DNA from: Tepidanaerobacter acetatoxydans Re1
GTDB taxonomy: Bacteria; Bacillota; Thermosediminibacteria; Thermosediminibacterales; Tepidanaerobacteraceae
DNA length: 64,000 nt
Reading direction: 5' to 3'
Assembly (NCBI RefSeq): GCF_000328765.2
Contig: NC_019954.2
Coordinates: 2,629,780-2,693,779, forward strand
This document shows positions 1 through 64,000 of this stretch, piece after piece (within the stretch, counting starts at the first letter, position 1; each line of letters opens with the position of its first letter). The notes beneath the pieces were generated by a model. It did not search any database. It was given only the letters and a program-made list of their open reading frames with translations, and had not been told where the DNA came from. Made by a program: the position numbers and the translations under genes.

Positions 1-585
1 AAGGTAGGCCTTAAAGATGCGGCAGACAGAAAAGTCCGCGAGTATTCAAGGGGCATGCGCCAGCGGCTGGGTGTGGCCGATGTGCTTTTAAAGGACCCTG
101 AAGTGGTATTCCTGGATGAGCCTACTTTAGGTCTTGACCCGGAAGGCACTGCAGAGCTTTTGGACATTATAACGGAGCTTGGCAAAAAAGAAGGTAAGAC
201 CGTTCTGATATCTTCTCATCTCCTCCATCAGGTTCAGGCTATTTGCGACAGAGTTGGAATTTTTGTAAAGGGCAAGCTGGTAGCGGCAGGCACTATTTCT
301 GAACTTGCCCAAAAAATAGGCGGCGAGCGGGCGATTGAAATTAAGGCAAGCCCTATAGAGGCCTTTCCGTCTGATGTAGTAAGGTCGATGCCCGGCGTTA
401 ATTCAATCAGCATGCAAAATGACATGATTGTTATTGACGGGGCAGGGCAGGAACTTGCACCCAAAATAGTAAGGGAACTTGTGGCACAAAATATGGATAT
501 TTACCACTTGAAGATATGCGGTTCCGATCTTGATGATATTTATCATCGGTATTTTCAGGAAGGAGGTGCAAGTAGCAATGGATAA
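1..585 (+). CDS. ABC transporter ATP-binding protein, C-terminal part (cut by window edge)
   Basis: ATPase subunit of an ABC-2 type exporter, open at the left edge, so the Walker A region is missing. What remains starts just before the ABC signature (YSRGMRQRLG, near 43-72) and continues through Walker B and the D-loop (VVFLDEPTLGLDPEG), then the H-loop (ISSHLLHQ). A regulatory C-terminal stretch of about 100 residues follows, as in CcmA/GldA-type ATPases. The stop overlaps the start of the permease by 8 bases, so the two are translationally coupled. The substrate cannot be read from the sequence. Confidence 0.93.
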   Translation, partial: KVGLKDAADRKVREYSRGMRQRLGVADVLLKDPEVVFLDEPTLGLDPEGTAELLDIITELGKKEGKTVLISSHLLHQVQAICDRVGIFVKGKLVAAGTISELAQKIGGERAIEIKASPIEAFPSDVVRSMPGVNSISMQNDMIVIDGAGQELAPKIVRELVAQNMDIYHLKICGSDLDDIYHRYFQEGGASSNG

Positions 586-1576
586 GTTAAAGGATTTTCT
601 CTTGAAAAAATTCAAAAGCTCTTCTTCCGAAGAAAATTCCGGCGGTGTAAAAGTGGTATTTGTAAAGGAACTGGCCGACCAGCTTTCAAGCATAAGATGC
701 CTTATTCTGTTTGCCTTGATTGCACTTACAGGGATTGTCTCATTTTACTCAGCAGCCTCAAATATAGGGGCAGTAAGTGAAGATTCAGGAGCAAACTTCA
801 TACTTATTCGGCTATTTGCAACTTCAGGAACTTCCCTGCCATCTTTTACATGGTTTTTGTCATTGCTCGGCCCGCTTGTGGGGCTTTCCATGGGTTTTGA
901 TGCCATAAATGCAGAGCAAAACAGCGGGACACTGACAAGACTGCTGGCACAGCCCATATACAGGGATGATGTTATCAATGGAAAGTTTCTTGCACGGCTT
1001 TTCATACTGGCTCTGATGACATTTGCGCTTGGCGGTTTTGTGGCAGGTATGGGTATTATATTGACGGGAGTTGCACCGGAGGGTGAGGAAATCGTAAGAC
1101 TCTTAATATATTTATTATTAAGCATAGTTTACATGGCTTTTTGGCTGGCACTTTCCATGCTGTTTTCAGTTATCTTTCGCCAAACGGCAACTTCGGCTCT
1201 TTCCGGCATCGCATTATGGCTGTTTCTTACCATATTTCTACCTATATTTGCAGGCATGGTGGCCGATACCTTCTACCCCATAGCCGATAGCGCAGATGCT
1301 CTGACACAGCTAAATAATATCAGGATTGCTCAGGGCATAAGCAGGTTATCACCGTCAACGCTTTACAGCGAAGCAGCAGTAACTATTCTCTCGCCAAGTG
1401 TCAGGACGCTGGGACCCGTATTGCTGGAACAGGCCTATGGAGCCATACCGGGCTTCTTGCCTCTAGGCCAGAGCCTGCTTCTGATATGGCCGCATCTTAC
1501 AGGTCTTGTAGCAGGGACTGTAATTATCTTTGGCATAACTTATACACTCTTTATTCGGCAAGAAATCCGCGCTTGA
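578..1576 (+). CDS. ABC-2 type transporter permease
   Basis: Membrane partner of the preceding ATPase, 332 residues. The ATG at 578 is chosen because AGGAGG lies just upstream (562-567); the frame is open further upstream but inside the ATPase gene. After a charged serine-rich cytoplasmic N-terminus there are about six hydrophobic segments (around residues 38-58, 95-115, 150-175, 185-210, 220-245 and 305-328). The segment LSLLGPLVGLSMGFDAINAE followed by SGTLTRLLAQP is typical of NosY/GldF-like ABC-2 permeases. Substrate unknown. Confidence 0.9.
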   Translation: MDKLKDFLLKKFKSSSSEENSGGVKVVFVKELADQLSSIRCLILFALIALTGIVSFYSAASNIGAVSEDSGANFILIRLFATSGTSLPSFTWFLSLLGPLVGLSMGFDAINAEQNSGTLTRLLAQPIYRDDVINGKFLARLFILALMTFALGGFVAGMGIILTGVAPEGEEIVRLLIYLLLSIVYMAFWLALSMLFSVIFRQTATSALSGIALWLFLTIFLPIFAGMVADTFYPIADSADALTQLNNIRIAQGISRLSPSTLYSEAAVTILSPSVRTLGPVLLEQAYGAIPGFLPLGQSLLLIWPHLTGLVAGTVIIFGITYTLFIRQEIRA

Positions 1577-1695
1577 ATTATCTAATATTGTTAAGTATAT
1601 TTGCTATTTTGGCACGAAACAAGACATCGGCGGCTTAAAATCACTTAGAAAAAGTCTCAAATAAAGAAACAATATAAATAGATACCGTAGTATAG

Positions 1696-1814
1696 TAAAA
1701 AGCTCCGCAGGAACCATAATGCACGTCTCATTCTCAATAGAATAAGCAGTGAAAATGATAAAGACAAGACTATTTACAGATGAGGCGCAGCATATCAATT
1801 CCGTGGAGCTTTTT
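1696..1814. other. Closed inverted-repeat element (structured RNA or small MITE)
   Basis: In the gap between the converging permease and exopolysaccharide genes, AAAAAGCTCC (from about 1697) is the inverse of GGAGCTTTTT near 1805-1814. Nested shorter complementarities lie inside (ATGC..GCAT and CTCAT..ATGAG). The outer stem ends in a T-run on either strand, so this could be a bidirectional terminator with a long structured loop or a small RNA. The TA dinucleotides flanking the AAAAGCTCC ends would also fit a short MITE. A 64-codon frame on the minus strand here has no ribosome binding site and is not called. Confidence 0.35.
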
Positions 1815-1840
1815 ATAATTTCAACAACTTGCTATTTAAG

Positions 1841-2836
1841 TTATTCTTTACTTCGGGTTATAATTATTAAGCCATAAACACTTATAATTATTATCATGAG
1901 GAAGAAGATCAGGTATATTATAAATTGAGGATTGTCGCGTAATCTTATTTTGCCTTTCGGAGAGGTTTGGCCGCTTTCATCTTGTGCTGCTTGTTTTGGT
2001 TTTACAAAGTATGCACTATAAATATCCCCATCACTGTCAATTACCAACCCATCACCAGAAAGCTGCACATTAAACGCCAAGTCTTTAAGGTAAGTTTGTG
2101 TCGGCATTAAATTTTTTTCTTCGGCTGCCGTAACCACCATTAAATGTTTCTTGCTGTTAAATGGCGAAGCCAGCAGTTGCAGAGATGACAAACCCCTGCT
2201 GTAGTCTTCAAGTAGATAAATTTTATCACTTGGTTCAAATTTTTCAAAGTTCTTATCAAACTTTATATACAGTTTATCGTTTAGATTTTTTATAGCAACA
2301 TTGTCCCAAGGTGTACCGATAACTATAATATTGTTGTGGGTTGTTTCAAGTTCGGTGCCTTTTATCACCGATAGGTTTTCCACTCTACTTACACTATGCC
2401 CTATAAATGCTGTTATATTTGCTGCCATTGTAAGGTAATTTTGGTTTACTTTATCTGGGATCACTAATAAAACATCATCAAATGTGCCGTTTTTTATAAA
2501 CATGTCCGGATAGTACTGAAAAAATCTGTCTTCAATAACTTCTTGAGGAATATTAAAGCTTGTATCCTTTGATATTAAAGCCCATATATCTCCGTAACGC
2601 CAATTTTTGCAGTCAAAATCATGTGGCTCAAGATAAAAAATTAATTTTAATTCTAAAGAATCGGCATCTCTAAATTCTTCCGGTATTTTTACTGTGATCT
2701 CATCGTTATCTGCTCTATCTTTACTTAATAGTTTGTTGGTTACCGGTATATTGTTTAAATAAACTGTAACAGAAGATTTGTCAAAATCCAGCGCCCCTGC
2801 ATATCGCAGAGGAATTTTTATAGAGGAATTCTTTTT
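1841..2836 (-). pseudogene. BcsB-like exopolysaccharide subunit, C-terminal part beyond a frameshift
   Basis: Translating the minus strand from just after the A7 run at 2832-2838 gives an open frame of about 330 residues that continues the upstream BcsB-like protein. It opens with KNSSIKIPLRYAGALDFDKS, then a carbohydrate-binding-like beta region, and ends with one transmembrane helix (FIIYLIFFLMIIIISVYGLI) and a short basic tail, the membrane anchor expected of BcsB. No ribosome binding site or start codon lies near the break; the first ATG (2503) is internal to the domain. It would be made only if the frameshift is bypassed, for example by slippage on the A-run, or if the base is an assembly error. 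Confidence 0.75.
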
Positions 2837-4250
2837 TTAACCTGTGATTTCTGGGCAGATTTATCGTATATGTTGCCTGCTGATAAAATATTCCTTTAAG
2901 TATGGTATCTTCATATCCTAAATCTTTCAGGGTCAATATATCAGTCTGTTTTTCGGCTTCATAATTTTCAACATCATTTTTTAATATAAATTGAGTATCT
3001 GTTTTCATTTGTAAGATTAAATTATCTAAAGTCAGAGACCTGGCTGCTGTAAGCAGCATTTCATCGTTATCTGATATTAGATAGAGTATACGTTTAGACG
3101 TATCATTTGGTGACGCTTTTTCTTTTATTAAGGCTCTATTTTTTAAATCGGGTAATTCTTTTCTTATCGGTTCAAAGATTTGATCGCCTGTATCAGCAGA
3201 GCTGCCTATAACAATAAAATTGGTATTTTCATCTATGTTTTTTATATCACTGTAATGCACTACTTTAACATCCACATTGTTGTAAGGAACTCTCCGCCCA
3301 AAATCTGCCGCAATCACCATGGCAGCAGTTATTTGACTATTATTGGCTCTATCCGGTACCGCTATGATGCAATTAACCGGCTCTAAAGCTGATACTTTAA
3401 GGTAAGGATATGGATAATCATTGATTCCAATTTTATCCGGAATTTCTTCATACTCTATATGTATGTATGATTCACTGTGAAGTGTAATCCAATTAGCAGG
3501 ATTTAGGTCATCAGTGCAAGATTCTTCAGTAATTCGATGATATGTAGAAAATTTAATGGAGTTATAGCCTTTTATGATTTGTTCTTTTGGCAGCGGTATC
3601 TTTTCTATTGCTTTATAATCTGCTTTGTCACTCAATGTGATGCTTTTTATCGGCATATTATTAACGAGCACTGTCAATGTAGAATTTTTATATTTTTTTA
3701 TCTCGCTTTGACTAAATACTAGTTCCAAAAAGCAGTCATCCTTTACCTGCCAGTTTTCATCGACAAAAAAGAAAATGCTGTGCCCCCCAAAGATTCCTTT
3801 TATTGTAGCATCTTCTGACATAGGAATATTTTTTACCATGTTCTGTGTATTTGCTGTAATTTTCGGAGCTTCAGCAGCTATATTTGCAGCCGTATTTATT
3901 ATATCTGCCGGCAAGCCAGTTGAGGTTACCATAGGTTTGGTCGTTGATTCTTGAGTGTGTATTAAAGTTTCAAAGCCTAGAGCTTGCAGTTTATTTGCCA
4001 CTTCTTTTGCAGTTTGCATATCTTTATAATTCCCTACATACAAACGAGTTCCGCCTGCAACAGTAAACTTATATGCAGGGAATCCCTTTGTTTTTAGGTT
4101 ATTGTAATTTTCTTCAAGTACTGCTTTATCTTTGTAAAAGCCCGCCTGAACAACATAATAAATGTCTTGCTTTGATTCAGCGTAAGCACTAATAGCACTG
4201 CTATTTAGTAATACAACAAAGATAATGATTATACATGTTATCTTTTTCAT
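2781..4250 (-). CDS. SPOR-domain BcsB-like exopolysaccharide synthesis protein, N-terminal part
   Basis: Extracytoplasmic accessory subunit for a membrane polysaccharide synthase. The N-terminus is a signal peptide (about residues 1-24). Residues about 28-100 look like a SPOR domain (YVVQAGFYKD ... RLYVGNYKD), which in other proteins binds peptidoglycan glycan strands. After a linker comes a BcsB-like region with paired beta-sandwich and flavodoxin-like units (IFFFVDENWQVKDDCFLELV; TNFIVIGSSADTGDQIFEPI). The real homology stops at about NHRLK; the last 20 residues are out of frame because of the extra A at 2832-2838. The intact product would be about 800 residues. It lies 9 bases downstream of the GT2 synthase, its expected partner. 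Confidence 0.8.
   Translation of the reverse strand: MKKITCIIIIFVVLLNSSAISAYAESKQDIYYVVQAGFYKDKAVLEENYNNLKTKGFPAYKFTVAGGTRLYVGNYKDMQTAKEVANKLQALGFETLIHTQESTTKPMVTSTGLPADIINTAANIAAEAPKITANTQNMVKNIPMSEDATIKGIFGGHSIFFFVDENWQVKDDCFLELVFSQSEIKKYKNSTLTVLVNNMPIKSITLSDKADYKAIEKIPLPKEQIIKGYNSIKFSTYHRITEESCTDDLNPANWITLHSESYIHIEYEEIPDKIGINDYPYPYLKVSALEPVNCIIAVPDRANNSQITAAMVIAADFGRRVPYNNVDVKVVHYSDIKNIDENTNFIVIGSSADTGDQIFEPIRKELPDLKNRALIKEKASPNDTSKRILYLISDNDEMLLTAARSLTLDNLILQMKTDTQFILKNDVENYEAEKQTDILTLKDLGYEDTILKGIFYQQATYTINLPRNHRLKKEFLYKNSSAICRGAGF
2832..2838 (-). other. A7 homopolymer at the frameshift in the BcsB-like gene
   Basis: The plus strand has seven T in a row, so the mRNA has AAAAAAA. Six A would join the two halves into one frame (LKKNSSIKIPL). 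A slippery run is the usual place for phase variation, transcriptional slippage or sequencing error. Confidence 0.8.
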
Positions 4251-4259
4251 GGCAACCCC

Positions 4260-5516
4260 CTAGAATCTTTCAGTCTTATACCAAATATGTTCTCTTTTAA
4301 AAATCGAGTCTTTTATGTAAGAATATATGCCGGAAAGACACACTGCAATCCAACACTGGCAATAAGTAAGATACATCATTACCACAAGTAAAAAATTGCT
4401 TAAGTTATACTCGCCCTTTTCCATTGTAAGGTTTATGCTTATTTCTAGAATAAATAATATATAGGCTAACATCCATATTATTATAAAATTGCCGGGCAGT
4501 GAAATTTTACTTATATTTAGTAAGCCCAGAATAAAAATAATGTCCGATGATATTACTGCAAAAAAGAACAAACAGCTTTCTAAAAGTCTGTAATAAAGAT
4601 CGATAAGTATTGAACCTGAACATTTTGGGAGAGGGAACAGATATTTGCTGAGAACGTAAATATTCCCTTTCACCCATCGAGTCCTCTGTTTAAACCACAC
4701 CCGAAGGGTTTCCGGCTCTTGCTCCCAGGATACTGCCTTTGGCATAAAGGCTATTTTGTAGCCGTTCATATATATCCTGATGCTTAACTCGGTATCCTCA
4801 GCTATGGCCTTAGAATCCCAGCCTCCAATCTGCTCTAATAAATCTTTTCTTACTATAAAATTGGTGCCTGGCAAAAGACACAGTCTAAAGCGCTTCCATC
4901 TGCCACCCTGAATCATCCACTGAAAACTGAGAGTTTCTATATTTATAAATCTTGTTAAAAGATTTGTATCTTTGTTCCGGGTTCTGAACTTGCCGATTAC
5001 CGCACCATATTCCTTTGAATTGGTAATCTCGTAAACAAGATAGCGCAGCGACATAACCTCAGGTGTGTTATCTGCATCATAGACAACTATATAATCTCCA
5101 TTTGCATGCTGCAAGCCGGTATTTAGCGCATTCGCCTTGCCTCTGCCGCCTGTTATACTGTCAGTCGTTATGATTTTTAGATTTTCGAAAGGGTATCTGG
5201 ATTTAATATTTTCCAAGATAGCACCTGTATTGTCTTCCGAATTGTCATTTATTACTATTAATTCCCGTTTGCTTTTTGGATAGTCCATCTTCAGCATTGC
5301 CATAACTGATCTTTCAATAACCTTTTCTTCATTATGTGCAGGCACTAATATAGAAATTGTCGGATGGTTTGTAATACCCCTTACCACATCAATCTTTTTT
5401 TCCTCTGTTTCCTGAAAAAAACTATAACCTGCAAAGGACAGCCATGCATTGAAAAGCAGCAAAATCCAAATTGCAAAAAGCGAATACATAAAAAAATAAT
5501 CTACCGTTTTCAGCAA
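4260..5516 (-). CDS. Processive family 2 glycosyltransferase (exopolysaccharide synthase)
   Basis: Membrane-embedded polysaccharide synthase of 418 residues related to BcsA/PgaC/NodC. A transmembrane helix (about 8-30) precedes the cytoplasmic GT-A domain. Catalytic landmarks are present: D91 (INDNSEDN), DADN with D147/D149, AEDTE with D241 as catalytic base, and QRTRW at 277-281, the QxxRW acceptor motif of processive enzymes. Three or four C-terminal helices form the translocation channel. There is no C-terminal PilZ domain, so c-di-GMP control, if any, must come from another subunit, and the degenerate GGDEF protein of the operon is the obvious candidate. The sugar polymerised is not determinable. 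Confidence 0.92.
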   Translation of the reverse strand: MLKTVDYFFMYSLFAIWILLLFNAWLSFAGYSFFQETEEKKIDVVRGITNHPTISILVPAHNEEKVIERSVMAMLKMDYPKSKRELIVINDNSEDNTGAILENIKSRYPFENLKIITTDSITGGRGKANALNTGLQHANGDYIVVYDADNTPEVMSLRYLVYEITNSKEYGAVIGKFRTRNKDTNLLTRFINIETLSFQWMIQGGRWKRFRLCLLPGTNFIVRKDLLEQIGGWDSKAIAEDTELSIRIYMNGYKIAFMPKAVSWEQEPETLRVWFKQRTRWVKGNIYVLSKYLFPLPKCSGSILIDLYYRLLESCLFFFAVISSDIIFILGLLNISKISLPGNFIIIWMLAYILFILEISINLTMEKGEYNLSNFLLVVMMYLTYCQCWIAVCLSGIYSYIKDSIFKREHIWYKTERF

Positions 5517-5526
5517 TTATATTCCC

Positions 5527-7167
5527 TCATTCTTTAAACAGATGTTCTCTGCTCTGTCTTCTCCTATCTAAGAATATATAAAGGAGTCGAAAGCAGATAA
5601 GAAGCACTAGAATTATTAAATATAGCAGTATCTTTCTAAAAAAAGGTATTAATTGTGATTCCTGTCTGTTTTTTACTTCTTTAATTGCAATATCGCCATC
5701 TTGCGAACGAATTATGTAATTTTCACCCTTTACCCAATTATCATCTTGTTTTAAATCAAGAAATCGTATATCGCGTTTTTTAATTTCAGAGATTACATCT
5801 TTCAGCAGATCTATATCAAGATAAGGGTGAAAATAAAATCCGGCAGTATAGTCCCTCACTATTGAAAGCTTATCCAGCTCTTCCAGTATATGCTGCCTGT
5901 ATAATACATCCTCAGGATCTACGTAGCCAAGGTTTTCAGGAATAAGTCGGTTATAAAGTGGAGAATCGTATAGCCTATAAGGAAATGCAGTAGTTGTATA
6001 GCCCTTATCCGATGTCTGCAAATGGCCGACTATTGTAGAAAAATACATTTTTAGCTTTTTGTACCCTTCTCTTGAGATAGCATAGTGAGGCGCTTCAAAT
6101 GCCAAAGGCACTATGCCTGTTGCTGTGCACTCATTAATTGCGGCATTTATTCGCTCATCAACCCATTTCCCCATATCAACATCGAGCGGTCGGTCATTTT
6201 CTCCATCCCAGAATTCAAAGCCCTCCCCAGGTATATCTTCATGAATCTGGTGCGTATAGCCGTGCAGTAAAATAGTTCCACCTGAATCCTGCATGTATTT
6301 AATAATATAGCTAAATTGCTTATCATCTCTCATATTGTAGATATTTTTTGTTTTTACATCATAAAATGCAGGAATTAATGCCACCATATATGGTATACCC
6401 TCTTTGTTAAAATAATCTGCTATTTCGCAGAGGTTATTTATAGATGTTTGAGCATGGACATCTTCTATGCGCACATAAATTTGAGGGTTTTCATCATGAT
6501 ATTCTTCAAAAAAATCGTGTAAGACATCAGCCAGTATATAAAATAAGACTCCTTGTGTATCAAGGCAGGATACATACCACAAATTTGATATTTTAATTAT
6601 ATATGGATATAAAGTGTGCCCATCGCTTAAACTGCTTACTACTTTGCCGGCATTATCTTCCGCAGTAACTTTTTGAAAAAGGCGCTCAGTCTTTAATATG
6701 AACTCTTTACCTTTATACTTAACTTTTATAGGTTTGAGATCCTTACCTGCAAATGCTATACCATTGCGGGGATTGTGCTCAATAAAAGCTTCTATTCCAA
6801 TACCAATAAAAAGTAGTGGATTTTTATACTTTGCCATATCATCCAGCAGTATTTCACTTAAATTTTCGTTGGAAATTCCCACATAGACTGTCCTGTCATA
6901 CTTGTGCATCATGCCGCTTTTATAGTACGAGGCGGGTATTTCTTCCACTGCAACATTGAAATGGTAAAAGAGATGACTTATAGCAGTAACTTCATCGGTT
7001 TTAAATCCAAGGTAGTTTCTCCTGTCATAAATTACCAGAACGTTTTTCACATCATTTTCTCTTTTTATTAATTCTCGGGCTGTGGCAGGATTATTTGAAA
7101 ACGTCAGACATGTAATCAGTATCAATATTTTTGCAGTTATGCCGCAAATTTTACTCTTATACATCAT
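5527..7167 (-). CDS. DUF2334 deacetylase-like membrane protein of the exopolysaccharide operon
   Basis: A 546-residue exported protein with an N-terminal signal peptide and a C-terminal membrane helix (about 505-528) followed by a basic tail, so the enzyme domain faces outside. The central domain has the polysaccharide-deacetylase-like fold of DUF2334: YVRIEDVHAQ (near residue 232), LLHGYTHQ (near 300), FEAPHYAIS and FHPYLD. These supply the Asp and His residues that bind metal in CE4-type deacetylases. In this operon the likely job is to deacetylate or trim the growing polymer outside the membrane (inference). The start overlaps the upstream GGDEF gene by 11 bases. Confidence 0.85.
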   Translation of the reverse strand: MMYKSKICGITAKILILITCLTFSNNPATARELIKRENDVKNVLVIYDRRNYLGFKTDEVTAISHLFYHFNVAVEEIPASYYKSGMMHKYDRTVYVGISNENLSEILLDDMAKYKNPLLFIGIGIEAFIEHNPRNGIAFAGKDLKPIKVKYKGKEFILKTERLFQKVTAEDNAGKVVSSLSDGHTLYPYIIKISNLWYVSCLDTQGVLFYILADVLHDFFEEYHDENPQIYVRIEDVHAQTSINNLCEIADYFNKEGIPYMVALIPAFYDVKTKNIYNMRDDKQFSYIIKYMQDSGGTILLHGYTHQIHEDIPGEGFEFWDGENDRPLDVDMGKWVDERINAAINECTATGIVPLAFEAPHYAISREGYKKLKMYFSTIVGHLQTSDKGYTTTAFPYRLYDSPLYNRLIPENLGYVDPEDVLYRQHILEELDKLSIVRDYTAGFYFHPYLDIDLLKDVISEIKKRDIRFLDLKQDDNWVKGENYIIRSQDGDIAIKEVKNRQESQLIPFFRKILLYLIILVLLICFRLLYIFLDRRRQSREHLFKE

Positions 7168-8008
7168 ATTCCAGCTCTTTTTCCAATCGATGTCTTATTT
7201 CAAATACATCATCAGTCTTGCCATCATAGGGCATAATACCTATTTTAAAATTAAAATTGAGTTTTTCTTCTTTTTTCCCCGAATTTAGAGTTATGCTGCT
7301 TAAGTTTGTGCGTATTCGGCTTTTTATCACTTCAGCACCCTTTTTATCCGTATTTGGAAGAATGAAAGCAAAAGTATCATCTTCTAATCGATACTTTTTA
7401 TCCTCTGTTCTTAATGTATCTTCAATATTTTTTACCATTAAAGACACCACATCATCAGTCTTGCTTTTGCCGTAAATATCCGTTAGTTCTTTAAAAAACA
7501 TTATCCTTACAATCATAAAAGATAGAGTAAATCCATGCCTTTTGGCCCGCCGAATTTCCTCACATAGATCTTCATAAAATTTTTGCTTATTACCTAAGCC
7601 TGTAAGATTATCCACTCTTACCAATATTTGCACATTCTTCTTTAATTCTTTTACAACTTTAAAAGATTTGTTAACACATTCGCCTAACCGGCTTGAAGTA
7701 TATGCAATAACAGGAAAGACCATGAGCCAAAAATAATCCTTTAAAAAAGTAAAACTAAAGATCCCTCCAAAAATTGCCTCATACAAAATGTAGCTTCCAT
7801 ATGCAAAGACTAAGAACAGTGCGGCAAAAAGCCCCATAACCAAATTTGTAGAAAAGGACCACAGTGCAAGGAAAAAACCGGAAGATAGCAATATGTAGTT
7901 CTTATGGCTTATCATATCAGGATTTAGAAAAAACATTGATATTAAAACAAAAAACTCCAAGATAAGTAAAACAAAATAAATTTTAATCTTTTTGCTTTTA
8001 CCGTTCAT
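7157..8008 (-). CDS. Membrane protein with degenerate GGDEF domain and intact I-site (candidate c-di-GMP receptor)
   Basis: 283 residues: about four transmembrane helices in the first 105 residues, a coiled linker, then a GGDEF-family domain from the landmark DNLTGLGNKQKF (133-144). The active-site motif GGDEF is replaced by EDDTF (209-213), and the metal-binding aspartate region reads MIVRIMFFK, so diguanylate cyclase activity is not expected. Exactly five residues before EDDTF is RTED (200-203), the RxxD inhibitory c-di-GMP-binding site at canonical spacing. This matches known receptors PelD and Listeria PssE. It overlaps the GH8 gene by 4 bases and the DUF2334 gene by 11. Confidence 0.88.
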   Translation of the reverse strand: MNGKSKKIKIYFVLLILEFFVLISMFFLNPDMISHKNYILLSSGFFLALWSFSTNLVMGLFAALFLVFAYGSYILYEAIFGGIFSFTFLKDYFWLMVFPVIAYTSSRLGECVNKSFKVVKELKKNVQILVRVDNLTGLGNKQKFYEDLCEEIRRAKRHGFTLSFMIVRIMFFKELTDIYGKSKTDDVVSLMVKNIEDTLRTEDKKYRLEDDTFAFILPNTDKKGAEVIKSRIRTNLSSITLNSGKKEEKLNFNFKIGIMPYDGKTDDVFEIRHRLEKELEYDV

Positions 8009-9147
8009 TTCACACCCCCAAATCCTTGCAGTGCCAGTAGTGCCTGCAAATTATCAAATGAGTAAACTTTTAAAGTTGTTGGATCACCGAACGCACCGCA
8101 AATAGGACTTGTTTTATCACTGATTTGGAACATCAAAAGTTTTGCTTTCATCATTTCATATAGCTCATTGTCTTCAATATTTTTTGCAATTCTACAGGCA
8201 ATGGCATATGAGGCAGCAGACTGTAAATCAGAAGCCGGCTGTGACGAGTTTATTCGGTAACTGTTAAACAGCGCATTATTCATTCTTATTTGGCCTTTAA
8301 GCCAGTCTATAGCTTCAGGAGGGCACATTCCCACTTCACTAAGGTGAAGCAGTATGTTTAAATAATCTATAATGTTAATCTCCTGTTCTTTACTATAGCT
8401 TTTTGTTTTATAACTATAAGTTTTCCTAAAAAATGGTTTGTCTTGTGATATAAAAGCATTGTCTATAATTTTTAGACCTTTTTCAAAAGCATTTCCCCAA
8501 TCACTGTCGATTTGGGATAGAAGTTTCATCGTATAAAGGTCTATATAAGAAAGAGTTATAGTGTCCGCTTTCGTTTTACTCTCAGCATCATAGTAGCCCA
8601 CAAGGCCTTCTTTTGTAAACTCGTATTTTTTTACCTTGCGTGCAAGTTCATTCAAAAATGTTTTATATTGCATATCTTGCCAGCGGTCAGATGCATAGAT
8701 AAGAGAACGAACTATTCTTAGATCGTCTACCGATGCCGAACTTTTAGTAAGCAGCTCTCCTCCTGATCCTACCCTCCACATTATGACTCCGTTATCTAAA
8801 ATCATGTTCCTTACTATGTTAAAATGTTCATCGAAAAGAGATTTATTACCTCCTTGGACTGCATAAAGCATTATAAGGCCTTCAGATTCTGATAACACTT
8901 GATGACCTGTTGCCCATTCATTTACTTTATAATCATCCAAAAAATTAGTAAAAATCCCTTGCTCGCCAGACATCTCAGTTTGAATAAATTTTAAGCATAT
9001 GGTTTCTTCAGGCTTGCTGGAAAATGTTTTCCATTCTATATTCAGCTTAATAGAAACTTGCTTTAAATACAATAAATAAAACAAGTACAAACATATAATT
9101 GCAACTATAATAAGTATGATTCTTTGGATATGTTTTGTATTTGCCAT
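8005..9147 (-). CDS. Membrane-anchored family 8 glycoside hydrolase (BcsZ/PssZ-like)
   Basis: First gene of the exopolysaccharide operon, 380 residues. An N-terminal signal anchor (about 9-28) leads to an extracellular alpha/alpha barrel. GH8 landmarks are VLSESEGLIMLYAV (84-97), where the SEG glutamate is the catalytic acid, and ASVDDLRIVRSLIYA (138-152), corresponding to the DxDL region of BcsZ. Such hydrolases trim or release the polymer made by the neighbouring synthase. The substrate is probably the operon's own product rather than environmental cellulose (inference). Confidence 0.85.
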   Translation of the reverse strand: MANTKHIQRIILIIVAIICLYLFYLLYLKQVSIKLNIEWKTFSSKPEETICLKFIQTEMSGEQGIFTNFLDDYKVNEWATGHQVLSESEGLIMLYAVQGGNKSLFDEHFNIVRNMILDNGVIMWRVGSGGELLTKSSASVDDLRIVRSLIYASDRWQDMQYKTFLNELARKVKKYEFTKEGLVGYYDAESKTKADTITLSYIDLYTMKLLSQIDSDWGNAFEKGLKIIDNAFISQDKPFFRKTYSYKTKSYSKEQEINIIDYLNILLHLSEVGMCPPEAIDWLKGQIRMNNALFNSYRINSSQPASDLQSAASYAIACRIAKNIEDNELYEMMKAKLLMFQISDKTSPICGAFGDPTTLKVYSFDNLQALLALQGFGGVK

Positions 9148-9261
9148 CTAAACACAACCTAATTATGATGTTATAATTCCTGTATCCTGAATAATGTCTA
9201 TCTTGAGAATATTTTCTTTTCGCAGAACTCTTTTAAGCAAATAAAATATTAGCTGAAAATT

Positions 9262-9290
9262 ATTATATCATATAATTTGCATAATAACAC
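9262..9290 (-). promoter_or_regulatory. Putative promoter of the exopolysaccharide operon
   Basis: On the minus strand a perfect TATAAT (-10) is preceded 17 bases upstream by GTGTTA, a weak -35. It lies about 115 bases ahead of the GH8 start. Nothing else was recognised in 9148-9476 apart from this and the hairpin at 9371-9411. Confidence 0.4.
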
Positions 9291-9370
9291 TTCATATTTC
9301 CATCTCCCAAAAGACCTATCCGGAGGCATTGTTCTTGCTGGTCTAATGTCTGTTCGGTACTCGGCAAATT

Positions 9371-9411
9371 AATACCCCTTGAGCTTTAATCATAAAGCTA
9401 AGGGGTATTAA
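9371..9411 (-). terminator. Hairpin downstream of ilvD
   Basis: AATACCCCTTgAGCTTT pairs with AAAGCTAAGGGGTATT around a short loop, with one bulged base. It lies about 70 bases past the ilvD stop. The T-run is weak, so this is a likely but not textbook terminator. Confidence 0.6.
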
Positions 9412-9476
9412 TATTTAATAAGCGGGCATCAGACTTGACTGACGCAACTGCCATAAATTATTGTCTACCGAATATT

Positions 9477-11135
9477 TTATTTTAGCACCGCACCGGTATT
9501 GGCAGATGTTACCAGGCGCGCGTAGCGGGAAAGGTATCCCGTTTTTACCTTGGGCTCAGGCTGCTGCCATGAGGTCTTGCGGCGTGCCAGTTCTTCATCT
9601 GAAAGAAGCACTTCAATTTTTCGGTTATTTATATCTATTCGGATTATGTCGCCGTCCTGAAGCAGGCCTATGGGGCCGCCTTCCATGGCTTCAGGAGAAA
9701 TATGCCCTATGGATGCACCTCGGGTAGCCCCCGAAAATCTTCCATCGGTGATAAGTGCCACATCCTTATCAAGGCCCATACCTGCTATTGCCGAGGTCGG
9801 CGATAGCATCTCTCGCATGCCCGGGCCCCCTTTAGGCCCTTCATAGCGAATAACCACCACATCGCCCTTTTGAATCTTGCCAGAAAAAATTGCCTCGGTA
9901 ACCTCTTCTTCAGAATTATAAATCCGTGCCGGGCCTTCATGATAGAGCATCTCCTGTGCTACTGCTGCTTCCTTGACTACTGCACCCTTTGGAGCAAGGT
10001 TGCCGCGAAGTATGGCAAGACCTCCTGTTTCTCTGTACGGATTTTCCAGCGGATGAATCACATCGGTATTTTTAATCTCTGCATCGGCAATATTTTCGCC
10101 GATTGTCTTACCGGTAACTGTCATTAAATCCAGATTGAGCAGTCCCTTACGCGAAAGCTCCTTCATAAGCGCAGATATTCCCCCTGCTTCATGAAAGTCC
10201 TGGACATGATAGTGGCCGCTGGGAGCAAGTTTTGCAAGATAGGGAGTCCTTTGACTTATCTTATCGAAAATATCAAGCTCAAGCTTTATGCCGGCTTCAT
10301 GGGCAATCGCCGGAAGATGGAGCACCGTATTGGTTGAACCTGCCATACCCATATCAACGGTGATTGCATTTTCAAAAGCTTCTCTTGTCATTATATCCCG
10401 CGGTTTTATATCCTGTTTTACCATTTCCATAACCTGCATTCCGGCCTTTTTCGCCAAACCGATACGTGCTCCCGAACTTGCCGGTATGGTTCCGTTGCCG
10501 GGAAGGCCCATGCCTAAAGCCTCAGTCAGGCAGTTCATGGAATTTGCCGTAAATATACCGGAGCATGAACCACACCCGGGGCAAGCCTGTTGTTCTACTT
10601 CCTCAAGCTCTTTTTCGCTTATCTTTCCCGAAGTAAATTCAGCCACCTTTTCAAAACAGGTATTAAGGTCTATGTCCTTGCCTTTATATCTGCCTGCAAA
10701 CATAGGCCCGCCGCTTATAACAACAGCCGGGATATTAATGCGCGCCGCCGCCATGAGCATTGCCGGCACGATTTTATCACAGTTAGGTATGAGCACTAAT
10801 CCGTCAAACCCGTGAGCAATAGCCATTGCTTCGATGGAATCTGCTATGAGTTCGCGAGAGGCCAAGGAATATTTCATGCCTATATGCCCCATTACAATCC
10901 CGTCACATACCCCTATAGCAGGAAACTCTATGGGCGTGCCGCCGGCCATTGCAACACCAAGTTTTGCTGCCTGTGCTATAGTGTCCAAGTGAATATGTCC
11001 GGGAATTATATCATTTTGGGCATTTACAATGCCTATTAAGGGCCTCGCCAGTTCTTCTTTGGTATATCCCATTGCATAAAATAACGAGCGGTGCGGCGCT
11101 CTCATAACGCCTTTTTTTACTCTGTCGCTTATCAT
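9477..11135 (-). CDS. ilvD: Dihydroxy-acid dehydratase
   Basis: Fe-S enzyme of branched-chain amino acid synthesis that dehydrates 2,3-dihydroxy-isovalerate and 2,3-dihydroxy-3-methylvalerate. At 552 residues it is full length. Conserved blocks include [17 protein letters not shown] at the N-terminus, [33 protein letters not shown] with the cluster cysteines, and [11 protein letters not shown] followed by [14 protein letters not shown] near the C-terminus. It starts with ATG behind GGAGG and overlaps the ilvN stop by 4 bases, so the two are coupled. Confidence 0.97.
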
Positions 11136-11668
11136 TGGATTTCCTCCTTTGCTGGTGTCTTATCCGGTTCCGGCGCATCGTATATGCTCTCTTTGCCTCG
11201 CTGCAGTGCTATGCCGCCGGTCCTTACTATTTCAATTATACCATAGCGCTTCATCAAGTTTAAAAATGCTTTGACTTTACTTACATCTCCCGTAAGCTCT
11301 ACAATTACCGATTCAGACTCAATGTCTATAATCTTACCCCTAAATGTTTCAACAATTTGAAATACTTCAGTTCTGTTAACATCATCAGTTCTGACTTTGA
11401 TAAGGGCAAGCTCCCGCTGAACAGAGGCTTTTGCATCGAGCTCTACGACCTTTATCACATCCACCAATTTTTCTACCTGGCTTTTTATCTGCGAAAGTTC
11501 CCTCTCGTCACCTTCCGCTACAATAGTAATACGGGATATCTTTGGGTCATCGGTTTCCTCACCGGTAAAGCTGGTTATATTGAAGCCTCTTCTTGTAAAA
11601 AGCCCTGAAATCCTTGTGACAACACCATACTCATTGTGAACAAGCACTGAAAAGATTGCTCTGCGCAC
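11132..11668 (-). CDS. ilvN: Acetolactate synthase small (regulatory) subunit
   Basis: 178 residues. The ACT domain at the N-terminus ([26 protein letters not shown]) binds valine for feedback inhibition, and the C-terminal domain ([11 protein letters not shown]) activates the large subunit. The GTG start at 11668 follows AAGGTG. The usual upstream partner ilvB, the catalytic subunit, is absent from the window; directly upstream is unrelated prepilin peptidase DNA. No T-box or leader peptide was found in 11669-11863. Confidence 0.95.
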
Positions 11669-11863
11669 TTTAACACCTTCTTTTAAATTTTTTTAATATC
11701 TTTGATAAGCTGGTTTTACCTTTTTAAACTTATATAATTCTAATGTAAACATCTCTTTTCCTAAATTTACGATCAGCATATAGCATGCCGCTTGCCTTAT
11801 TATAAGCATAATCAAAAACAACATGTTGATATTCCGGATCGAAATTAACTTTCCACAGCAGAA

Positions 11864-12613
11864 TCAAATATGTGCGTATTTTAAGAAGTACCATGAAATG
11901 ATCTTATCTCCGGCAAACAAGCTTGCAATACTGCCTAATGCTATAAACGGGCCGAATGGAATAGCATCCTTTATTCCTTTGAGCTTTAATACAATAAGAA
12001 TAATTCCTGCAGTAGCACCGAGAATAAAAGAAAGCAGCAAAGATAATAATGTTAATCGCATGCCTAAAAACAAACCTACCGCTGCAAACAGCTTTATATC
12101 ACCACCGCCCATGCCGCCTTGAGAAAAGGCAGCTATTAAAAAAATAGTTCCCCCTCCTAAAACAGAACCCATCAGATAATATAGAACGTCTTTCCCATGT
12201 ATTAAAATGTTTAATAGCAAGCCTATAACTGCTGTAGTCAAAACAACTTTATCAGGTATTATCTGATATTCCAAATCCGTAAAGGCAGAAACAATAAGGC
12301 TTGAAATTAATGTTACTGCACTCAAAAAGTCAAGGCTAAACCCTAATTTAATAAATGCAAGGAAAAACATTGCACCGGTTAAAAACTCCACTAAAGGATA
12401 TCGCATGGAAATTTTGGCATTGCATCTTCGGCATTTACCACGCAGATATAAAAAACTTAAGATTGGAATCAAATCCCGTGCAGCAATCTTATATCCACAC
12501 TGCGGGCAGCGAGAATATGGATATGCTATCGATTCTCCCCTTGGAATTCTGTATATGCATACATTTATAAAACTACCGATGACTGTTCCTAGGATAAAGA
12601 TAAAAAGGTTCAC
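11864..12613 (-). CDS. Type IV prepilin peptidase (A24 family)
   Basis: Membrane aspartyl peptidase, 249 residues, that removes the leader of type IV prepilins and, in some members, methylates the new N-terminus. The N-terminal domain has the zinc-binding pairs CPQCGYK and CRRCNAK. The catalytic aspartates lie in FTDLEYQIIPD and GGGDIKL. About seven hydrophobic helices are visible. The GTG at 12613 follows GAGGGTG. It lies 41 bases downstream of a prepilin gene on the same strand, its probable substrate. Confidence 0.93.
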   Translation of the reverse strand: MNLFIFILGTVIGSFINVCIYRIPRGESIAYPYSRCPQCGYKIAARDLIPILSFLYLRGKCRRCNAKISMRYPLVEFLTGAMFFLAFIKLGFSLDFLSAVTLISSLIVSAFTDLEYQIIPDKVVLTTAVIGLLLNILIHGKDVLYYLMGSVLGGGTIFLIAAFSQGGMGGGDIKLFAAVGLFLGMRLTLLSLLLSFILGATAGIILIVLKLKGIKDAIPFGPFIALGSIASLFAGDKIISWYFLKYAHI

Positions 12614-12654
12614 AAGACCAGCACCCTCTGCAATGTTTATATGCAGCTAAGAGA

Positions 12655-13008
12655 CTAATGCTGCTTTTTTTCTAAGTTATAAACTTCACCTGTTTTCGTA
12701 TACTCCCATTCATCTATTAACTTTTCCTCCAAATTCAGATAATCTTTCAGTGCTTCTTTCGGCAGCTTATTCCCTGAATCTGGGTTCGGATATTCCATAT
12801 TATCCGCATAGTATCTTTCAAGTGCGTTTCTAATAATTTTCTCATTTGCTTCATTAGCCGCTGTTTCAGCATTGCTCTTTATATTAATAACCTTTGGGAT
12901 TGTCAGTGTGGCTAAAATACCCAGGACTGCAATGACAATTATGAGTTCAATTAAGGTAAAACCTCTTTTGTCTTTAACTTGATTATGTAAGGACCATTTT
13001 ATACTCAT
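12655..13008 (-). CDS. Type IV prepilin-like protein
   Basis: 117 residues with the class III leader KDKRG|FTLIELIIVIAVLGI. Cleavage is expected after G16, leaving Phe at +1 and Glu at +5, followed by the hydrophobic assembly helix. A small soluble C-terminal domain of about 75 residues follows. Only the peptidase accompanies it: no assembly ATPase, platform protein or other pilins occur in the window. It may be a pseudopilin using machinery encoded elsewhere. Confidence 0.88.
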   Translation of the reverse strand: MSIKWSLHNQVKDKRGFTLIELIIVIAVLGILATLTIPKVINIKSNAETAANEANEKIIRNALERYYADNMEYPNPDSGNKLPKEALKDYLNLEEKLIDEWEYTKTGEVYNLEKKQH

Positions 13009-13165
13009 GCTAAATCCCTACACTCCTTTATAGTATAGCACTGCTTTTTGAAAACTGTTGTTTAACTAAAACAATGCTATGAAAAATAGATTCCGGCCCA
13101 AGAGTTTCTATCTATATGTAATATAAACTTTGTGTTTTTTTGATTATAATATTATGAAACAGGCT

Positions 13166-13630
13166 TTAGCCTTCAATTGATATGTTTAATTCAATTACTA
13201 TATCCTCATCAACAATAACTTCAACACACAAAACCTTTTCAGTACTTAATTTTGTTGTAATGTTTTCCCCATACATGAGGGTAGGAGTTGAAATACTAAT
13301 ACCTACGTTTTCCTTAGAAAACTCTGTACTTGCATTTGCGGTAAGCATATTGGCAAGCTCAGATAAAGCACTTTGAGCCATTTCATTAAATTCATCGACC
13401 GGCATGCCCATCATCATTTTTGAAGAAATTTTTTTTGCATCATCCATATTCATAGAATATACTACATTTCCTTTTAAATCCCCAACAATGCCTATTATTA
13501 TAAGTATACCGTCTGTCTGCAGCTTTTTCCCTTTAACACTTAATTTGCCTCTTTTAATACTTTGAAATCCTATTTGCGGCATCACGTTTTGGAATGCCAT
13601 CAAAAAAGGGTTTACATGTTTTGCATCCAT
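13166..13630 (-). CDS. cheX: CheX-like phosphatase domain protein
   Basis: 154 residues, a single CheX fold. CheX dephosphorylates CheY-P through an ExxN motif, here SELANML with E91 and N94, preceded by the characteristic helix EFNEMAQSAL. The gene overlaps the upstream receiver-CheX gene by 19 bases, so the two are probably co-translated. Both catalytic residues are present, so activity on a receiver domain, perhaps of its neighbour, is plausible. Confidence 0.85.
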   Translation of the reverse strand: MDAKHVNPFLMAFQNVMPQIGFQSIKRGKLSVKGKKLQTDGILIIIGIVGDLKGNVVYSMNMDDAKKISSKMMMGMPVDEFNEMAQSALSELANMLTANASTEFSKENVGISISTPTLMYGENITTKLSTEKVLCVEVIVDEDIVIELNISIEG

Positions 13631-14484
13631 TCAGAATCACCCCTACTGAAGCCAATATTTAAAAGCATTTCGCCAAATTCTGTATCAATAATTATTGAAG
13701 AAGTCTTAAATTTTGCCGACGATATATTTAAGCTCTTTCCATAGAATACAGAAGGGGGCGACACTCTTAATCCAAAAACTTTATTCTCTCTGTTTAACAT
13801 TGAACAAGCATTACCTGAAATAATATTGGCAAATTCGCCAATAGCAGCTATAATTTCATTAGCTTGTTTACATTCTCTTTTAAGCATTTTGTTTGACAGA
13901 TCAGTCGCAGTTTCGATAGACATATCAAGTATCATTCTGCCTGAATATTTACCTATTATACCAATTACTACAGCTATCCCCTTTGATTTCATCGTTTCGC
14001 TGGAAAGATGTTCATCTTTATATTTAGCTATAGTTTTTGTCATCTTGTTTAGCGCGTCTGAGAAAGCCTCTTTAAATACTGGTACGTATAAATTTTTAAA
14101 ATATTTAAATAATTCTTCGTCATCTATTAGCCTTTGAATCGTCAGTATGAATTCTTCTTCATCTATGGGCTTTTGTACATAGCCGTTTACATCGTAATCT
14201 TTAGCTTTTTTTAACATCTCATCATCCATCATGGAACTTACTATCACAATTTTAATATCTTTATTAATCTTACGTATCTCTTTAGTGCATTCGAAGCCGT
14301 TAGTTCCGGGTAAGGTTATATCCATTGTTACCAAATCCGGCTTTGTTTCAGACACAACCGATATCACATCTTCTAGCGAACCTGCATGTCCAACTACTTC
14401 GAAACCGTTTTTTTCTAAAATGTCTTTAATAATTAAAACGGAAAAATCCGAATCATCAACTATAACCACTCTTTTTTTATCCAC
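13612..14484 (-). CDS. Response regulator: receiver-CheX fusion
   Basis: About 290 residues. The N-terminal receiver domain is complete (VVIVDDSDFS; phospho-acceptor D55 in TMDITLPGTNG; SSMMDD; KPIDEEEF). A linker leads to a C-terminal CheX domain (about 135-290) that keeps the phosphatase pair E217/N220 (GEFANIISGNA). The start is uncertain: GTG at 14484 follows AGGAGG by 12 bases, while ATG at 14493 lies only 3 bases from it; the frame is open back to 14508. The fusion could dephosphorylate its own or another receiver. Confidence 0.87.
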   Translation of the reverse strand: MDKKRVVIVDDSDFSVLIIKDILEKNGFEVVGHAGSLEDVISVVSETKPDLVTMDITLPGTNGFECTKEIRKINKDIKIVIVSSMMDDEMLKKAKDYDVNGYVQKPIDEEEFILTIQRLIDDEELFKYFKNLYVPVFKEAFSDALNKMTKTIAKYKDEHLSSETMKSKGIAVVIGIIGKYSGRMILDMSIETATDLSNKMLKRECKQANEIIAAIGEFANIISGNACSMLNRENKVFGLRVSPPSVFYGKSLNISSAKFKTSSIIIDTEFGEMLLNIGFSRGDSEWMQNM

Positions 14485-14861
14485 GGCTCTCATCTCCCTC
14501 CTGTACAAACCAGTTTTGTGATAATATATATAATATTACCAATTTCTCGACCGATTTACAACTAAAATAGAAAACAAATTAGTATATATTTAATCGGCAG
14601 TCAGCTTCTTCTTAAGATTTTGAACTTCTGCAAAAAAATTAAATAAAATTGCATAAGCATATGAATTGTATAATTTTATAGCATATCGTCGACTGTCTCA
14701 GCCTGAAAATTAAAACCATCGATTGCCTTGTGATTCAGGTAAAATACCGAAACATCAGTTTAACATATCTTGCCAATGTATAATTTATAATCTATAATTG
14801 TATTCGAGTTAGACAATACGGTTTTAGAAAATTTTAAAAGGCACTTAAAAGAGGTGATTTC
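14485..14861. other. Divergent intergenic region of the signalling island
   Basis: AT-rich 377-base gap between the receiver-CheX gene and the divergent kinase-like gene. It must hold both promoters, but no confident -35/-10 pair, hairpin or repeat stood out. TATAAT-like strings near 14778-14800 are candidates only. Confidence 0.4.
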
Positions 14862-16001
14862 TTGGATAATCAATATAATTTGCAAAACATTAACCAAGAT
14901 AAAAAGCTGGCAGATTACATCAATCAGTCAAAATCAGACGGTTTTTCACTCGAAATTGAAGCAAAAAAAACAAATAAAAGCATTGAGTGTTATATCATTG
15001 GTGCTAATGAACATTACTGTGAAAGGGTAAAAATTAAAAAAAATGACCTCATCGGTGCTAATATTAAAGATATTGACGATGAGTTTAAACATTTATACTA
15101 CCAGTTAATATATTATCTCATTGAGCATAATACAGGAGATTTTTTTAATTTATATATAAAAAAAGACCAAGAAAACTTTGAAATAATAGATATTGATAAA
15201 AATTATATATATGACATTGAAAATGAATTCTATGAAATAATGACATGTGTTTTTGACAGAAGCGTCACATCCTTGAGGATATTTTTTGTTGTAAGAAACT
15301 TCGATAAAGAAATAGAAATTATCAACAGGATAGGCAAAATATTGGAAATCAATAGTTATAATGATAAAATCACAAATATATCTGAAGTTGTTTCAAATTT
15401 AACTCATTCTTGGAGGCAGCCTCTAAACAGTTTAAACTTTTCTATTATTAATTTCAAAGATGAGATAATCGATGCGACCGGAGATGTAAAACTTGTAAAT
15501 GAATATTATAACGAAATATGGGCTATCTTAGAAAGTCTTTCTAATAAAATCGAAAAGTTTAGAAGCTTTTTTGAGAGAAATTACGAAGAAAAGCACTATG
15601 ATTTGATTCAGTATCTTGATCTAATTTTCGAGATTTTAGATGAGAAGGTAAAAAAAGAAAATATTCAAATACATATAGATGCTAAAGATTCTTTCGAGGT
15701 ATATGGTTCACCTAATGAATTTGTGCAAATAATGTACTGCATATTCTTTGATATTATAGAGCACTGCAAGGCTCATTTAGATATTTTTAACAGAAAATTA
15801 AATATGGAAATTTATAAAGATGAAAAAAATGCTGTTATAAGCATACAAATCATATTTGATAGGCAAAAATACACTGATTTTACACTGGATTTAGAGCATA
15901 TGCATGCATTTGCCCATATTATACATGAAATTTTGCAGGGCAGCATTGATTTAATAAATGGTGAAATGGAAAATAAAGTTATAATTAGGTTTCCTTTGTA
16001 A
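14862..16001 (+). CDS. Degenerate histidine kinase-like protein
   Basis: 379 residues, soluble. The N-terminal half resembles a divergent PAS-like sensor. H182 lies in SNLTHSWRQPLNSLNF, a clear HisKA phospho-acceptor box. The following ATPase region is badly eroded: the N-box position reads FDIIEHCKAH without the expected asparagine, and no glycine-rich G1/G2 boxes are visible. It is probably not an active kinase but may dimerise or accept phosphate. The TTG start follows AGAGGTG. Its last codons and stop are duplicated 21 bases downstream. Confidence 0.75.
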   Translation: MDNQYNLQNINQDKKLADYINQSKSDGFSLEIEAKKTNKSIECYIIGANEHYCERVKIKKNDLIGANIKDIDDEFKHLYYQLIYYLIEHNTGDFFNLYIKKDQENFEIIDIDKNYIYDIENEFYEIMTCVFDRSVTSLRIFFVVRNFDKEIEIINRIGKILEINSYNDKITNISEVVSNLTHSWRQPLNSLNFSIINFKDEIIDATGDVKLVNEYYNEIWAILESLSNKIEKFRSFFERNYEEKHYDLIQYLDLIFEILDEKVKKENIQIHIDAKDSFEVYGSPNEFVQIMYCIFFDIIEHCKAHLDIFNRKLNMEIYKDEKNAVISIQIIFDRQKYTDFTLDLEHMHAFAHIIHEILQGSIDLINGEMENKVIIRFPL

Positions 16002-16021
16002 ATAATTAGGTTTCCTTTGTA
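15981..16021 (+). repeat. 21-bp tandem duplication over a stop codon
   Basis: ATAATTAGGTTTCCTTTGTA occurs at 15981-16000 and again at 16002-16021 with one A between. The first copy encodes the final residues and stop of the kinase-like gene; the second lies in frame after the stop. It looks like a recent replication-slippage duplication. Confidence 0.9.
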
Positions 16022-16040
16022 TGAATTAGGGGAGGTTGCT

Positions 16041-16814
16041 ATGCAAGATATAAATGTATTAAAAAGTATAAAGGTTCTTTATGTAGAGGATGAACCTATC
16101 ACGAGGAAGCAAGTATGTAAATTCCTGAGTAAGCGAGTAGGTAAAGTGTTCGAAGCAGAAAACGGAAAAGACGGAATAAAAAAATTCATCGAATTTAAGC
16201 CGGATATTATAATAACTGATTTAGTAATGCCATATATGAACGGAATCGAAATGATGAAAAAATTAAGAGAGGATGGATTTGATTGTCCATTTATCATTAC
16301 ATCCGCTTTATCTGACTCCGGCACTATTTTGGAAACAGTAGATTTAAAGATTGATAAGTATCTGATAAAACCTATAAATGTTGATATCTTGCTGGACAGC
16401 TTGACTCAAATAGCTGCTAAAATCATAGAAAGAAAAACAGATTCGATAGTTTTAAAAGATAACTTAATGCTAACAGAAGATATGAAAAATGAGCTTGAAG
16501 TAGAAATTAGAAATATATATTCTAAATATCTAAAAAAAGTTATAGGTAAAGGTGCTAAACTTATTAAGGTATTTATTAACGGAAGGGAAATAGAAATTTT
16601 CGCAAAAGAAAATTTTACTACACTGGAAGAAAGCTTGCTGTCTACCGGATATCATTATAAAAGTATAGAGGTCGTTCGAAAAACGATATATGATAATACA
16701 ATACATGAAGTAGAAAATCAGATATCCGAATTAATAAACAGGAAAGTGTCTGTAAAAGAAATAGAAATTTCTCCTAAGGAAAAATTTGAAAGAATTTTAA
16801 TAAAAATCATATAG
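16041..16814 (+). CDS. Response regulator: receiver-DUF2294 (MpsC-like) fusion
   Basis: 257 residues from the ATG at 16041, which follows AGGGGAGG; the frame is open upstream into the duplication. The receiver (about 8-130) has VLYVEDEP, phospho-acceptor D60 (IIITDLVMP), TSALSD and KPINVD. The C-terminal 110 residues (from LEVEIRNIYSKYLKKVIGKG through RILIKII) match DUF2294, the family of the Na+-dependent potential-generating protein MpsC. The output of this domain is not established. It is in the same reading frame as the upstream kinase-like gene, separated by one stop. Confidence 0.85.
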   Translation: MQDINVLKSIKVLYVEDEPITRKQVCKFLSKRVGKVFEAENGKDGIKKFIEFKPDIIITDLVMPYMNGIEMMKKLREDGFDCPFIITSALSDSGTILETVDLKIDKYLIKPINVDILLDSLTQIAAKIIERKTDSIVLKDNLMLTEDMKNELEVEIRNIYSKYLKKVIGKGAKLIKVFINGREIEIFAKENFTTLEESLLSTGYHYKSIEVVRKTIYDNTIHEVENQISELINRKVSVKEIEISPKEKFERILIKII

Positions 16815-16832
16815 TGTAAATTAAAATAATAT

Positions 16833-16861
16833 TTGACAAAACTTGTTATTTATGATATTTT
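16833..16861 (+). promoter_or_regulatory. Putative promoter ahead of the cheV leader
   Basis: TTGACA (16833-16838), 17-base spacer, TATTTT (16856-16861). Transcription would start near 16868 and give a leader of about 240 bases before cheV. Confidence 0.45.
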
Positions 16862-16867
16862 ATTATC

Positions 16868-17032
16868 AAGCTTTTGACTTCGCATTTCTATTTACATGCA
16901 GCAAAGCTTATCGACAATAAACGCAGATATATTTATGATATAAGCTGTGTTTATTAAAATTAATTAAATAAATAATTTAAAATGACTGTGGAGCAGCTAT
17001 TTTTATCAAATGAAAATTTGCAATAAAAATAG
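16868..17032 (+). promoter_or_regulatory. Structured 5' leader of cheV with possible anti-terminator
   Basis: Three potential stems in order: AAGCTTT/AAAGCTT (16868-16909); AATAAACGCAG/CTGTGTTTATT (16916-16926 with 16945-16955, one G-U pair); and CTATTTTTAT/ATAAAAATAG with inner CAAAT/ATTTG (16997-17032). The last one shares bases 17025-17032 with the following terminator stem, so the two cannot coexist. No known riboswitch consensus was recognised. Confidence 0.45.
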
Positions 17033-17079
17033 TCCATAGATAAAAGTTTTTCATGCTTTTATTTATGGACTATTTTTTT
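17025..17079 (+). terminator. Strong intrinsic terminator just upstream of cheV
   Basis: A 22-base-pair stem (one G-U pair) formed by 17025-17046 and 17056-17077 with a 9-base loop, followed by a run of T. It ends about 30 bases before the cheV start, so it either ends the upstream transcript or works as an attenuator for cheV. Confidence 0.85.
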
Positions 17080-17109
17080 ATGAAATTTAGTCAGGAGGGA
17101 GGTAAGCTT

Positions 17110-18024
17110 ATGAATGGCAGCAATATATTACTGGAAACCGGAACTAATGAATTAGAGATTGTAGAATTTCAAATACAAAAAAGCAACTTTGGAATCAATG
17201 TAGCTAAAGTCAAGGAAATTATAAGATATGAAAAAACGGTTAAAATTCCAAAAGCTCATCCATGCATACACGGAATGTTCAAATGGAGAGATTCGGTAGT
17301 TTCTGTCATCGATTTACCTAAATACCTAAATCTGGATTCGGGCAAGGTTTATAGTAATAGAGATTTTTTTCTAATAACTTATTTTAATAAAACCATGGTT
17401 GCTTTCATCGTTAGTCACGTAATTGGAATTAAGCGTTTATCATGGGAAGAAATCGAAAAGCCGAGTTCTACGATTTATGGTGAAGTTGACGGAATCATCA
17501 ATGGCGTCGTAAAAAACAGTGATGGTTTAGTATCAATTTTAGATTTTGAAAAAATTTTAACTGATATCAGCCCCGGCACAGGTATTCAAGTTAGCAGTGT
17601 AGCAAAAACGGGTAATAAGGCAAGAAACCATAAACCTATCTTAATAGTCGACGATTCACAAACGCTGTCAAGAATGATTGAAGATTGCCTGACAAAAGCC
17701 GGGTATCAAGATTTGATTACAGCATCTAACGGAAAGGAGGCTTGGGATATACTTCAAAAAATAAAAGAACAAGATGATAAGCCGCCTAATGAGCTTTTAT
17801 CCTGTGTCATATCTGACATTGAAATGCCGCAGATGGACGGGCACCATCTAACCAAACGCATTAAGGAAGACCCTGTGCTGCATACAATTCCGGTAATATT
17901 GTTTTCATCATTGATTAGTGACGATATGAAGCAAAAAGGTGAAAAAGTGGGAGCGGATGCTCAGATTAGCAAGCCTGAAATCGTTAATCTGATTAATGTG
18001 ATTGATGGATTAATTGAAAAATAA
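17110..18024 (+). CDS. cheV: Chemotaxis coupling protein CheV (CheW-receiver)
   Basis: 304 residues from the ATG at 17110, preceded by AGGAGGGAGG; an upstream in-frame start lies inside the terminator and is rejected. The CheW-like domain (about 1-150; IVEFQIQKSNFGINVAKVKEI) couples receptors to CheA. The receiver (about 178-304) has ILIVDDSQTLS, phospho-acceptor in VISDIEMPQMDG, and SKPEIV. CheV adapts receptor arrays through phosphorylation. CheA and CheW are not in the window. Confidence 0.93.
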   Translation: MNGSNILLETGTNELEIVEFQIQKSNFGINVAKVKEIIRYEKTVKIPKAHPCIHGMFKWRDSVVSVIDLPKYLNLDSGKVYSNRDFFLITYFNKTMVAFIVSHVIGIKRLSWEEIEKPSSTIYGEVDGIINGVVKNSDGLVSILDFEKILTDISPGTGIQVSSVAKTGNKARNHKPILIVDDSQTLSRMIEDCLTKAGYQDLITASNGKEAWDILQKIKEQDDKPPNELLSCVISDIEMPQMDGHHLTKRIKEDPVLHTIPVILFSSLISDDMKQKGEKVGADAQISKPEIVNLINVIDGLIEK

Positions 18025-18053
18025 ATTATAAAAAACGGAGGCGTTATTATTCA

Positions 18054-18425
18054 ATGGATAAAATAAAAATCTCAATTATAAGTAATGAGACACCATTGAG
18101 TGAAAGAATAAAAGACATGTTAAACAGCCTTAATATTTTTGAAGTTGATTGTGTGGATAATATAGAAAAATGTAGTAATTATTATGACATTCTCATGATC
18201 GACATGGATTCTTTTAAACGCGAAAGTCAAAAGGCTCTCATGCAAATAATCAAAAAACTCAGCAGGCATAAAAAAATTATTCTTTTAAAGGATATGGATC
18301 ATGCAAACTACTTACAAAAAATAAATATTTTAACCAAACCGCTAACGGAGATGAAATTAATTAATGCCATATGTAATTCGATGATGGAAGATTTTCCCGA
18401 AGATATATCCGAAATTATTGTGTAA
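18054..18425 (+). CDS. Small degenerate receiver-like protein
   Basis: 123 residues with the outline of a response-regulator receiver: a beta strand KISIIS, a possible acceptor in ILMIDMDSF (D50 or D52), and NILTKPLTEMKLINAI, equivalent to the conserved Lys-Pro. The acidic pair that binds magnesium is replaced (IISNETP), so phosphorylation is doubtful. It starts 29 bases after cheV behind GGAGG and is probably in the same operon. Confidence 0.7.
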   Translation: MDKIKISIISNETPLSERIKDMLNSLNIFEVDCVDNIEKCSNYYDILMIDMDSFKRESQKALMQIIKKLSRHKKIILLKDMDHANYLQKINILTKPLTEMKLINAICNSMMEDFPEDISEIIV

Positions 18426-18708
18426 GAATATGTCTATTTCTAAATATTGTCAAGGGTGAATTCAAGGTTTTTAATTTAGCGAAAAGGTATGTGACAAATA
18501 TGTGATACCAGATGCTTTAAAACACAGTTGGAAATTGCACTTGTCTCACAGTTATTATATGTATCGCAAAACAGTAGCAGGGAAAGAACTGCCGGATTTG
18601 AAAGTCGGCTAATGATATTAGAGCATTCATACAGCGGCGACTTTTCGTCATCCAGCAGCTTCCAAACTTACACATTATTGCAGGGGTAGGCACATGAAAT
18701 TGATTGAT
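18426..18708. other. Convergent gap between the signalling island and pdxS
   Basis: No recognisable gene. An open stretch of about 47 codons (around 18476-18612, plus strand, ending LPDLKVG) lacks a start codon with a ribosome binding site and matches nothing I recognise; it could be a gene remnant. pdxT, the usual partner of pdxS, is not here. Confidence 0.5.
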
Positions 18709-19563
18709 TTACCACCCGCGCTCGGCATAGTGGTCTTCCAGTTTATCTATTTCAATGCTTTGCATGGCCTCACCCAAGTTTTCGGATATTTTGGCTAAAA
18801 CATCAGGATTGTTATAGTTGGCAACAGCCTCCACTATGGCTTTTGCCATTTTCTCAGGGTTGGCAGATTTGAAGATACCGGAACCTACAAATACTCCGTC
18901 GCACCCCAGCTGCATTAGTAAAGCTGCATCAGCAGGAGTTGCAACGCCGCCGGCGGCAAAGTTTACAACAGGAAGTTTGCCTTCCTTGGCTACATACTTA
19001 ACTAGGTCAAAGGGAGCACCCATCTCCTTGGCAGCACTCATGAGCTCTTCTTCAGGCGTGCTGGCAAGTTTGCGGATTTGCCCCATAACGGTTCGTATGT
19101 GTTTTACTGCTTCAACTACGTTGCCGGTACCCGCTTCACCTTTGGTCCGAATCATGGCAGCCCCTTCACCTATACGGCGGAGGGCTTCACCGAGATTTCT
19201 GGCCCCACATACAAAAGGTGTTTTGAATTTAGTTTTATCAATATGAAAGGCTTCGTCCGCGGGAGTTAAAACTTCGCTTTCATCTATGTAGTCAATTCCT
19301 AATGCCTCTAAAATCTGGGCTTCTACGAAATGCCCAATTCGGCATTTGGCCATAACGGGTATTGATACCGCTGCTTTAATTTCCTTAATAATTTTTGGGT
19401 CTGACATGCGAGCAACTCCGCCCTGTTTTCTGATATCCGCAGGTACGCGCTCTAAAGCCATGACCGCTACAGCTCCGGCCTGTTCGGCGATCTCGGCTTG
19501 TTCCGGAGTAGTGACATCCATTATGACGCCACCCATTAATTTAGCATTGATTTGACTTGACAT
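18709..19563 (-). CDS. pdxS: Pyridoxal 5'-phosphate synthase subunit PdxS
   Basis: 284 residues, the synthase half of the PdxS-PdxT complex that makes PLP from ribose 5-phosphate, glyceraldehyde 3-phosphate and ammonia. Highly conserved: [31 protein letters not shown], the catalytic lysine in [13 protein letters not shown], and the phosphate-binding [19 protein letters not shown]. The ATG follows AAGGAGG. The glutaminase gene pdxT is not adjacent. The gene is divergent from pdxR, its probable activator. Confidence 0.97.
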
Positions 19564-19617
19564 GTTTTAACCTCCTTATGTTCACTGCTTAAATAATGTG
19601 GTATAATTAATGTATCG

Positions 19618-19686
19618 GTACAAAATGATGAGCAACTTTACTTTTAAATTTTTTACTGTTTATAGTACACTTTAATCATTTTGTAC
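19618..19686. promoter_or_regulatory. Inverted repeat in the pdxS-pdxR intergenic region (candidate PdxR operator)
   Basis: GTACAAAATGAT (19618-19629) is the exact inverse of ATCATTTTGTAC (19675-19686), 45 bases apart, in the 193-base divergent promoter region. MocR/PdxR regulators bind repeated half-sites in such regions, which makes this a natural operator candidate. Confidence 0.5.
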
Positions 19687-19756
19687 ATACAATATTATGC
19701 CATTTTAAAAAGCGTTTGTCAATACACTTTTTAAAATTTAGGCTTTGGAGGGCGTT

Positions 19757-21250
19757 ATGGATAAATTCGTATCGATACATTTGAACAGAACTTCTGATAT
19801 TCCGCTTTATATCCAAATTTACAACGGCATGGTACAACTTATCGAAAGCGGTGTTATAACTTGTGGACAGCAGCTTCCGCCTATTCGCCGAATGGCTTCT
19901 TTTTTCGATGTTAATACAGTTACAATAGTTAATGCATATAAAAAGCTGCAGGCAGATGGTTATGCAAAATCTAAAATAGGCAGCGGAACTTATGTGAGTT
20001 TTATCGGTAAAAAAACGCATTTGGGAGAATTCGATGTTCCGATCGAAAATATGATTTCTTCTGATTCTGCTGCAGAATCGGTATATGTAAAAAAAGACGG
20101 TTTTATAAAGTTTGATTTTGCCGGTGCATCTATCTCGCCAAAATACTTTCCTGTAAAAGATTTTAAAGAGGTAATCAACGAGGTCTTGGACAGGGACGGC
20201 GGTTATGCATTAGAATATCAAGAAAGCAGCGGATATCAGCCGCTTAGGGAATCTATCCGTGATTTTATGAAGGCACAGCATAACCTTGATATCCCCCTTG
20301 AGGAAATACAGATAGTATCAGGAGCTCAGCAAGGAATTGATATAGTTGCAAAGGCTTTTTTAAATTACAAGGATGTGGTCTATGTGGAAGCTCCCACTTA
20401 TCCGGGAGCCGTCAATGCCTTTAAGTCTAGAAATGCCCGCATTGTTGAAATTAACATGCAGGAGGATGGAGTTGATCTTGATGATTTGAAAAAAAATATA
20501 ATGTCAAATCCTCCGAGGCTTTTTTATACAATGCCGGTTTTCCAAAATCCTACCGGTTATTCTTACAGTATAGAAAAAAAGAAAGAGCTGATAGCTCTTT
20601 CCAAGGAATATGATTTCTATATAATTGAAGATGATCATATTAGCGACCTTTACTATGATGAAAAGCCCTCTGCTCTAAAGGCACTTGACGATTCAGATAA
20701 GGTATTTTATATCAAAAGTTTTTCAAAACTGTTCTTACCAGGCTTACGTATAGCTTTTCTATGGGTTCCAAGACGACATTTTGATAAGATCGCTCTAGCT
20801 AAATATTCTTCGGATATATCTACTTCAGGGCTTTCACAGAGAATCTTGGATTTGTTTTTAAGGAAAAGCCTTTGGGCCGAACACGTGAGCCATCTTCAAA
20901 AAATATTTTATAAAAAATGGCAAGAAACCGTAAAGTCATTAGAAAAGTATATGCCTAGCGATGTGAGTTATTTCTATCCTAAAGGAGGTCATTTTTTCTG
21001 GATCAATCTTCCACAAGGCATATACTCCACCAATCTCTACTATGAAGCCTTAAAAAATGGAGTTTCCATAATGCCAGGAGAGTTGTTTTTTATAGAGCAA
21101 AGACCGTCAGAAGGTTTTAGATTAAGTATTGCACAGATTTCGGAATGGGATATTGAAGAGGGAATTGCCCTGCTAGCCGAAAGTATTCAGTCTCTTATCG
21201 ACAATCCCCATAAGGTCTTTCAAGGTCCGAACGACCGGCCGTTATTATAG
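19757..21250 (+). CDS. pdxR: MocR/PdxR-family transcriptional regulator
   Basis: 497 residues from the ATG at 19757 (GGAGGG upstream). The N-terminal GntR-type winged helix (about 8-75; IPLYIQIYNGMVQLIESG, PPIRRMA) is fused to a fold-type I aminotransferase-like domain (about 105-480). The PLP lysine is in FYIKSFSKLFLPGLR and the aspartate in IIEDDHISDLYYD. In this family the domain senses PLP rather than catalysing transamination. Divergence from pdxS supports a role in activating PLP synthesis. Confidence 0.9.
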   Translation: MDKFVSIHLNRTSDIPLYIQIYNGMVQLIESGVITCGQQLPPIRRMASFFDVNTVTIVNAYKKLQADGYAKSKIGSGTYVSFIGKKTHLGEFDVPIENMISSDSAAESVYVKKDGFIKFDFAGASISPKYFPVKDFKEVINEVLDRDGGYALEYQESSGYQPLRESIRDFMKAQHNLDIPLEEIQIVSGAQQGIDIVAKAFLNYKDVVYVEAPTYPGAVNAFKSRNARIVEINMQEDGVDLDDLKKNIMSNPPRLFYTMPVFQNPTGYSYSIEKKKELIALSKEYDFYIIEDDHISDLYYDEKPSALKALDDSDKVFYIKSFSKLFLPGLRIAFLWVPRRHFDKIALAKYSSDISTSGLSQRILDLFLRKSLWAEHVSHLQKIFYKKWQETVKSLEKYMPSDVSYFYPKGGHFFWINLPQGIYSTNLYYEALKNGVSIMPGELFFIEQRPSEGFRLSIAQISEWDIEEGIALLAESIQSLIDNPHKVFQGPNDRPLL

Positions 21251-21256
21251 CTCTAA

Positions 21257-21925
21257 CTATAGTTCTTCTTGTTCAAAGAATGGTATGAGGTTTACTCTGG
21301 CATTGCCTACGTGGTTTGTCATGGCTTTCTCTGCGGTATCAGCATCATGAGCTGCTAATGCATCATAAATATCCCGATGCTCTTTTAGTGAGTGAATCGC
21401 TCTTCCTTCAGCTTTTACAGATACCAACCGCGCACGCTGAATAAATTGGTGAAAATTAGTAAGCACCGATTCCAGTGGTCTGCTATTGCTTGCTTGGAAT
21501 ATTATATCATGGAACTTAGAATCCAATTCCGAAAGTTTTTCTGTATTCCCTTTCTTGGTATAAAATTCCATCAGGTCTAAAATGTCTTTTAGTTCCTTTA
21601 GTTGAGTATCGGAAATTTTTTCTGCAGCCCATCTGGCGGCTAAACCCTCTATCATTTTTCGGATAGTATAAATATCGTCAATATCTTGAAGGGTAACTCC
21701 TTCAACGATAACGCCTTTGTTTGGAATACTTGATACCAAGCCCTCAAGTTCCAATTGTCTGAGTGCTTCCCTTATAGGTGTGCGGCTAACACCCAATTCT
21801 TTTGCCAGCTTCATCTCAATCAGGCTTTCACCCGGTTTATAAGTTCCATCTAATATTGCTTTTTTTAGACTATTATATATTCTGGCTCTAAGGGAATACC
21901 CGGTATCCTGAATATCGGATGTCAT
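21257..21925 (-). CDS. GntR-family (FadR subfamily) transcriptional regulator
   Basis: 222 residues from the ATG at 21925, which follows GGGAGG; the frame is open 22 codons further up. The winged helix (about 8-75) has GESLIEMKLAKELGVSRTPIREALRQLELEGLV. The helical FCD domain (about 80-215) binds a carboxylate effector through metal-ligating His residues (for example SKFHDIIF and EHRDIYDAL). Its targets are not evident. It is divergent from the chemoreceptor gene. Confidence 0.9.
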   Translation of the reverse strand: MTSDIQDTGYSLRARIYNSLKKAILDGTYKPGESLIEMKLAKELGVSRTPIREALRQLELEGLVSSIPNKGVIVEGVTLQDIDDIYTIRKMIEGLAARWAAEKISDTQLKELKDILDLMEFYTKKGNTEKLSELDSKFHDIIFQASNSRPLESVLTNFHQFIQRARLVSVKAEGRAIHSLKEHRDIYDALAAHDADTAEKAMTNHVGNARVNLIPFFEQEEL

Positions 21926-22114
21926 ATAAAAACCTCCCTGAATTATTAACAATAAAGTTCTCAAGAGTTCCATATCAATTCTACTATACATTTAAAGTTT
22001 TTTAAAGCAAATCTTATGCTCTTCTTTTTAGCTCTCACTTACAATATTTCTATTAATTATTAATATTAGCACATTATTATACAATTGATTCTTTTGGGAA
22101 ATTACAAAATTTGC

Positions 22115-22143
22115 TTGATTTACCATAAAAGCTGGTTTATAAT
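22115..22143 (+). promoter_or_regulatory. Putative promoter of the chemoreceptor gene
   Basis: TTGATT (22115-22120), 17-base spacer, TATAAT (22138-22143), about 85 bases before the start. No flagellar-sigma-type consensus was seen. The rest of the 304-base divergent gap (21926-22229) shows nothing else clear. Confidence 0.55.
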
Positions 22144-22229
22144 TAAAATAAGCTAGTCTTACAAATTTCTACAAATTCCTACAATTATTTGCATAAACAA
22201 ACAGAAAGACGAGAAAGGAGTAGTCAAAA

Positions 22230-24248
22230 ATGTCAAAAAAAAGCAGGGCGCTCAGCGGTAAAAGGTTCGAACAAAGCTCCAGTATCGGTAGGTTTATCAC
22301 TTTCAGCATTTCTATACTGATAGTAATCATTTGCAGCACTTTAGGATATATGTCATATATGCGTGCGGCGTCGACGATTCAAAGCAGTGTTTCGGAACTG
22401 TTACTGGCACAAGCTAAAGCACATGCACAATCTATAAAAATGTGGAACGAAAAAATAGCAGCCGAGCTTGAAAGTTGTGCTGCAAAGATAAGAGTACGCA
22501 ATATGGTTTGGGTCGAACAAAAACCGGCTTTATTAGAAGATAAAGAGCGTTTAGGCTACTATAATATAGGAGTAGCAGACTTGAACGGCAATGTTGTATA
22601 CATAGATGAAACGCAGGATACTGTAAATAATGAAAAATTCTTTAAAGATGCACTTGGCGGCAAAACCAGTTTTTCAGATCCTGTCTATAAAAACAATCAA
22701 TTGATTATATATTTGGCAACTCCGATAAAGAATGAGGGCAAGCAGGTTGGCATATTAGTAGCAGCATTAGATCATAAAAAAATGAATGATATGATTGCCG
22801 GCGTTCAGTTCGGCAAGACCGGCTATGGGTATATGATAAACAGTGAAGGAATAACCATAGCACACCGGGATACACAGCTTGTCATAGACAAGGATAATAC
22901 TGTGCAGAGTGCTGAAAACACGCCCGAGCTTCAGGGTTTGGCAATATTGGAGCAAAAAATGGCCGAAGGCGAATCCGGTTTTGGAGAATATAAATACAAA
23001 GGTGTGGCAAAGTATATGGCATTTGCACCGGTCGAGGGAACTGATTGGTCAATTGCTTTGACTCAGGAAAAAAGCGAGATATTCGCAGGCCTTAATTCCA
23101 TAAGACGAAACACTATCATAATGACAATTGTTTTTATAGCACTTGGAATACTGTTTGCGTTTTACATTTCTAAAACTATTAAAACCCCTCTATTAGAGGT
23201 GCAGAAGTATGCCGCGGAGCTTGCAGAAGGCAATCTCACTCGGTCTATTGATACTAAGAGGCGGGATGAATTTGGTGCGGCAATAAGAGCACTTAATACT
23301 GCAGTAGTAAGCTTTAAAAATATAGTAACAAATATACAAAAAATAGCACAAATCTCCGAAGATACCACTGGTGCTTTAAATGAATCTGTAGAGCAGGTAG
23401 CCGCCGGCAGCGAAGAGGTTTCTGCAACTATTCAGCAAATAGCCGAAGGAGCAAGTGAGCAGGCAAAAGATGCTGAAATAGCCGTAAATTTAACTGCAGA
23501 GCTTGGCAAAAAACTTGACAGCATAAGCAGTATTGCCAAAGATACCAGTGATTTTACAATGCAGACAAGTTCAAAAAGCGAAAGCGGTCTAAAAATTGTA
23601 ACCGAACTGGAAAGCAACTTTGTACAAAGCAGTATGGCAATAGAAGAGGTATCCCAAACCATAAAGGCTGTTACTGAAAAATCCGCTTCAATTTCAAACA
23701 TACTTGAAACAATTACTTCTGTAGCAGACCAAACAAATCTTCTTGCACTAAATGCAGCCATTGAAGCGGCAAGAGCAGGAGATGCGGGAAGGGGATTTGC
23801 AGTAGTTGCAGATGAAATAAGGAAATTAGCCGAACAAACTGCCATTGCAACAAAGGATATCGGCGGTATGATAAATGAAATCACATCTGTTATACGGCAG
23901 GCACAAACATCTATGGCAAATGCAGAAAATTTGATGGGTAATTTTACCCTTTCAATGAACAACACATCTGACATATTTAAGGAAATACAAAAAGCTGTAA
24001 ATGATTCAATCAAGCATTTGGCATTACTTATTGAACAAATCAAAGAAATCGATAAAAATAAGCAAAGCGTTATAAGCGCTATTGAAAATATCTCTGCTAT
24101 CACTCAAGAATCTGCCGCCAGCACGGAAGAAGTCAGTGCAGCAGTTGAAGAACAGGCAGCTTCCATGGAAGAAATAACGGCTTCAATAAATGAACTTGCA
24201 AGTATGATAAAAGAGTTGTCAGAGGCAACTAAGGTATTTAAGGTATAA
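22230..24248 (+). CDS. Methyl-accepting chemotaxis protein with extracytoplasmic Cache sensor
   Basis: 672 residues. Transmembrane helix (about 27-47), extracellular double-Cache sensor (about 50-285; [35 protein letters not shown]), second helix (about 292-312), HAMP (about 313-370), then the coiled MA signalling domain with tip [17 protein letters not shown]. Pairs of Glu/Gln in the bundle are likely methylation sites. dCache sensors bind amino acids or other small ligands; the ligand is unknown. The ATG follows AAAGGAG. Monocistronic, with a hairpin after the stop. Confidence 0.95.
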
Positions 24249-24269
24249 TTTAGAAGATTGTTATACAGC

Positions 24270-24319
24270 GATAGTGATTGGGACCGAATATTTCAAAAAT
24301 ATCGGACTCAATCACTATC
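24270..24319 (+). terminator. Hairpin after the chemoreceptor gene
   Basis: GATAGTGATTG...CCGAATATTT pairs with AAATATCGG...CAATCACTATC around a very short loop, about 20 base pairs with few mismatches. The T-run after it is interrupted. The rest of the 398-base gap to 24647 shows no gene. Confidence 0.65.
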
Positions 24320-24646
24320 TATGTCTTTTCGATGTAATATATTGATTCTGCTTTAGAAATAAACCTTTTTTTCTAAAGCTGCGGTCGGCATGTCTTGTGC
24401 ATCATTATCATTAACGGTATGCCGATACTGCCAGATAAAATTGATTTTCACATTGGAGTTATGTTTAGCTTTTATTAGCTTAGTGCTTAGCCCGGCAGGC
24501 TTAAATTTACCATTTAAACAAAATGATTGGTATTTGTTCAAGGTTTACTTTATAATAAACTGTACAAACGGATAAATAAAAACCTGTTTAATTCCAAAAT
24601 ATGATTTTCTAGTTTACTCAAATTTCATCACAAAGGGTGAAATATT

Positions 24647-26752
24647 TTGAGATTATTTAATATTTTACTTTGCTACTTCGCCTCAGTATTCTATATATTA
24701 TTAATTGTTTTTTTGCTATACAAAAATCCAAAGAGCCGATTAAACCGCTTTTGTGCATTAGCAATTTTACCTTTTACAATCTGGAGCACTGCATTCGTAT
24801 TTTTTCACAGTGCTATTTCGCCGGATGAAGCCATGGCATGGCTTAACATCGCTTCCATAGGATGGTGCAGTTTCCCTTCCTTCGTATTGTTTTTTTATAT
24901 GGAATTTACCGGATATGACAGAGTGGTTAGCAATCCGCTGATGGTGATACTATGCATAATTCCTGCTTTGTTTTGCATTTACTGGCAGCAAGCCGGCTAT
25001 ATCATCGCAGGAATTATTAAACAGCCCTACGGATGGTCGTACATAATAAAGCCAACACTTCCTCTCGCTTTCTTTATTTTATACTATATCGGCTTTGTTG
25101 CCACCAGTATTTATTTAATATACGATTATGGGCGGAAAGCAAAAACAAAGCGAGATAAAAAAGCTGCAAGATTATTTTTTATTACACCTTTACTTACGGT
25201 TATTTTAAGCTCGCTTACAGATATAATCTTTCCGCTTTTTGAAATTACCGCCGTGCCGCCCATCGGAGTTGTCTTTATTCTTATTTGGGCAAACGGCTTT
25301 GTTTTTGCAATATCAAACTATAAATTGATGGATTTAACTCCGGCAGGTGCTGCCGATGAAATAATCGCAACAATGAGTGACGCTCTTATCTTGTTGGATA
25401 CTGATTATAAAATCGCCTTTGCTAACAATGCCGCCTATGATTTGCTGGGCTATTCGCCTTATGAACTGCAAGATAAGCCTTTTGACTTAATTACTGCTCC
25501 TGCGGCAGATGGGAGCATTATTAGCAAACTTCTTGCAGAGTCCGACGACGTCAATAACCATGAAATGTATTTGAAAGCAAAAAGTGGTGAAAATATACCG
25601 GTCTGGATTTTGGCATCAGCGGTAAAAGATAAATTTGGCGAGCCAACAGGTATAGTAATCAATGCCAGAGATGTTCGAGAGCACAAAAAGATAGAACAGG
25701 ACTTACGGGAATCCGAGGAAAAATACAGAAGCTTAGTTGAACATGCTCTAATCGGCATCGGAATACATCAGGATAATAAGATAGTCTATGCCAATGAAAA
25801 GTTTGCAACAATGCTGGGTTATACAGCAAAAGATGTAGTAGGCCGATGGATTGCTGATATTATTCACCCTGAAGATCGCAGTTTTATTTTGGAAAGGGTG
25901 GAGCGAAGGCAAAGCGGCAGCAGTGAACCGGATACTTATGAAATCCGATTTTTAAGAGAAGACAGCAGCTTTTTTTATGCGCTGATAAGCAATGTTCTAA
26001 TTGACTACAATGGGAATACAGCAACCCTGTTTAATATTGTAGATATAACTGATACCAAGTCAAGGATTGAACTGGAACAAATTAACAAAGAGCTTGAGTC
26101 TTTCAGCTATACCGTTTCGCATGACTTGCGAGCACCTTTAAGAAGTATTAAAGGATTTAGTCAGGCATTGCTGGAAGATTATGAGGATATGCTGGATTCA
26201 GATGGCATAAACTACCTGCAGCGAATATATACAGCTGCCAAACGCATGGAAGGGTTTATCGATGATCTGCTTAAGCTGTCAAGATTAGGACGTGCACAGC
26301 TATGTATGAGCAGTGTAAACTTAAGCGAAATATGCCGTGAGATTGCAGCAGAGCTTAAAGACCTTGAGCCACAGCGCCGGGTACAAATTGAAATTGCTAA
26401 AGATATTACTGTGTATGGAGATCAAAGCTTATTGCAAGTCGTTATACAAAATTTACTGCAAAATGCATGGAAATTCACCGGAAAAAATCCCAATGCCAAG
26501 ATAGAATTTGGTATTATGCACTCTGAAGATGGCCCCATATATTTTGTGCGCGATAATGGTATAGGTTTTGATATGTCATATGCGGATAAATTGTTTAAGC
26601 CTTTTCAGAGGCTGCACACCGAAGCTGAATTTGCCGGCACGGGTATTGGTTTAGCAACCGTATATAAAATTATTCAGCGTCACGGCGGAAAGATATGGGC
26701 TGAAAGCCATGAAAACAAAGGTACAACTTTTTATTTTACTCTCCCTTTGTAA
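24647..26752 (+). CDS. Membrane histidine kinase: 7TM-PAS-PAS-HisKA-HATPase
   Basis: 701 residues with a TTG start behind AAAGGGTG. Seven hydrophobic helices (about 1-225) match the N-terminal 7TM sensor family of histidine kinases. Two PAS domains follow (about 232-345 and 358-470; KIAFANNAAYDLLGYS, KIVYANEKFATMLGY). The phytochrome-type kinase core has H491 in SYTVSHDLRAPLRSIKGF, N-box QNLLQNAWKF, and G boxes VRDNGIGFDM and GTGIGLATV, so it should be active. The receiver-HD-GYP gene 98 bases downstream is the likely partner. Confidence 0.93.
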   Translation: MRLFNILLCYFASVFYILLIVFLLYKNPKSRLNRFCALAILPFTIWSTAFVFFHSAISPDEAMAWLNIASIGWCSFPSFVLFFYMEFTGYDRVVSNPLMVILCIIPALFCIYWQQAGYIIAGIIKQPYGWSYIIKPTLPLAFFILYYIGFVATSIYLIYDYGRKAKTKRDKKAARLFFITPLLTVILSSLTDIIFPLFEITAVPPIGVVFILIWANGFVFAISNYKLMDLTPAGAADEIIATMSDALILLDTDYKIAFANNAAYDLLGYSPYELQDKPFDLITAPAADGSIISKLLAESDDVNNHEMYLKAKSGENIPVWILASAVKDKFGEPTGIVINARDVREHKKIEQDLRESEEKYRSLVEHALIGIGIHQDNKIVYANEKFATMLGYTAKDVVGRWIADIIHPEDRSFILERVERRQSGSSEPDTYEIRFLREDSSFFYALISNVLIDYNGNTATLFNIVDITDTKSRIELEQINKELESFSYTVSHDLRAPLRSIKGFSQALLEDYEDMLDSDGINYLQRIYTAAKRMEGFIDDLLKLSRLGRAQLCMSSVNLSEICREIAAELKDLEPQRRVQIEIAKDITVYGDQSLLQVVIQNLLQNAWKFTGKNPNAKIEFGIMHSEDGPIYFVRDNGIGFDMSYADKLFKPFQRLHTEAEFAGTGIGLATVYKIIQRHGGKIWAESHENKGTTFYFTLPL

Positions 26753-26850
26753 GATATACAGTCTAAAAAGCAAATAGGTTTTTCCTTATATATAATGCTA
26801 ATGTATTTGTATTCTTAAATGAAATTACTGCTTGTAGAGAGGAGATTTGA

Positions 26851-27822
26851 ATGAATAAACCGCTTCGTGTACTTATTGTCGATGATTCAGAAGATGACAC
26901 CCTATTGTTGGTACGCAAATTAAAGCGAGATGGTTTTAATCCAACTTTTGAACGCGTAGATACTCCTGAGGCCATGGAAGACGCTTTATCTAAAAATACA
27001 TGGGATATAATACTCTCAGACTATAATATACCGCGTTTTGATGCGTTTGCAGCTCTTGACATGCTTAAAAAAAGCGGGATTGACATACCTTTTATTATCG
27101 TATCGGGAGCTATCGGAGAAGAAACAGCAGTCGCGGCCATGAAAGCCGGTGCTCATGACTACGTCATGAAAGACAACTTGGCAAGATTGGTCGCTGCCAT
27201 TGAGCGCGAATTAGGCGAAGCGCAGATAAGGCATAAGAAAAAAGAAACAGAAAAGCAGCTTGAACACTCGTTTTTTGACTTGGCCGAAACGGTTGCTAGG
27301 GCAATGGATTCCCGCGATCCATATACAGCCGGTCATGCTCGCAAAGTAGCTGAATATGCCCGTAAAATAGGTGAGAAAATGGAATTGGATAGGGATAAAA
27401 TTAATGGGCTTTATGTTTGCGGCTTACTTCATGATATAGGTAAGATATCAATACCTGAGAGTATTCTTTGTAAACCCGGCAGTTTAAGCGAAGAAGAATG
27501 GGCGCTCATGCGTACACATACAATTAGAGGCTATGAAATCTTAAAGAATTGCAGCTTGCCATGGCCAGTAGCAGATGTTGCGCTCCATCACCATGAACAG
27601 TTAGATGGCTCAGGCTATCCGGATGGCCTTAAGGATGATGAATTAAACCTTGAAAACCGCATTATAAGAGTCTGCGACGTGGTAGAAGCAATGAGTTCAC
27701 ACCGCCCTTACCGACCGGCAAAAAGCATTGCAGAGGTTATTGACGAACTTAAGAGCGGCCGAGGTCTTAAGTATGACTCCAATATTATTGATGTAATGCT
27801 GCAACTGTTGGAGGAAGGATAA
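26851..27822 (+). CDS. Response regulator with HD-GYP domain (c-di-GMP phosphodiesterase)
   Basis: 323 residues. The receiver (about 5-125) has LIVDDSEDD, phospho-acceptor D57 (ILSDYNIPRF) and an MKD variant of the usual KP. The HD-GYP domain (about 140-320) keeps the full catalytic signature: DPYTAGHARKVAEYA, HDIGK (194-198), THTIRGYEIL, HHHEQLDGSGYP with GYP near 254-256, and DVVEAMSSHRPYR. It should hydrolyse c-di-GMP under control of the adjacent kinase. The ATG follows GAGAGGAG. Confidence 0.93.
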   Translation: MNKPLRVLIVDDSEDDTLLLVRKLKRDGFNPTFERVDTPEAMEDALSKNTWDIILSDYNIPRFDAFAALDMLKKSGIDIPFIIVSGAIGEETAVAAMKAGAHDYVMKDNLARLVAAIERELGEAQIRHKKKETEKQLEHSFFDLAETVARAMDSRDPYTAGHARKVAEYARKIGEKMELDRDKINGLYVCGLLHDIGKISIPESILCKPGSLSEEEWALMRTHTIRGYEILKNCSLPWPVADVALHHHEQLDGSGYPDGLKDDELNLENRIIRVCDVVEAMSSHRPYRPAKSIAEVIDELKSGRGLKYDSNIIDVMLQLLEEG

Positions 27823-27911
27823 TCCGTTTATCAACTTATTAATTTATAAGAGTTTTTTCTCATTTAGTTATAATAGAATATCTTATTCTTTTAAAAAGGT
27901 GGTGCTGGTCA

Positions 27912-30545
27912 ATGTCCAAATCTAGTAATAAAAAACAGGCTTTAAGTCGAAAGGCAAAAATTTATAATGAACTACAAAGTCTGACCAGAGCCCTCTGTCT
28001 AAAAGGTTTTAATAGCGACAAAGAAATAGGCTTTAATGCAGAGTATATCGGTAACAAGGTAGGTGTCAGCAGAAATAATACGAGCAAGGAATTAAACCGC
28101 TTGCTTAGAGAGGGAAAAGTTCTAAAAATCAGGGGAAGACCTGTGCTTTATCTTGATAAACAGCTGATCGAAGGTTATTTTGCAATAAGTATAAAGAACC
28201 CGACTTTTTCCGATTTTAAGGACTTTATGCAGACTGTGAATAACTGCTCCGATGAATCAGACACAAATAGTAAAAAGGATGTTTATCCTGTCAGTTCTGT
28301 TAAAGGGTCAACTGGGGCATTGGATTCATTGGTGGGAGCTGACGGCAGCCTGAAAGCTCAGGTAGAACAGGCTAAAGCCGCCATACTGTATCCTCCCTTT
28401 GGACTTCATACTCTTATATCCGGTCCTACAGGCGTAGGTAAAACCACTTTCGCTGAAGCTATGTACCGTTTCGCTCTAGAGACTGGCCGATTACCTCAGG
28501 ACGCTCCCTTTATAGTATTCAACTGTGCTGATTATGCTGAAAACCCACAGCTAATCTTATCTCATCTTTTTGGACACATTAAAGGAGCTTTTACTGGAGC
28601 TGGCAGAACCAAAGAAGGCTTGGTCAGCCATGCCAATGGAGGTATCCTTTTTTTGGACGAAGCCCATCGTCTCCCACCTGAGGGTCAGGAAATGTTGTTT
28701 TTATTGATGGATAAAGGCATCTATAGAATGATGGGTGAAGCAGCTAATACTAGAAAAGCTAGAGTATTAATAATAGCTGCAACATCAGAGGCTCCGGAAA
28801 GCGTAATGTTAGATACTTTTTTAAGAAGAATCCCTGTTCTAATAAAGCTTCCTACGCTGAACGAAAGAAGCTTAAGGGAACGAATGAATTTAATCTGTCA
28901 ATTTTTTCAGGAGGAGTCAGAGCGGGTTAAAGTTTCGATCAAGGTCTCAAAGGAAGTATTGAAGGCATTTTTGCTGTATGATTGCCCAAACAACATAGGT
29001 CAGTTGAAAAGTGATATCCAACTGATTTGTGCAAAAGCTTTTTTGGATTACATAACATATAAGGATGAGTTAATGGAGATAAGGTTGTCTCAGCTTTCCC
29101 ATCAGGTGCGAGAAGGTTTGTTCAAGACAGAAGGAAAGAGAAAGGAAATCATTCAGATATTCAGTCTATTGGAAACAGACAGTATTCTGTTCGACGGTAA
29201 AAATCCTGGAGGTGCCGGTGGGTTGTTTAATAGGATTTTAGTGGATGACTACAAAATGGCTGTGGATTTTTATGACTTAATCGAGAAGAGTTGGAAGCGA
29301 TATTCCAAGGCAGGACTTTCCGGAAAACAAATAAGAGAAAAAATAGATAAAAATATTAAAAATTACTTCCAGAATTTCTCGGTCAGGCTTAATAGTACCA
29401 GTAACGTTCCTGCCAATAGACTTATTATATCGAATATCATCGATCAATCCATATTGCAAAAAGTAGAGGATACCTTATCTGAGCTTAGTGCCGATTTTGA
29501 TTTTTTATTTAATCGAAAAATCGTATATAGTCTAGCTCTTCACATAGAAACACTGATAGAACGATTGAAACGCGGAACGGTGATATCTCATCCCGACAGA
29601 AAAAGTATAAAAAAAGAACATCCTGAAGAGTATCAACTAGCTTTAAAGATCATGCATAGTTTGGAAAATAAACTTTTAATTCCCATACCGGAAGATGAAG
29701 CTGCATTTTTGGCCATGTTTTTATATGCAGTAAGGACAGGAAAAGACAGTGGCAACATCGGAGTCCTCGTTATAGCCCATGGTCCTGCAGTAGCTAGTGG
29801 TATGGCCCACGTAGCCAATAAGCTTCTCGGTGTTGACCATGCTCATGCTGTAGATATGCCCTTGGAGCTTAGTGTTGAAGATGCCCTTGAAAAAACAATA
29901 GAAGAAATAAAACGATTGAACACCGGCAAGGGAGTATTAATGCTGGTAGATATGGGATCACTCAAAGCCTTTGGCGAAATAGCCACGGAAAAAACCGGAA
30001 TCCCAACGAAAGTGATTGAGATGGTAAGCACTCCTATGGTAATAGAAGCCACTCGGAAGGCCATAGTGCCGGGTATGGACTTAGAAACTCTGGAGGAGGA
30101 TGTAAAGAATATAAGTCCATTTATTGGTCAATCAGTAGACAGTGAAGAATTAAAAATATACTCCGAAGGTTCGGGTAAACGATTTTTTGAAAGGATGCTG
30201 ATTGATACACTGGGTAAGACATTAACTTTTTTAAACCCCGAAAAAGCTTTTGATACTTTAAAGTATACATTGGAGAGAATTTTAGAAGATATTGGCGAGG
30301 ATCTTAATGATGATATGCTCGTAAAATTCACGTTTCACTGTTCTTGCATGATTGAAAGGGTTTTAGTTCATGAACCGCTTCCTTATAAAAATATAGAGTT
30401 AGTTGAAATGCATAATCGCATACTGTTTAATATATTGAAAAAACATTTTACCTTAGCAGGGGAAGTTTTTGGAGTGACAATTCCTGATACAGAAATTGCT
30501 TATGTGGCCAAGATATTCGATACACATCTTGATACACAATTATAA
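27912..30545 (+). CDS. LevR-type sigma-54 activator with PTS regulation domains
   Basis: 877 residues. An N-terminal winged helix (about 25-80; GNKVGVSRNNTSKEL) precedes the AAA+ sigma-54 activation domain with Walker A GPTGVGKTT (near 172), the GAFTGA loop (near 223) and Walker B GGILFLDEAHRL (near 243). Then come PRD1 (about 470-580), an EIIA-Man-like domain with H near 621 (IAHGPAVASGMA), and PRD2 (about 780-875; FHCSCMIERVL). PTS phosphorylation of these histidines sets activity in LevR/ManR relatives. It sits directly upstream of a mannose-family PTS operon with a sigma-54 promoter. Confidence 0.95.
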   Translation: MSKSSNKKQALSRKAKIYNELQSLTRALCLKGFNSDKEIGFNAEYIGNKVGVSRNNTSKELNRLLREGKVLKIRGRPVLYLDKQLIEGYFAISIKNPTFSDFKDFMQTVNNCSDESDTNSKKDVYPVSSVKGSTGALDSLVGADGSLKAQVEQAKAAILYPPFGLHTLISGPTGVGKTTFAEAMYRFALETGRLPQDAPFIVFNCADYAENPQLILSHLFGHIKGAFTGAGRTKEGLVSHANGGILFLDEAHRLPPEGQEMLFLLMDKGIYRMMGEAANTRKARVLIIAATSEAPESVMLDTFLRRIPVLIKLPTLNERSLRERMNLICQFFQEESERVKVSIKVSKEVLKAFLLYDCPNNIGQLKSDIQLICAKAFLDYITYKDELMEIRLSQLSHQVREGLFKTEGKRKEIIQIFSLLETDSILFDGKNPGGAGGLFNRILVDDYKMAVDFYDLIEKSWKRYSKAGLSGKQIREKIDKNIKNYFQNFSVRLNSTSNVPANRLIISNIIDQSILQKVEDTLSELSADFDFLFNRKIVYSLALHIETLIERLKRGTVISHPDRKSIKKEHPEEYQLALKIMHSLENKLLIPIPEDEAAFLAMFLYAVRTGKDSGNIGVLVIAHGPAVASGMAHVANKLLGVDHAHAVDMPLELSVEDALEKTIEEIKRLNTGKGVLMLVDMGSLKAFGEIATEKTGIPTKVIEMVSTPMVIEATRKAIVPGMDLETLEEDVKNISPFIGQSVDSEELKIYSEGSGKRFFERMLIDTLGKTLTFLNPEKAFDTLKYTLERILEDIGEDLNDDMLVKFTFHCSCMIERVLVHEPLPYKNIELVEMHNRILFNILKKHFTLAGEVFGVTIPDTEIAYVAKIFDTHLDTQL

Positions 30546-30547
30546 AC

Positions 30548-30667
30548 TTGATACTAATAATGTTTTTATTGATACGGATACCTTTTACCCCGATTTGAAT
30601 TGGTTCAAACCGGGGATTTTTTCTTGATATTTATGAACCCAAAGGCATGTTTGTTATCAATTGATAC
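30548..30667 (+). promoter_or_regulatory. Repeated TTGATAC motifs and palindrome (candidate activator binding sites)
   Basis: TTGATAC occurs at 30548-30554, 30569-30575 and 30661-30667. The last is part of a perfect palindrome TATCAATTGATA at 30655-30666, 17 bases upstream of the sigma-54 promoter. These are the obvious candidates for enhancer sites of the LevR-type protein, interrupted by the terminator at 30588-30622. Confidence 0.5.
30588..30622 (+). terminator. Terminator of the LevR-type gene
   Basis: CCCCGaTTTGAA-TTGG-TTCAAAcCGGGG followed by ATTTTTT, a textbook intrinsic terminator 43 bases after the stop. It isolates the activator gene from the PTS operon. Confidence 0.92.
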
Positions 30668-30683
30668 GCAAGTAGAAAATTCA

Positions 30684-30699
30684 TGGCATGATTATTGCA
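30684..30699 (+). promoter_or_regulatory. Sigma-54 (-24/-12) promoter of the PTS operon
   Basis: TGGCATGATTATTGCA matches the consensus TGGCAC-N5-TTGCA with GG and GC at the required spacing. It lies about 90 bases ahead of the EIIA start and immediately after the activator gene. Confidence 0.9.
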
Positions 30700-30787
30700 A
30701 TCAAATATTGAACGTAAGACAACAGAGGTGGAAATTGAGCAATCTTCACTTTGAACTAGCATTTATATACTGTAAGGGGATGATTAT

Positions 30788-31204
30788 ATGATAAGCTTGC
30801 TTGTAGTAACCCATGGAAATTTAGGCAAAGAACTTATTAAGAGTGCAGAGTTAATAGCAGGAAAACAAGATGATGTTGCTGCTTTAGGACTGTTCCTCGA
30901 AGACGGCATTGATAGCTTTAAGGAGCGAGTAAATAACAAAATTCAGTCATTGAATCGTGGCGAAGGTGTAATGGTCTTTGTCGACTTATACGGAGGAAGT
31001 CCATGTAATGTGATGGCAATAAATATGAAAGACCAAAAAAATCTCAAACAGTCAAAAATTGAATGCATAAGCGGAGTAAACCTGCCTATGATCTTAGAAG
31101 CTATGACCATGAGAAAATCTATGAGTCTAAGAGAACTAAAAAATCATTGCATGCAAATAGGTTGCTCAGGAATCAAAGATATCTTCCAAGAAATATATTC
31201 TTAA
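30788..31204 (+). CDS. PTS mannose/fructose/sorbose-family EIIA component
   Basis: 138 residues, cytoplasmic phosphocarrier. The phosphorylated histidine is H9 in VVTHGNLGKEL, and the active-site loop VFVDLYGGSPCNVM is conserved. It receives phosphate from HPr and passes it to EIIB encoded 28 bases downstream. ATG behind AAGGGGATG. First gene of the sigma-54 controlled operon. Confidence 0.94.
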   Translation: MISLLVVTHGNLGKELIKSAELIAGKQDDVAALGLFLEDGIDSFKERVNNKIQSLNRGEGVMVFVDLYGGSPCNVMAINMKDQKNLKQSKIECISGVNLPMILEAMTMRKSMSLRELKNHCMQIGCSGIKDIFQEIYS

Positions 31205-31232
31205 TACTTGATATTAGAGAGGAGGTGACTCA

Positions 31233-31721
31233 ATGGCTGAAGTCGTGTTATACAGAATTGATGAGAGACTTATTCATGGTCAAGTCATGACTGCATGGCT
31301 AGGAACAGTAGGCGCAGAAAATATCGCAATCATAGATGATATATTGTCCAAGGATTCATTTATGCAAAATATTTTTAAAATGGCTGTACCTCAAGAAATT
31401 TCCGTTGATATTTTATCAGTCAATGATGCAATTGATGTTCTAAAAAAACAATCTTTTAAAAAGCGCACTATTGTTTTGATGAAGACTATCAAAACTGCTA
31501 CAAGACTCATTGATGCAGGTGTCAAAATAGATTCGATAAACCTAGGGGGAATCGGTGCAGCAGCTGGTAGGAAGCCATTTTATAAGAATGTTTTTGCATC
31601 GCCGGAAGAAGTGGAAATGCTAAAAAAGTTAGTAAATAAGGGGATAAACGTTTACTACCAAGTAGTACCCGAACAATCAGCAGTATCAATTAAAAAGATA
31701 TTGGAGGATAAGGGGGTTTAA
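31233..31721 (+). CDS. PTS mannose/fructose/sorbose-family EIIB component
   Basis: 162 residues. H15 in RIDERLIHGQVMTAW is the phosphorylation site of this family, and the C-terminal VYYQVVPEQSAVSIKKIL is typical. It phosphorylates the incoming sugar at the EIIC/EIID channel. Strong GAGAGGAGG ribosome binding site; only 2 bases separate it from EIIC. Confidence 0.95.
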   Translation: MAEVVLYRIDERLIHGQVMTAWLGTVGAENIAIIDDILSKDSFMQNIFKMAVPQEISVDILSVNDAIDVLKKQSFKKRTIVLMKTIKTATRLIDAGVKIDSINLGGIGAAAGRKPFYKNVFASPEEVEMLKKLVNKGINVYYQVVPEQSAVSIKKILEDKGV

Positions 31722-31723
31722 AT

Positions 31724-32479
31724 ATGAATATTTCTTTTATGCAAGCATTGATGGTAGGAGTTGTATGTTGGCTAGCTCATAGTGCAGTACTTGGCTATTC
31801 TATCTGTGGATCTATGTGGAGCCCGATTGTGTTGGGATTTCCTGTTGGATTAATCATTGGTAACGTGCCCGAAGCAATGAAGGTTGCTGCTTGCGTGCAG
31901 TTACCTTATTTGGGGATTACCGGGGCAGGACTAGCCTTGCCCTCTGATGCCATATTAGCTGGCACTGTAGGTACAGCGCTAGCCGTTCTTACAGGAGTAA
32001 GTCCGCAAGCTGCAGTAACTCTGGCGGTACCTATCGGTCTTCTGGGGATATTACTACATCAGGTAAGGATGGGGACCAATGCCATTTGGCAACATATGAT
32101 GGATCAGTATGCTGAAAAAGGTGATGGTAGCAAGTTTTTCTTGTTTCATGTAATTATCCCACAAGCTATGTTATTTGTACTTTATGGCATTCCAACTTTT
32201 TTAGCCGTATATTACGGTAATACAGCGGTACAAGCCCTTTTGAATGCTATCCCGGAAAGACTTATGCACTCTCTGGAGGTTATCGGCGGTATGATGCCGG
32301 CAGTTGGTATTGCTCTTAGTATGAGAGTTATAGGAAAAAAGTCGATACTTCCATACTTTTTCGTCGGGTTCTTGTTGACACAGTATATGAATCTAGGAAT
32401 ACTACCTGTCGCTGTGTTAGCAACCTGTATAGCGTTTATCAACCTCGAGTTAAAGGGAGGTTTAAATAATGGCAACTAA
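31724..32479 (+). CDS. PTS mannose/fructose/sorbose-family EIIC component
   Basis: 251 residues, an integral membrane permease with about seven to eight hydrophobic segments. Family landmarks include GFPVGLIIGNVPEAMKVAA and PYLGITGAGLALPSDAILAG. It forms the translocation unit with EIID, which it overlaps by 11 bases. Substrate specificity within the family cannot be read from the sequence. Confidence 0.94.
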   Translation: MNISFMQALMVGVVCWLAHSAVLGYSICGSMWSPIVLGFPVGLIIGNVPEAMKVAACVQLPYLGITGAGLALPSDAILAGTVGTALAVLTGVSPQAAVTLAVPIGLLGILLHQVRMGTNAIWQHMMDQYAEKGDGSKFFLFHVIIPQAMLFVLYGIPTFLAVYYGNTAVQALLNAIPERLMHSLEVIGGMMPAVGIALSMRVIGKKSILPYFFVGFLLTQYMNLGILPVAVLATCIAFINLELKGGLNNGN

Positions 32480-33299
32480 AGATAATAAAGAGAAAAGACT
32501 TACTCGACAGGATATATTTAAAGCTTGGTTTAGATGGCAATGGTTTATTGAATCATGTCCCAGTTGGGAAAGGTTGCAGGCCTCAGGGTTTTTGTACTCC
32601 ATCAGTGATGCTTTAGATAAGCTGTATTCCGATATAAGTGAAAAAGCATCAGCCTTTATGCGACATTTAGTTTTTTATAACTCTCAAGGCAACTGGGGTT
32701 CAATTATCGGCGGCATAGTCTTAGCCATGGAAGAGGAAAGAGCTAATGGTGCAGAGCTTTCTGATGAAGCAATAAATGGTTTGAAAACTGGCCTTATGGG
32801 ACCATTGGCAGGCATAGGCGATACTATAGATTGGGGAACCTTAGTACCATTAGCGGTATCTATAGGGCTTCCTTTTGCTATGAATGGAAATTCCCTTGGT
32901 TCAATTATACCCTTTCTATTGATAAGCTGTATTATGCTAGGCGAATCTTATTTCTTGTTTTTCAGAGGCTACCAATATGGTCAACAGTCGATTGCTAGCT
33001 TACTAGAAAGTGGATCAATCAATAAACTCATTTATGCTGCAGGAATAGTTGGCATGTCGGTGCTTGGAGCCTTGACTGGTTCTTATGTTAATCTGTCGAC
33101 ACAAATAACAATTCCTATTGCCGGCGGTCAAGCATTGTCACTACAGACTGATGTGCTGGATAACATTTTAAAAGGGATTTTGCCTTTGGGGTTAGTTCTT
33201 TTCTGCTGGCAGATGATGCTTCGAAAAAAGAAGATAACTACCATTATGTTGTATCTTCTCATAATTGGAATTATAGGAGGTTCTTTGTATATATTCTAA
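32469..33299 (+). CDS. PTS mannose/fructose/sorbose-family EIID component
   Basis: 276 residues. The N-terminal amphipathic region with FKAWFRWQWFIESCPSWERL is diagnostic of EIID, as is GLKTGLMGPLAGIGDTIDWG. Hydrophobic helices are concentrated in the C-terminal half. It is the second membrane subunit of the transporter, specific to the mannose superfamily of PTS. Confidence 0.95.
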   Translation: MATKDNKEKRLTRQDIFKAWFRWQWFIESCPSWERLQASGFLYSISDALDKLYSDISEKASAFMRHLVFYNSQGNWGSIIGGIVLAMEEERANGAELSDEAINGLKTGLMGPLAGIGDTIDWGTLVPLAVSIGLPFAMNGNSLGSIIPFLLISCIMLGESYFLFFRGYQYGQQSIASLLESGSINKLIYAAGIVGMSVLGALTGSYVNLSTQITIPIAGGQALSLQTDVLDNILKGILPLGLVLFCWQMMLRKKKITTIMLYLLIIGIIGGSLYIF

Positions 33300-33318
33300 A
33301 TCAAAGGAGGACATTGAT

Positions 33319-34356
33319 ATGGCAAAGATGCGAGCTATAGTCTTTACAGGTCCGGAAAAACTGGAGATAAGGGAGCTAGATGTTCCTAAACCCGGTCCCG
33401 GCGAAGCTCTCATTCGTGTGAAAGCATGCAATATTTGTACTACTGAACAAGGACAGTACTTGGGTAAAAGGCCATTGAACTATCCGTATATCGGCGGCCA
33501 CGAATTCGGGGGTATTGTAGAGGAATTAGGCCCAGATACAGGAGAAGATATAGCTGTTGGAGATCACGTGGCGTGTGGCTATACTTTCTGTGGCCAATGC
33601 TGGTACTGCAGGAGAGGCATATATACTAACTGCCCAACGCTATATAAGACCGATATAAGGTATGACGGCTATTATGGCATGTTCGGTTTAGCTGATTATC
33701 TAGTAATGCCTGTCAAAACTATATATAGTTTTAGTAAATCCATTCCCTTTGCAGATATAGGCTTTGAAGAGCCTCTTGGCACCGTGATACACGGCCAGAA
33801 GCGGTTGGGTATCCAGCCGGGAGATACGGTAGCTGTCTTTGGAGCAGGAACTATGGGAATGTTAAATATGATGATGGCTCGAAATCATGGAGCTAAAACT
33901 GTCATAATTGATATTAAGCAAGAACGCTTGGAGAAAGCTAAGGGCATGGGGTGTGATTTTGTCATAAACTCTAAGGAAGAAGATATAGAAGATTCCATAA
34001 ATAGCTTGACCGAAAGTAGGGGTGTCGATCACGTTATAGTAGCAGTAGGGAATACCATTGCCAATAATCAGGCTTTAAAAATTGTCAGGCACAAGGGTAA
34101 TGTACTGTTTTTTGCCGCCGGTTATCCGAAACCTGAAATTACTGTTGATCCAAACAATATTCATTACACAGAAGTTGCCCTTATCGGAACCTATGGTGGA
34201 GATCCTGATGATTTCCGAGCAGCTTGTGAATTGATTAATTCAAAGAAAATTGATGTTAAAGCATTGTTGGATGAAAAATATACGGTAGAAGAAGCTGAAC
34301 AGGCTTTTAAGCGAGCTACTTCAGGTTCGGCTTATAGAGTTACTATAGAATTTTAA
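33319..34356 (+). CDS. Zinc-dependent alcohol dehydrogenase (polyol- or sugar-phosphate type)
   Basis: 345-residue MDR-family enzyme. Catalytic zinc ligands lie in CNICTTEQ and GGHEFGGIVEE, the structural zinc in CGQCWYCRRGIYTNC, and the NAD(P) Rossmann motif is VFGAGTMGMLNMMMA. Its place between PTS genes and an aldolase resembles galactitol-1-phosphate dehydrogenase or sorbose-1-phosphate reductase, so it probably oxidises or reduces the phosphorylated PTS product. The exact substrate is unknown. Strong AAAGGAGG before the ATG. Confidence 0.88.
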   Translation: MAKMRAIVFTGPEKLEIRELDVPKPGPGEALIRVKACNICTTEQGQYLGKRPLNYPYIGGHEFGGIVEELGPDTGEDIAVGDHVACGYTFCGQCWYCRRGIYTNCPTLYKTDIRYDGYYGMFGLADYLVMPVKTIYSFSKSIPFADIGFEEPLGTVIHGQKRLGIQPGDTVAVFGAGTMGMLNMMMARNHGAKTVIIDIKQERLEKAKGMGCDFVINSKEEDIEDSINSLTESRGVDHVIVAVGNTIANNQALKIVRHKGNVLFFAAGYPKPEITVDPNNIHYTEVALIGTYGGDPDDFRAACELINSKKIDVKALLDEKYTVEEAEQAFKRATSGSAYRVTIEF

Positions 34357-34369
34357 AGGATGTGGTTTT

Positions 34370-35212
34370 ATGCTTTGCAGAATGGATGATATCTTGAAAA
34401 AAGCTACCCAAGAGCAATACGGTGTAGCTGCACCTAATGTGTGGAACTTAGAGACTATAAAGGCAGCTGTAGGAATTGCAGAGAAATTAAAGTCACCTAT
34501 TATTTTGGATTACGGTGAAGGCGGATATGAGGAAAATATCTTTGAAGTAGCCATGATTGCCAAGCATTATGGTGAAAATGCAAGTGTTCCTGTAGCTATC
34601 AATTTGGATCATGGCGAAACCTTCAAAGGTGCTGTTCGGGCTATAAAGGCAGGTTTTACTTCTATAATGGTAGATAGATCCAGTCGGCCCTTCGAGGAAA
34701 ACTTAAAGGATACTAAGGAACTATGTAAAATCGCTCATGCTGCCGATGTTAGCGTAGAAGCTGAACTAGGTCATGTTGGAGTAGGCGAAGAATATGCCGA
34801 TGATAATAATAGTTTTACCAAAGTTGAAGAAGCACAAATTTTCGTAAAAGAAACGGGAGTAGATTGCCTTGCAATAGCTGTAGGCACTGCTCACGGTCAT
34901 TATGCCGGTGTGCCGAAACTCGACTTTGAGCGGATAACCCAACTCAGAAACAGTCTTGATATTCCATTGGTTTTGCACGGAGGTTCATCTACCGGTGATG
35001 AAGCTCTGCAGAAAGCCATAAAAAGTGGTATCTCAAAGGTAAATTTATTCACAGATCTGAGTGACAAAGCTATAGATTTTATGAAAAAAATGTTGGAAAT
35101 AGAATCAGCTAAGCAGATTAATCTTATAGACTTTTACGATGAAGGAATAAAGGGCTATAGTAGCGAGCTAGAAAGATATATACGGCTGTTTGGTTCTGAC
35201 AACAAGGCTTAA
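34370..35212 (+). CDS. Class II fructose/tagatose-bisphosphate-type aldolase
   Basis: 280-residue zinc aldolase. Conserved features: NLDHGETF with metal-binding His, EAELGHVG, GTAHGHYAG and VLHGGSSTG, and the phosphate-binding VNLFTDLS. In this operon it should cleave a ketose phosphate derived from the PTS substrate. If the substrate is a bisphosphate, a kinase is needed, and none is encoded in the operon. It is the last gene before a strong terminator. Confidence 0.9.
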   Translation: MLCRMDDILKKATQEQYGVAAPNVWNLETIKAAVGIAEKLKSPIILDYGEGGYEENIFEVAMIAKHYGENASVPVAINLDHGETFKGAVRAIKAGFTSIMVDRSSRPFEENLKDTKELCKIAHAADVSVEAELGHVGVGEEYADDNNSFTKVEEAQIFVKETGVDCLAIAVGTAHGHYAGVPKLDFERITQLRNSLDIPLVLHGGSSTGDEALQKAIKSGISKVNLFTDLSDKAIDFMKKMLEIESAKQINLIDFYDEGIKGYSSELERYIRLFGSDNKA

Positions 35213-35228
35213 GATTATTATTTTCATG

Positions 35229-35268
35229 AAGGTTTCGTAAAGCTATAAACTTTGCGAAACCTTTCATT
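35229..35268 (+). terminator. Terminator of the PTS operon
   Basis: AAGGTTTCGTAAAG pairs with CTTTGCGAAACCTT (one wobble) around CTATAAA, followed by a T-rich tract. It also excludes an upstream in-frame start at 35252 for the next gene. Confidence 0.88.
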
Positions 35269-35284
35269 TTCTTTAGGGAGGATA

Positions 35285-36163
35285 ATGCAATTGGGATTTT
35301 TGATGATTTTAATAACCTCTGTCCTATGGAGTTTTTCAGGTGTATTGATAAAAGCAGTTGACAATAATGTCAATGCATATGTCCTTTCATTTTCCACTTA
35401 CGTCTTTGCGGTATTGTTTTTGGGGGCATATCAGCTTATAAAAAATAAGAACTTGAAGGTTAATTTTGAAGATCCATGGATTTGGATTGCAGCTATTGGA
35501 AAAACAGCCGGTTATGTGTTTATGAATTTGGCTACGTATTTGGGATATGCCTATGGAGTTATTTTAATAAGTCCGATTCAAACAATTATCATGCTTTTAA
35601 TTAGCAAATTTTATTTTAAAGAAAGAATTTCTACCAAAAGCTGGGGAGCAGCTGTGTTGTGTATGCTGGGCATATTCATAATCGGTTGGAATGGTGCGCC
35701 TTTAAAAGATATATTGGATATAGGTTCAATCATGTTACTTTTATTGTATTTTCTATCTGGTGTAGGAGAAAGCATTCACGTGATCAGTGAAAAGGTTTTG
35801 ATAGAAAGAATGGATTCTATAAGTATTAATTATTCTATATTTATGATCTGCATGTTACTAACATGTCCCTTTCCATATATATTTGGTATTGACACAAAAC
35901 TACTAGATTTTAGGACAATAGTAGCTATGTTTTTCCTAGGAACTATTATCACTGGCTTAGGCTTTTATCTTTACACAGAAGCCATGAAAAAAATATCTTT
36001 TATATTGGCAGTGATTGAAATCAAGATGTCATCTTTATTTACGTTATTATGGGCGTGGCTTTTTTTAAAAGAACCTGTTACAGTCTATATTGTGTTAGGT
36101 GCTGTGTTATTTATTGTAGGAATTATTTTGTTAAACTTATTCCATGAAGAAAAAGCCAAATGA
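35285..36163 (+). CDS. EamA/DMT-family transporter
   Basis: About 292 residues with ten hydrophobic helices arranged as two EamA repeats (ILITSVLWSFSGVLIKAVD; TIITGLGFYLYTEAMK...LWAWLFLKEP). Members export or import amino acids, sugars or metabolites. The start is ATG 35285 or TTG 35291; AGGGAGG lies 3 and 9 bases upstream respectively, so the TTG may be used. Its position just past the PTS terminator does not establish a functional link. Confidence 0.85.
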   Translation: MQLGFLMILITSVLWSFSGVLIKAVDNNVNAYVLSFSTYVFAVLFLGAYQLIKNKNLKVNFEDPWIWIAAIGKTAGYVFMNLATYLGYAYGVILISPIQTIIMLLISKFYFKERISTKSWGAAVLCMLGIFIIGWNGAPLKDILDIGSIMLLLLYFLSGVGESIHVISEKVLIERMDSISINYSIFMICMLLTCPFPYIFGIDTKLLDFRTIVAMFFLGTIITGLGFYLYTEAMKKISFILAVIEIKMSSLFTLLWAWLFLKEPVTVYIVLGAVLFIVGIILLNLFHEEKAK

Positions 36164-36266
36164 CTTTTATTTGCAAAATCTATTGCATTCAACATAATTA
36201 GTTTTCTATGTAGCCGTCTTCATAAGATGGTCTGATATTAAAGAATATAAGATTAGTTTTTAACTT

Positions 36267-37631
36267 TTATGCCTTTTCTAACTCCTTTATCCCTGCTGAT
36301 GCGGCAATAAGGACGGGATCGTAAACGGGTGATACAGGGGGTGCATAGGCAAGGTCTAGTTCATTTAGCTGGTAAGCCGTCATACCGGCAGTGATAGCAG
36401 TGGCAAAGACATCAATTCTTTTTCCAATGCCCTCACTTCCCGTCATCTGAGCTCCAATAATTTTTGCTGTGTTTTTGTCTAATACGATTTTTGTGTGAAT
36501 GTATTTTGAGCCGGGGTAATATGATGCCTTGTCTGTGTGAACTATCTTAGCTGAAACTGCAGCAATCCCGGCATCTTTCGCCGACATTTCATTAAGGCCG
36601 GTAGATGCTACATAGGTATCAAAAATCTTAGTTACCTGCGTTCCAAGAATACCGGGAAAGGCAGCACTGCCGCCTACTACATTTTCACCTGCAATTTTAC
36701 CTTGTTTGTTGGCCGTAGTGCCCAGAGGGAGATAAGCAGGTTTTCTTGTCACCAAATTGTATGTCTCTGTGCAATCTCCTGCAGCCCAAACATACGGAGC
36801 ACTTGTCCGCATGTATTTATCCACTGCTATGCCATCCAGAGGACCAATGCTTATATTTGCATTTCTAGCAAGCGCCGTGCTAGGTTTGACCCCAACCGAA
36901 GCAATGACCATATCTGACTCAAAAGTTCTTCCGTCCTCAGTCAATATTTTTATAACATTTTCGTCAGAAGCCTGAAACTCCACAACTTTTGTATTTTTAT
37001 ATAGCTTGACCGAATTCTTCTGTAACTCATCTTCTACCAGTATAGCAAATTCCTCATCTATTTGCGGGAGTATGGCAGGTAGCATCTCAAATACAGTCAC
37101 TTCTATTCCCCAGTTTCTTAATGCTTCAGATACTTCAAGCCCTATAAAACCTGCTCCAAGAATAGCAGCTCGTTTCACCCTGCCGGAAGACAAAAGCTCC
37201 TTAATCCTCAGCCCATCTTCTACATTTCTTAATGTAAAAATGTTTTTATGCTCAACGCCCAATATTTTAGGAACTACGGGGATTGCACCGGTGGCAATCA
37301 CAAGTTGAGTGTAAGGCTGCTTAAATATGTCACCGCTTTTAAGATCTTTTACTTTTACATATTTTTCTTGAGTATTAATATCCGTAACATCGTGCAATGT
37401 ATAGACATCAATATTTCTTTCTTTTTTCATATATTCAGGAGTATATGTGATTAGTTTATTAACATCCTTTATAACATCACCTATATAATACGGCAGTCCG
37501 CAAGAACCATAAGTTATATGCCCTGTGCGTTCAAATACCGTTATGGAGAGTGATGGATCGCCTCTACGCGCCCTAGCAGCTGCACTCATGCCTGCTGCAG
37601 TGCCTCCGATTACAACTAAATGTTTATCCAT
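36267..37631 (-). CDS. CoA-disulfide reductase / NADH oxidase-like flavoprotein
   Basis: 454-residue FAD pyridine-nucleotide disulfide oxidoreductase. Features: N-terminal FAD fold VVIGGTAAGMSAAARAR, single redox cysteine C44 in YGSCGLPYYIGD (as in CoA-disulfide reductase, Nox and Npr), NAD fold AAILGAGFIGLEVSEAL, and the second FAD motif VWAAGDCTETYN. The dimerisation domain is complete. Likely roles are thiol redox balance or removal of oxygen and peroxide. The ATG follows GGGAGG. Confidence 0.92.
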   Translation of the reverse strand: MDKHLVVIGGTAAGMSAAARARRGDPSLSITVFERTGHITYGSCGLPYYIGDVIKDVNKLITYTPEYMKKERNIDVYTLHDVTDINTQEKYVKVKDLKSGDIFKQPYTQLVIATGAIPVVPKILGVEHKNIFTLRNVEDGLRIKELLSSGRVKRAAILGAGFIGLEVSEALRNWGIEVTVFEMLPAILPQIDEEFAILVEDELQKNSVKLYKNTKVVEFQASDENVIKILTEDGRTFESDMVIASVGVKPSTALARNANISIGPLDGIAVDKYMRTSAPYVWAAGDCTETYNLVTRKPAYLPLGTTANKQGKIAGENVVGGSAAFPGILGTQVTKIFDTYVASTGLNEMSAKDAGIAAVSAKIVHTDKASYYPGSKYIHTKIVLDKNTAKIIGAQMTGSEGIGKRIDVFATAITAGMTAYQLNELDLAYAPPVSPVYDPVLIAASAGIKELEKA

Positions 37632-37739
37632 TAGAAAACTTACCTCCCTAGCCGAATATCGATCTTAATTCTATAACAGACTCATATCCCTGCAAATTAC
37701 CTAGACAAATTCGCTTTTGCCAGTAGACTTTTATTCGCC

Positions 37740-37800
37740 CTGATGGAAAAATAGTCAAGAAAAATATGTTGAGATTTTAGGTCAACATTGACTTTTTAAA
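37740..37800 (-). terminator. Possible hairpin after the DapA-family gene
   Basis: On the minus strand AAAAAGTCA...TGTTGA pairs with TCAACA...TGACTATTTTT with internal mismatches. It sits just after the DapA-family stop and ends in T. Confidence 0.45.
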
Positions 37801-37812
37801 GTAATGACAAGT

Positions 37813-38727
37813 TTATCTTTGACCATATTTTTCAATAATGCCCATTTCGTCCATCAATCTCTTTAACTCATCAAGCTTTTCCCCTCTTAACTCCGGGTAA
37901 GGCCTGCGCAGCTTTCCGGCAGGTAGACCGAGAATATTCAAGGCAGCCTTTATTACAATTGGATTTGAAAACCAATACAATGCTTCCAGCAGAGGATAAT
38001 ACTTAAAATACAGCCTGCGGCTTTCCTCAACTTTATCTATGCTGTCCCATGGTCTTGCAATGATAGCCATCTCTTCAGGAATTATATTCCCGCCTATATT
38101 TGCAGCTCCATGGCCTCCTATGGCAAGCGTTGGCAATAAAATGGAGTACTGTGGAAAATCACAGCACAGTATATGCACCCTGTCCCCTACCCGTCGTTTA
38201 ACCTCTACCAGATGCTGAACGCTTCCCATGGCCTCTTTGTCTGCCACAAAATTAGGGCACTCATCAGCCAAACGTCCAATGGTATCAGGCTTAATAAAAA
38301 CCCCTACTCGGCTTGGATTGTTATAGATGGCAACAGGTATCGATACCGATTTAGTGCAGGCTAATAAGTGTTCCGCTAGGGCTGTCTGGGGCGGCAGCAA
38401 ATAAGGCGGTGCGGTATATACCAAGCCATCGGCCCCTTCACTTTCAGCATACTGGCTGAATTTTATGGTTTCCTCCGTTGTAGGAAATGTAGCTCCAAAG
38501 AATACCGGTATCTTCCCTTTTGCGTATTTCGATACACGCCTTACAATTTCTTTTCGCTCATCTTCTGACAGCAAAGTAACTTCCCCTGCAGATCCCATCA
38601 CAAGTAATGTTGATGTACCATGTGCTGCTTGATGGTCAATAAGAATCTCAAAACCTTTCCAGTCAATTGTTCCTGATTCGTTAAAGGGTGTAGGTATGGC
38701 CACCCAAGAGCCAATAGGTTTGTACAT
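37813..38727 (-). CDS. DapA-family (class I) aldolase/lyase
   Basis: 304 residues in the dihydrodipicolinate synthase / N-acetylneuraminate lyase superfamily. The Schiff-base lysine is in FVADKEAMGS and the catalytic tyrosine in AIYNNPSRVGV. The usual GTTGE loop reads GSAGEV, a change that argues against a true DapA. Biosynthetic DapA normally sits with other lysine genes, which are absent, so a catabolic or keto-acid-specific aldolase is more likely. A TTGATC-16-TATACA promoter lies just upstream on the minus strand. Confidence 0.85.
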   Translation of the reverse strand: MYKPIGSWVAIPTPFNESGTIDWKGFEILIDHQAAHGTSTLLVMGSAGEVTLLSEDERKEIVRRVSKYAKGKIPVFFGATFPTTEETIKFSQYAESEGADGLVYTAPPYLLPPQTALAEHLLACTKSVSIPVAIYNNPSRVGVFIKPDTIGRLADECPNFVADKEAMGSVQHLVEVKRRVGDRVHILCCDFPQYSILLPTLAIGGHGAANIGGNIIPEEMAIIARPWDSIDKVEESRRLYFKYYPLLEALYWFSNPIVIKAALNILGLPAGKLRRPYPELRGEKLDELKRLMDEMGIIEKYGQR

Positions 38728-38876
38728 ATTCTACCCTCCTGAAAATATTTGTATAATTCAGATATTGTTTGGATCAAAATATACTTTTTATGTTTATAAA
38801 GTTCATTTAATTATATATTTTTTATTAGTATGAATAAATGTTCTAAAAAATAATTAATTTTTCTCGCTATCAAACT

Positions 38877-40478
38877 CTAATTCTGGTTAAGGTTTATATC
38901 CGCCAAAACAGCACCTACTGTGGCATTGTTCTTAAATATCGGCACAGCTATTGTTATATTATAATTGTTAGTGAATGTAGAAACATATACTTCACTTATA
39001 AACGTTTCTCCTGAAATTGCCTTCAAAAAGTACGGTCTGGCACTTACATCCCGGTGTTCTTCCGGCACATCTTCTGAAGTAACCTCTTGATAGCCATCCT
39101 TGTTAATAAATGAAATTAGCTCAATAAAATCAACTGAATTCTGTTTACTTATAAGATATTTGCGCAATTCTTCTCCTTTTAAATTTAATATTTCATGAGA
39201 GGTTGATATTTCTTCAACTAACTGTTTTGCCTTATCTACCTTTTCTTTAATTTCAGGAGTAATCTTAAACCCTTTAGTAAAATCACTTATTATACTGTTA
39301 CTATATTCTATGGCATTATTAAGATATACAATAGAGTCATATATCATTTCAATTATGGATTGCTGCTCTTGTGTCGATGCGGTTATCTCCTGCGATGTAG
39401 CCGCATTATGCTGTGTGATTTGATTTATCACATCAATTGCACAAGTTATATCTTCTATTTTTGCTCTTTGATCTTCTGTGAGTTTTACTATGGCATTTGT
39501 TGCTTTTATATTATCATCCATCGCCTTGCTTATCCCATCAGATTTTTCCAATGCCTTTTGTGCATATACCGCATTTTTGCTGATTACATCCGCCTGACCT
39601 TTTATATCAACTGCTAAACCCTTTATCTCACTTATTATACTGTTAACTAATTCTTTAATCTTTTTTGCCGAATCAGAAGAATTATCAGCTAACTTGCTTA
39701 CTTCTTCCGCTACTACCGCAAAGCCTTTTCCTGCTTCTCCGGCTCTTGCGGCTTCGATAGAAGCATTTAATGCCAAAAGATGTGTTTGCGAGGCAATCTC
39801 CTCTACTGCCTCAGTTATAGCACTTATCTGCCTCACCGATTTGTCCAAGATTTCCATATCCTCTAAAACCTTATCATTATAATTTTTGATACCTTCCAGC
39901 TCTTTAAAGGTTTCACGAAAGGTTTCGAAGCTTTCCTTTACTATGTTTTTTGAGTCTTTGGCAACATCAACAGAGAGCCTGGCATTTTGGCATATTTCAT
40001 CGACTTCTTTAGAAAATACTTCTATATTCTCCTTCACTTCAGACGTAGATGCAGCTTGATTCGTCACTGCTTCGGCTATACTTTGCACGGTTAACGCTAT
40101 TTCCCTTGATGTATCCTTGATACTTTCCGCTTGCTTTTTAATTGAGTTAGATTGATTTATTGCTTTTTCTGAAAAGTTTTGGTACTGGCAAATCAATTTG
40201 CGAATTTTAACCAGATAGCTGTTTATCGTTTGTCCTATTTGGTCAATTATTTTAATCTTTGATCGCTTAATATTGATATTGAGCTGTCCGTTGACAATCT
40301 CATTTAGATTACCCTGTAAACAACTGAAAGATTTAACAATGGTCCAAATCGTTAAAAGAGAAAATAAAATATTAGACATAATAATAATACATAAAACTAT
40401 AATATTGCTCCTTAAAATTATGGCTAATATGCCCAATAAAACAGTAATTCCTATATACCCATAAAAGAGTTTGTTCAC
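38877..40478 (-). CDS. Methyl-accepting chemotaxis protein with C-terminal Cache-like sensor
   Basis: 533 residues with a GTG start behind AGGAGG. Two short hydrophobic segments (about 5-22 and 27-50) form an N-terminal hairpin with no extracellular domain between them. A HAMP-like linker and MA signalling domain follow (tip [17 protein letters not shown]; about 120-400). After the bundle comes a sensor-like domain (about 425-533; [27 protein letters not shown]-like [19 protein letters not shown]) that resembles a Cache/PAS fold and must be cytoplasmic. This order, sensor after signalling domain, is uncommon. Confidence 0.88.
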
Positions 40479-40642
40479 CTTAAACTCTTCCTCCTTTTAT
40501 TCTTACAGTTTCGCGAAATTGTCTAAGCTATAAGGACAAAGTCTTATATAACCAATCAATTTTAATAAACTTCTAACTTATTTTTCCAATTACTCTCGCT
40601 GCACAATTATTTAAGCTCTGTTTTGTCAAGTAATAAATGTTC

Positions 40643-40678
40643 AAAAGCCTGTATCAAAATATGAGATACAGGCTTTTT
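40643..40678 (-). terminator. Bidirectional intrinsic terminator after the symporter gene
   Basis: AAAAGCCTGTATC pairs with GATACAGGCTTTTT around a 9-base loop, with T-runs on both strands. It lies about 100 bases past the symporter stop. The rest of the 303-base gap 40479-40781 shows no gene. Confidence 0.9.
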
Positions 40679-40781
40679 AATTTGTTAACAAATATAAGGC
40701 TTAGTTTTCTGTTAAATATGTTGCCACAAAAGAATCATATATTATTTATATTTAAAATGCTGCGTTAAAAGTTTTATCTTG

Positions 40782-41975
40782 TCAGACGCTATCTGCCGAT
40801 CCATCATCCTTCATAAATTTTTTTGCAATTCCTGTTACCATAAGAGCTATTGCACTATCCCCTGTGACATTACACGCTGTTCCAAAGCTGTCCTGAAGTG
40901 CGAAGATAGAAAGCACCATGGCAACTCCTGCCTGATCAAAACCAAGCACACTTGTAATAAGGCCCAAGGATGCCATAACCGTTCCGCCCGGTACTCCCGG
41001 TGCAGCAACACCAAAAAGTCCTAAAAGAAAGATAAATGTTATCATCTGCGTAAGCGGCGGCATCGTGCCATAGAGGATTTTAGAAACAGCCATTACAAAA
41101 AATGTTTCCGTAAGTACAGAACCGCAAAGGTGAACAGTATTGCAAAGCGGTATTACAAAATCTTGAATATGCCTCGGTATTTCATTATTTTTATGGATAC
41201 ACTCTAAAGCTATCGGCAGTGTTGCAGCACTTGACATGGTACCTACCGCTGTCATATATGCGGGGCCATAGTGTTTTACAACATTTAAAGGATTTTTGCC
41301 GGATATAACCCCGCCCAGTGTATACAGTACTGTAAGCCATATTAAGTGGCCCAGTATAACAAGGACTATTATTTGCAGAAAAACAGGAAGCTGTCTTGTT
41401 ATACTGCCTTCATAGGAAAGTCCTGCAAAAGTTGAAGCTATAAAAACAGGCAGTATAGGAATCACGATATTTTGAACGATATATAAGACCATTTTTTGAA
41501 ATTCTTGCAATAATTTCTTTACAGTCTCAGCTTTAGTATTTGCAGCTGCAATGCCTACCATTGAAGCTAATGCCAACGCACTCATTACACTGAATACTTG
41601 AGGTATGTTAAGTTCTATTATGGGGTTTGGAATTTCTCTTAAATTGCCTAAGTTTGAAGCAATCGATAAATGCGGTATTATAGCGTATCCTGAAATCATT
41701 GCAAATGCTGCAGCTCCTACCGATGATAGATATGCCAATAAAATAGTAACAGTCATAAATCGGCTGGCATTAGATTTAAGTTCAGCTATTGCAGGTGCTA
41801 TGAATCCCAGGATAACCAAAGGAATTGTAAAGAAGATTATCTGACCTAGGAAATACTTAATCGTCTCTATGACTACCATAACATTTTCCGGAACTATAAG
41901 ACCGAGAATAATACCGATAACAATACTTACCAGCAGTTTGACTATTAAACTGCTGCCCCCTTTGTTTTTTGACAT
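40782..41975 (-). CDS. Dicarboxylate/amino acid:cation symporter (DAACS family)
   Basis: 397 residues from ATG 41975, preceded by AGGAGGTG at ideal spacing. Hydrophobic helices and two re-entrant hairpins of the GltP/SstT/DctA family are visible: the serine-rich hairpin YMTAVGTMSSAATLPIAL and the substrate-binding region FGVAAPGVPGGTVMAS, then VAMVLSIFALQDSFGTACNVTGDSA. The last helix carries the conserved NxxGD substrate and cation site. It lies downstream of the cysteine desulfidase gene on the same strand, so cysteine, cystine or serine is the likely substrate (inference). Confidence 0.92.
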   Translation of the reverse strand: MSKNKGGSSLIVKLLVSIVIGIILGLIVPENVMVVIETIKYFLGQIIFFTIPLVILGFIAPAIAELKSNASRFMTVTILLAYLSSVGAAAFAMISGYAIIPHLSIASNLGNLREIPNPIIELNIPQVFSVMSALALASMVGIAAANTKAETVKKLLQEFQKMVLYIVQNIVIPILPVFIASTFAGLSYEGSITRQLPVFLQIIVLVILGHLIWLTVLYTLGGVISGKNPLNVVKHYGPAYMTAVGTMSSAATLPIALECIHKNNEIPRHIQDFVIPLCNTVHLCGSVLTETFFVMAVSKILYGTMPPLTQMITFIFLLGLFGVAAPGVPGGTVMASLGLITSVLGFDQAGVAMVLSIFALQDSFGTACNVTGDSAIALMVTGIAKKFMKDDGSADSV

Positions 41976-42092
41976 TAAAAACACCTCCTAATTATAATTT
42001 GTACATATAATATGGTATTTAACAAGATCATCCATACCTTCAAAATGTGGTTATGGATGAAAATTATCGTTACACCATCAATAATACCATAA

Positions 42093-43367
42093 TTATTGGC
42101 ATTTCCCCAACATCACCTCCAAAATTGTTTTATCGGTATTTATCATACCGTCAGTTGACACCTTGCCGAGGTTGTATATGGTTTTTTCGGCTGTTTCGTC
42201 TACGATTCCGTCAGCGGAGGATATTACGATGTCGTTTAATGCCATCAAGGCCGACTCCAATGCAGCATCTACAGAGATGGAAAGTTTAAAAGCACAGCCG
42301 GGTTTGCCGCCGTCGCAAATGATTCCCGCCATAGTGCCTATCATGTTTTTGATAGCACCTTCAACTTGTTCGAGACTGCCTCCCAATATATATGCAATAC
42401 CTGCACTAGCGCCCACACCTGCAGCAACCCCGCACCCGCAGACAGGGGAAAGAGTGCCTGTGTAACTTTTTACATAGATGGTAACCAAGAGACTTAGGGT
42501 GACCGCTCTGATTATATTTTCGTCATCCATTTGCTTTTTCTCTCCCACAGCAACTACGGGCAGTATGGCGGTAAGACCATGGTTACCGCTGCCTGCACAG
42601 CTCATAACAGGAAGAGGATAGCCCGACATACGCGCATAGCTTGCAGTTGAGGTAAGAAATTTGGCATATTCTTTATAATTCATATCTTCGATGCAAACCC
42701 CACCGCTTAAGGCTCTACCGTATTTGCTGCTTATACCTGCTTCGGCCATCTTTTTATTCATTTTGATTCCTTTAGCAACTAAGCCCAAATCGTTCGTATC
42801 TATTTGTTCTACAAATTCCTTAAAATCCCTTATACTCATTTTTTTAATATTCTCTTTTAATGAAACCTTATCTGTGCCTACCGATTCTTGTTTAAATATA
42901 ATTTTGCCGTTTTTTTCTACCAAAACTATATTATCATGTTTATCTTTTATAACGACTTTGCTTTTTTCTTGATTGCAAAATGCACTAACCTCTACATATA
43001 ATCCGACTATTTTTTCGGCAATGGCAACATGAATAATATTGCTATCTATAATTTCATGAGCCTTTAGTATATCTTCTTCAGTTATATCCTTCAATACTTC
43101 CAAGCTATACTCCGACTTGCCTGCCACAAGCGCCAGCGCCGAAGCCATATAAAGGCCCTTTTCTTTGGTTCCGGGTATTCCAACGGCAAGGGCGTTTTTG
43201 AATATATTCCTATCTACCTTAATTTCTACCTTTTCTGGTAAGCTGCCAAGGGTTTCCTTGGCCTTGGCTACGGCTAAAGCTACTGCTATGGGCTCTGTAC
43301 AGCCCAGTGCAGGAGTTACCTGGTCTTTTAGTATGTCAAGTAAGAGTGCATTTATCACTATCGCCAT
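42093..43367 (-). CDS. cyuA: L-cysteine desulfidase (UPF0597/CyuA family)
   Basis: 424 residues. The family splits cysteine into pyruvate, ammonia and sulfide using a [4Fe-4S] cluster. Conserved parts: QVTPALGCTEPIAVALA near the N-terminus, SCAGSGNHGLTAILPV, SPVCGCGVAAGVGASAGIAY and ICDGGKPGCAFKL, which contain the cluster cysteines. A clear sigma-54 promoter lies about 95 bases upstream, and the neighbouring enhancer-binding protein gene is the probable regulator. The symporter gene follows after a 117-base gap. Confidence 0.92.
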   Translation of the reverse strand: MAIVINALLLDILKDQVTPALGCTEPIAVALAVAKAKETLGSLPEKVEIKVDRNIFKNALAVGIPGTKEKGLYMASALALVAGKSEYSLEVLKDITEEDILKAHEIIDSNIIHVAIAEKIVGLYVEVSAFCNQEKSKVVIKDKHDNIVLVEKNGKIIFKQESVGTDKVSLKENIKKMSIRDFKEFVEQIDTNDLGLVAKGIKMNKKMAEAGISSKYGRALSGGVCIEDMNYKEYAKFLTSTASYARMSGYPLPVMSCAGSGNHGLTAILPVVAVGEKKQMDDENIIRAVTLSLLVTIYVKSYTGTLSPVCGCGVAAGVGASAGIAYILGGSLEQVEGAIKNMIGTMAGIICDGGKPGCAFKLSISVDAALESALMALNDIVISSADGIVDETAEKTIYNLGKVSTDGMINTDKTILEVMLGKCQ

Positions 43368-43460
43368 ATTACCCCTCCTTGTGCAATATAATCGGTTTCT
43401 CTAGACATAATAAGAAATCATTGAAGTTCTTTGGCAATTACATTTCTATGGATATATTCA

Positions 43461-43476
43461 TGCAATTTGCGTGCCA
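43461..43476 (-). promoter_or_regulatory. Sigma-54 (-24/-12) promoter of the cysteine desulfidase gene
   Basis: On the minus strand TGGCACGCAAATTGCA is a perfect match to TGGCAC-N5-TTGCA. It lies 94 bases upstream of the cyuA start. Confidence 0.93.
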
Positions 43477-43593
43477 TAAATAAAATTAAATACTTTATGC
43501 AGTAAAAATCAGGCATACATAAGTATCCACAAGGAGGATGCGGCAATAAAGAATTTCAGATAATATTAAAAAATTAATTTATTATTATCAAAA

Positions 43594-43613
43594 ATGCGAA
43601 AGGGCAAACGCAT
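43594..43613. promoter_or_regulatory. Inverted repeat upstream of the sigma-54 promoter (candidate enhancer)
   Basis: ATGCG (43594-43598) and CGCAT (43609-43613) are separated by 10 bases, about 120 bases upstream of the -24 element, the usual range for an enhancer-binding site. Weak on sequence alone. Confidence 0.3.
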
Positions 43614-43787
43614 AAAGTGTTTCTAACCTCTTTAATACGTTATTTCTCAAATTTGATAGTATAATTATTATTTATGAGAATTCAAGACAGGTTATTTGTA
43701 TTTTTCAGTAATTTTATTTCTGGCTTATTAAAAATCTATCTTAGACATTAAAATATTTATTACAGTTTCTAATTTACAATGGCACAA

Positions 43788-43840
43788 AAAGAAGGTTTCT
43801 ACAGTAAAATCAACTTTGATTCCAGTGTAAAAACTCTTCT
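43788..43840. repeat. Head-to-tail tips of MITE-like repeats
   Basis: GTTTCTACAGTAAAATC and GATTCCAGTGTAAAAAC face outward, six bases apart, and match the terminal inverted repeats of the elements at 46412, 62911 and 63117. The far ends of these copies are not clear, so they may be remnants. Confidence 0.5.
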
Positions 43841-43856
43841 GATATGAAGATTACGG

Positions 43857-43890
43857 CAAACAATCCAGTTTAAGCTGGATCGTTATTGTT
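43857..43890 (-). terminator. Hairpin after the sigma-54 activator gene
   Basis: ATCCAG-TTTAAG-CTGGAT with flanking AAC/GTT, located 13-46 bases past the stop of the minus-strand activator gene. The T-run is weak. Confidence 0.45.
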
Positions 43891-43902
43891 CTTAAATTAC
43901 AC

Positions 43903-45678
43903 CTATTGATTTGTCAAATCTAATTCTCTTAACTTGCGGTATAATGTAGCTGTACTTATGTTGAGTTTTTTGGCTATTTTTTGTTTGGCTTCGGTGGTTT
44001 CTCCATAATGGCGCATCAAATCCTCGATTATTTGTTTTTCATATCTTGCCACCATTTCTTTAAGTCCTCCCGTTTCTGCTGTATCAGGAGTATTTCCCAC
44101 ACCGATTTTTTTTAGAATTGTTTTGCCCTCAAGAAACTCGCTCTTTTCAAAAATGATGCCATATTCTATGAGGTTCTCCAGTTCCCGGACGTTTCCGGGA
44201 TAAGTATAATTCAATAAAATCTTTTTTGCCTCTTTTGAAATGCCTTTAAGATTCTTATGATAAATCTTCGTATATCGCCGAAAAAAGGCCTTAGCTAGTT
44301 CCAAAATATCCTCAGGATGCTCTCTAAGTGGCGGAATTTTAATTGGAACTACATTTAATCGATAGAATAAATCTTCTCGAAATTCACCTCTCTGCACCAT
44401 CGCCTGAAGGTCTTTATTAGTGGCGGCTATTATCCTCACATCTACTTTAATGGGCAAAACTCCTCCCACCCTATATATTTCTTTCTCTTGGAGCACCCTT
44501 AGAATTTTAACCTGCATATGAAGCGGCAAATCGCCTATTTCATCTAAAAAAATCGTCCCGCCGTTTGCGCTTTCAAATTTACCTACTTTCCCTTTTGGAT
44601 TTGCACCGGTAAATGTGCCTTTCTCATAGCCAAACAGTTCGCTTTCTATCAGGCTGTCGGGGATAGCGCCGCAGTTAATAGGCAAAAATATTTCATGCCT
44701 TCTCAAGCTTTCATGATGTATAGCCCTTGCAAAAAGTTCCTTCCCTGTGCCGCTTTCGCCGAGAAGTAATACCGTTATATCTTGGCTTGCTATTTGCCTT
44801 GCCTGCTCCTTTACCATGGTAAATGCGGGACTGCTGCCTAAGATTTTATCAAATGTAAAGGTCTCGGGGTTTTCACTGATTTTGAAAATCGAGCGGCGTA
44901 ATTTGTTAAAATCTTTTAAGCTAGCCACTACTCCCGCTGCCTTATGCTTAAAAATAATCGGCTTTGCCGAAAGCAGAAACCGATGGCTTTTGCCGTTTAC
45001 ATTTATTATTTCCTCTTGATCTTTTATTTCATTGTTTGTCTTCAAAATCTTCGTTATGCCATTACCTGGAAGGATTTCGTCTATGTCTTCCCCTACAACA
45101 TCTTCAGCGTTTATATCGAACATCCGGCATGTCCAATTATTTATGCACAAAATTTTCCTGTCATCGCCGATTGCAATAATTCCCTCATCTACTGAATCGA
45201 TAATTGTTTTAAGTTCAATAGACTTATACTGCAGCTCCTGATGTAAAATTTTTTCCTTAATACTTGAGGCTATGAGTTTGCTCATACGGCTTACAAAGTT
45301 CATATAGTTAAGCCGGTTTTTTATGAAGGCCTCTTTTTGTTCAGGGCTAAAGGCTATCATGCCAATTACTCCCGCAATACCGCTGTCGCTTTCTATGGGA
45401 TAACAAACTTCAGCCTCTTCACGGCAGTTTTGCTTGCCGCTGCAGTTTACGCATTCTTCACATGTTCTTGGTTCTGTAATAACATACTGTTTGCCGGTTT
45501 TTATGCATTTTTCGAAAACAGAATTTTTTGCTACATATTTGCCTATTTTTTCATAATACTTACCTGTTCCGGCAATTCGTTTCAATGAACCGTCAAGGAT
45601 AGTTACATCAAGACCTGTAACAGACATTATTGCCTCAGCTATTTCCTGCAGTTCCTTTTCTAGGTTTTCTAAAGGCAT
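43903..45678 (-). CDS. Sigma-54 dependent transcriptional activator (probable cysteine-catabolism regulator)
   Basis: 591 residues. An N-terminal GAF/PocR-like sensor (about 1-150) has a cysteine cluster (C73, C76, C79, C85, C92 in CEECVNCSGKQNC...C), then a PAS domain (about 155-270) and an AAA+ domain (about 280-510; Walker A LLGESGTGKELFA, Walker B GGTIFLDEIGDLP). The loop that contacts sigma-54 reads GTFTGA instead of GAFTGA. A Fis-type HTH closes the protein (AKKLNISTATLYRKLREL). It lies upstream of cyuA on the same strand; Clostridioides difficile CdsR and its cysteine desulfidase gene are the closest known parallel. Confidence 0.92.
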   Translation of the reverse strand: MPLENLEKELQEIAEAIMSVTGLDVTILDGSLKRIAGTGKYYEKIGKYVAKNSVFEKCIKTGKQYVITEPRTCEECVNCSGKQNCREEAEVCYPIESDSGIAGVIGMIAFSPEQKEAFIKNRLNYMNFVSRMSKLIASSIKEKILHQELQYKSIELKTIIDSVDEGIIAIGDDRKILCINNWTCRMFDINAEDVVGEDIDEILPGNGITKILKTNNEIKDQEEIINVNGKSHRFLLSAKPIIFKHKAAGVVASLKDFNKLRRSIFKISENPETFTFDKILGSSPAFTMVKEQARQIASQDITVLLLGESGTGKELFARAIHHESLRRHEIFLPINCGAIPDSLIESELFGYEKGTFTGANPKGKVGKFESANGGTIFLDEIGDLPLHMQVKILRVLQEKEIYRVGGVLPIKVDVRIIAATNKDLQAMVQRGEFREDLFYRLNVVPIKIPPLREHPEDILELAKAFFRRYTKIYHKNLKGISKEAKKILLNYTYPGNVRELENLIEYGIIFEKSEFLEGKTILKKIGVGNTPDTAETGGLKEMVARYEKQIIEDLMRHYGETTEAKQKIAKKLNISTATLYRKLRELDLTNQ

Positions 45679-45798
45679 TGTAAGACCCCCACTTACTCAT
45701 TCTTTTTACTAAAAATATGTATTGTTATATGTGGGCAAAAGTCCACATCGCATAACAAGAACAGGCCTGTCCAACAAAGATAATATTGTGTAATAGGC

Positions 45799-45817
45799 GG
45801 GAGACCAATGGTCTCCC
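45799..45817. repeat. Palindromic dispersed repeat, copy 1
   Basis: GGGAGACC-AAT-GGTCTCCC followed by CTACAGATA. The same core and tail recur at 46335-46353, and related palindromes are at 46079, 57988 and 61022. Confidence 0.8.
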
Positions 45818-45837
45818 CTACAGATACAAACGATTTA

Positions 45838-46070
45838 ACAGCATGTCAGGTTTTTGCGCATATAAACATACGTATTACCGACATATCGGGTTTTCCGTAT
45901 ATAACTTATGAACTGCCAGCTATGTTGGTTTTTTCGTATACAACATGCGTATTGTCAACAGTGTCGGGCTTTCCGTATGCAATATGCGTATTACCAGCAT
46001 GTCTGGCTTTCCGTATGCAACATATATACTGCCAGCATATCTGGTTTTTGCGCATATAAAATACGTATTG
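45838..46070. repeat. Degenerate tandem array of about six 38-40 bp units
   Basis: Units begin near 45838, 45878, 45916, 45955, 45994 and 46032, and a broken seventh begins at 46070. Each contains a CCAGCATGTCTGG-like mini-palindrome, then TTTCCGTATGCAACAT and GCGTATT-like strings. Copies differ at many positions and there are no unique spacers. A related string, TTTTTGTATACAACAT, occurs near 58009. Confidence 0.8.
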
Positions 46071-46078
46071 CCCAGTAG

Positions 46079-46097
46079 GGGCGGTCATCGACCGCCC
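46079..46097. repeat. Palindromic dispersed repeat, copy 2
   Basis: GGGCGGTC-ATC-GACCGCCC directly after the tandem array; a half copy, GACCGCCC, follows near 46159. Confidence 0.75.
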
Positions 46098-46334
46098 GCT
46101 GTGCCAGACTGTCCCCTTACAATAACTTATGATTCTCAGCCGTGTAGAAGCAGTTACTGACCGCCCGTTGCATGATGGCGCATCATTTTACTTGGGAAAC
46201 ATTTTGCCATAAGCTAATATTCTATAAATTGCTCGAATTCCCTTTTTTAATCTGCCTAAATACAACATTAATTCCACTGTAAAAAGTCAGTTTTACCGTA
46301 AAACATCTATATATTGTTTTTGTTATAAAAACGC

Positions 46335-46353
46335 GGGAGACCGATGGTCTCCC
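46335..46353. repeat. Palindromic dispersed repeat, copy 3
   Basis: GGGAGACC-GAT-GGTCTCCC with the CTACAGATA tail, almost identical to the copy at 45799. Confidence 0.8.
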
Positions 46354-46411
46354 CTACAGATATTGATAATTCTGAGGGTTTCCGTACTGGAATAAAAATT
46401 AATTTACTTTT

Positions 46412-46527
46412 TATTCTGCTGTACAAAGTTGATTTTGACCTAAAAATATCAATATTTTATTCCCTAATTATTGTCAGACACGCTATATGCTACCATAAAT
46501 TTTAAAAAAGATTTCTACCTTATAATC
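46412..46527. mobile_element. MITE-like element, about 116 bp
   Basis: The left end ATTCTGCTGTACAAAGTTGA and the inverse of the right end (GATTATAAGGTAGAAATC) match the terminal inverted repeats of the elements at 62911 and 63117. No coding capacity. A further left-end copy (ATTCCACTGTAAAAAGTC) lies at 46271. Confidence 0.5.
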
Positions 46528-46655
46528 ATTTTTTGCCTTTTTATTCTGTCATAACGGCAGGAGACAGCCAGATTAATATAATAAAGTAGAAAAAGATAGC
46601 AAATTTCGCTATAATATAGTAGTGAACTATAGTCATTAGTAAAGAGGTGATTTTA

Positions 46656-47387
46656 ATGATTGACAGGATAGTTCAACTTTTAAAATCCGCTCGATACGCA
46701 ATGGCTCTAACCGGTGCCGGAATTAGCACTGAAAGTGGTATCCCCGATTATCGCAGCAAGGGCACTGGGCTATGGGAGAAAGTCAATCCGGCCGAAATGG
46801 CCAGTATATCGTATATGCTGTCAAATCCGAAGGAATTCTTCGAATTTAATATCACTCAATGGTCTAAATATGCGGATGCCGAACCTAATGTAACACACCG
46901 TGTAATAGCTGCCATGGAAAAGGCTGGCTATCTTCGTGGCATCATCACTCAAAACATCGATAATCTTCACTACAAGGCAGGCTCAAAAAACCTTTTTGAG
47001 GTTCATGGGCATCTCCGTACAGCCCACTGTATGAATTGTGCCAAAAAATACGAATTTGATGAACTGGTTAATCAATTTTCCAAGGGGATAAATCCCCCTC
47101 GATGTACATGTGGTGGCCTTATACGGCCTGATGTGGTGCTTTTTGGCGACCCTATGAGCGGAGATTTTTATAGAGCTCTGGAACAAGTACAAAAATGCGA
47201 TCTTTTGATAATCGCTGGCAGCAGTTTGCAGGTTTATCCTGTGGCAGAAATTCCGCTCTACTGTGAAAAATTCATCATAATCAATCGGGAACCCACTCCT
47301 TTCGATGAACGAGCTGAAGTGGTAATTCATGACACCGCTGGCAAAGTCTTTGAAAGTATTGCGGAAAAATTAGATATCTACTATTAG
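46656..47387 (+). CDS. NAD-dependent protein deacetylase, sirtuin (Sir2 family)
   Basis: 243 residues from the ATG at 46656 behind AAGAGGTG. NAD site: ALTGAGISTESGIPDYRS and TQNIDNLH. Catalytic histidine in EVHGHLRTAHC. Zinc module: CMNC and CTC. The C-terminal NAD site is IAGSSLQVYPVAEIP. It removes acyl groups from lysines, for example on acetyl-CoA synthetase in other bacteria. No acetyltransferase or acs partner is nearby. Confidence 0.94.
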   Translation: MIDRIVQLLKSARYAMALTGAGISTESGIPDYRSKGTGLWEKVNPAEMASISYMLSNPKEFFEFNITQWSKYADAEPNVTHRVIAAMEKAGYLRGIITQNIDNLHYKAGSKNLFEVHGHLRTAHCMNCAKKYEFDELVNQFSKGINPPRCTCGGLIRPDVVLFGDPMSGDFYRALEQVQKCDLLIIAGSSLQVYPVAEIPLYCEKFIIINREPTPFDERAEVVIHDTAGKVFESIAEKLDIYY

Positions 47388-47475
47388 TAAATTAATACAT
47401 CTTAAGAAGGTGCATACCTTAAGGCGGAAGACTATGCTTCAGGGTGGAATACTACGACCTCTATCTGTACAAACA

Positions 47476-47500
47476 TTATCTCACAACAATAGTGAGATAT
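47476..47500 (+). terminator. Possible short hairpin between the sirtuin and DegV genes
   Basis: TATCTCAC-AACAATA-GTGAGATA, about 90 bases after the sirtuin stop. There is no strong T-run, so its role is uncertain. Confidence 0.35.
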
Positions 47501-47553
47501 AAAAGATATATAGTTGTCAAACTATAACTTTATTATAACGAGGAGGATAAATA

Positions 47554-48384
47554 TTGATACACATTGTTACCGACAGCTCCTGCGACTTGCCAGATGAATT
47601 TTTTGCACGCCATAATATCCCTATTGTTCCTTTAACTATCAGGTTTTCAGACGAAGAATATAAGGAAAAAATAGATATTACTCCGGAAGAATTTTACAGT
47701 AAAATGACAGCGTCAAGCACGCTGCCTAAGACAGCTCAACCTTCTCCGGCAGCTTTTTTAAAGGTCTTTGAGGAAACGGCTTCACCTGGAGATGAAATTT
47801 TATGTATTACTATTTCCTCAAAGCTCAGCGGGACTTTTCAGTCGGCAAACGTGGCAAAAACCATGACATCCATCCCTGTTACGGTTTTTGATTCACTTGC
47901 CGCATCGCCGGGACACGCCCTGCAAATTATGAAGGCAGTGGAACTTAGGGACTCTGGACACTGCATGGATGAGATTGTTGATGCTCTTTCAGAGTTTCGC
48001 CGAAATATGACCATATTTATATACCTGCAAACCCTTGAGAATATCGTAAAAGGCGGCCGCATAACTCGGTTTCAGGGAACCGTTGCTAATATAATGAATA
48101 TCAAACTCATATGTGAGGGTATCGAAGGTGAGGTTGTGCCTTTGGAAAAAGTCCGCGGCAACAAAAGGGCTTTGGAGCGCCTTATTTCCTTAATCGGCGA
48201 AAGGGGAAAGCAGGATTTTTCAAACACAACCATTTACATTACACATGCCCAAAATCTTCAGGATGCAGAATTTTTGAAGGCCGAACTTATAAATAGGTAT
48301 AATCCTTTACAAGTCCTGATTTATCCAACAGGCCCCACTGTTGGAGCTTACACAGGCGTGGGCGGCCTTGTTATAACTTTTTAG
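47554..48384 (+). CDS. DegV-family fatty-acid-binding protein
   Basis: 276 residues with a TTG start behind GAGGAGG. The DegV fold is recognised by IVTDSSCDLP, the SSTLPKTAQPSPAAF block and CITISSKLSGTFQSA, and near the C-terminus by GPTVGAYTGVGGLVI. FakB-type members present fatty acids to the FakA kinase. No kinase is adjacent, and DegV paralogues are common in clostridia, so the exact role is open. 17 bases separate it from the glycosylase gene, suggesting co-transcription. Confidence 0.93.
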   Translation: MIHIVTDSSCDLPDEFFARHNIPIVPLTIRFSDEEYKEKIDITPEEFYSKMTASSTLPKTAQPSPAAFLKVFEETASPGDEILCITISSKLSGTFQSANVAKTMTSIPVTVFDSLAASPGHALQIMKAVELRDSGHCMDEIVDALSEFRRNMTIFIYLQTLENIVKGGRITRFQGTVANIMNIKLICEGIEGEVVPLEKVRGNKRALERLISLIGERGKQDFSNTTIYITHAQNLQDAEFLKAELINRYNPLQVLIYPTGPTVGAYTGVGGLVITF

Positions 48385-48401
48385 CAGGGAGGTTAGATTT
48401 T

Positions 48402-49055
48402 TTGCCGAAAGAAACCTTAGTAAAAATATATGACAAATTGCTTGAAGCTTTCGGCCCACAGCACTGGTGGCCTGCCGATGATGATTTTGAAATCATTGTT
48501 GGAGCTATTTTAACTCAGAGTGTTTCCTGGAAAAATGTTGAAAAGGCTATTGATAACCTAAAGGCCAAAGGCCTTCTGTCATTAGATGCCATACTTGCAG
48601 TAGATAAAGATAAACTTGCCGCTCTTATAAAATCTACTATGTATTATAATCAAAAAGCCCTTAAGCTGAAAAACTTTTGTCGATATATCAAACAAAACTA
48701 TGGCGGGGATATTTATTCCCTGTTTGAAAAAAGCATTCCCAATATGCGTGCAGAGCTCCTGAGCATTAAAGGTATAGGACCGGAAACTGCCGACTCAATT
48801 ATCTTATATGCGGCTGCAAAGCCCATCTTCGTAGTTGATGCCTATACGCGAAGAATCTTTTCTCGTCTGGGATTCTTGCCTGATGATGCAAAATATAGCC
48901 AAATGCAGGATTTTTTTATGAGTAACCTTCCCTCTGATGTGAATCTTTTCAATGAATATCATGCTTTAATAGTGCGTCTGGGAAAGGACTATTGTAAAAA
49001 CAAAAAACCTCTTTGTAACGAGTGTCCTGTAAAAAATCATTGTTCAAACATATAA
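48402..49055 (+). CDS. Endonuclease III-superfamily DNA glycosylase (MagIII-like)
   Basis: 217 residues, TTG start behind GGGAGG. The N-terminal QHWWPA and GAILTQSVSWKNVEKAI, the YNQKALKL block and the helix-hairpin-helix IKGIGPETADSIILYAAAKP followed by VVDAYTRR match the 3-methyladenine glycosylase MagIII better than EndoIII. The lyase lysine of EndoIII is replaced by Glu (GPETAD), so a monofunctional glycosylase is expected, with the VVD aspartate as catalyst. Four C-terminal cysteines spaced C-x6-C-x2-C-x5-C form a [4Fe-4S] cluster. Confidence 0.9.
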   Translation: MPKETLVKIYDKLLEAFGPQHWWPADDDFEIIVGAILTQSVSWKNVEKAIDNLKAKGLLSLDAILAVDKDKLAALIKSTMYYNQKALKLKNFCRYIKQNYGGDIYSLFEKSIPNMRAELLSIKGIGPETADSIILYAAAKPIFVVDAYTRRIFSRLGFLPDDAKYSQMQDFFMSNLPSDVNLFNEYHALIVRLGKDYCKNKKPLCNECPVKNHCSNI

Positions 49056-49169
49056 ATAAATTTAAGCGTAGAAAGCTCTCCCCTGCAAAGATAATGGTAT
49101 ACAACTTAAAGCAAGGCCTGTTGTTCTAAAATGGCCTTGTTTCAAAGGTGTTGTTTCCCCGACTTTGCT

Positions 49170-49217
49170 AAACACATGCCCGCATCATTACTTAAAAGAT
49201 GCGGGCATGTGTTTTTT
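49170..49217. terminator. Strong convergent terminator
   Basis: AACACATGCCCGCATC and its exact inverse GATGCGGGCATGTGTT form a 16-base-pair stem with an 11-base loop and a T-run on the plus strand. It serves the glycosylase gene and probably the opposing flavin reductase gene. Confidence 0.93.
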
Positions 49218-49719
49218 ATTCATTTTTAAGCACTTTGACGACTTCTCCGTAATAAATGGTATGGTAATCGTTGTCTTTATACCACCGGTCTTTTATCTCA
49301 TCTGAGAGCAGTTCCGGTTCCATGGTGTTTTTGTAAACCATCTTGCAGACAAGATGCAAATCCCCTTCGGCGATGTAGGGTGATTCTATGCCCTCCACAT
49401 ATTCAGGAGTGAGATTATATTCTTTAAACTTATCAATATCCCTTCCACTTTTACTTCCGCACTTGGCTATAATCTCTTTTAGCTTACCTTCCGTCGAAAA
49501 ACTCACCGTAAAGGAATCGGCATTTTTGATGACATCATGAGTAAATCGAGAAAATCTCACCATAACCGTTAATATAGGCTTGTTCCATACACGGCCTAAG
49601 GTGGCCCAGCCTATGGCCATTGTGTTTAACTTGCCGTTGGATTCTACTGTAAGTAAGGCTCCATCCGGCAGCTCATTTATTATTTTTTCAGATACCTGCG
49701 CAATATGTAGTTCTTTCAC
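49216..49719 (-). CDS. Flavin reductase-like (flavoredoxin-type) protein
   Basis: 167 residues with an FMN-binding split-barrel outline: PDGALLTVESNGKLNTMAIGWATLGRVWNKP at the N-terminus, then VMVRFSRFTHDVIKNADSFTVSF. In anaerobes such proteins carry electrons or bind FMN rather than serving oxygenases. The ATG follows GGAGGGG. Single gene between terminator and repeat DNA. Confidence 0.87.
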   Translation of the reverse strand: MKELHIAQVSEKIINELPDGALLTVESNGKLNTMAIGWATLGRVWNKPILTVMVRFSRFTHDVIKNADSFTVSFSTEGKLKEIIAKCGSKSGRDIDKFKEYNLTPEYVEGIESPYIAEGDLHLVCKMVYKNTMEPELLSDEIKDRWYKDNDYHTIYYGEVVKVLKNE

Positions 49720-49871
49720 GATAAATCCCCTCCAATTCGCATTGCTTCTTTCTTATACTATTGTGCCACTATTTCAATTATATATCAATTTGCAGGTTTT
49801 TTCTACGCCGGTTCTTTTTTCCTGCAAAATAACCTAAAAATATTGTTACTATTCAGAGGCTGAAAACGATT

Positions 49872-49896
49872 TGTCATCCTGAACGTAGTGAAGGAT
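49872..49896. repeat. Dispersed TGTCATCCTGA..GAAGGAT palindrome, copy 1
   Basis: TGTCATCCTGAACGTAGTGAAGGAT, an imperfect palindrome (ATCCT...AGGAT). The same repeat lies inverted at 59802-59830. Very similar repeats are widespread in bacterial intergenic DNA. Confidence 0.75.
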
Positions 49897-49983
49897 GTTT
49901 GTTGTGATTTTTGATAATTTTAATAATACATGCTATCATTTATAGGAACATTGAAACTCAAAAAATATGAAAGGGGTTTTTCT

Positions 49984-50847
49984 ATGATGCAAATAGAAGA
50001 ATGTTTGAAGAAAATAGGTGATGATATATGGTTCACCGAAGTTGACCGCAATAATCTTAAAATTGATTACCGCATAAAGGAAATCATATACCAAGGGAAC
50101 TCCCCAATTCAGCAGATAATGATACTTGATTCTTATGACTTCGGCCCAATGCTGGTACTGGATGATGCTATCCAAACAACCAGCAATGACGGATATATAT
50201 ACAATGAGATGATTGCTCATGTACCCCTAAATATCCATCCAAACCCAAAAAATGTGCTCATAATCGGCGGCGGTGACTGTGGTGCCGCTCGGGAAGTAAC
50301 CAAGTATCCCAATGTGGAAAGAATTGACATGGTAGAAATAGATGAAATGGTAGTTCAGACCTGCAGGAAGTATTTGCCGAAAGTGTCGGGAAAACTGTCT
50401 GACCCAAGAGTGAATTTTATCTTTGAAGATGGCACCGCCTTTGTAAAGGAGCAGCGGGATTATTTGTATGATGTGGTTATCATTGATTCTTCAGATCCTG
50501 TCGGACCGGCAGTTAAGCTTTTTGAGCTTGAATTTTACAAAGATATATACAGCAATTTGCGTGAAGATGGATTGATGGTGTGTCAGAGCGAATCTCCCAT
50601 TTTCTATTCTGAGATGATGGTCAAAATACACAAAAACTTAAACAGTCTTTTTCCCATTGTAAAAACATATATGGCTACGGTCCCGACATATCCGGGTGGA
50701 TTCTGGACCTTCACCATGGGTTCTAAAAAATACTGGAAACCAAATCCTGAAAAATTCGATAAAGATACTAAATATATAAACAAAGAAATTTTGGAAAGCT
50801 GTTTTATCCTCCCAAAATTCATAGAAAAACTATTAGATGATAATTGA
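49984..50847 (+). CDS. speE: Spermidine synthase (polyamine aminopropyltransferase)
   Basis: 287 residues from the ATG at 49984 behind AAGGGG; the frame extends upstream without a ribosome binding site. Transfers aminopropyl from decarboxylated SAM to putrescine. Family marks: WFTEVDRNNLKIDYRIKE at the start, IYNEMIAHVPLNIHPNPKNVLIIGGGDCG, VEIDEMVV, and VVIIDSSDPVGPA with the catalytic Asp. speD and arginine or ornithine decarboxylase genes are not in the window. Confidence 0.95.
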   Translation: MMQIEECLKKIGDDIWFTEVDRNNLKIDYRIKEIIYQGNSPIQQIMILDSYDFGPMLVLDDAIQTTSNDGYIYNEMIAHVPLNIHPNPKNVLIIGGGDCGAAREVTKYPNVERIDMVEIDEMVVQTCRKYLPKVSGKLSDPRVNFIFEDGTAFVKEQRDYLYDVVIIDSSDPVGPAVKLFELEFYKDIYSNLREDGLMVCQSESPIFYSEMMVKIHKNLNSLFPIVKTYMATVPTYPGGFWTFTMGSKKYWKPNPEKFDKDTKYINKEILESCFILPKFIEKLLDDN

Positions 50848-50907
50848 CTGATTAGTCCATTGCTGCGGCACTGCCTGCCTTTAAGAGGCCGAAACAGTGC
50901 CGCATTT

Positions 50908-51237
50908 TTAGTTAAGTGAAAAGCTTTCACGGTGATGCAGGCCCACCAGATTTGATACGGGAAATGTAAAAATAATGCCCGTTCCGGGCTCTTTAAGCCT
51001 GCCCGCTTCCACTATCTCGTCAAATATCTGCTTGCATTTTTCTTTTTCGGTTAAAATTATGATGATCTCCTTTGAGGACTCGATATGCACATTCAAAAAT
51101 TTCTTTGCTTCACTTTCTCCGGTACCTCTGCCGTATAATATAGTAGCACCTTGTGCGCCTACCTTTTTAGCACGGTTTACCACATAATCGGCTTTGCCCC
51201 TTTCCACAATGGCAACAACAGCCATAATTTCAGACAT
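50908..51237 (-). CDS. PII-like signalling protein
   Basis: 109 residues with the ferredoxin-like fold of PII: VVAIVERGKADYVVNRAKKVGAQGATILYGRG, a T-loop-like stretch and the C-terminal GTGIIFTFPVSNLVGL. Classical GlnB signature sites, including the uridylylation tyrosine of the T-loop, are not present, so it belongs to the divergent PII-like group. It starts 14 bases after the DUF1538 gene on the same strand, which suggests it controls that membrane protein. Confidence 0.85.
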   Translation of the reverse strand: MSEIMAVVAIVERGKADYVVNRAKKVGAQGATILYGRGTGESEAKKFLNVHIESSKEIIIILTEKEKCKQIFDEIVEAGRLKEPGTGIIFTFPVSNLVGLHHRESFSLN

Positions 51238-51251
51238 TTTAACCCCTCCTC

Positions 51252-51953
51252 TTAAATCCTGCTCAATATACCCAGCGCCAGCACTGAAATCACCGCTCCC
51301 ATAGAGGTTAGCCCTATTATTCCAAAGCCGTTGAGCAATGGATCTGAAGTTTCCAGTATTTTTGAAAGGCCTAAGGCAATGGCCATGTTAAGCGGTATAT
51401 TAACCGGACCGGTAGTAGCACTGGCTGAGTCTATGGCGATATCGACGAATTCTCTGGGCGCAAAATAGCCTAAAATCATTGCCAAAAGCAGTACGGGAAA
51501 AAGAATGGTTTTAGTTGGGATATTATTTAATATCTTTACAATGCCAATACTCATCCCCAGGCCAAATCCTATGCCAACAGCATTTATCAGCACGTTCATC
51601 GGTATGGCTCCGGTGGAAATCTCCTCGACTTCCAAGGCAAGTGACTTGAGGCCAGGCTCGACCATTGTTGCAAAAAACCCTACCACAAAGGCAAATATTG
51701 CTATTAAGTATTTATTATTCAATACTACAAGATCTCTTCCTACGGAATCCCCTAAAGGAATCAGGCTAAGGGATATTCCCTTTAAAAACAAATGAAGGCC
51801 TATAATACTGAGCAGTGTCCCTAATGCCAATGTCTTTATTTCTTCAATAGGTTTCCGCAAAACAATTAACCGAAAAATGCATAAAAATATTACTATCGGC
51901 AAAACATTTTTTGCTGTTTCCCAAAAAGCCTTTAATACATCAAAAAAACTCAT
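51252..51953 (-). CDS. DUF1538 membrane protein (putative transporter)
   Basis: 233 residues from the ATG at 51953 behind GAGAGGAG; the frame is open 19 codons upstream. About six to seven hydrophobic helices with conserved glycine-rich turns: FFATMVEPGLKSLALEVEEIS, NAVGIGFGLGMSIG, SASATTGPVNIPLNMAIALG. DUF1538 is uncharacterised, often occurs in pairs and is often next to a PII-like gene. Here there is a single unit. A transport role is inferred from topology and the PII-like neighbour. Confidence 0.83.
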   Translation of the reverse strand: MSFFDVLKAFWETAKNVLPIVIFLCIFRLIVLRKPIEEIKTLALGTLLSIIGLHLFLKGISLSLIPLGDSVGRDLVVLNNKYLIAIFAFVVGFFATMVEPGLKSLALEVEEISTGAIPMNVLINAVGIGFGLGMSIGIVKILNNIPTKTILFPVLLLAMILGYFAPREFVDIAIDSASATTGPVNIPLNMAIALGLSKILETSDPLLNGFGIIGLTSMGAVISVLALGILSRI

Positions 51954-52181
51954 CCATATACCAACTCCTCTCGCTTTTTTCAATTTGCTTCTTTTTTTAA
52001 ATCCCCACACCTTATTATACCTTATATTATCAGGTTATCCATATAATCAGCTTGTGTCAAGTATGTATAGAAAATTGAAACTTCCTTTTGAGCATATTTC
52101 TCTTTTATTTTTTTAATTGGGAACTATTTTGCTTGACTTAACGTCTGTATTATGAAAAGGTGTTTTTGAGGAGATGACAAA

Positions 52182-55100
52182 GTGCAAAAATCAAAACGTT
52201 ATTTGGCCCTATCTCTTGCAGTAGTGATACTGCTGGTTTTTGGCGCAAGTTTATACATAAATAGGAATAACCCTACTACAGCCGCTCTGGCATCAGAAAT
52301 CACTATGGAACCTACTAAACAGGACAGCGCAGGCGCTGACTCTGATACAGCATTTATTCTTTCTGCAAAATCTGCTCTAGATCCGAGATTCATCCGCGAA
52401 AACCTTTCCGTTGAACCTGCCGTGGATTTTACTGTGGCAAGGGATAGTAAAGATAAGCAAAAGGTGCTTGTAACACCAAAAGCGCCTCTTGAACCGCAAA
52501 AAATCTATAAGTTCACCCTGTCTGTCGGCGATGAAACCCCTCTTAAATGGGCGTTTCAGACCAAGGGGGATTTTAAGGTCGTATCTACTCTTCCCCGCCA
52601 CCAAGCCACCGGTGTGCCCACAAATACCGGAATAGAAATCACCTTCAGCCATCTGAATTTTGACAAGCTGTCGGAGTTTTTTACTATCAGCCCAAATGTC
52701 GAGGGCAGTTTTGAGTTACACAAAAAGACAGCCGTATTTGTTCCTAAAAGCTTGGAACCGGACACCCTTTACACCGTTACGATTAAGAAAGGCCTGCCGC
52801 TTTCCGCAAGCCGCCAAACCCTTAAAGAAGACTTTACATTTCAGTTTGAAACTCAGGAAGAATCCCAAGATGGTTTAGGTTTTAATTTTCACAAATCCAT
52901 CAGTGAATTTTCAACTTCTGAAAAACCTATTTTCCAATTTGGCTATTATAGCTGGGACAGCATGCAGTTGCCCAAAAATATAGATTTTACCGTTTACAGA
53001 TATAAAACTGCAAATGATTATATTAGAGCCCTTCAGGAAAAGCAAAAAATACCTTTCTGGGCATTTCGTAGCCGGCAAACTTATTTAGAAGATGTTTCCA
53101 AGCTGCAATCTGTGGCTAAATTCTCAGCACCGGTTATGGATGTTGAATCTACCAAATTTATCGAATTTCCAGAGGTCATGCCCGCCGGTTACTACATAGC
53201 TCAGGCCAATGTGCAAAACAACATACGCCAGATATGGTTTCAAGTTACAGACCTTGCCATCTATGCAGCCGTAGGCAAAAATCAAAACCTTGTCTGGGTA
53301 AATGATTTATCATCCGGCAAGCCGGTATCGGGAGCAAAGGTACAGTTTTATGGAAATGGCAAATCATCAACCACTGATGATACGGGGCTAGCTAAGCTGT
53401 CCACTTCTAATGATGCTATCGACGGAGTATATGCTGTTGTTTCTAAAGACAATAAAGAAGCAGTAGCCGCTATTTATCCCTATTATCAAATGTATCCTGA
53501 TACCGAGCTTGAAGATGATTTTGCAAAAGATTACTGGAAATATCTCTATCTTGACAGAACACTGTATAAACCAGATAGTACTGTCAATTTCTGGGGTATT
53601 ATAAAGCCAAGGGCCGACAAGGCAAAGAATATTGATAAAGTTACGGTATCGCTGCTATCGTCAGAATTACGGGATAACCCTACTATAGACAGCAAAGAAA
53701 TTCCCTTAGATGGTTTTAGTTTCATAGGAAATATGAAACTTCCCAATTTGACTCCCGGTTATTATTTCCTAGAGGTAAAGTGCGAAGACCTTGTGATTAC
53801 CTCCAGAGGCTTTGAAGTTGCAACTTACAGCAAACCATCCTACCAGTTGGAAGTGGTTTCCTCAAAAAAAGCCGTATATGTAGGCGATAAGGTTGATTTT
53901 CAGGTTAAGGCAACTTTTTTTGAGGGAACACCTGTACCTGATACCCCTTTGGAATACTATATTCAAAACTATGGAAACGGCAGTACTACTACAGATAGCG
54001 AGGGCAATGCCATAATAAGCTTTTTCCCTAAATTCAAACAGGAGCAATACGGCTTTTTGCAGCATTCCTGCCTATTTCTCACTGCAAAGCTGCCGGAAGC
54101 CGGGGAAATTGAAACTGAAACTGCTTTATTTGTGTTAAACAATGATATCTGCATTGACGCTTCAGGCGATGTAAAACATGGTACTGCCGCCATTGGAATA
54201 GACATAGACAGGCTTACCATCGATAAGGTAAACAGCGGCCAGGCAGATCCATGGGATGAAGATGCATATAAAAGCGGCCCTGCTGCCAATCACCCGGTAA
54301 ATGTTCGGGTCTACCGGGATGTGTGGGAAAAATACGAGGCAGGAAAATACTATGATTTTATAAATAAAAAGGTGCAAACCAGGTATGAATACGAATACAG
54401 CAAGGTCTTGGAATCCGAAACTCAGGTAACCACCGACAAAGATGGTAAGGCTACCTTTACTTTCCCTGTGAAAAATGAGGAATCCTATAGAGTTGAACTT
54501 ACTGCCATGGATTTTAAGGGCAATCCTGCCGTATATGAATATACGATTTTAGGAAACGGTAGGCCTAGGATCTACGGTTATACATGGTATTACATGGAAG
54601 GCAAAGCCTCATATAAAACCAATGCAGCGGTCAAACTTTCCATGAAACAGAATGAGTCGCCAATTTCTTCCAGGCAAGATGGTTTCTTGTTCTTTACGGC
54701 TCAGAACGGCATACTGGAAAGTTGCGTGCAAGATACTGCCGATTTTAATACGGCATTTAAGCAGGAGCTCATTCCTAACTTTTGGGTCAAGGGAGTCTAT
54801 TTTGACGGCCGAAATTATCATGAGGCATATGAATTTATTGTAATGTATGACAGGACCGAAAAGGCTCTTAACATTGACATTAAAACAGACAGAAAGGAAT
54901 ACGAGCCCAAAGATACCGTTAACGTTGAAGTAGAAGTCACCGATAGCAGCGGCAGAGCGGTTGAGGCACTGGTGAATTTAAACCTGGTGGATGAGGCGCT
55001 CTATGCTCTACGCCAGCAGTATGCGGATATACTAGGTGATATTTATGGTGATATTTATGGTTCAGGCATATATATAACCGGCTTTACTCATGAAACTGCC

Positions 55101-57023
55101 GATTCGTTGTCGGGTGGCGCTGAAGGCGGCGGTGAGGGAGGTTCTGAACGAAAAGACTTTAAAGATGCAGTGCTATTCAAAACAGTAAGCACCGACAGGC
55201 AGGGAAAGGCAAAGTTTTCATTTAAAGTGCCGGATAATCTTACATCTTGGAGGCTTACCTGCCAAGCGGTAACTAATGATCTTTTTGCAGCCACCAAAAC
55301 TGCACCGGTTATCGTCAAGCTGCCCTTTTTTGTAAGCACAGTTATAAATGACACATATCTAACAGGCGATCAGCCTATGATACCCCTGCGTGCCTTTGGC
55401 AATAAACTAAAATCCGGTACATCGGTTTCTTATGAAACAGCGCTTAAAGGCCCGCAAAAAACTATATCCGAGGCACTGACTAAAAATGCCTTTGACGCTG
55501 CTTATTGGCAGCTGCCGGCTTTACAAAAGGGCCAATATGACTTGACCGTAACCGGAAAAACTGCGGATGGGCTTACAGACACGCTGACACTGAGTTTTAA
55601 TGTTGTAGACAGCCTTGTTACGAAACAGCAAGTTGATTTTTGGCTGATGGAGGAAAACCTTCAAATAAAGGGAGCAGAAAATACACCTACAAGTTTAACC
55701 TTCACAGATTATGAGCGCAGCCAATACTTAAGCATGCTGCTTAAACTAAGCTGGTTAGACGGCAGCCGCATAGACCAGAAAATCGCGCCACTTAAAGCTC
55801 AAAACCTGCTGGAGGAGTATTTCCCGGATTTGAATTTGGCGCTGCCCGGTAAAAGCGGCGAAAATTTGAATCTACTGGAATATCAAACACAGGAAGGCGG
55901 CATTGCCATTTTACCTTATAGTGACCAAGATTTAGAGCTTTCGGCAAAACTTGCTTCACTTTACGGTAGCGTCTTTGACAAATCGTCGCTTGCCGATTAC
56001 TTTTATAAAATTGCAGAAGATCCTAAAGAAAGCCGGGAAAGAAGCATTATTGCTCTATACGGTCTTTCGGCTTTGAACGAACCGGTGCTTACAGAGCTTA
56101 AACTTCTGTCAACACAAAAGGACTTGACTGTAAAAGAGCAGCTCTATCTTGCCATGGCCTTTTTGGAAATCGGTGATGAGCCTACAGCATCTCGGTGGAT
56201 AAAGAGCATTTTAAAGCAAAATGGAGAAGACCTGAAAACTCAAATGCGGATAAAGTGCGGCCAGGATCAGGATGACATACTGGAGGCTACGGCACTTGCA
56301 TCAATAGTCTGTGCCGGACTGAATCTGGATGAACAAAACAAGCTTGCGGCCTATGTCTTGGATAACTCAACAAAGGATATCCTTCTTTATACGGAGCAGT
56401 TGATGTTTTTGGAAAAAGCTCTGCCCAGGCTTTCGAAAAACGCTGTAAGTTTTGATTATCACCTGGACGGTAAAAGCGAAAAGGTAGTGCTTGAACCTCA
56501 AGAAACTTTTTGCCTGCTGCTTTCACCGGAAAAACTTGCTAAACTAAAATTTGAAAATATTAAGGGCAAAGTAGGAATTACCGCTGTTTATCCCGCTGCC
56601 TTTGACACTTCTTTAGTATCCATTACTGATGGCGTTAAACTAACACGTAGCTATGAAGCGGTTTCAGGCAGGGCCCAGACTTCTTTTAATGCCGGTGATT
56701 TAATAAAGGTAAACATCGCTTATGAGTTTGGCCAGACAGCCCCCGATGGTCCATATATCATAACTGATTTTCTTCCGGCAGGATTAAAGATAGTTGAAAG
56801 GCCCCACTATCATGATGCGGGTGATGACTACACAAGGTATCCTGTGCAAATCGACGGTCAAAAGGTGATATTTGCAGTTTATGAAAAGAAGAATGGGAGC
56901 TTGAATTACTATGCCAGGGTTATCAATCCCGGAGAATTTGCGGCTGAGCCTGCCATAATACAACATATGTCAAGCGGTGTGGTTTACAGTGTAACTAAAG
57001 GGGATAGGATGAGTATTAAATGA
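52182..57023 (+). CDS. Alpha-2-macroglobulin-family surface protein lacking the thioester
   Basis: 1613 residues with a GTG start behind GAGGAG. An N-terminal anchor helix (about 7-26) without a lipobox suggests display outside the membrane. N-terminal Ig-like repeats (PRHQATGVPTNTGIEITFSH) precede macroglobulin domains (LVWVNDLSSGKPVSGAKVQF, YLDRTLYKPDSTVNFWGIIK). A glycine-rich bait-like segment (GGAEGGGEGGSE, near 976-987) is followed by the A2M domain (KVPDNLTSWRLTCQAVTNDL). The helical C-terminal region shows no CxEQ thioester motif. The stop overlaps the Memo gene by 4 bases. Confidence 0.9.
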   Translation: MQKSKRYLALSLAVVILLVFGASLYINRNNPTTAALASEITMEPTKQDSAGADSDTAFILSAKSALDPRFIRENLSVEPAVDFTVARDSKDKQKVLVTPKAPLEPQKIYKFTLSVGDETPLKWAFQTKGDFKVVSTLPRHQATGVPTNTGIEITFSHLNFDKLSEFFTISPNVEGSFELHKKTAVFVPKSLEPDTLYTVTIKKGLPLSASRQTLKEDFTFQFETQEESQDGLGFNFHKSISEFSTSEKPIFQFGYYSWDSMQLPKNIDFTVYRYKTANDYIRALQEKQKIPFWAFRSRQTYLEDVSKLQSVAKFSAPVMDVESTKFIEFPEVMPAGYYIAQANVQNNIRQIWFQVTDLAIYAAVGKNQNLVWVNDLSSGKPVSGAKVQFYGNGKSSTTDDTGLAKLSTSNDAIDGVYAVVSKDNKEAVAAIYPYYQMYPDTELEDDFAKDYWKYLYLDRTLYKPDSTVNFWGIIKPRADKAKNIDKVTVSLLSSELRDNPTIDSKEIPLDGFSFIGNMKLPNLTPGYYFLEVKCEDLVITSRGFEVATYSKPSYQLEVVSSKKAVYVGDKVDFQVKATFFEGTPVPDTPLEYYIQNYGNGSTTTDSEGNAIISFFPKFKQEQYGFLQHSCLFLTAKLPEAGEIETETALFVLNNDICIDASGDVKHGTAAIGIDIDRLTIDKVNSGQADPWDEDAYKSGPAANHPVNVRVYRDVWEKYEAGKYYDFINKKVQTRYEYEYSKVLESETQVTTDKDGKATFTFPVKNEESYRVELTAMDFKGNPAVYEYTILGNGRPRIYGYTWYYMEGKASYKTNAAVKLSMKQNESPISSRQDGFLFFTAQNGILESCVQDTADFNTAFKQELIPNFWVKGVYFDGRNYHEAYEFIVMYDRTEKALNIDIKTDRKEYEPKDTVNVEVEVTDSSGRAVEALVNLNLVDEALYALRQQYADILGDIYGDIYGSGIYITGFTHETADSLSGGAEGGGEGGSERKDFKDAVLFKTVSTDRQGKAKFSFKVPDNLTSWRLTCQAVTNDLFAATKTAPVIVKLPFFVSTVINDTYLTGDQPMIPLRAFGNKLKSGTSVSYETALKGPQKTISEALTKNAFDAAYWQLPALQKGQYDLTVTGKTADGLTDTLTLSFNVVDSLVTKQQVDFWLMEENLQIKGAENTPTSLTFTDYERSQYLSMLLKLSWLDGSRIDQKIAPLKAQNLLEEYFPDLNLALPGKSGENLNLLEYQTQEGGIAILPYSDQDLELSAKLASLYGSVFDKSSLADYFYKIAEDPKESRERSIIALYGLSALNEPVLTELKLLSTQKDLTVKEQLYLAMAFLEIGDEPTASRWIKSILKQNGEDLKTQMRIKCGQDQDDILEATALASIVCAGLNLDEQNKLAAYVLDNSTKDILLYTEQLMFLEKALPRLSKNAVSFDYHLDGKSEKVVLEPQETFCLLLSPEKLAKLKFENIKGKVGITAVYPAAFDTSLVSITDGVKLTRSYEAVSGRAQTSFNAGDLIKVNIAYEFGQTAPDGPYIITDFLPAGLKIVERPHYHDAGDDYTRYPVQIDGQKVIFAVYEKKNGSLNYYARVINPGEFAAEPAIIQHMSSGVVYSVTKGDRMSIK

Positions 57024-57913
57024 AAAAAGTTGCTACACTTTTTATAATTATTTGCTTTGGATTGGTATTGACGGGCATCGTAAGGGAGACCAGAAGGGCA
57101 GAGACACTTCCGACTCTTGCCCCTTCTGCCCCTGCACCAACCCATCCCAACAACTTCTTCGACCCAAGGTATTTTACCCCGGAATACTCAGTCAAAAAAG
57201 AGCTTTGGAATGAAAAGATTTGCGGGGCCGTAGTGCCTCATCATCTGCTGGCACACCAGATGATAGCCGAGGTCTTTTCAAAAATACAGGATGCGCCGCC
57301 CAACTTGCTAATTTTGGTGGGGCCAAACCATAAAAACATCGGCTCTCGAATTCTTGTCAGCAGCCTGGGATGGCAGACACCCTTTGGCACTGTGGAGGTA
57401 GATAAAGAGGCAGTTGACTATTTGCTGGCCACACATATGGTAAAGCAGGATGATTATGCCTTTAGCGCCGAGCATTCCATGGGTAACCTCATGCCTTTTG
57501 TAAAGTATTATCTGCCAAACACCAAAGTTGTGCCCATCATATGCCACCATGATGTATCAAAAAAGGAGGCAGAACAACTGGCTGAGCACCTTTCTCCCTT
57601 GCTCAAAAAAGGTGCGGTAATAGTAGCATCCGTAGATTTCTCACACTATCTGGCAAGTCAAGAGGCAGTGCAGATGGACTCGGAAACCCTGAAAGCCATA
57701 AGGGAAAAAGATTGGGACCGCATTTTTGCCATGGACAACGACCACCTGGACTCTCCTTCAGCTCTGGGCATCCTGTTTTTTGCCATGGAAAACATGGGTA
57801 TTACTGACTTTACCGTCCTTGACAATACCAACTCAGGTATTTTGCTGGGCAATGATATGATAGAAACTACTAGTTATATAAGTATGTTATTTTCAAAGCA
57901 AAAGGACAGCTAG
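57020..57913 (+). CDS. Exported Memo-family protein (AmmeMemoRadiSam system protein B)
   Basis: 297 residues with an N-terminal hydrophobic segment (about 4-22), so probably membrane-anchored or secreted. Memo landmarks: GAVVPHHLLAHQMIAEVF, LILVGPNHKNIGSRI, HSMGNLMPFVKYYLPNTKVVPI and VIVASVDFSHYLA. The histidines resemble the metal-site residues of extradiol-dioxygenase-like Memo proteins. No AMMECR1 or radical SAM partner is nearby. The ATGA overlap couples it to the macroglobulin gene. Confidence 0.88.
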   Translation: MKKVATLFIIICFGLVLTGIVRETRRAETLPTLAPSAPAPTHPNNFFDPRYFTPEYSVKKELWNEKICGAVVPHHLLAHQMIAEVFSKIQDAPPNLLILVGPNHKNIGSRILVSSLGWQTPFGTVEVDKEAVDYLLATHMVKQDDYAFSAEHSMGNLMPFVKYYLPNTKVVPIICHHDVSKKEAEQLAEHLSPLLKKGAVIVASVDFSHYLASQEAVQMDSETLKAIREKDWDRIFAMDNDHLDSPSALGILFFAMENMGITDFTVLDNTNSGILLGNDMIETTSYISMLFSKQKDS

Positions 57914-57987
57914 ATAATATTTATTATTAGATACGAGATTACGGGTTTATTTTTCAGCTAACGGCAAAGCAAAATCTTTGTATGTAT

Positions 57988-58013
57988 GGGCTGCCATTGG
58001 CCGCCCGCTTTTT
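57988..58013 (-). repeat. Palindromic dispersed repeat acting as convergent hairpin
   Basis: GGGCTGCC-ATT-GGCCGCCC with one mismatch, related to the copies at 45799 and 46079 and followed on the plus strand by GCTTTTT. It lies between the converging Memo and bioY genes and may double as terminator. Confidence 0.6.
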
Positions 58014-58036
58014 GTATACAACATTTGCCTTCAAAG

Positions 58037-58600
58037 TCAGGGTCTGCCAACTAGGTCCAATTTCCTCAAAGAAGGCACTATAGCTGTAGCAGTAGCAGTT
58101 ATCAATACACTGTAAAGCAAGTCGGTGAAGGCAAAGGGAAATAAACCCGCTATTATAGCCGTTTTTAAGGACATAGGCTTGCCTAAATAGAAATTCATAA
58201 TTAGGTATAAATGAACGATGCCGCAGAAATATACTGCACACATGCCTGCTAAAATTGGTTTTAGAACTCCAAATAAGGTAAGTTTGTCTAATTTCTCGGT
58301 AAGCTTGCCGATAATATATGCGCAAAGTGAAAAGCCGATAATATAACCAAAGGTGGGTTGAAAAATATACATAGGGCCGCCTCCCTGAGTAAAAACCGGA
58401 AAACCCATCAAGCCAACGCCTAAATACAAAAGTTGTGAGCAAAGACCCCGTTTTGCGCCCAGCAGAATACCTGAATAAGCACAAAACAAATATTGCAGTG
58501 TAAAAGGGACAAGCGGGGTGGGTATTTTGATAAATGCCCCGATTGCCGTAAGTGCAGCAAATAAAGCTATTAAAACCATATCTCTAGTCTTTATGTTCAT
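58037..58600 (-). CDS. bioY: Biotin transporter BioY
   Basis: 187 residues, the substrate-binding S component of an ECF transporter. Six hydrophobic helices are visible. Family marks: ALFAALTAIGAFIKIP, FTLQYLFCAYSGILLGAKRG, LLYLGVGLMGFPVFTQGGG and FQPTFGYIIGF. The ATG at 58600 follows AGGAAGGGG. The ECF energising genes are elsewhere. The gene has a clear promoter overlapped by a BirA-type operator, so it should be repressed when biotin is abundant. Confidence 0.95.
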   Translation of the reverse strand: MNIKTRDMVLIALFAALTAIGAFIKIPTPLVPFTLQYLFCAYSGILLGAKRGLCSQLLYLGVGLMGFPVFTQGGGPMYIFQPTFGYIIGFSLCAYIIGKLTEKLDKLTLFGVLKPILAGMCAVYFCGIVHLYLIMNFYLGKPMSLKTAIIAGLFPFAFTDLLYSVLITATATAIVPSLRKLDLVGRP

Positions 58601-58603
58601 AAA

Positions 58604-58656
58604 AATTACCCCTTCCTAGAATATTTTCTCTTATAATACTAAAGGAAGGGGTAATT
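58604..58656. promoter_or_regulatory. 14-bp perfect inverted repeat over the bioY promoter spacer and ribosome binding site
   Basis: AATTACCCCTTCCT (58604-58617, covering the ribosome binding site) is the exact inverse of AGGAAGGGGTAATT (58643-58656, inside the promoter spacer). Given the predicted start of transcription near 58626, the promoter-side arm is not transcribed, so this would act at the DNA level. Confidence 0.6.
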
Positions 58657-58661
58657 GTCAA
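58633..58661 (-). promoter_or_regulatory. Promoter of bioY
   Basis: On the minus strand TTGACA (58656-58661), 17-base spacer, TATTAT (58633-58638): near-consensus housekeeping promoter ending about 33 bases before the start codon. Confidence 0.8.
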
Positions 58662-58686
58662 CTTTAATTTAGATTATGGTTGACAA
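58655..58686. promoter_or_regulatory. BirA-type operator upstream of bioY
   Basis: TTGTCAAC-N16-GTTGACAA, matching the Gram-positive biotin repressor box TTGTTAAC-N14-16-GTTAACAA in half-sites and spacing. It overlaps the -35 element of bioY. Confidence 0.8.
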
Positions 58687-58817
58687 TACATGTGGATATT
58701 ACATGGTGATGTGGCTGTACTTCTTTACACAGCTTAGTATTTAATATTTTCAAGTATCCCGGAATTTTATTAGCCATTTATAGGCACCTGATATGATATA
58801 ATGGAGGCGGTGATATT

Positions 58818-59261
58818 ATGAAAATCCTTGTAGATGCAGATGGGTGCCCTGTTGTAGATATAGCCATAAAAACAGCCAAATCCTGCGATTTGGAAATACT
58901 TGTAGTCAAAAACTTTTCCCATTATTTAGCAGATGATTATGCAACCATTGTTACTGTTGACCAATCCGCTGATAGTGCTGATTATTATATTGTAAATCAC
59001 GCTGCAAAAGGCGACATAGTCATAACACAGGATTATGGTTTGGCGGCAATGGCGCTTGCCAAGGAAGCTTTTTGTATCAATCAAAACGGCCTGATAATTT
59101 CTTCTGAAAATATCCAGCAGTTGCTTACCCGAAGGCATATCAATCAGGAAATCCGCAGAAAACACCACAAATACACAAAGTTTAAAAAAAGAGAGCCTGA
59201 GCAAGACGCAAAATTTGAAAGAAATCTTCGGTATTTAATAGAAAAACTTCTTGCCGAATGA
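58818..59261 (+). CDS. UPF0178 (YaiI/YqxD) family protein
   Basis: 147 residues. The family signature is complete: MKILVDADGCPVVD at the start, VDQSADSADYYIVN, GDIVITQDYGLAAMAL and RRKHHKYTKFKKR near the end. The fold is PIN-like with conserved aspartates, but no biochemical function is established. The ATG follows GGAGGCGGTG. Monocistronic. Confidence 0.93.
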   Translation: MKILVDADGCPVVDIAIKTAKSCDLEILVVKNFSHYLADDYATIVTVDQSADSADYYIVNHAAKGDIVITQDYGLAAMALAKEAFCINQNGLIISSENIQQLLTRRHINQEIRRKHHKYTKFKKREPEQDAKFERNLRYLIEKLLAE

Positions 59262-59301
59262 GTATTCTTCTTGCTTTATGATAAAATTAAGTATCACTTT
59301 A

Positions 59302-59517
59302 TCACTTGCTTTCCGCCCTTGACTTTATCCATTCAATGAGCAGAAAAACCAAAGAGGACACTATATAACCTCCAAAAAAATACAAAGTAGCATGTAAGAG
59401 TATCGGTGGATATGTTTCGTTATATAGGTGCGGAAACATAATTCTTGGAATAATTACGCCTCCCAGAGCTATTCCTGCGCTTGGTCCTATAGCAAATTTC
59501 AATGCTCGTTTTAACAT
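59302..59517 (-). CDS. Small membrane protein
   Basis: 71 residues from the ATG at 59517 behind AAAAGGTG. Two hydrophobic segments (about 10-28 and 40-62; SAGIALGGVIIPRIMF, LYFFGGYIVSSLVFLLIE) with a charged tail. Not recognised. It overlaps the end of the upstream MerR-type remnant frame and is probably co-transcribed with it. Confidence 0.6.
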   Translation of the reverse strand: MLKRALKFAIGPSAGIALGGVIIPRIMFPHLYNETYPPILLHATLYFFGGYIVSSLVFLLIEWIKSRAESK

Positions 59518-59632
59518 TTTTATCACCTTTTCTTAGCTTATCAAGCAGCAGTTGTTTTGCCTTTTCTCGGTCAAGACTTAATTCTTTTTGATTAGTCAGT
59601 TTTGTTATTGCGCATACTTCTTTAATAAACAT
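59420..59632 (-). pseudogene. Remnant of a MerR-family regulator
   Basis: The frame starts at the ATG at 59632 behind GAGGTG with MFIKEVCAITKLT, the usual opening of a MerR-type helix-turn-helix. It then jumps to a C-terminal-like stretch (LDREKAKQLLLDKLRKGDKN), as if the middle of the gene were deleted, and runs on out of homology into the next gene. It probably cannot bind DNA alone. The small membrane protein downstream may be its former operon partner. Confidence 0.5.
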
Positions 59633-59801
59633 AATTATCACCTCAATACAATCATAAGCTAACACCCAAGGTGATAGTCAAGCTGTTTTATTAATCTTTT
59701 AATTTTAACTCCATATATCTTGCTCCTTCAATTGGATTATACACATACGATTCAATATCGTAAAATCCTACTGATATACATTATACAGAGAATGCGTCAT
59801 A

Positions 59802-59830
59802 AGATCCTTCGCTTCGCTCAGGATGACAGT
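59802..59830. repeat. Dispersed TGTCATCCTGA..GAAGGAT palindrome, copy 2 (inverted)
   Basis: AGATCCTTCGCTTCGCTCAG followed by GATGACAG is the inverse of the repeat at 49872-49896 with a few changes. Confidence 0.8.
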
Positions 59831-59866
59831 GCTTTGCTTTTGTAACTTTTACAATTATGCAACAAG

Positions 59867-60898
59867 TTATTGAAAATTATATTCTTTGCTGTCGCAGTCT
59901 TTGATATTGATGCCTTCAAGGACAAAGTGGAAGGTATCTTCCTTTTGAAAGCTTGGTACACAATAGCAACTGTGTAACGGAAGTCCGTGTAAACCGTGGG
60001 GCTGAGGCTTTTCGTCTTCCTTTGATGAAATGAAAATTGAAGTGGGACCGTCAGCTCCGCCAATAATGCCAATAGACGCGCTAGATGCTGGCATAAGTTT
60101 ATCATCTGTTATCTCAAGCAACTTGTCAATACTGCTTCCAAACTGCAAATTGTCTCCTTGCGGCAAGGCAGGCTCTATTTCATACATTGACTGCAGAATG
60201 TAAAGATTACGGTTGCCACTTGCTTCAACGGGAAGTTCTATGAACTCTGCCCCCTGAAAATACAGTATATGCTTTATTCCTGTAATGGGATGATTAAAGC
60301 AAAGCTGTTTCTCCTTTTCATCAACTGACATTTCAAAATGTATGTCCAAAGGTATAAATCGTTTAACAGGGTATGTCAGCAGCTTTATTCCGCTTACTTT
60401 GTCCATACGTAAAAAGCGCAGCAGCTTTTGAATTTTAGAATCTGCCGGAGGATATGGCACGCAAAAACGTTCACAGGCAAAGCAGGTTACATCCTTTAAA
60501 ATCGATGAGTATGCCTTTTGCACAAATGTCAATTTTTCATCTTGCCCAATCCATGGTATGCTCATAGCGCTGCTAGACGAATATCCGTCTATTACCTGCT
60601 TGCCGTTTATCCATATTTCACTTATTGGTATTGCCTGATAAGGATGCTCCTGTTCTAAACAGCGCCGCTGTAAAGGTGTTAATGTTGCTTCAATGTCCTC
60701 ATACTTTTCAAAAAACTTGCGTAGTTTTATTTCATCTAAAATGGTAATAACGTCAAAAACAATACCGCCTGAAAAACGATATACAGCAGGGATGTAGCAT
60801 TTCGCCCCTTTATATTCAAACTGCCAGTTTGTCCGCTGGCTAAACCCCCAAAACCCTTTACCTTTGCACCATAAACTTGAAGTAAAATATACTTTCAT
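59867..60898 (-). CDS. Unrecognised protein with a sodium-pump decarboxylase beta-subunit motif
   Basis: 343 residues, soluble by appearance: no signal peptide or membrane helix. I do not recognise the fold. Near residues 275-290 it contains IGIIGGADGPTSIFIS, which matches the highly conserved GIIGGADGPT motif of the beta subunit of oxaloacetate/glutaconyl-CoA decarboxylase sodium pumps, although nothing else of that membrane protein is present. A central CFACERFCVP could bind metal. The ATG follows GGAGG. Monocistronic. Confidence 0.75.
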   Translation of the reverse strand: MKVYFTSSLWCKGKGFWGFSQRTNWQFEYKGAKCYIPAVYRFSGGIVFDVITILDEIKLRKFFEKYEDIEATLTPLQRRCLEQEHPYQAIPISEIWINGKQVIDGYSSSSAMSIPWIGQDEKLTFVQKAYSSILKDVTCFACERFCVPYPPADSKIQKLLRFLRMDKVSGIKLLTYPVKRFIPLDIHFEMSVDEKEKQLCFNHPITGIKHILYFQGAEFIELPVEASGNRNLYILQSMYEIEPALPQGDNLQFGSSIDKLLEITDDKLMPASSASIGIIGGADGPTSIFISSKEDEKPQPHGLHGLPLHSCYCVPSFQKEDTFHFVLEGINIKDCDSKEYNFQ

Positions 60899-61021
60899 TA
60901 ATTAACCTCCTGTTTTACTTACGGCAGCTGTCAAAATCACTAATTTACTAATAACAATAATAATGGTATCTAAGCCCTATTGTATCGTGTCATCATACAG
61001 CAAACCATGTTGCGGTTGCGG

Positions 61022-61038
61022 GGTGGTCATTGACCGCC
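61022..61038. repeat. Palindromic dispersed repeat, copy 5
   Basis: GGTGGTC-ATT-GACCGCC followed by TCTACATAGGG, a degenerate member of the palindrome family at 45799 and 46079, right at the end of the phosphoesterase gene. Confidence 0.6.
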
Positions 61039-61938
61039 TCTACATAGGGTGATAGTTATTATTTCGGGGCGGTTAAAGACTCGGAGTCTTATAGTGCTGT
61101 TGCCCAGGCCCCTGCTTACTATCATCTTTGACTTGCCAAGTTCAAATTCGCCCGCATCGTATTTTGGGAAAAATGTGGCGTCAGGGGAAAGCAAGCCACC
61201 TATAAAGGGAATCCTGATGATCCCTCCGTGCACGTGGCCGGTCAGCACTATATCTGCGCCCCACTGGCTGTATATCTGAAAATACGCCGGGTTATGCGTG
61301 AGCAGTATGTTATATTTTTCGCTTTCACACACGCCTAATTTTTTTTCAATGCTAGGCACATCTATAAATTGCTCGCCATTATAGTTGCCGGAGTATCTTC
61401 CCCTGTAAAGGAGAAGCGAAATTTCAAGACCATAAAGATTTATTGAGGCATCGCCTTTTTTTAACTCGACTTTATCATTATCTAATATAATGACACCTAA
61501 GTTTCTCAATTCATCCATATAAGAGTCAAACCAGCCAGAGCCTGCTCCTTGCGCCTTAAACTCAGCTATTTGCTCGTGATTCCCTTTTATGTAATACAGT
61601 TTAAAATCTTTAACCAGTTCTTTTGCCAAATTATAAAATACCTGTCCGTTATCATTGCCTGAATTTAGCATATCACCGGTGGCCACAATAATGTCAGGGT
61701 TTTGAGCTTTGATTTGTTCTATAAGACGTATATTATCCCTTCCAAACTCCTTACTATGCAAATCCGACAATTGTAGTATCTTAAAACCTTCAAATTCCTC
61801 GGGGATTTTAGGGGATATAATAGTGTATTCAGTTATTTGTAGACTGTTAGCTTCAACATAAAGAAACGCAAGAATTCCGATTATTATGCCTGAAACAATT
61901 CCAATGTGCAATTTACTATATTTGCCTGTAATTCTCAT
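61027..61938 (-). CDS. Membrane-anchored metallophosphoesterase (YkuE-like)
   Basis: 303 residues. An N-terminal signal anchor (about 11-28) puts the enzyme outside the membrane. The binuclear metal motifs are all present: LQLSDLHSKEFG, VATGDMLNSG, YIKGNHEQIAEF, LLTHNPAYF and LTGHVHGGIIRIP. Relatives hydrolyse lipid or nucleotide phosphoesters; the substrate here is unknown. The stop lies inside a dispersed palindrome. Confidence 0.92.
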   Translation of the reverse strand: MRITGKYSKLHIGIVSGIIIGILAFLYVEANSLQITEYTIISPKIPEEFEGFKILQLSDLHSKEFGRDNIRLIEQIKAQNPDIIVATGDMLNSGNDNGQVFYNLAKELVKDFKLYYIKGNHEQIAEFKAQGAGSGWFDSYMDELRNLGVIILDNDKVELKKGDASINLYGLEISLLLYRGRYSGNYNGEQFIDVPSIEKKLGVCESEKYNILLTHNPAYFQIYSQWGADIVLTGHVHGGIIRIPFIGGLLSPDATFFPKYDAGEFELGKSKMIVSRGLGNSTIRLRVFNRPEIITITLCRGGQ

Positions 61939-62065
61939 TTTCCTCTCCTGCTGTCAGAATAATAAATATGTATTGCAGTTTTGTTGGTTTTTTGCTTATT
62001 TGAATAAAAATTCTCGATTCTATGTTTTTTCATTTTATCTAGCGGCGGATTCGCCTTTTTCGCTT

Positions 62066-62821
62066 TTAAATGTCGATATCCAAAAGCACCGGACAATGGT
62101 CGCTTCCCATGACATGTGAGTGAATCTCAACATCCTTTATTTTATCTTTTAATCTTTCGGATACGATGAAATAATCAATTCTCCAACCGACATTTTTTTC
62201 TCGAGCCTTGAACATATAGGACCACCAAGTATAAGCATCTTTTTTGTCCGGATAAAGATATCTAAATGCATCAATAAAACCGGAGTTGAGCAGCTCCGTC
62301 ATCTTCTGCCGCTCTTCATCGGTAAAACCGGCATTTTTTCTGTTACTTTTAGGGTTTTTTAAATCTATTTCCTGGTGAGCCACATTCTTGTCTCCACAGC
62401 AAATCACAGGTTTTATGCCGTCTAACTTTATGAGATATTCTCGAAAATCATCTTCCCATTTCATCCTGTAATCTAAGCGGGTCAGACCTCTTTGAGAATT
62501 GGGCACATACACATTTACAAAATAAAAATTCTCAAATTCAAGGGTTATAACCCTTCCCTCCGCATCATGTTCCTCTATATCTATCCCATATGCAACCGAT
62601 AAGGGACTTATCTTTGTAAAAACTGCTGTTCCGGAATATCCCTTTTTGACCGCATAATTCCAGTACTGCTCATAGCCTTCCAGTTCAAGCTCTACTTGCC
62701 CCTCTTGCAGCTTTGTTTCCTGTATTGCAAATATATCGGCATCAACATCTTTGAAATATTCCAAAAAGCCCTTGCCTAAACACGCTCTAAGACCGTTTAC
62801 ATTCCATGAAACTGCTTTCAC
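62066..62821 (-). CDS. xth: Exodeoxyribonuclease III
   Basis: 251 residues from the GTG at 62821, which follows GGAGGT by 8 bases; the open frame continues upstream without a ribosome binding site. AP endonuclease and 3'-5' exonuclease of base excision repair. Motifs: VSWNVNGLRA, FAIQETKLQEG, NVYVPNSQRGL, CCGDKNVAHQEIDLKNP, DAYTWWSY and the catalytic GSDHCPVLLDI. Confidence 0.96.
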   Translation of the reverse strand: MKAVSWNVNGLRACLGKGFLEYFKDVDADIFAIQETKLQEGQVELELEGYEQYWNYAVKKGYSGTAVFTKISPLSVAYGIDIEEHDAEGRVITLEFENFYFVNVYVPNSQRGLTRLDYRMKWEDDFREYLIKLDGIKPVICCGDKNVAHQEIDLKNPKSNRKNAGFTDEERQKMTELLNSGFIDAFRYLYPDKKDAYTWWSYMFKAREKNVGWRIDYFIVSERLKDKIKDVEIHSHVMGSDHCPVLLDIDI

Positions 62822-62910
62822 TATAACAAACCTCCAGTTTAGTTTTAAGTTCATATAAGTCAAAAATTTTTTCCACGATATCGCGATATACTGATTATAT
62901 ATCATTTATG

Positions 62911-63027
62911 GATTCTAATGTAAAAACCCTGTTTTCTCAAATTGATGGTCAACATATAGCGTTTTTATTAAATCTAAAACAATATATTGACATTTCTGGG
63001 CTAAAATTAACTTTCTACGGTAGAATC
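62911..63027. mobile_element. MITE-like element, 117 bp
   Basis: Starts GATTCTAATGTAAAAA and ends TTTCTACGGTAGAATC, giving imperfect terminal inverted repeats of about 25 bases that continue into TGTTTT / AAAATTAA. Non-coding. Same family as 46412 and 63117. Confidence 0.6.
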
Positions 63028-63116
63028 TTTCTTAAGATATTGCTTTAATCCATCTTTTTAAATTATACCGTACAGTGCAGAAGCTGCAATCATAAAATCT
63101 TAAATAATTGAAAAAT

Positions 63117-63214
63117 GATTCCGCTGTAAAAGCTGCTTTCCATAAGTTCACAGCTAATATATTATATATAGTTATAGATATTTTTAACTAAAATTAACTT
63201 TTTACAGTAAAACC
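63117..63214. mobile_element. MITE-like element, 98 bp, with target duplication
   Basis: Left end GATTCCGCTGTAAAAGCTG and the inverse of the right end (GGTTTTACTGTAAAAAGTT) match in most positions. It is flanked on both sides by AAAAAT (63111-63116 and 63215-63220), a probable 6-bp target duplication. It lies in the 475-base gap 62822-63296, which otherwise holds one more element and a terminator. Confidence 0.65.
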
Positions 63215-63236
63215 AAAAATACACTAAGCAGATAAT

Positions 63237-63282
63237 AAAAACACCTTCCGGGATTATGTTTGATAACCTCGGAAGGTGTTTA
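63237..63282 (-). terminator. Terminator of the thioredoxin-reductase-like gene
   Basis: AAACACCTTCCG and its inverse CGGAAGGTGTTT form a 12-base-pair stem, followed on the minus strand by a T-run, 15 bases past the stop. Confidence 0.9.
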
Positions 63283-63296
63283 AGCTTTGACAAAAT

Positions 63297-64000
63297 TTAC
63301 AGGTTGGCCGCCTTACTGTGATCAAGATGTTTTAACATATCTTCGTTAAGTTCGGTAAGCGGTATAGTATAATCGACATATCCGCCGTTCATAACTACCA
63401 GACAGGGATCGCCTTCAACACCCAGTCTTTTGGCCATACTTTTGCCTTTATACACATCGATTTTGTTGAGTTTGATTCCTGGATTTTCTTTAGCAAATCT
63501 CTCTACAATAGCTAATTTCTCTCGGCTCACTACATCAGTGGGGTCATAGCACATAACAAGCTGCATGCCTCTGTGTTCTTTGAATTCCCTCTGAAAAACA
63601 TTGGTTTCTTCAATATATCTTTCAGCCATATAGCCTGCAACAGCTCCATCCCCTACAGCCGTTGCAACTTGACGCAGTGCTTTTTCGCGCACATCTCCTA
63701 CCGCATAGACCCCGGGGATATTTGTTTGCATGTTTTCATCGGTGATTATATAACCTCTGTCGCTAATATCTACCATTCCGCGGAAAATCTCGGTATTCGG
63801 CAGATAGCCGATGAATAAGAAACAGCCATCCACTTTAACCGGAATCTTTTCTCCGGTTTTTACGTTTTTCAGCATTACCTTTTCCAGCTGTTCTTCACCT
63901 ACAAATTCATCTACTACGGTATTCCAGATGAAATGCAGCTTCTTATTTTTCATAGCCTGCTCCTGCGCTACTTTATTAGCGTCCATGATTCCCTCATCAT
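63297..64000 (-). CDS. Thioredoxin reductase-like flavoprotein with C-terminal thioredoxin-like domain (cut by window edge)
   Basis: The N-terminal part lies beyond the right edge; the frame is open to 64000. The visible NAD(P)/FAD part has VDGCFLFIGYLPNTEIF and the FAD motif VYAVGDVREKALRQVATAVGDG, as in TrxB. After about residue 140 a thioredoxin-fold domain of about 90 residues follows (LVMCYDPTDVV...VEGDPCLVVMNGGYVDY). It lacks the CxxC redox pair, having a single Cys at that position and another in GDPC. The overall architecture resembles NTR-type fusions of anaerobes. Confidence 0.85.
   Translation of the reverse strand, partial: DEGIMDANKVAQEQAMKNKKLHFIWNTVVDEFVGEEQLEKVMLKNVKTGEKIPVKVDGCFLFIGYLPNTEIFRGMVDISDRGYIITDENMQTNIPGVYAVGDVREKALRQVATAVGDGAVAGYMAERYIEETNVFQREFKEHRGMQLVMCYDPTDVVSREKLAIVERFAKENPGIKLNKIDVYKGKSMAKRLGVEGDPCLVVMNGGYVDYTIPLTELNEDMLKHLDHSKAANL

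Follow-up and report, generated by a model that had tools for sequence, protein, structure and literature searches.

The window, i.e. the whole stretch of 64,000 nucleotides analysed here, covers positions 2629780–2693779 of the 2.76 Mb, single-contig genome of Tepidanaerobacter acetatoxydans Re1. It carries a five-gene operon on the minus strand, whose genes overlap or stand approximately 10 bases apart. The genes are given below in the order of transcription, with three short motifs of the second gene.

8005–9147, minus strand: GH126-like glycoside hydrolase, YdaJ/PssZ-like, first operon gene (Pfam GH8, 36 bits; PDB 3REN, E-value = 4e-70; 6R2M, E-value = 2e-21)
7157–8008, minus strand: degenerate-GGDEF putative receptor, YdaK/PssE-type, four membrane helices (Pfam GGDEF, E-value = 4e-27; AlphaFold2 pLDDT 89.6; conserved operon slot)
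7490–7516, minus strand: MIVRIMFFK codons of the receptor (residues 165–173), where the metal-binding Asp of active cyclases is missing (alignments)
7400–7411, minus strand: RTED codons of the receptor (residues 200–203), primary I-site (WspR RSSD alignment; kept in 77 of 83 members)
7370–7384, minus strand: EDDTF codons of the receptor (residues 209–213), degenerate GG(D/E)EF (no GG[DE]EF in any aligned member)
5527–7167, minus strand: DUF2334 protein, YdaL/PssB-like (PF10096, E-value = 7e-56; homologues in the same slot)
4260–5516, minus strand: GT2 synthase, YdaM/PssC-like, without PilZ (PF13641, E-value = 2e-33)
1841–4250, minus strand: BcsB-like subunit with an N-terminal SPOR domain, YdaN/PssD-like, split by a frameshift (PF03170 in each half, with a weak second match)

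The second open reading frame encodes 283 amino acids and, tightly packed in the operon, is a real gene. The original prediction described its product as a four-helix membrane protein with a dead GGDEF domain and an intact I-site, and each of these features is borne out. In an alignment with WspR, RTED coincides with the RSSD I-site and EDDTF with GGEEF, i.e. the I-site motif lies five residues upstream of the altered GGDEF motif as proposed; the loss of the metal-binding Asp at MIVRIMFFK is also seen in the alignments. The AlphaFold2 model, built with a 41-row alignment (the pLDDT given above is the mean), displays four long N-terminal helices at positions 2–28, 35–53, 56–81 and 88–131, followed by a GGDEF fold. 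A Foldseek search with this model matched GGDEF structures, some of them c-di-GMP-bound, e.g. 3ign with a TM-score of 0.84 by target length. Pfam shows no GAF domain in the protein, and there are no pel genes among its neighbours.

The predicted absence of PilZ from the synthase is confirmed, as Pfam finds no PilZ match in the GT2 protein. The Bcs cellulose synthase, which requires PilZ on its GT2 protein, was rejected as the system type on this ground. The GT2 sequence shares 52% identity with Listeria PssC and 47% with its Bacillus glycinifermentans homologue. The hydrolase had been called GH8. It is closest to 3REN (CPF_2247, GH126; the alignment extends over 333 residues) and next to 6R2M, which we take to be Listeria PssZ. 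Similarity to GH8 is weaker: the Pfam GH8 score compares with a cut-off of 24 bits, and the best chain named glucanase (5gy3) gives an E-value of 6e-5. The GH8 label was dropped for GH126 on these values, and the reason why GH126 proteins such as PssZ had the GH8 label is given in PMC7479077. Compared with CPF_2247 and PssZ, the window hydrolase differs in being encoded in the same operon as the receptor and in a predicted membrane anchor formed by its N-terminal helix. Rfam at gathering thresholds shows no RNA family, riboswitches included, in the window. Receiver-domain-like and chemotaxis-like open reading frames are found near the operon (window positions 13166–18425).

The arrangement has a close counterpart in ydaJKLMN of Bacillus (PMC5422440, PMC7064775, PMC13274460), which displays the same five-gene order and a synthase without PilZ. 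Its second product, YdaK, resembles the window receptor in having four transmembrane segments, approximately 283 amino acids, a degenerate GGDEF motif and RxxD five residues upstream. In B. subtilis YdaK the I-site R202xxD205 precedes SDERI by five residues, c-di-GMP is bound with a KD of about 1 uM, and either R202A or D205A stops exopolysaccharide (EPS) formation; EPS production from ydaJKLMN requires cyclases, and YdaK switches the EPS machine on (PMC5422440, PMC7064775). The window differs in the SPOR domain and frameshift of its BcsB protein; SigB control is a feature of B. subtilis ydaJKLMN. In all comparisons B. glycinifermentans sequences stand in for B. subtilis, where Pfam matched DUF2334 and BcsB in the control genome. 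The B. glycinifermentans receptor carries the YdaK-like motifs RETD, KKFRP and SEERF. Identities between the five window proteins and their B. glycinifermentans homologues are 23–47%, with 27% for the receptor.

The Listeria pssA-E operon (PMC4125290) is related as well. It encodes DUF2334, GT2 and BcsB proteins and a degenerate-GGDEF receptor, PssE, that is homologous to the window protein and binds two c-di-GMP molecules per protein with a Kd of 0.79 uM. An annotated Listeria record gives the order membrane protein, DUF2334, GT2, BcsB, degenerate GGDEF. Thus in Listeria the receptor gene is last, PssA is present as an additional membrane protein and the gene for PssZ lies outside the operon; the window has no PssA and its receptor is second, so the Pss order is not seen there. 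A receptor tree, computed quickly, with some long branches and with the I-site columns left out, groups the window protein with those of Lysinibacillus and B. glycinifermentans (a set of 22 rows, SH-aLRT 99); Listeria PssE falls in the opposite part, together with the Paenibacillus and Lactobacillales sequences. The suggestion of a Pss-type EPS system outside Listeria is correct in so far as Pss is a homologous sister system, but gene order and the phylogeny that had been proposed as a check both place the window with Bacillus YdaJKLMN. PelD and PssE had been named as known comparators, and both are degenerate-GGDEF c-di-GMP receptors (PMC7112168, PMC4125290); the closest known relative, YdaK, had not been named. 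PelD of Pseudomonas aeruginosa and Bacillus cereus uses the same mode, with a degenerate GGDEF, c-di-GMP binding at RxxD and control of an EPS synthase, but has a GAF domain and is accompanied by pel genes (PMC7112168). Both proteins were set aside as closest relative in favour of YdaK on operon order and the tree. By homology, the window protein is probably a distant member of the YdaK type of receptor, for which B. subtilis YdaK and Listeria PssE are the characterized examples.

A single-sequence search of genome contigs with the receptor gave no match, and wider relatives were taken from a GT2 profile scan that yielded 80 named loci. Two arrangements dominate among these. The Yda order is found in B. 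glycinifermentans (L124), Lysinibacillus (L122) and several Clostridia. Listeria, Paenibacillus, Enterococcus and lactobacilli show the Pss order, in which the receptor gene comes last. In some Clostridia the operon starts with the receptor gene, and the hydrolase gene either stands at its end or is missing. Thirteen loci of the same phylum, the window among them, have the receptor; the GT2 and BcsB-like genes follow downstream in 12 of these, and the 13th is cut by a contig end. A locus from a bin labelled Deltaproteobacteria (L125) shows the receptor with RxxD intact, DUF2334, GT2 and the hydrolase, and BcsB was not detected; contamination is possible. A second GGDEF gene adjoins Pss-type operons at L051, L052, L054, L061, L065 and L069 and in G450, G465 and G535. 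Its product has approximately 524 amino acids in Paenibacillus and approximately 800 in the others, and is perhaps a dedicated local cyclase.

The bcsB gene of the window is interrupted. Frame analysis shows a jump of one base at an A7 run (window positions 2834–2840), and the two halves combined match intact relatives. The jump may reflect a true mutation, slippage or an error in the sequencing, and the EPS machine of this strain may not be functional. It is possible, though on balance doubtful, that the operon is decaying, i.e. that an ordinary YdaK-type receptor here serves an EPS machine made non-functional by the broken bcsB. In addition to the frame jump itself, two same-genus genomes are in line with decay: bcsB of G001 (L024, 12130–12431) is cut short and loses similarity near the end of the contig, perhaps through an insertion, and G002 gives no match to the DUF2334 protein. 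Against this, the remaining four genes are conserved and show no interruption, sequencing often produces false indels at homopolymers, and some product could also be regained by transcriptional slippage at the A7 run. Even a decaying operon would be compatible with a receptor role of the protein itself. Another GGDEF protein encoded in this genome (L149, 1175–2231; G000:C1 near 1812189–1812713) also seems frame-broken, a second possible lesion of the homopolymer type.

Each of the 83 aligned family members carries a degenerate GGDEF motif, and GG[DE]EF occurs in none of them. RxxD is kept in 77 of them, many only 20–30% identical, and all keepers also show R157 and R or K at position 231. In the subset of 79 members less than 85% identical, R200 is present in 72 and D203 likewise in 72, which places both among the best-kept columns, while columns of the GGDEF motif are kept in 30 to 58%. 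Since RxxD persists at such low identity while the GGDEF-motif columns drift, its retention in the window protein is, as judged from these alignments, far from chance.

The six members that have lost RxxD are all Lactobacillales: E. faecalis (a plasmid-collection record), Enterococcus rivorum (two copies), E. moraviensis, two Ligilactobacillus and Secundilactobacillus hailunensis. Both R200 and D203 are absent from these proteins; position 231 is altered in most of them, and position 157 in both Ligilactobacillus sequences. Homologues without the I-site still hold the operon slot (L045, 10336–11196; L085, L086, L090, L097, L102, L146), and Pfam GGDEF gives no match in the three of them tested. 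Cyclases were sought with PF00990 at an E-value of 1e-6 in five loss genomes, the whole genome of E. faecalis being left out. Four of the five gave no match; the fifth, S. hailunensis, has three. A canonical GGDEF protein is present in all 38 RxxD-keeping genomes (19/19 in a first search and 19/19 in a further one). Fisher's test for the link between I-site and cyclase gives p = 4e-5, but many of the further keepers are closely related among themselves. The tree needs only three I-site changes, so that independent support comes from two of three losses, the third being in a genome with cyclases. At this level of support, I-site decay alongside cyclase absence is an evolutionary argument, one that does not depend on bench experiments, that the putative I-site reads c-di-GMP.

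The host genome itself has two intact GGEEF cyclases with RxxD, several HD-GYP-type matches and one PilZ protein outside the operon; no EAL phosphodiesterase was found in it. Since intact cyclases and HD-GYP proteins are both encoded, the host very likely both synthesizes and breaks down c-di-GMP. One HD-GYP-type (HD_5) match, likely a c-di-GMP phosphodiesterase, lies inside the window (27289–27786; G000:C1:2657068-2657565).

That Enterococcus and Ligilactobacillus homologues have persisted in their operon slot despite I-site loss points to a role beyond c-di-GMP binding, and the window protein could be a purely structural subunit, with a GGDEF fold that serves synthase assembly and senses no c-di-GMP in this host. 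This is improbable, as the four I-site positions are strongly constrained in the window protein and 76 other members and the host genome has cyclases. A still-active diguanylate cyclase with an unusual active site is scarcely credible: some degenerate motifs do work, e.g. AGDEF of VCA0965 (PMC3974145), but here GG(D/E)EF and the metal-site Asp are both gone and no aligned member carries GG[DE]EF.

The preferred reading, held with high confidence, is that the protein is a YdaK-type c-di-GMP receptor in a YdaJKLMN-type EPS operon, with YdaK and PssE as the models from which c-di-GMP binding, dimer, synthase contact and activation are extrapolated. The GGDEF domain would no longer make c-di-GMP. 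Instead, c-di-GMP, probably as a stacked dimer, would be bound at the I-site by R157, R200, D203 and R231. The four membrane helices would keep the GGDEF domain beside the GT2 synthase and the BcsB-like subunit, and a change on c-di-GMP binding would switch the synthase on, the equivalent of PilZ control in BcsA. The basis for this here is homology, operon order, loss of catalytic residues, I-site conservation together with its decay in mostly cyclase-less lineages, and the two host cyclases. The central proposal of the original prediction, that a dead GGDEF domain with an intact I-site is the c-di-GMP receptor of a PilZ-less EPS synthase, is thus well supported by homology, conservation and the pattern of I-site decay, and binding and activation are expected by analogy.

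A broader interpretation appears evenly balanced. The GGDEF-fold protein may be an obligatory structural subunit of the whole synthase class and the I-site a removable lock; in cyclase-less Enterococcus and Ligilactobacillus the I-site would have decayed while the subunit stays, freeing the synthase from c-di-GMP control.

YdaJKLMN has been tabulated in Bacillus and related genera only (PMC13274460), so the members in Clostridia extend its reported range within the open-access literature. YdaK-type c-di-GMP control of EPS would thereby be extended from Bacillaceae to anaerobic Clostridia, and Yda and Pss appear as alternative layouts of a single widespread system. The Lactobacillales in which the I-site has decayed, most of them without cyclases, provide natural variants lacking this site for comparison.
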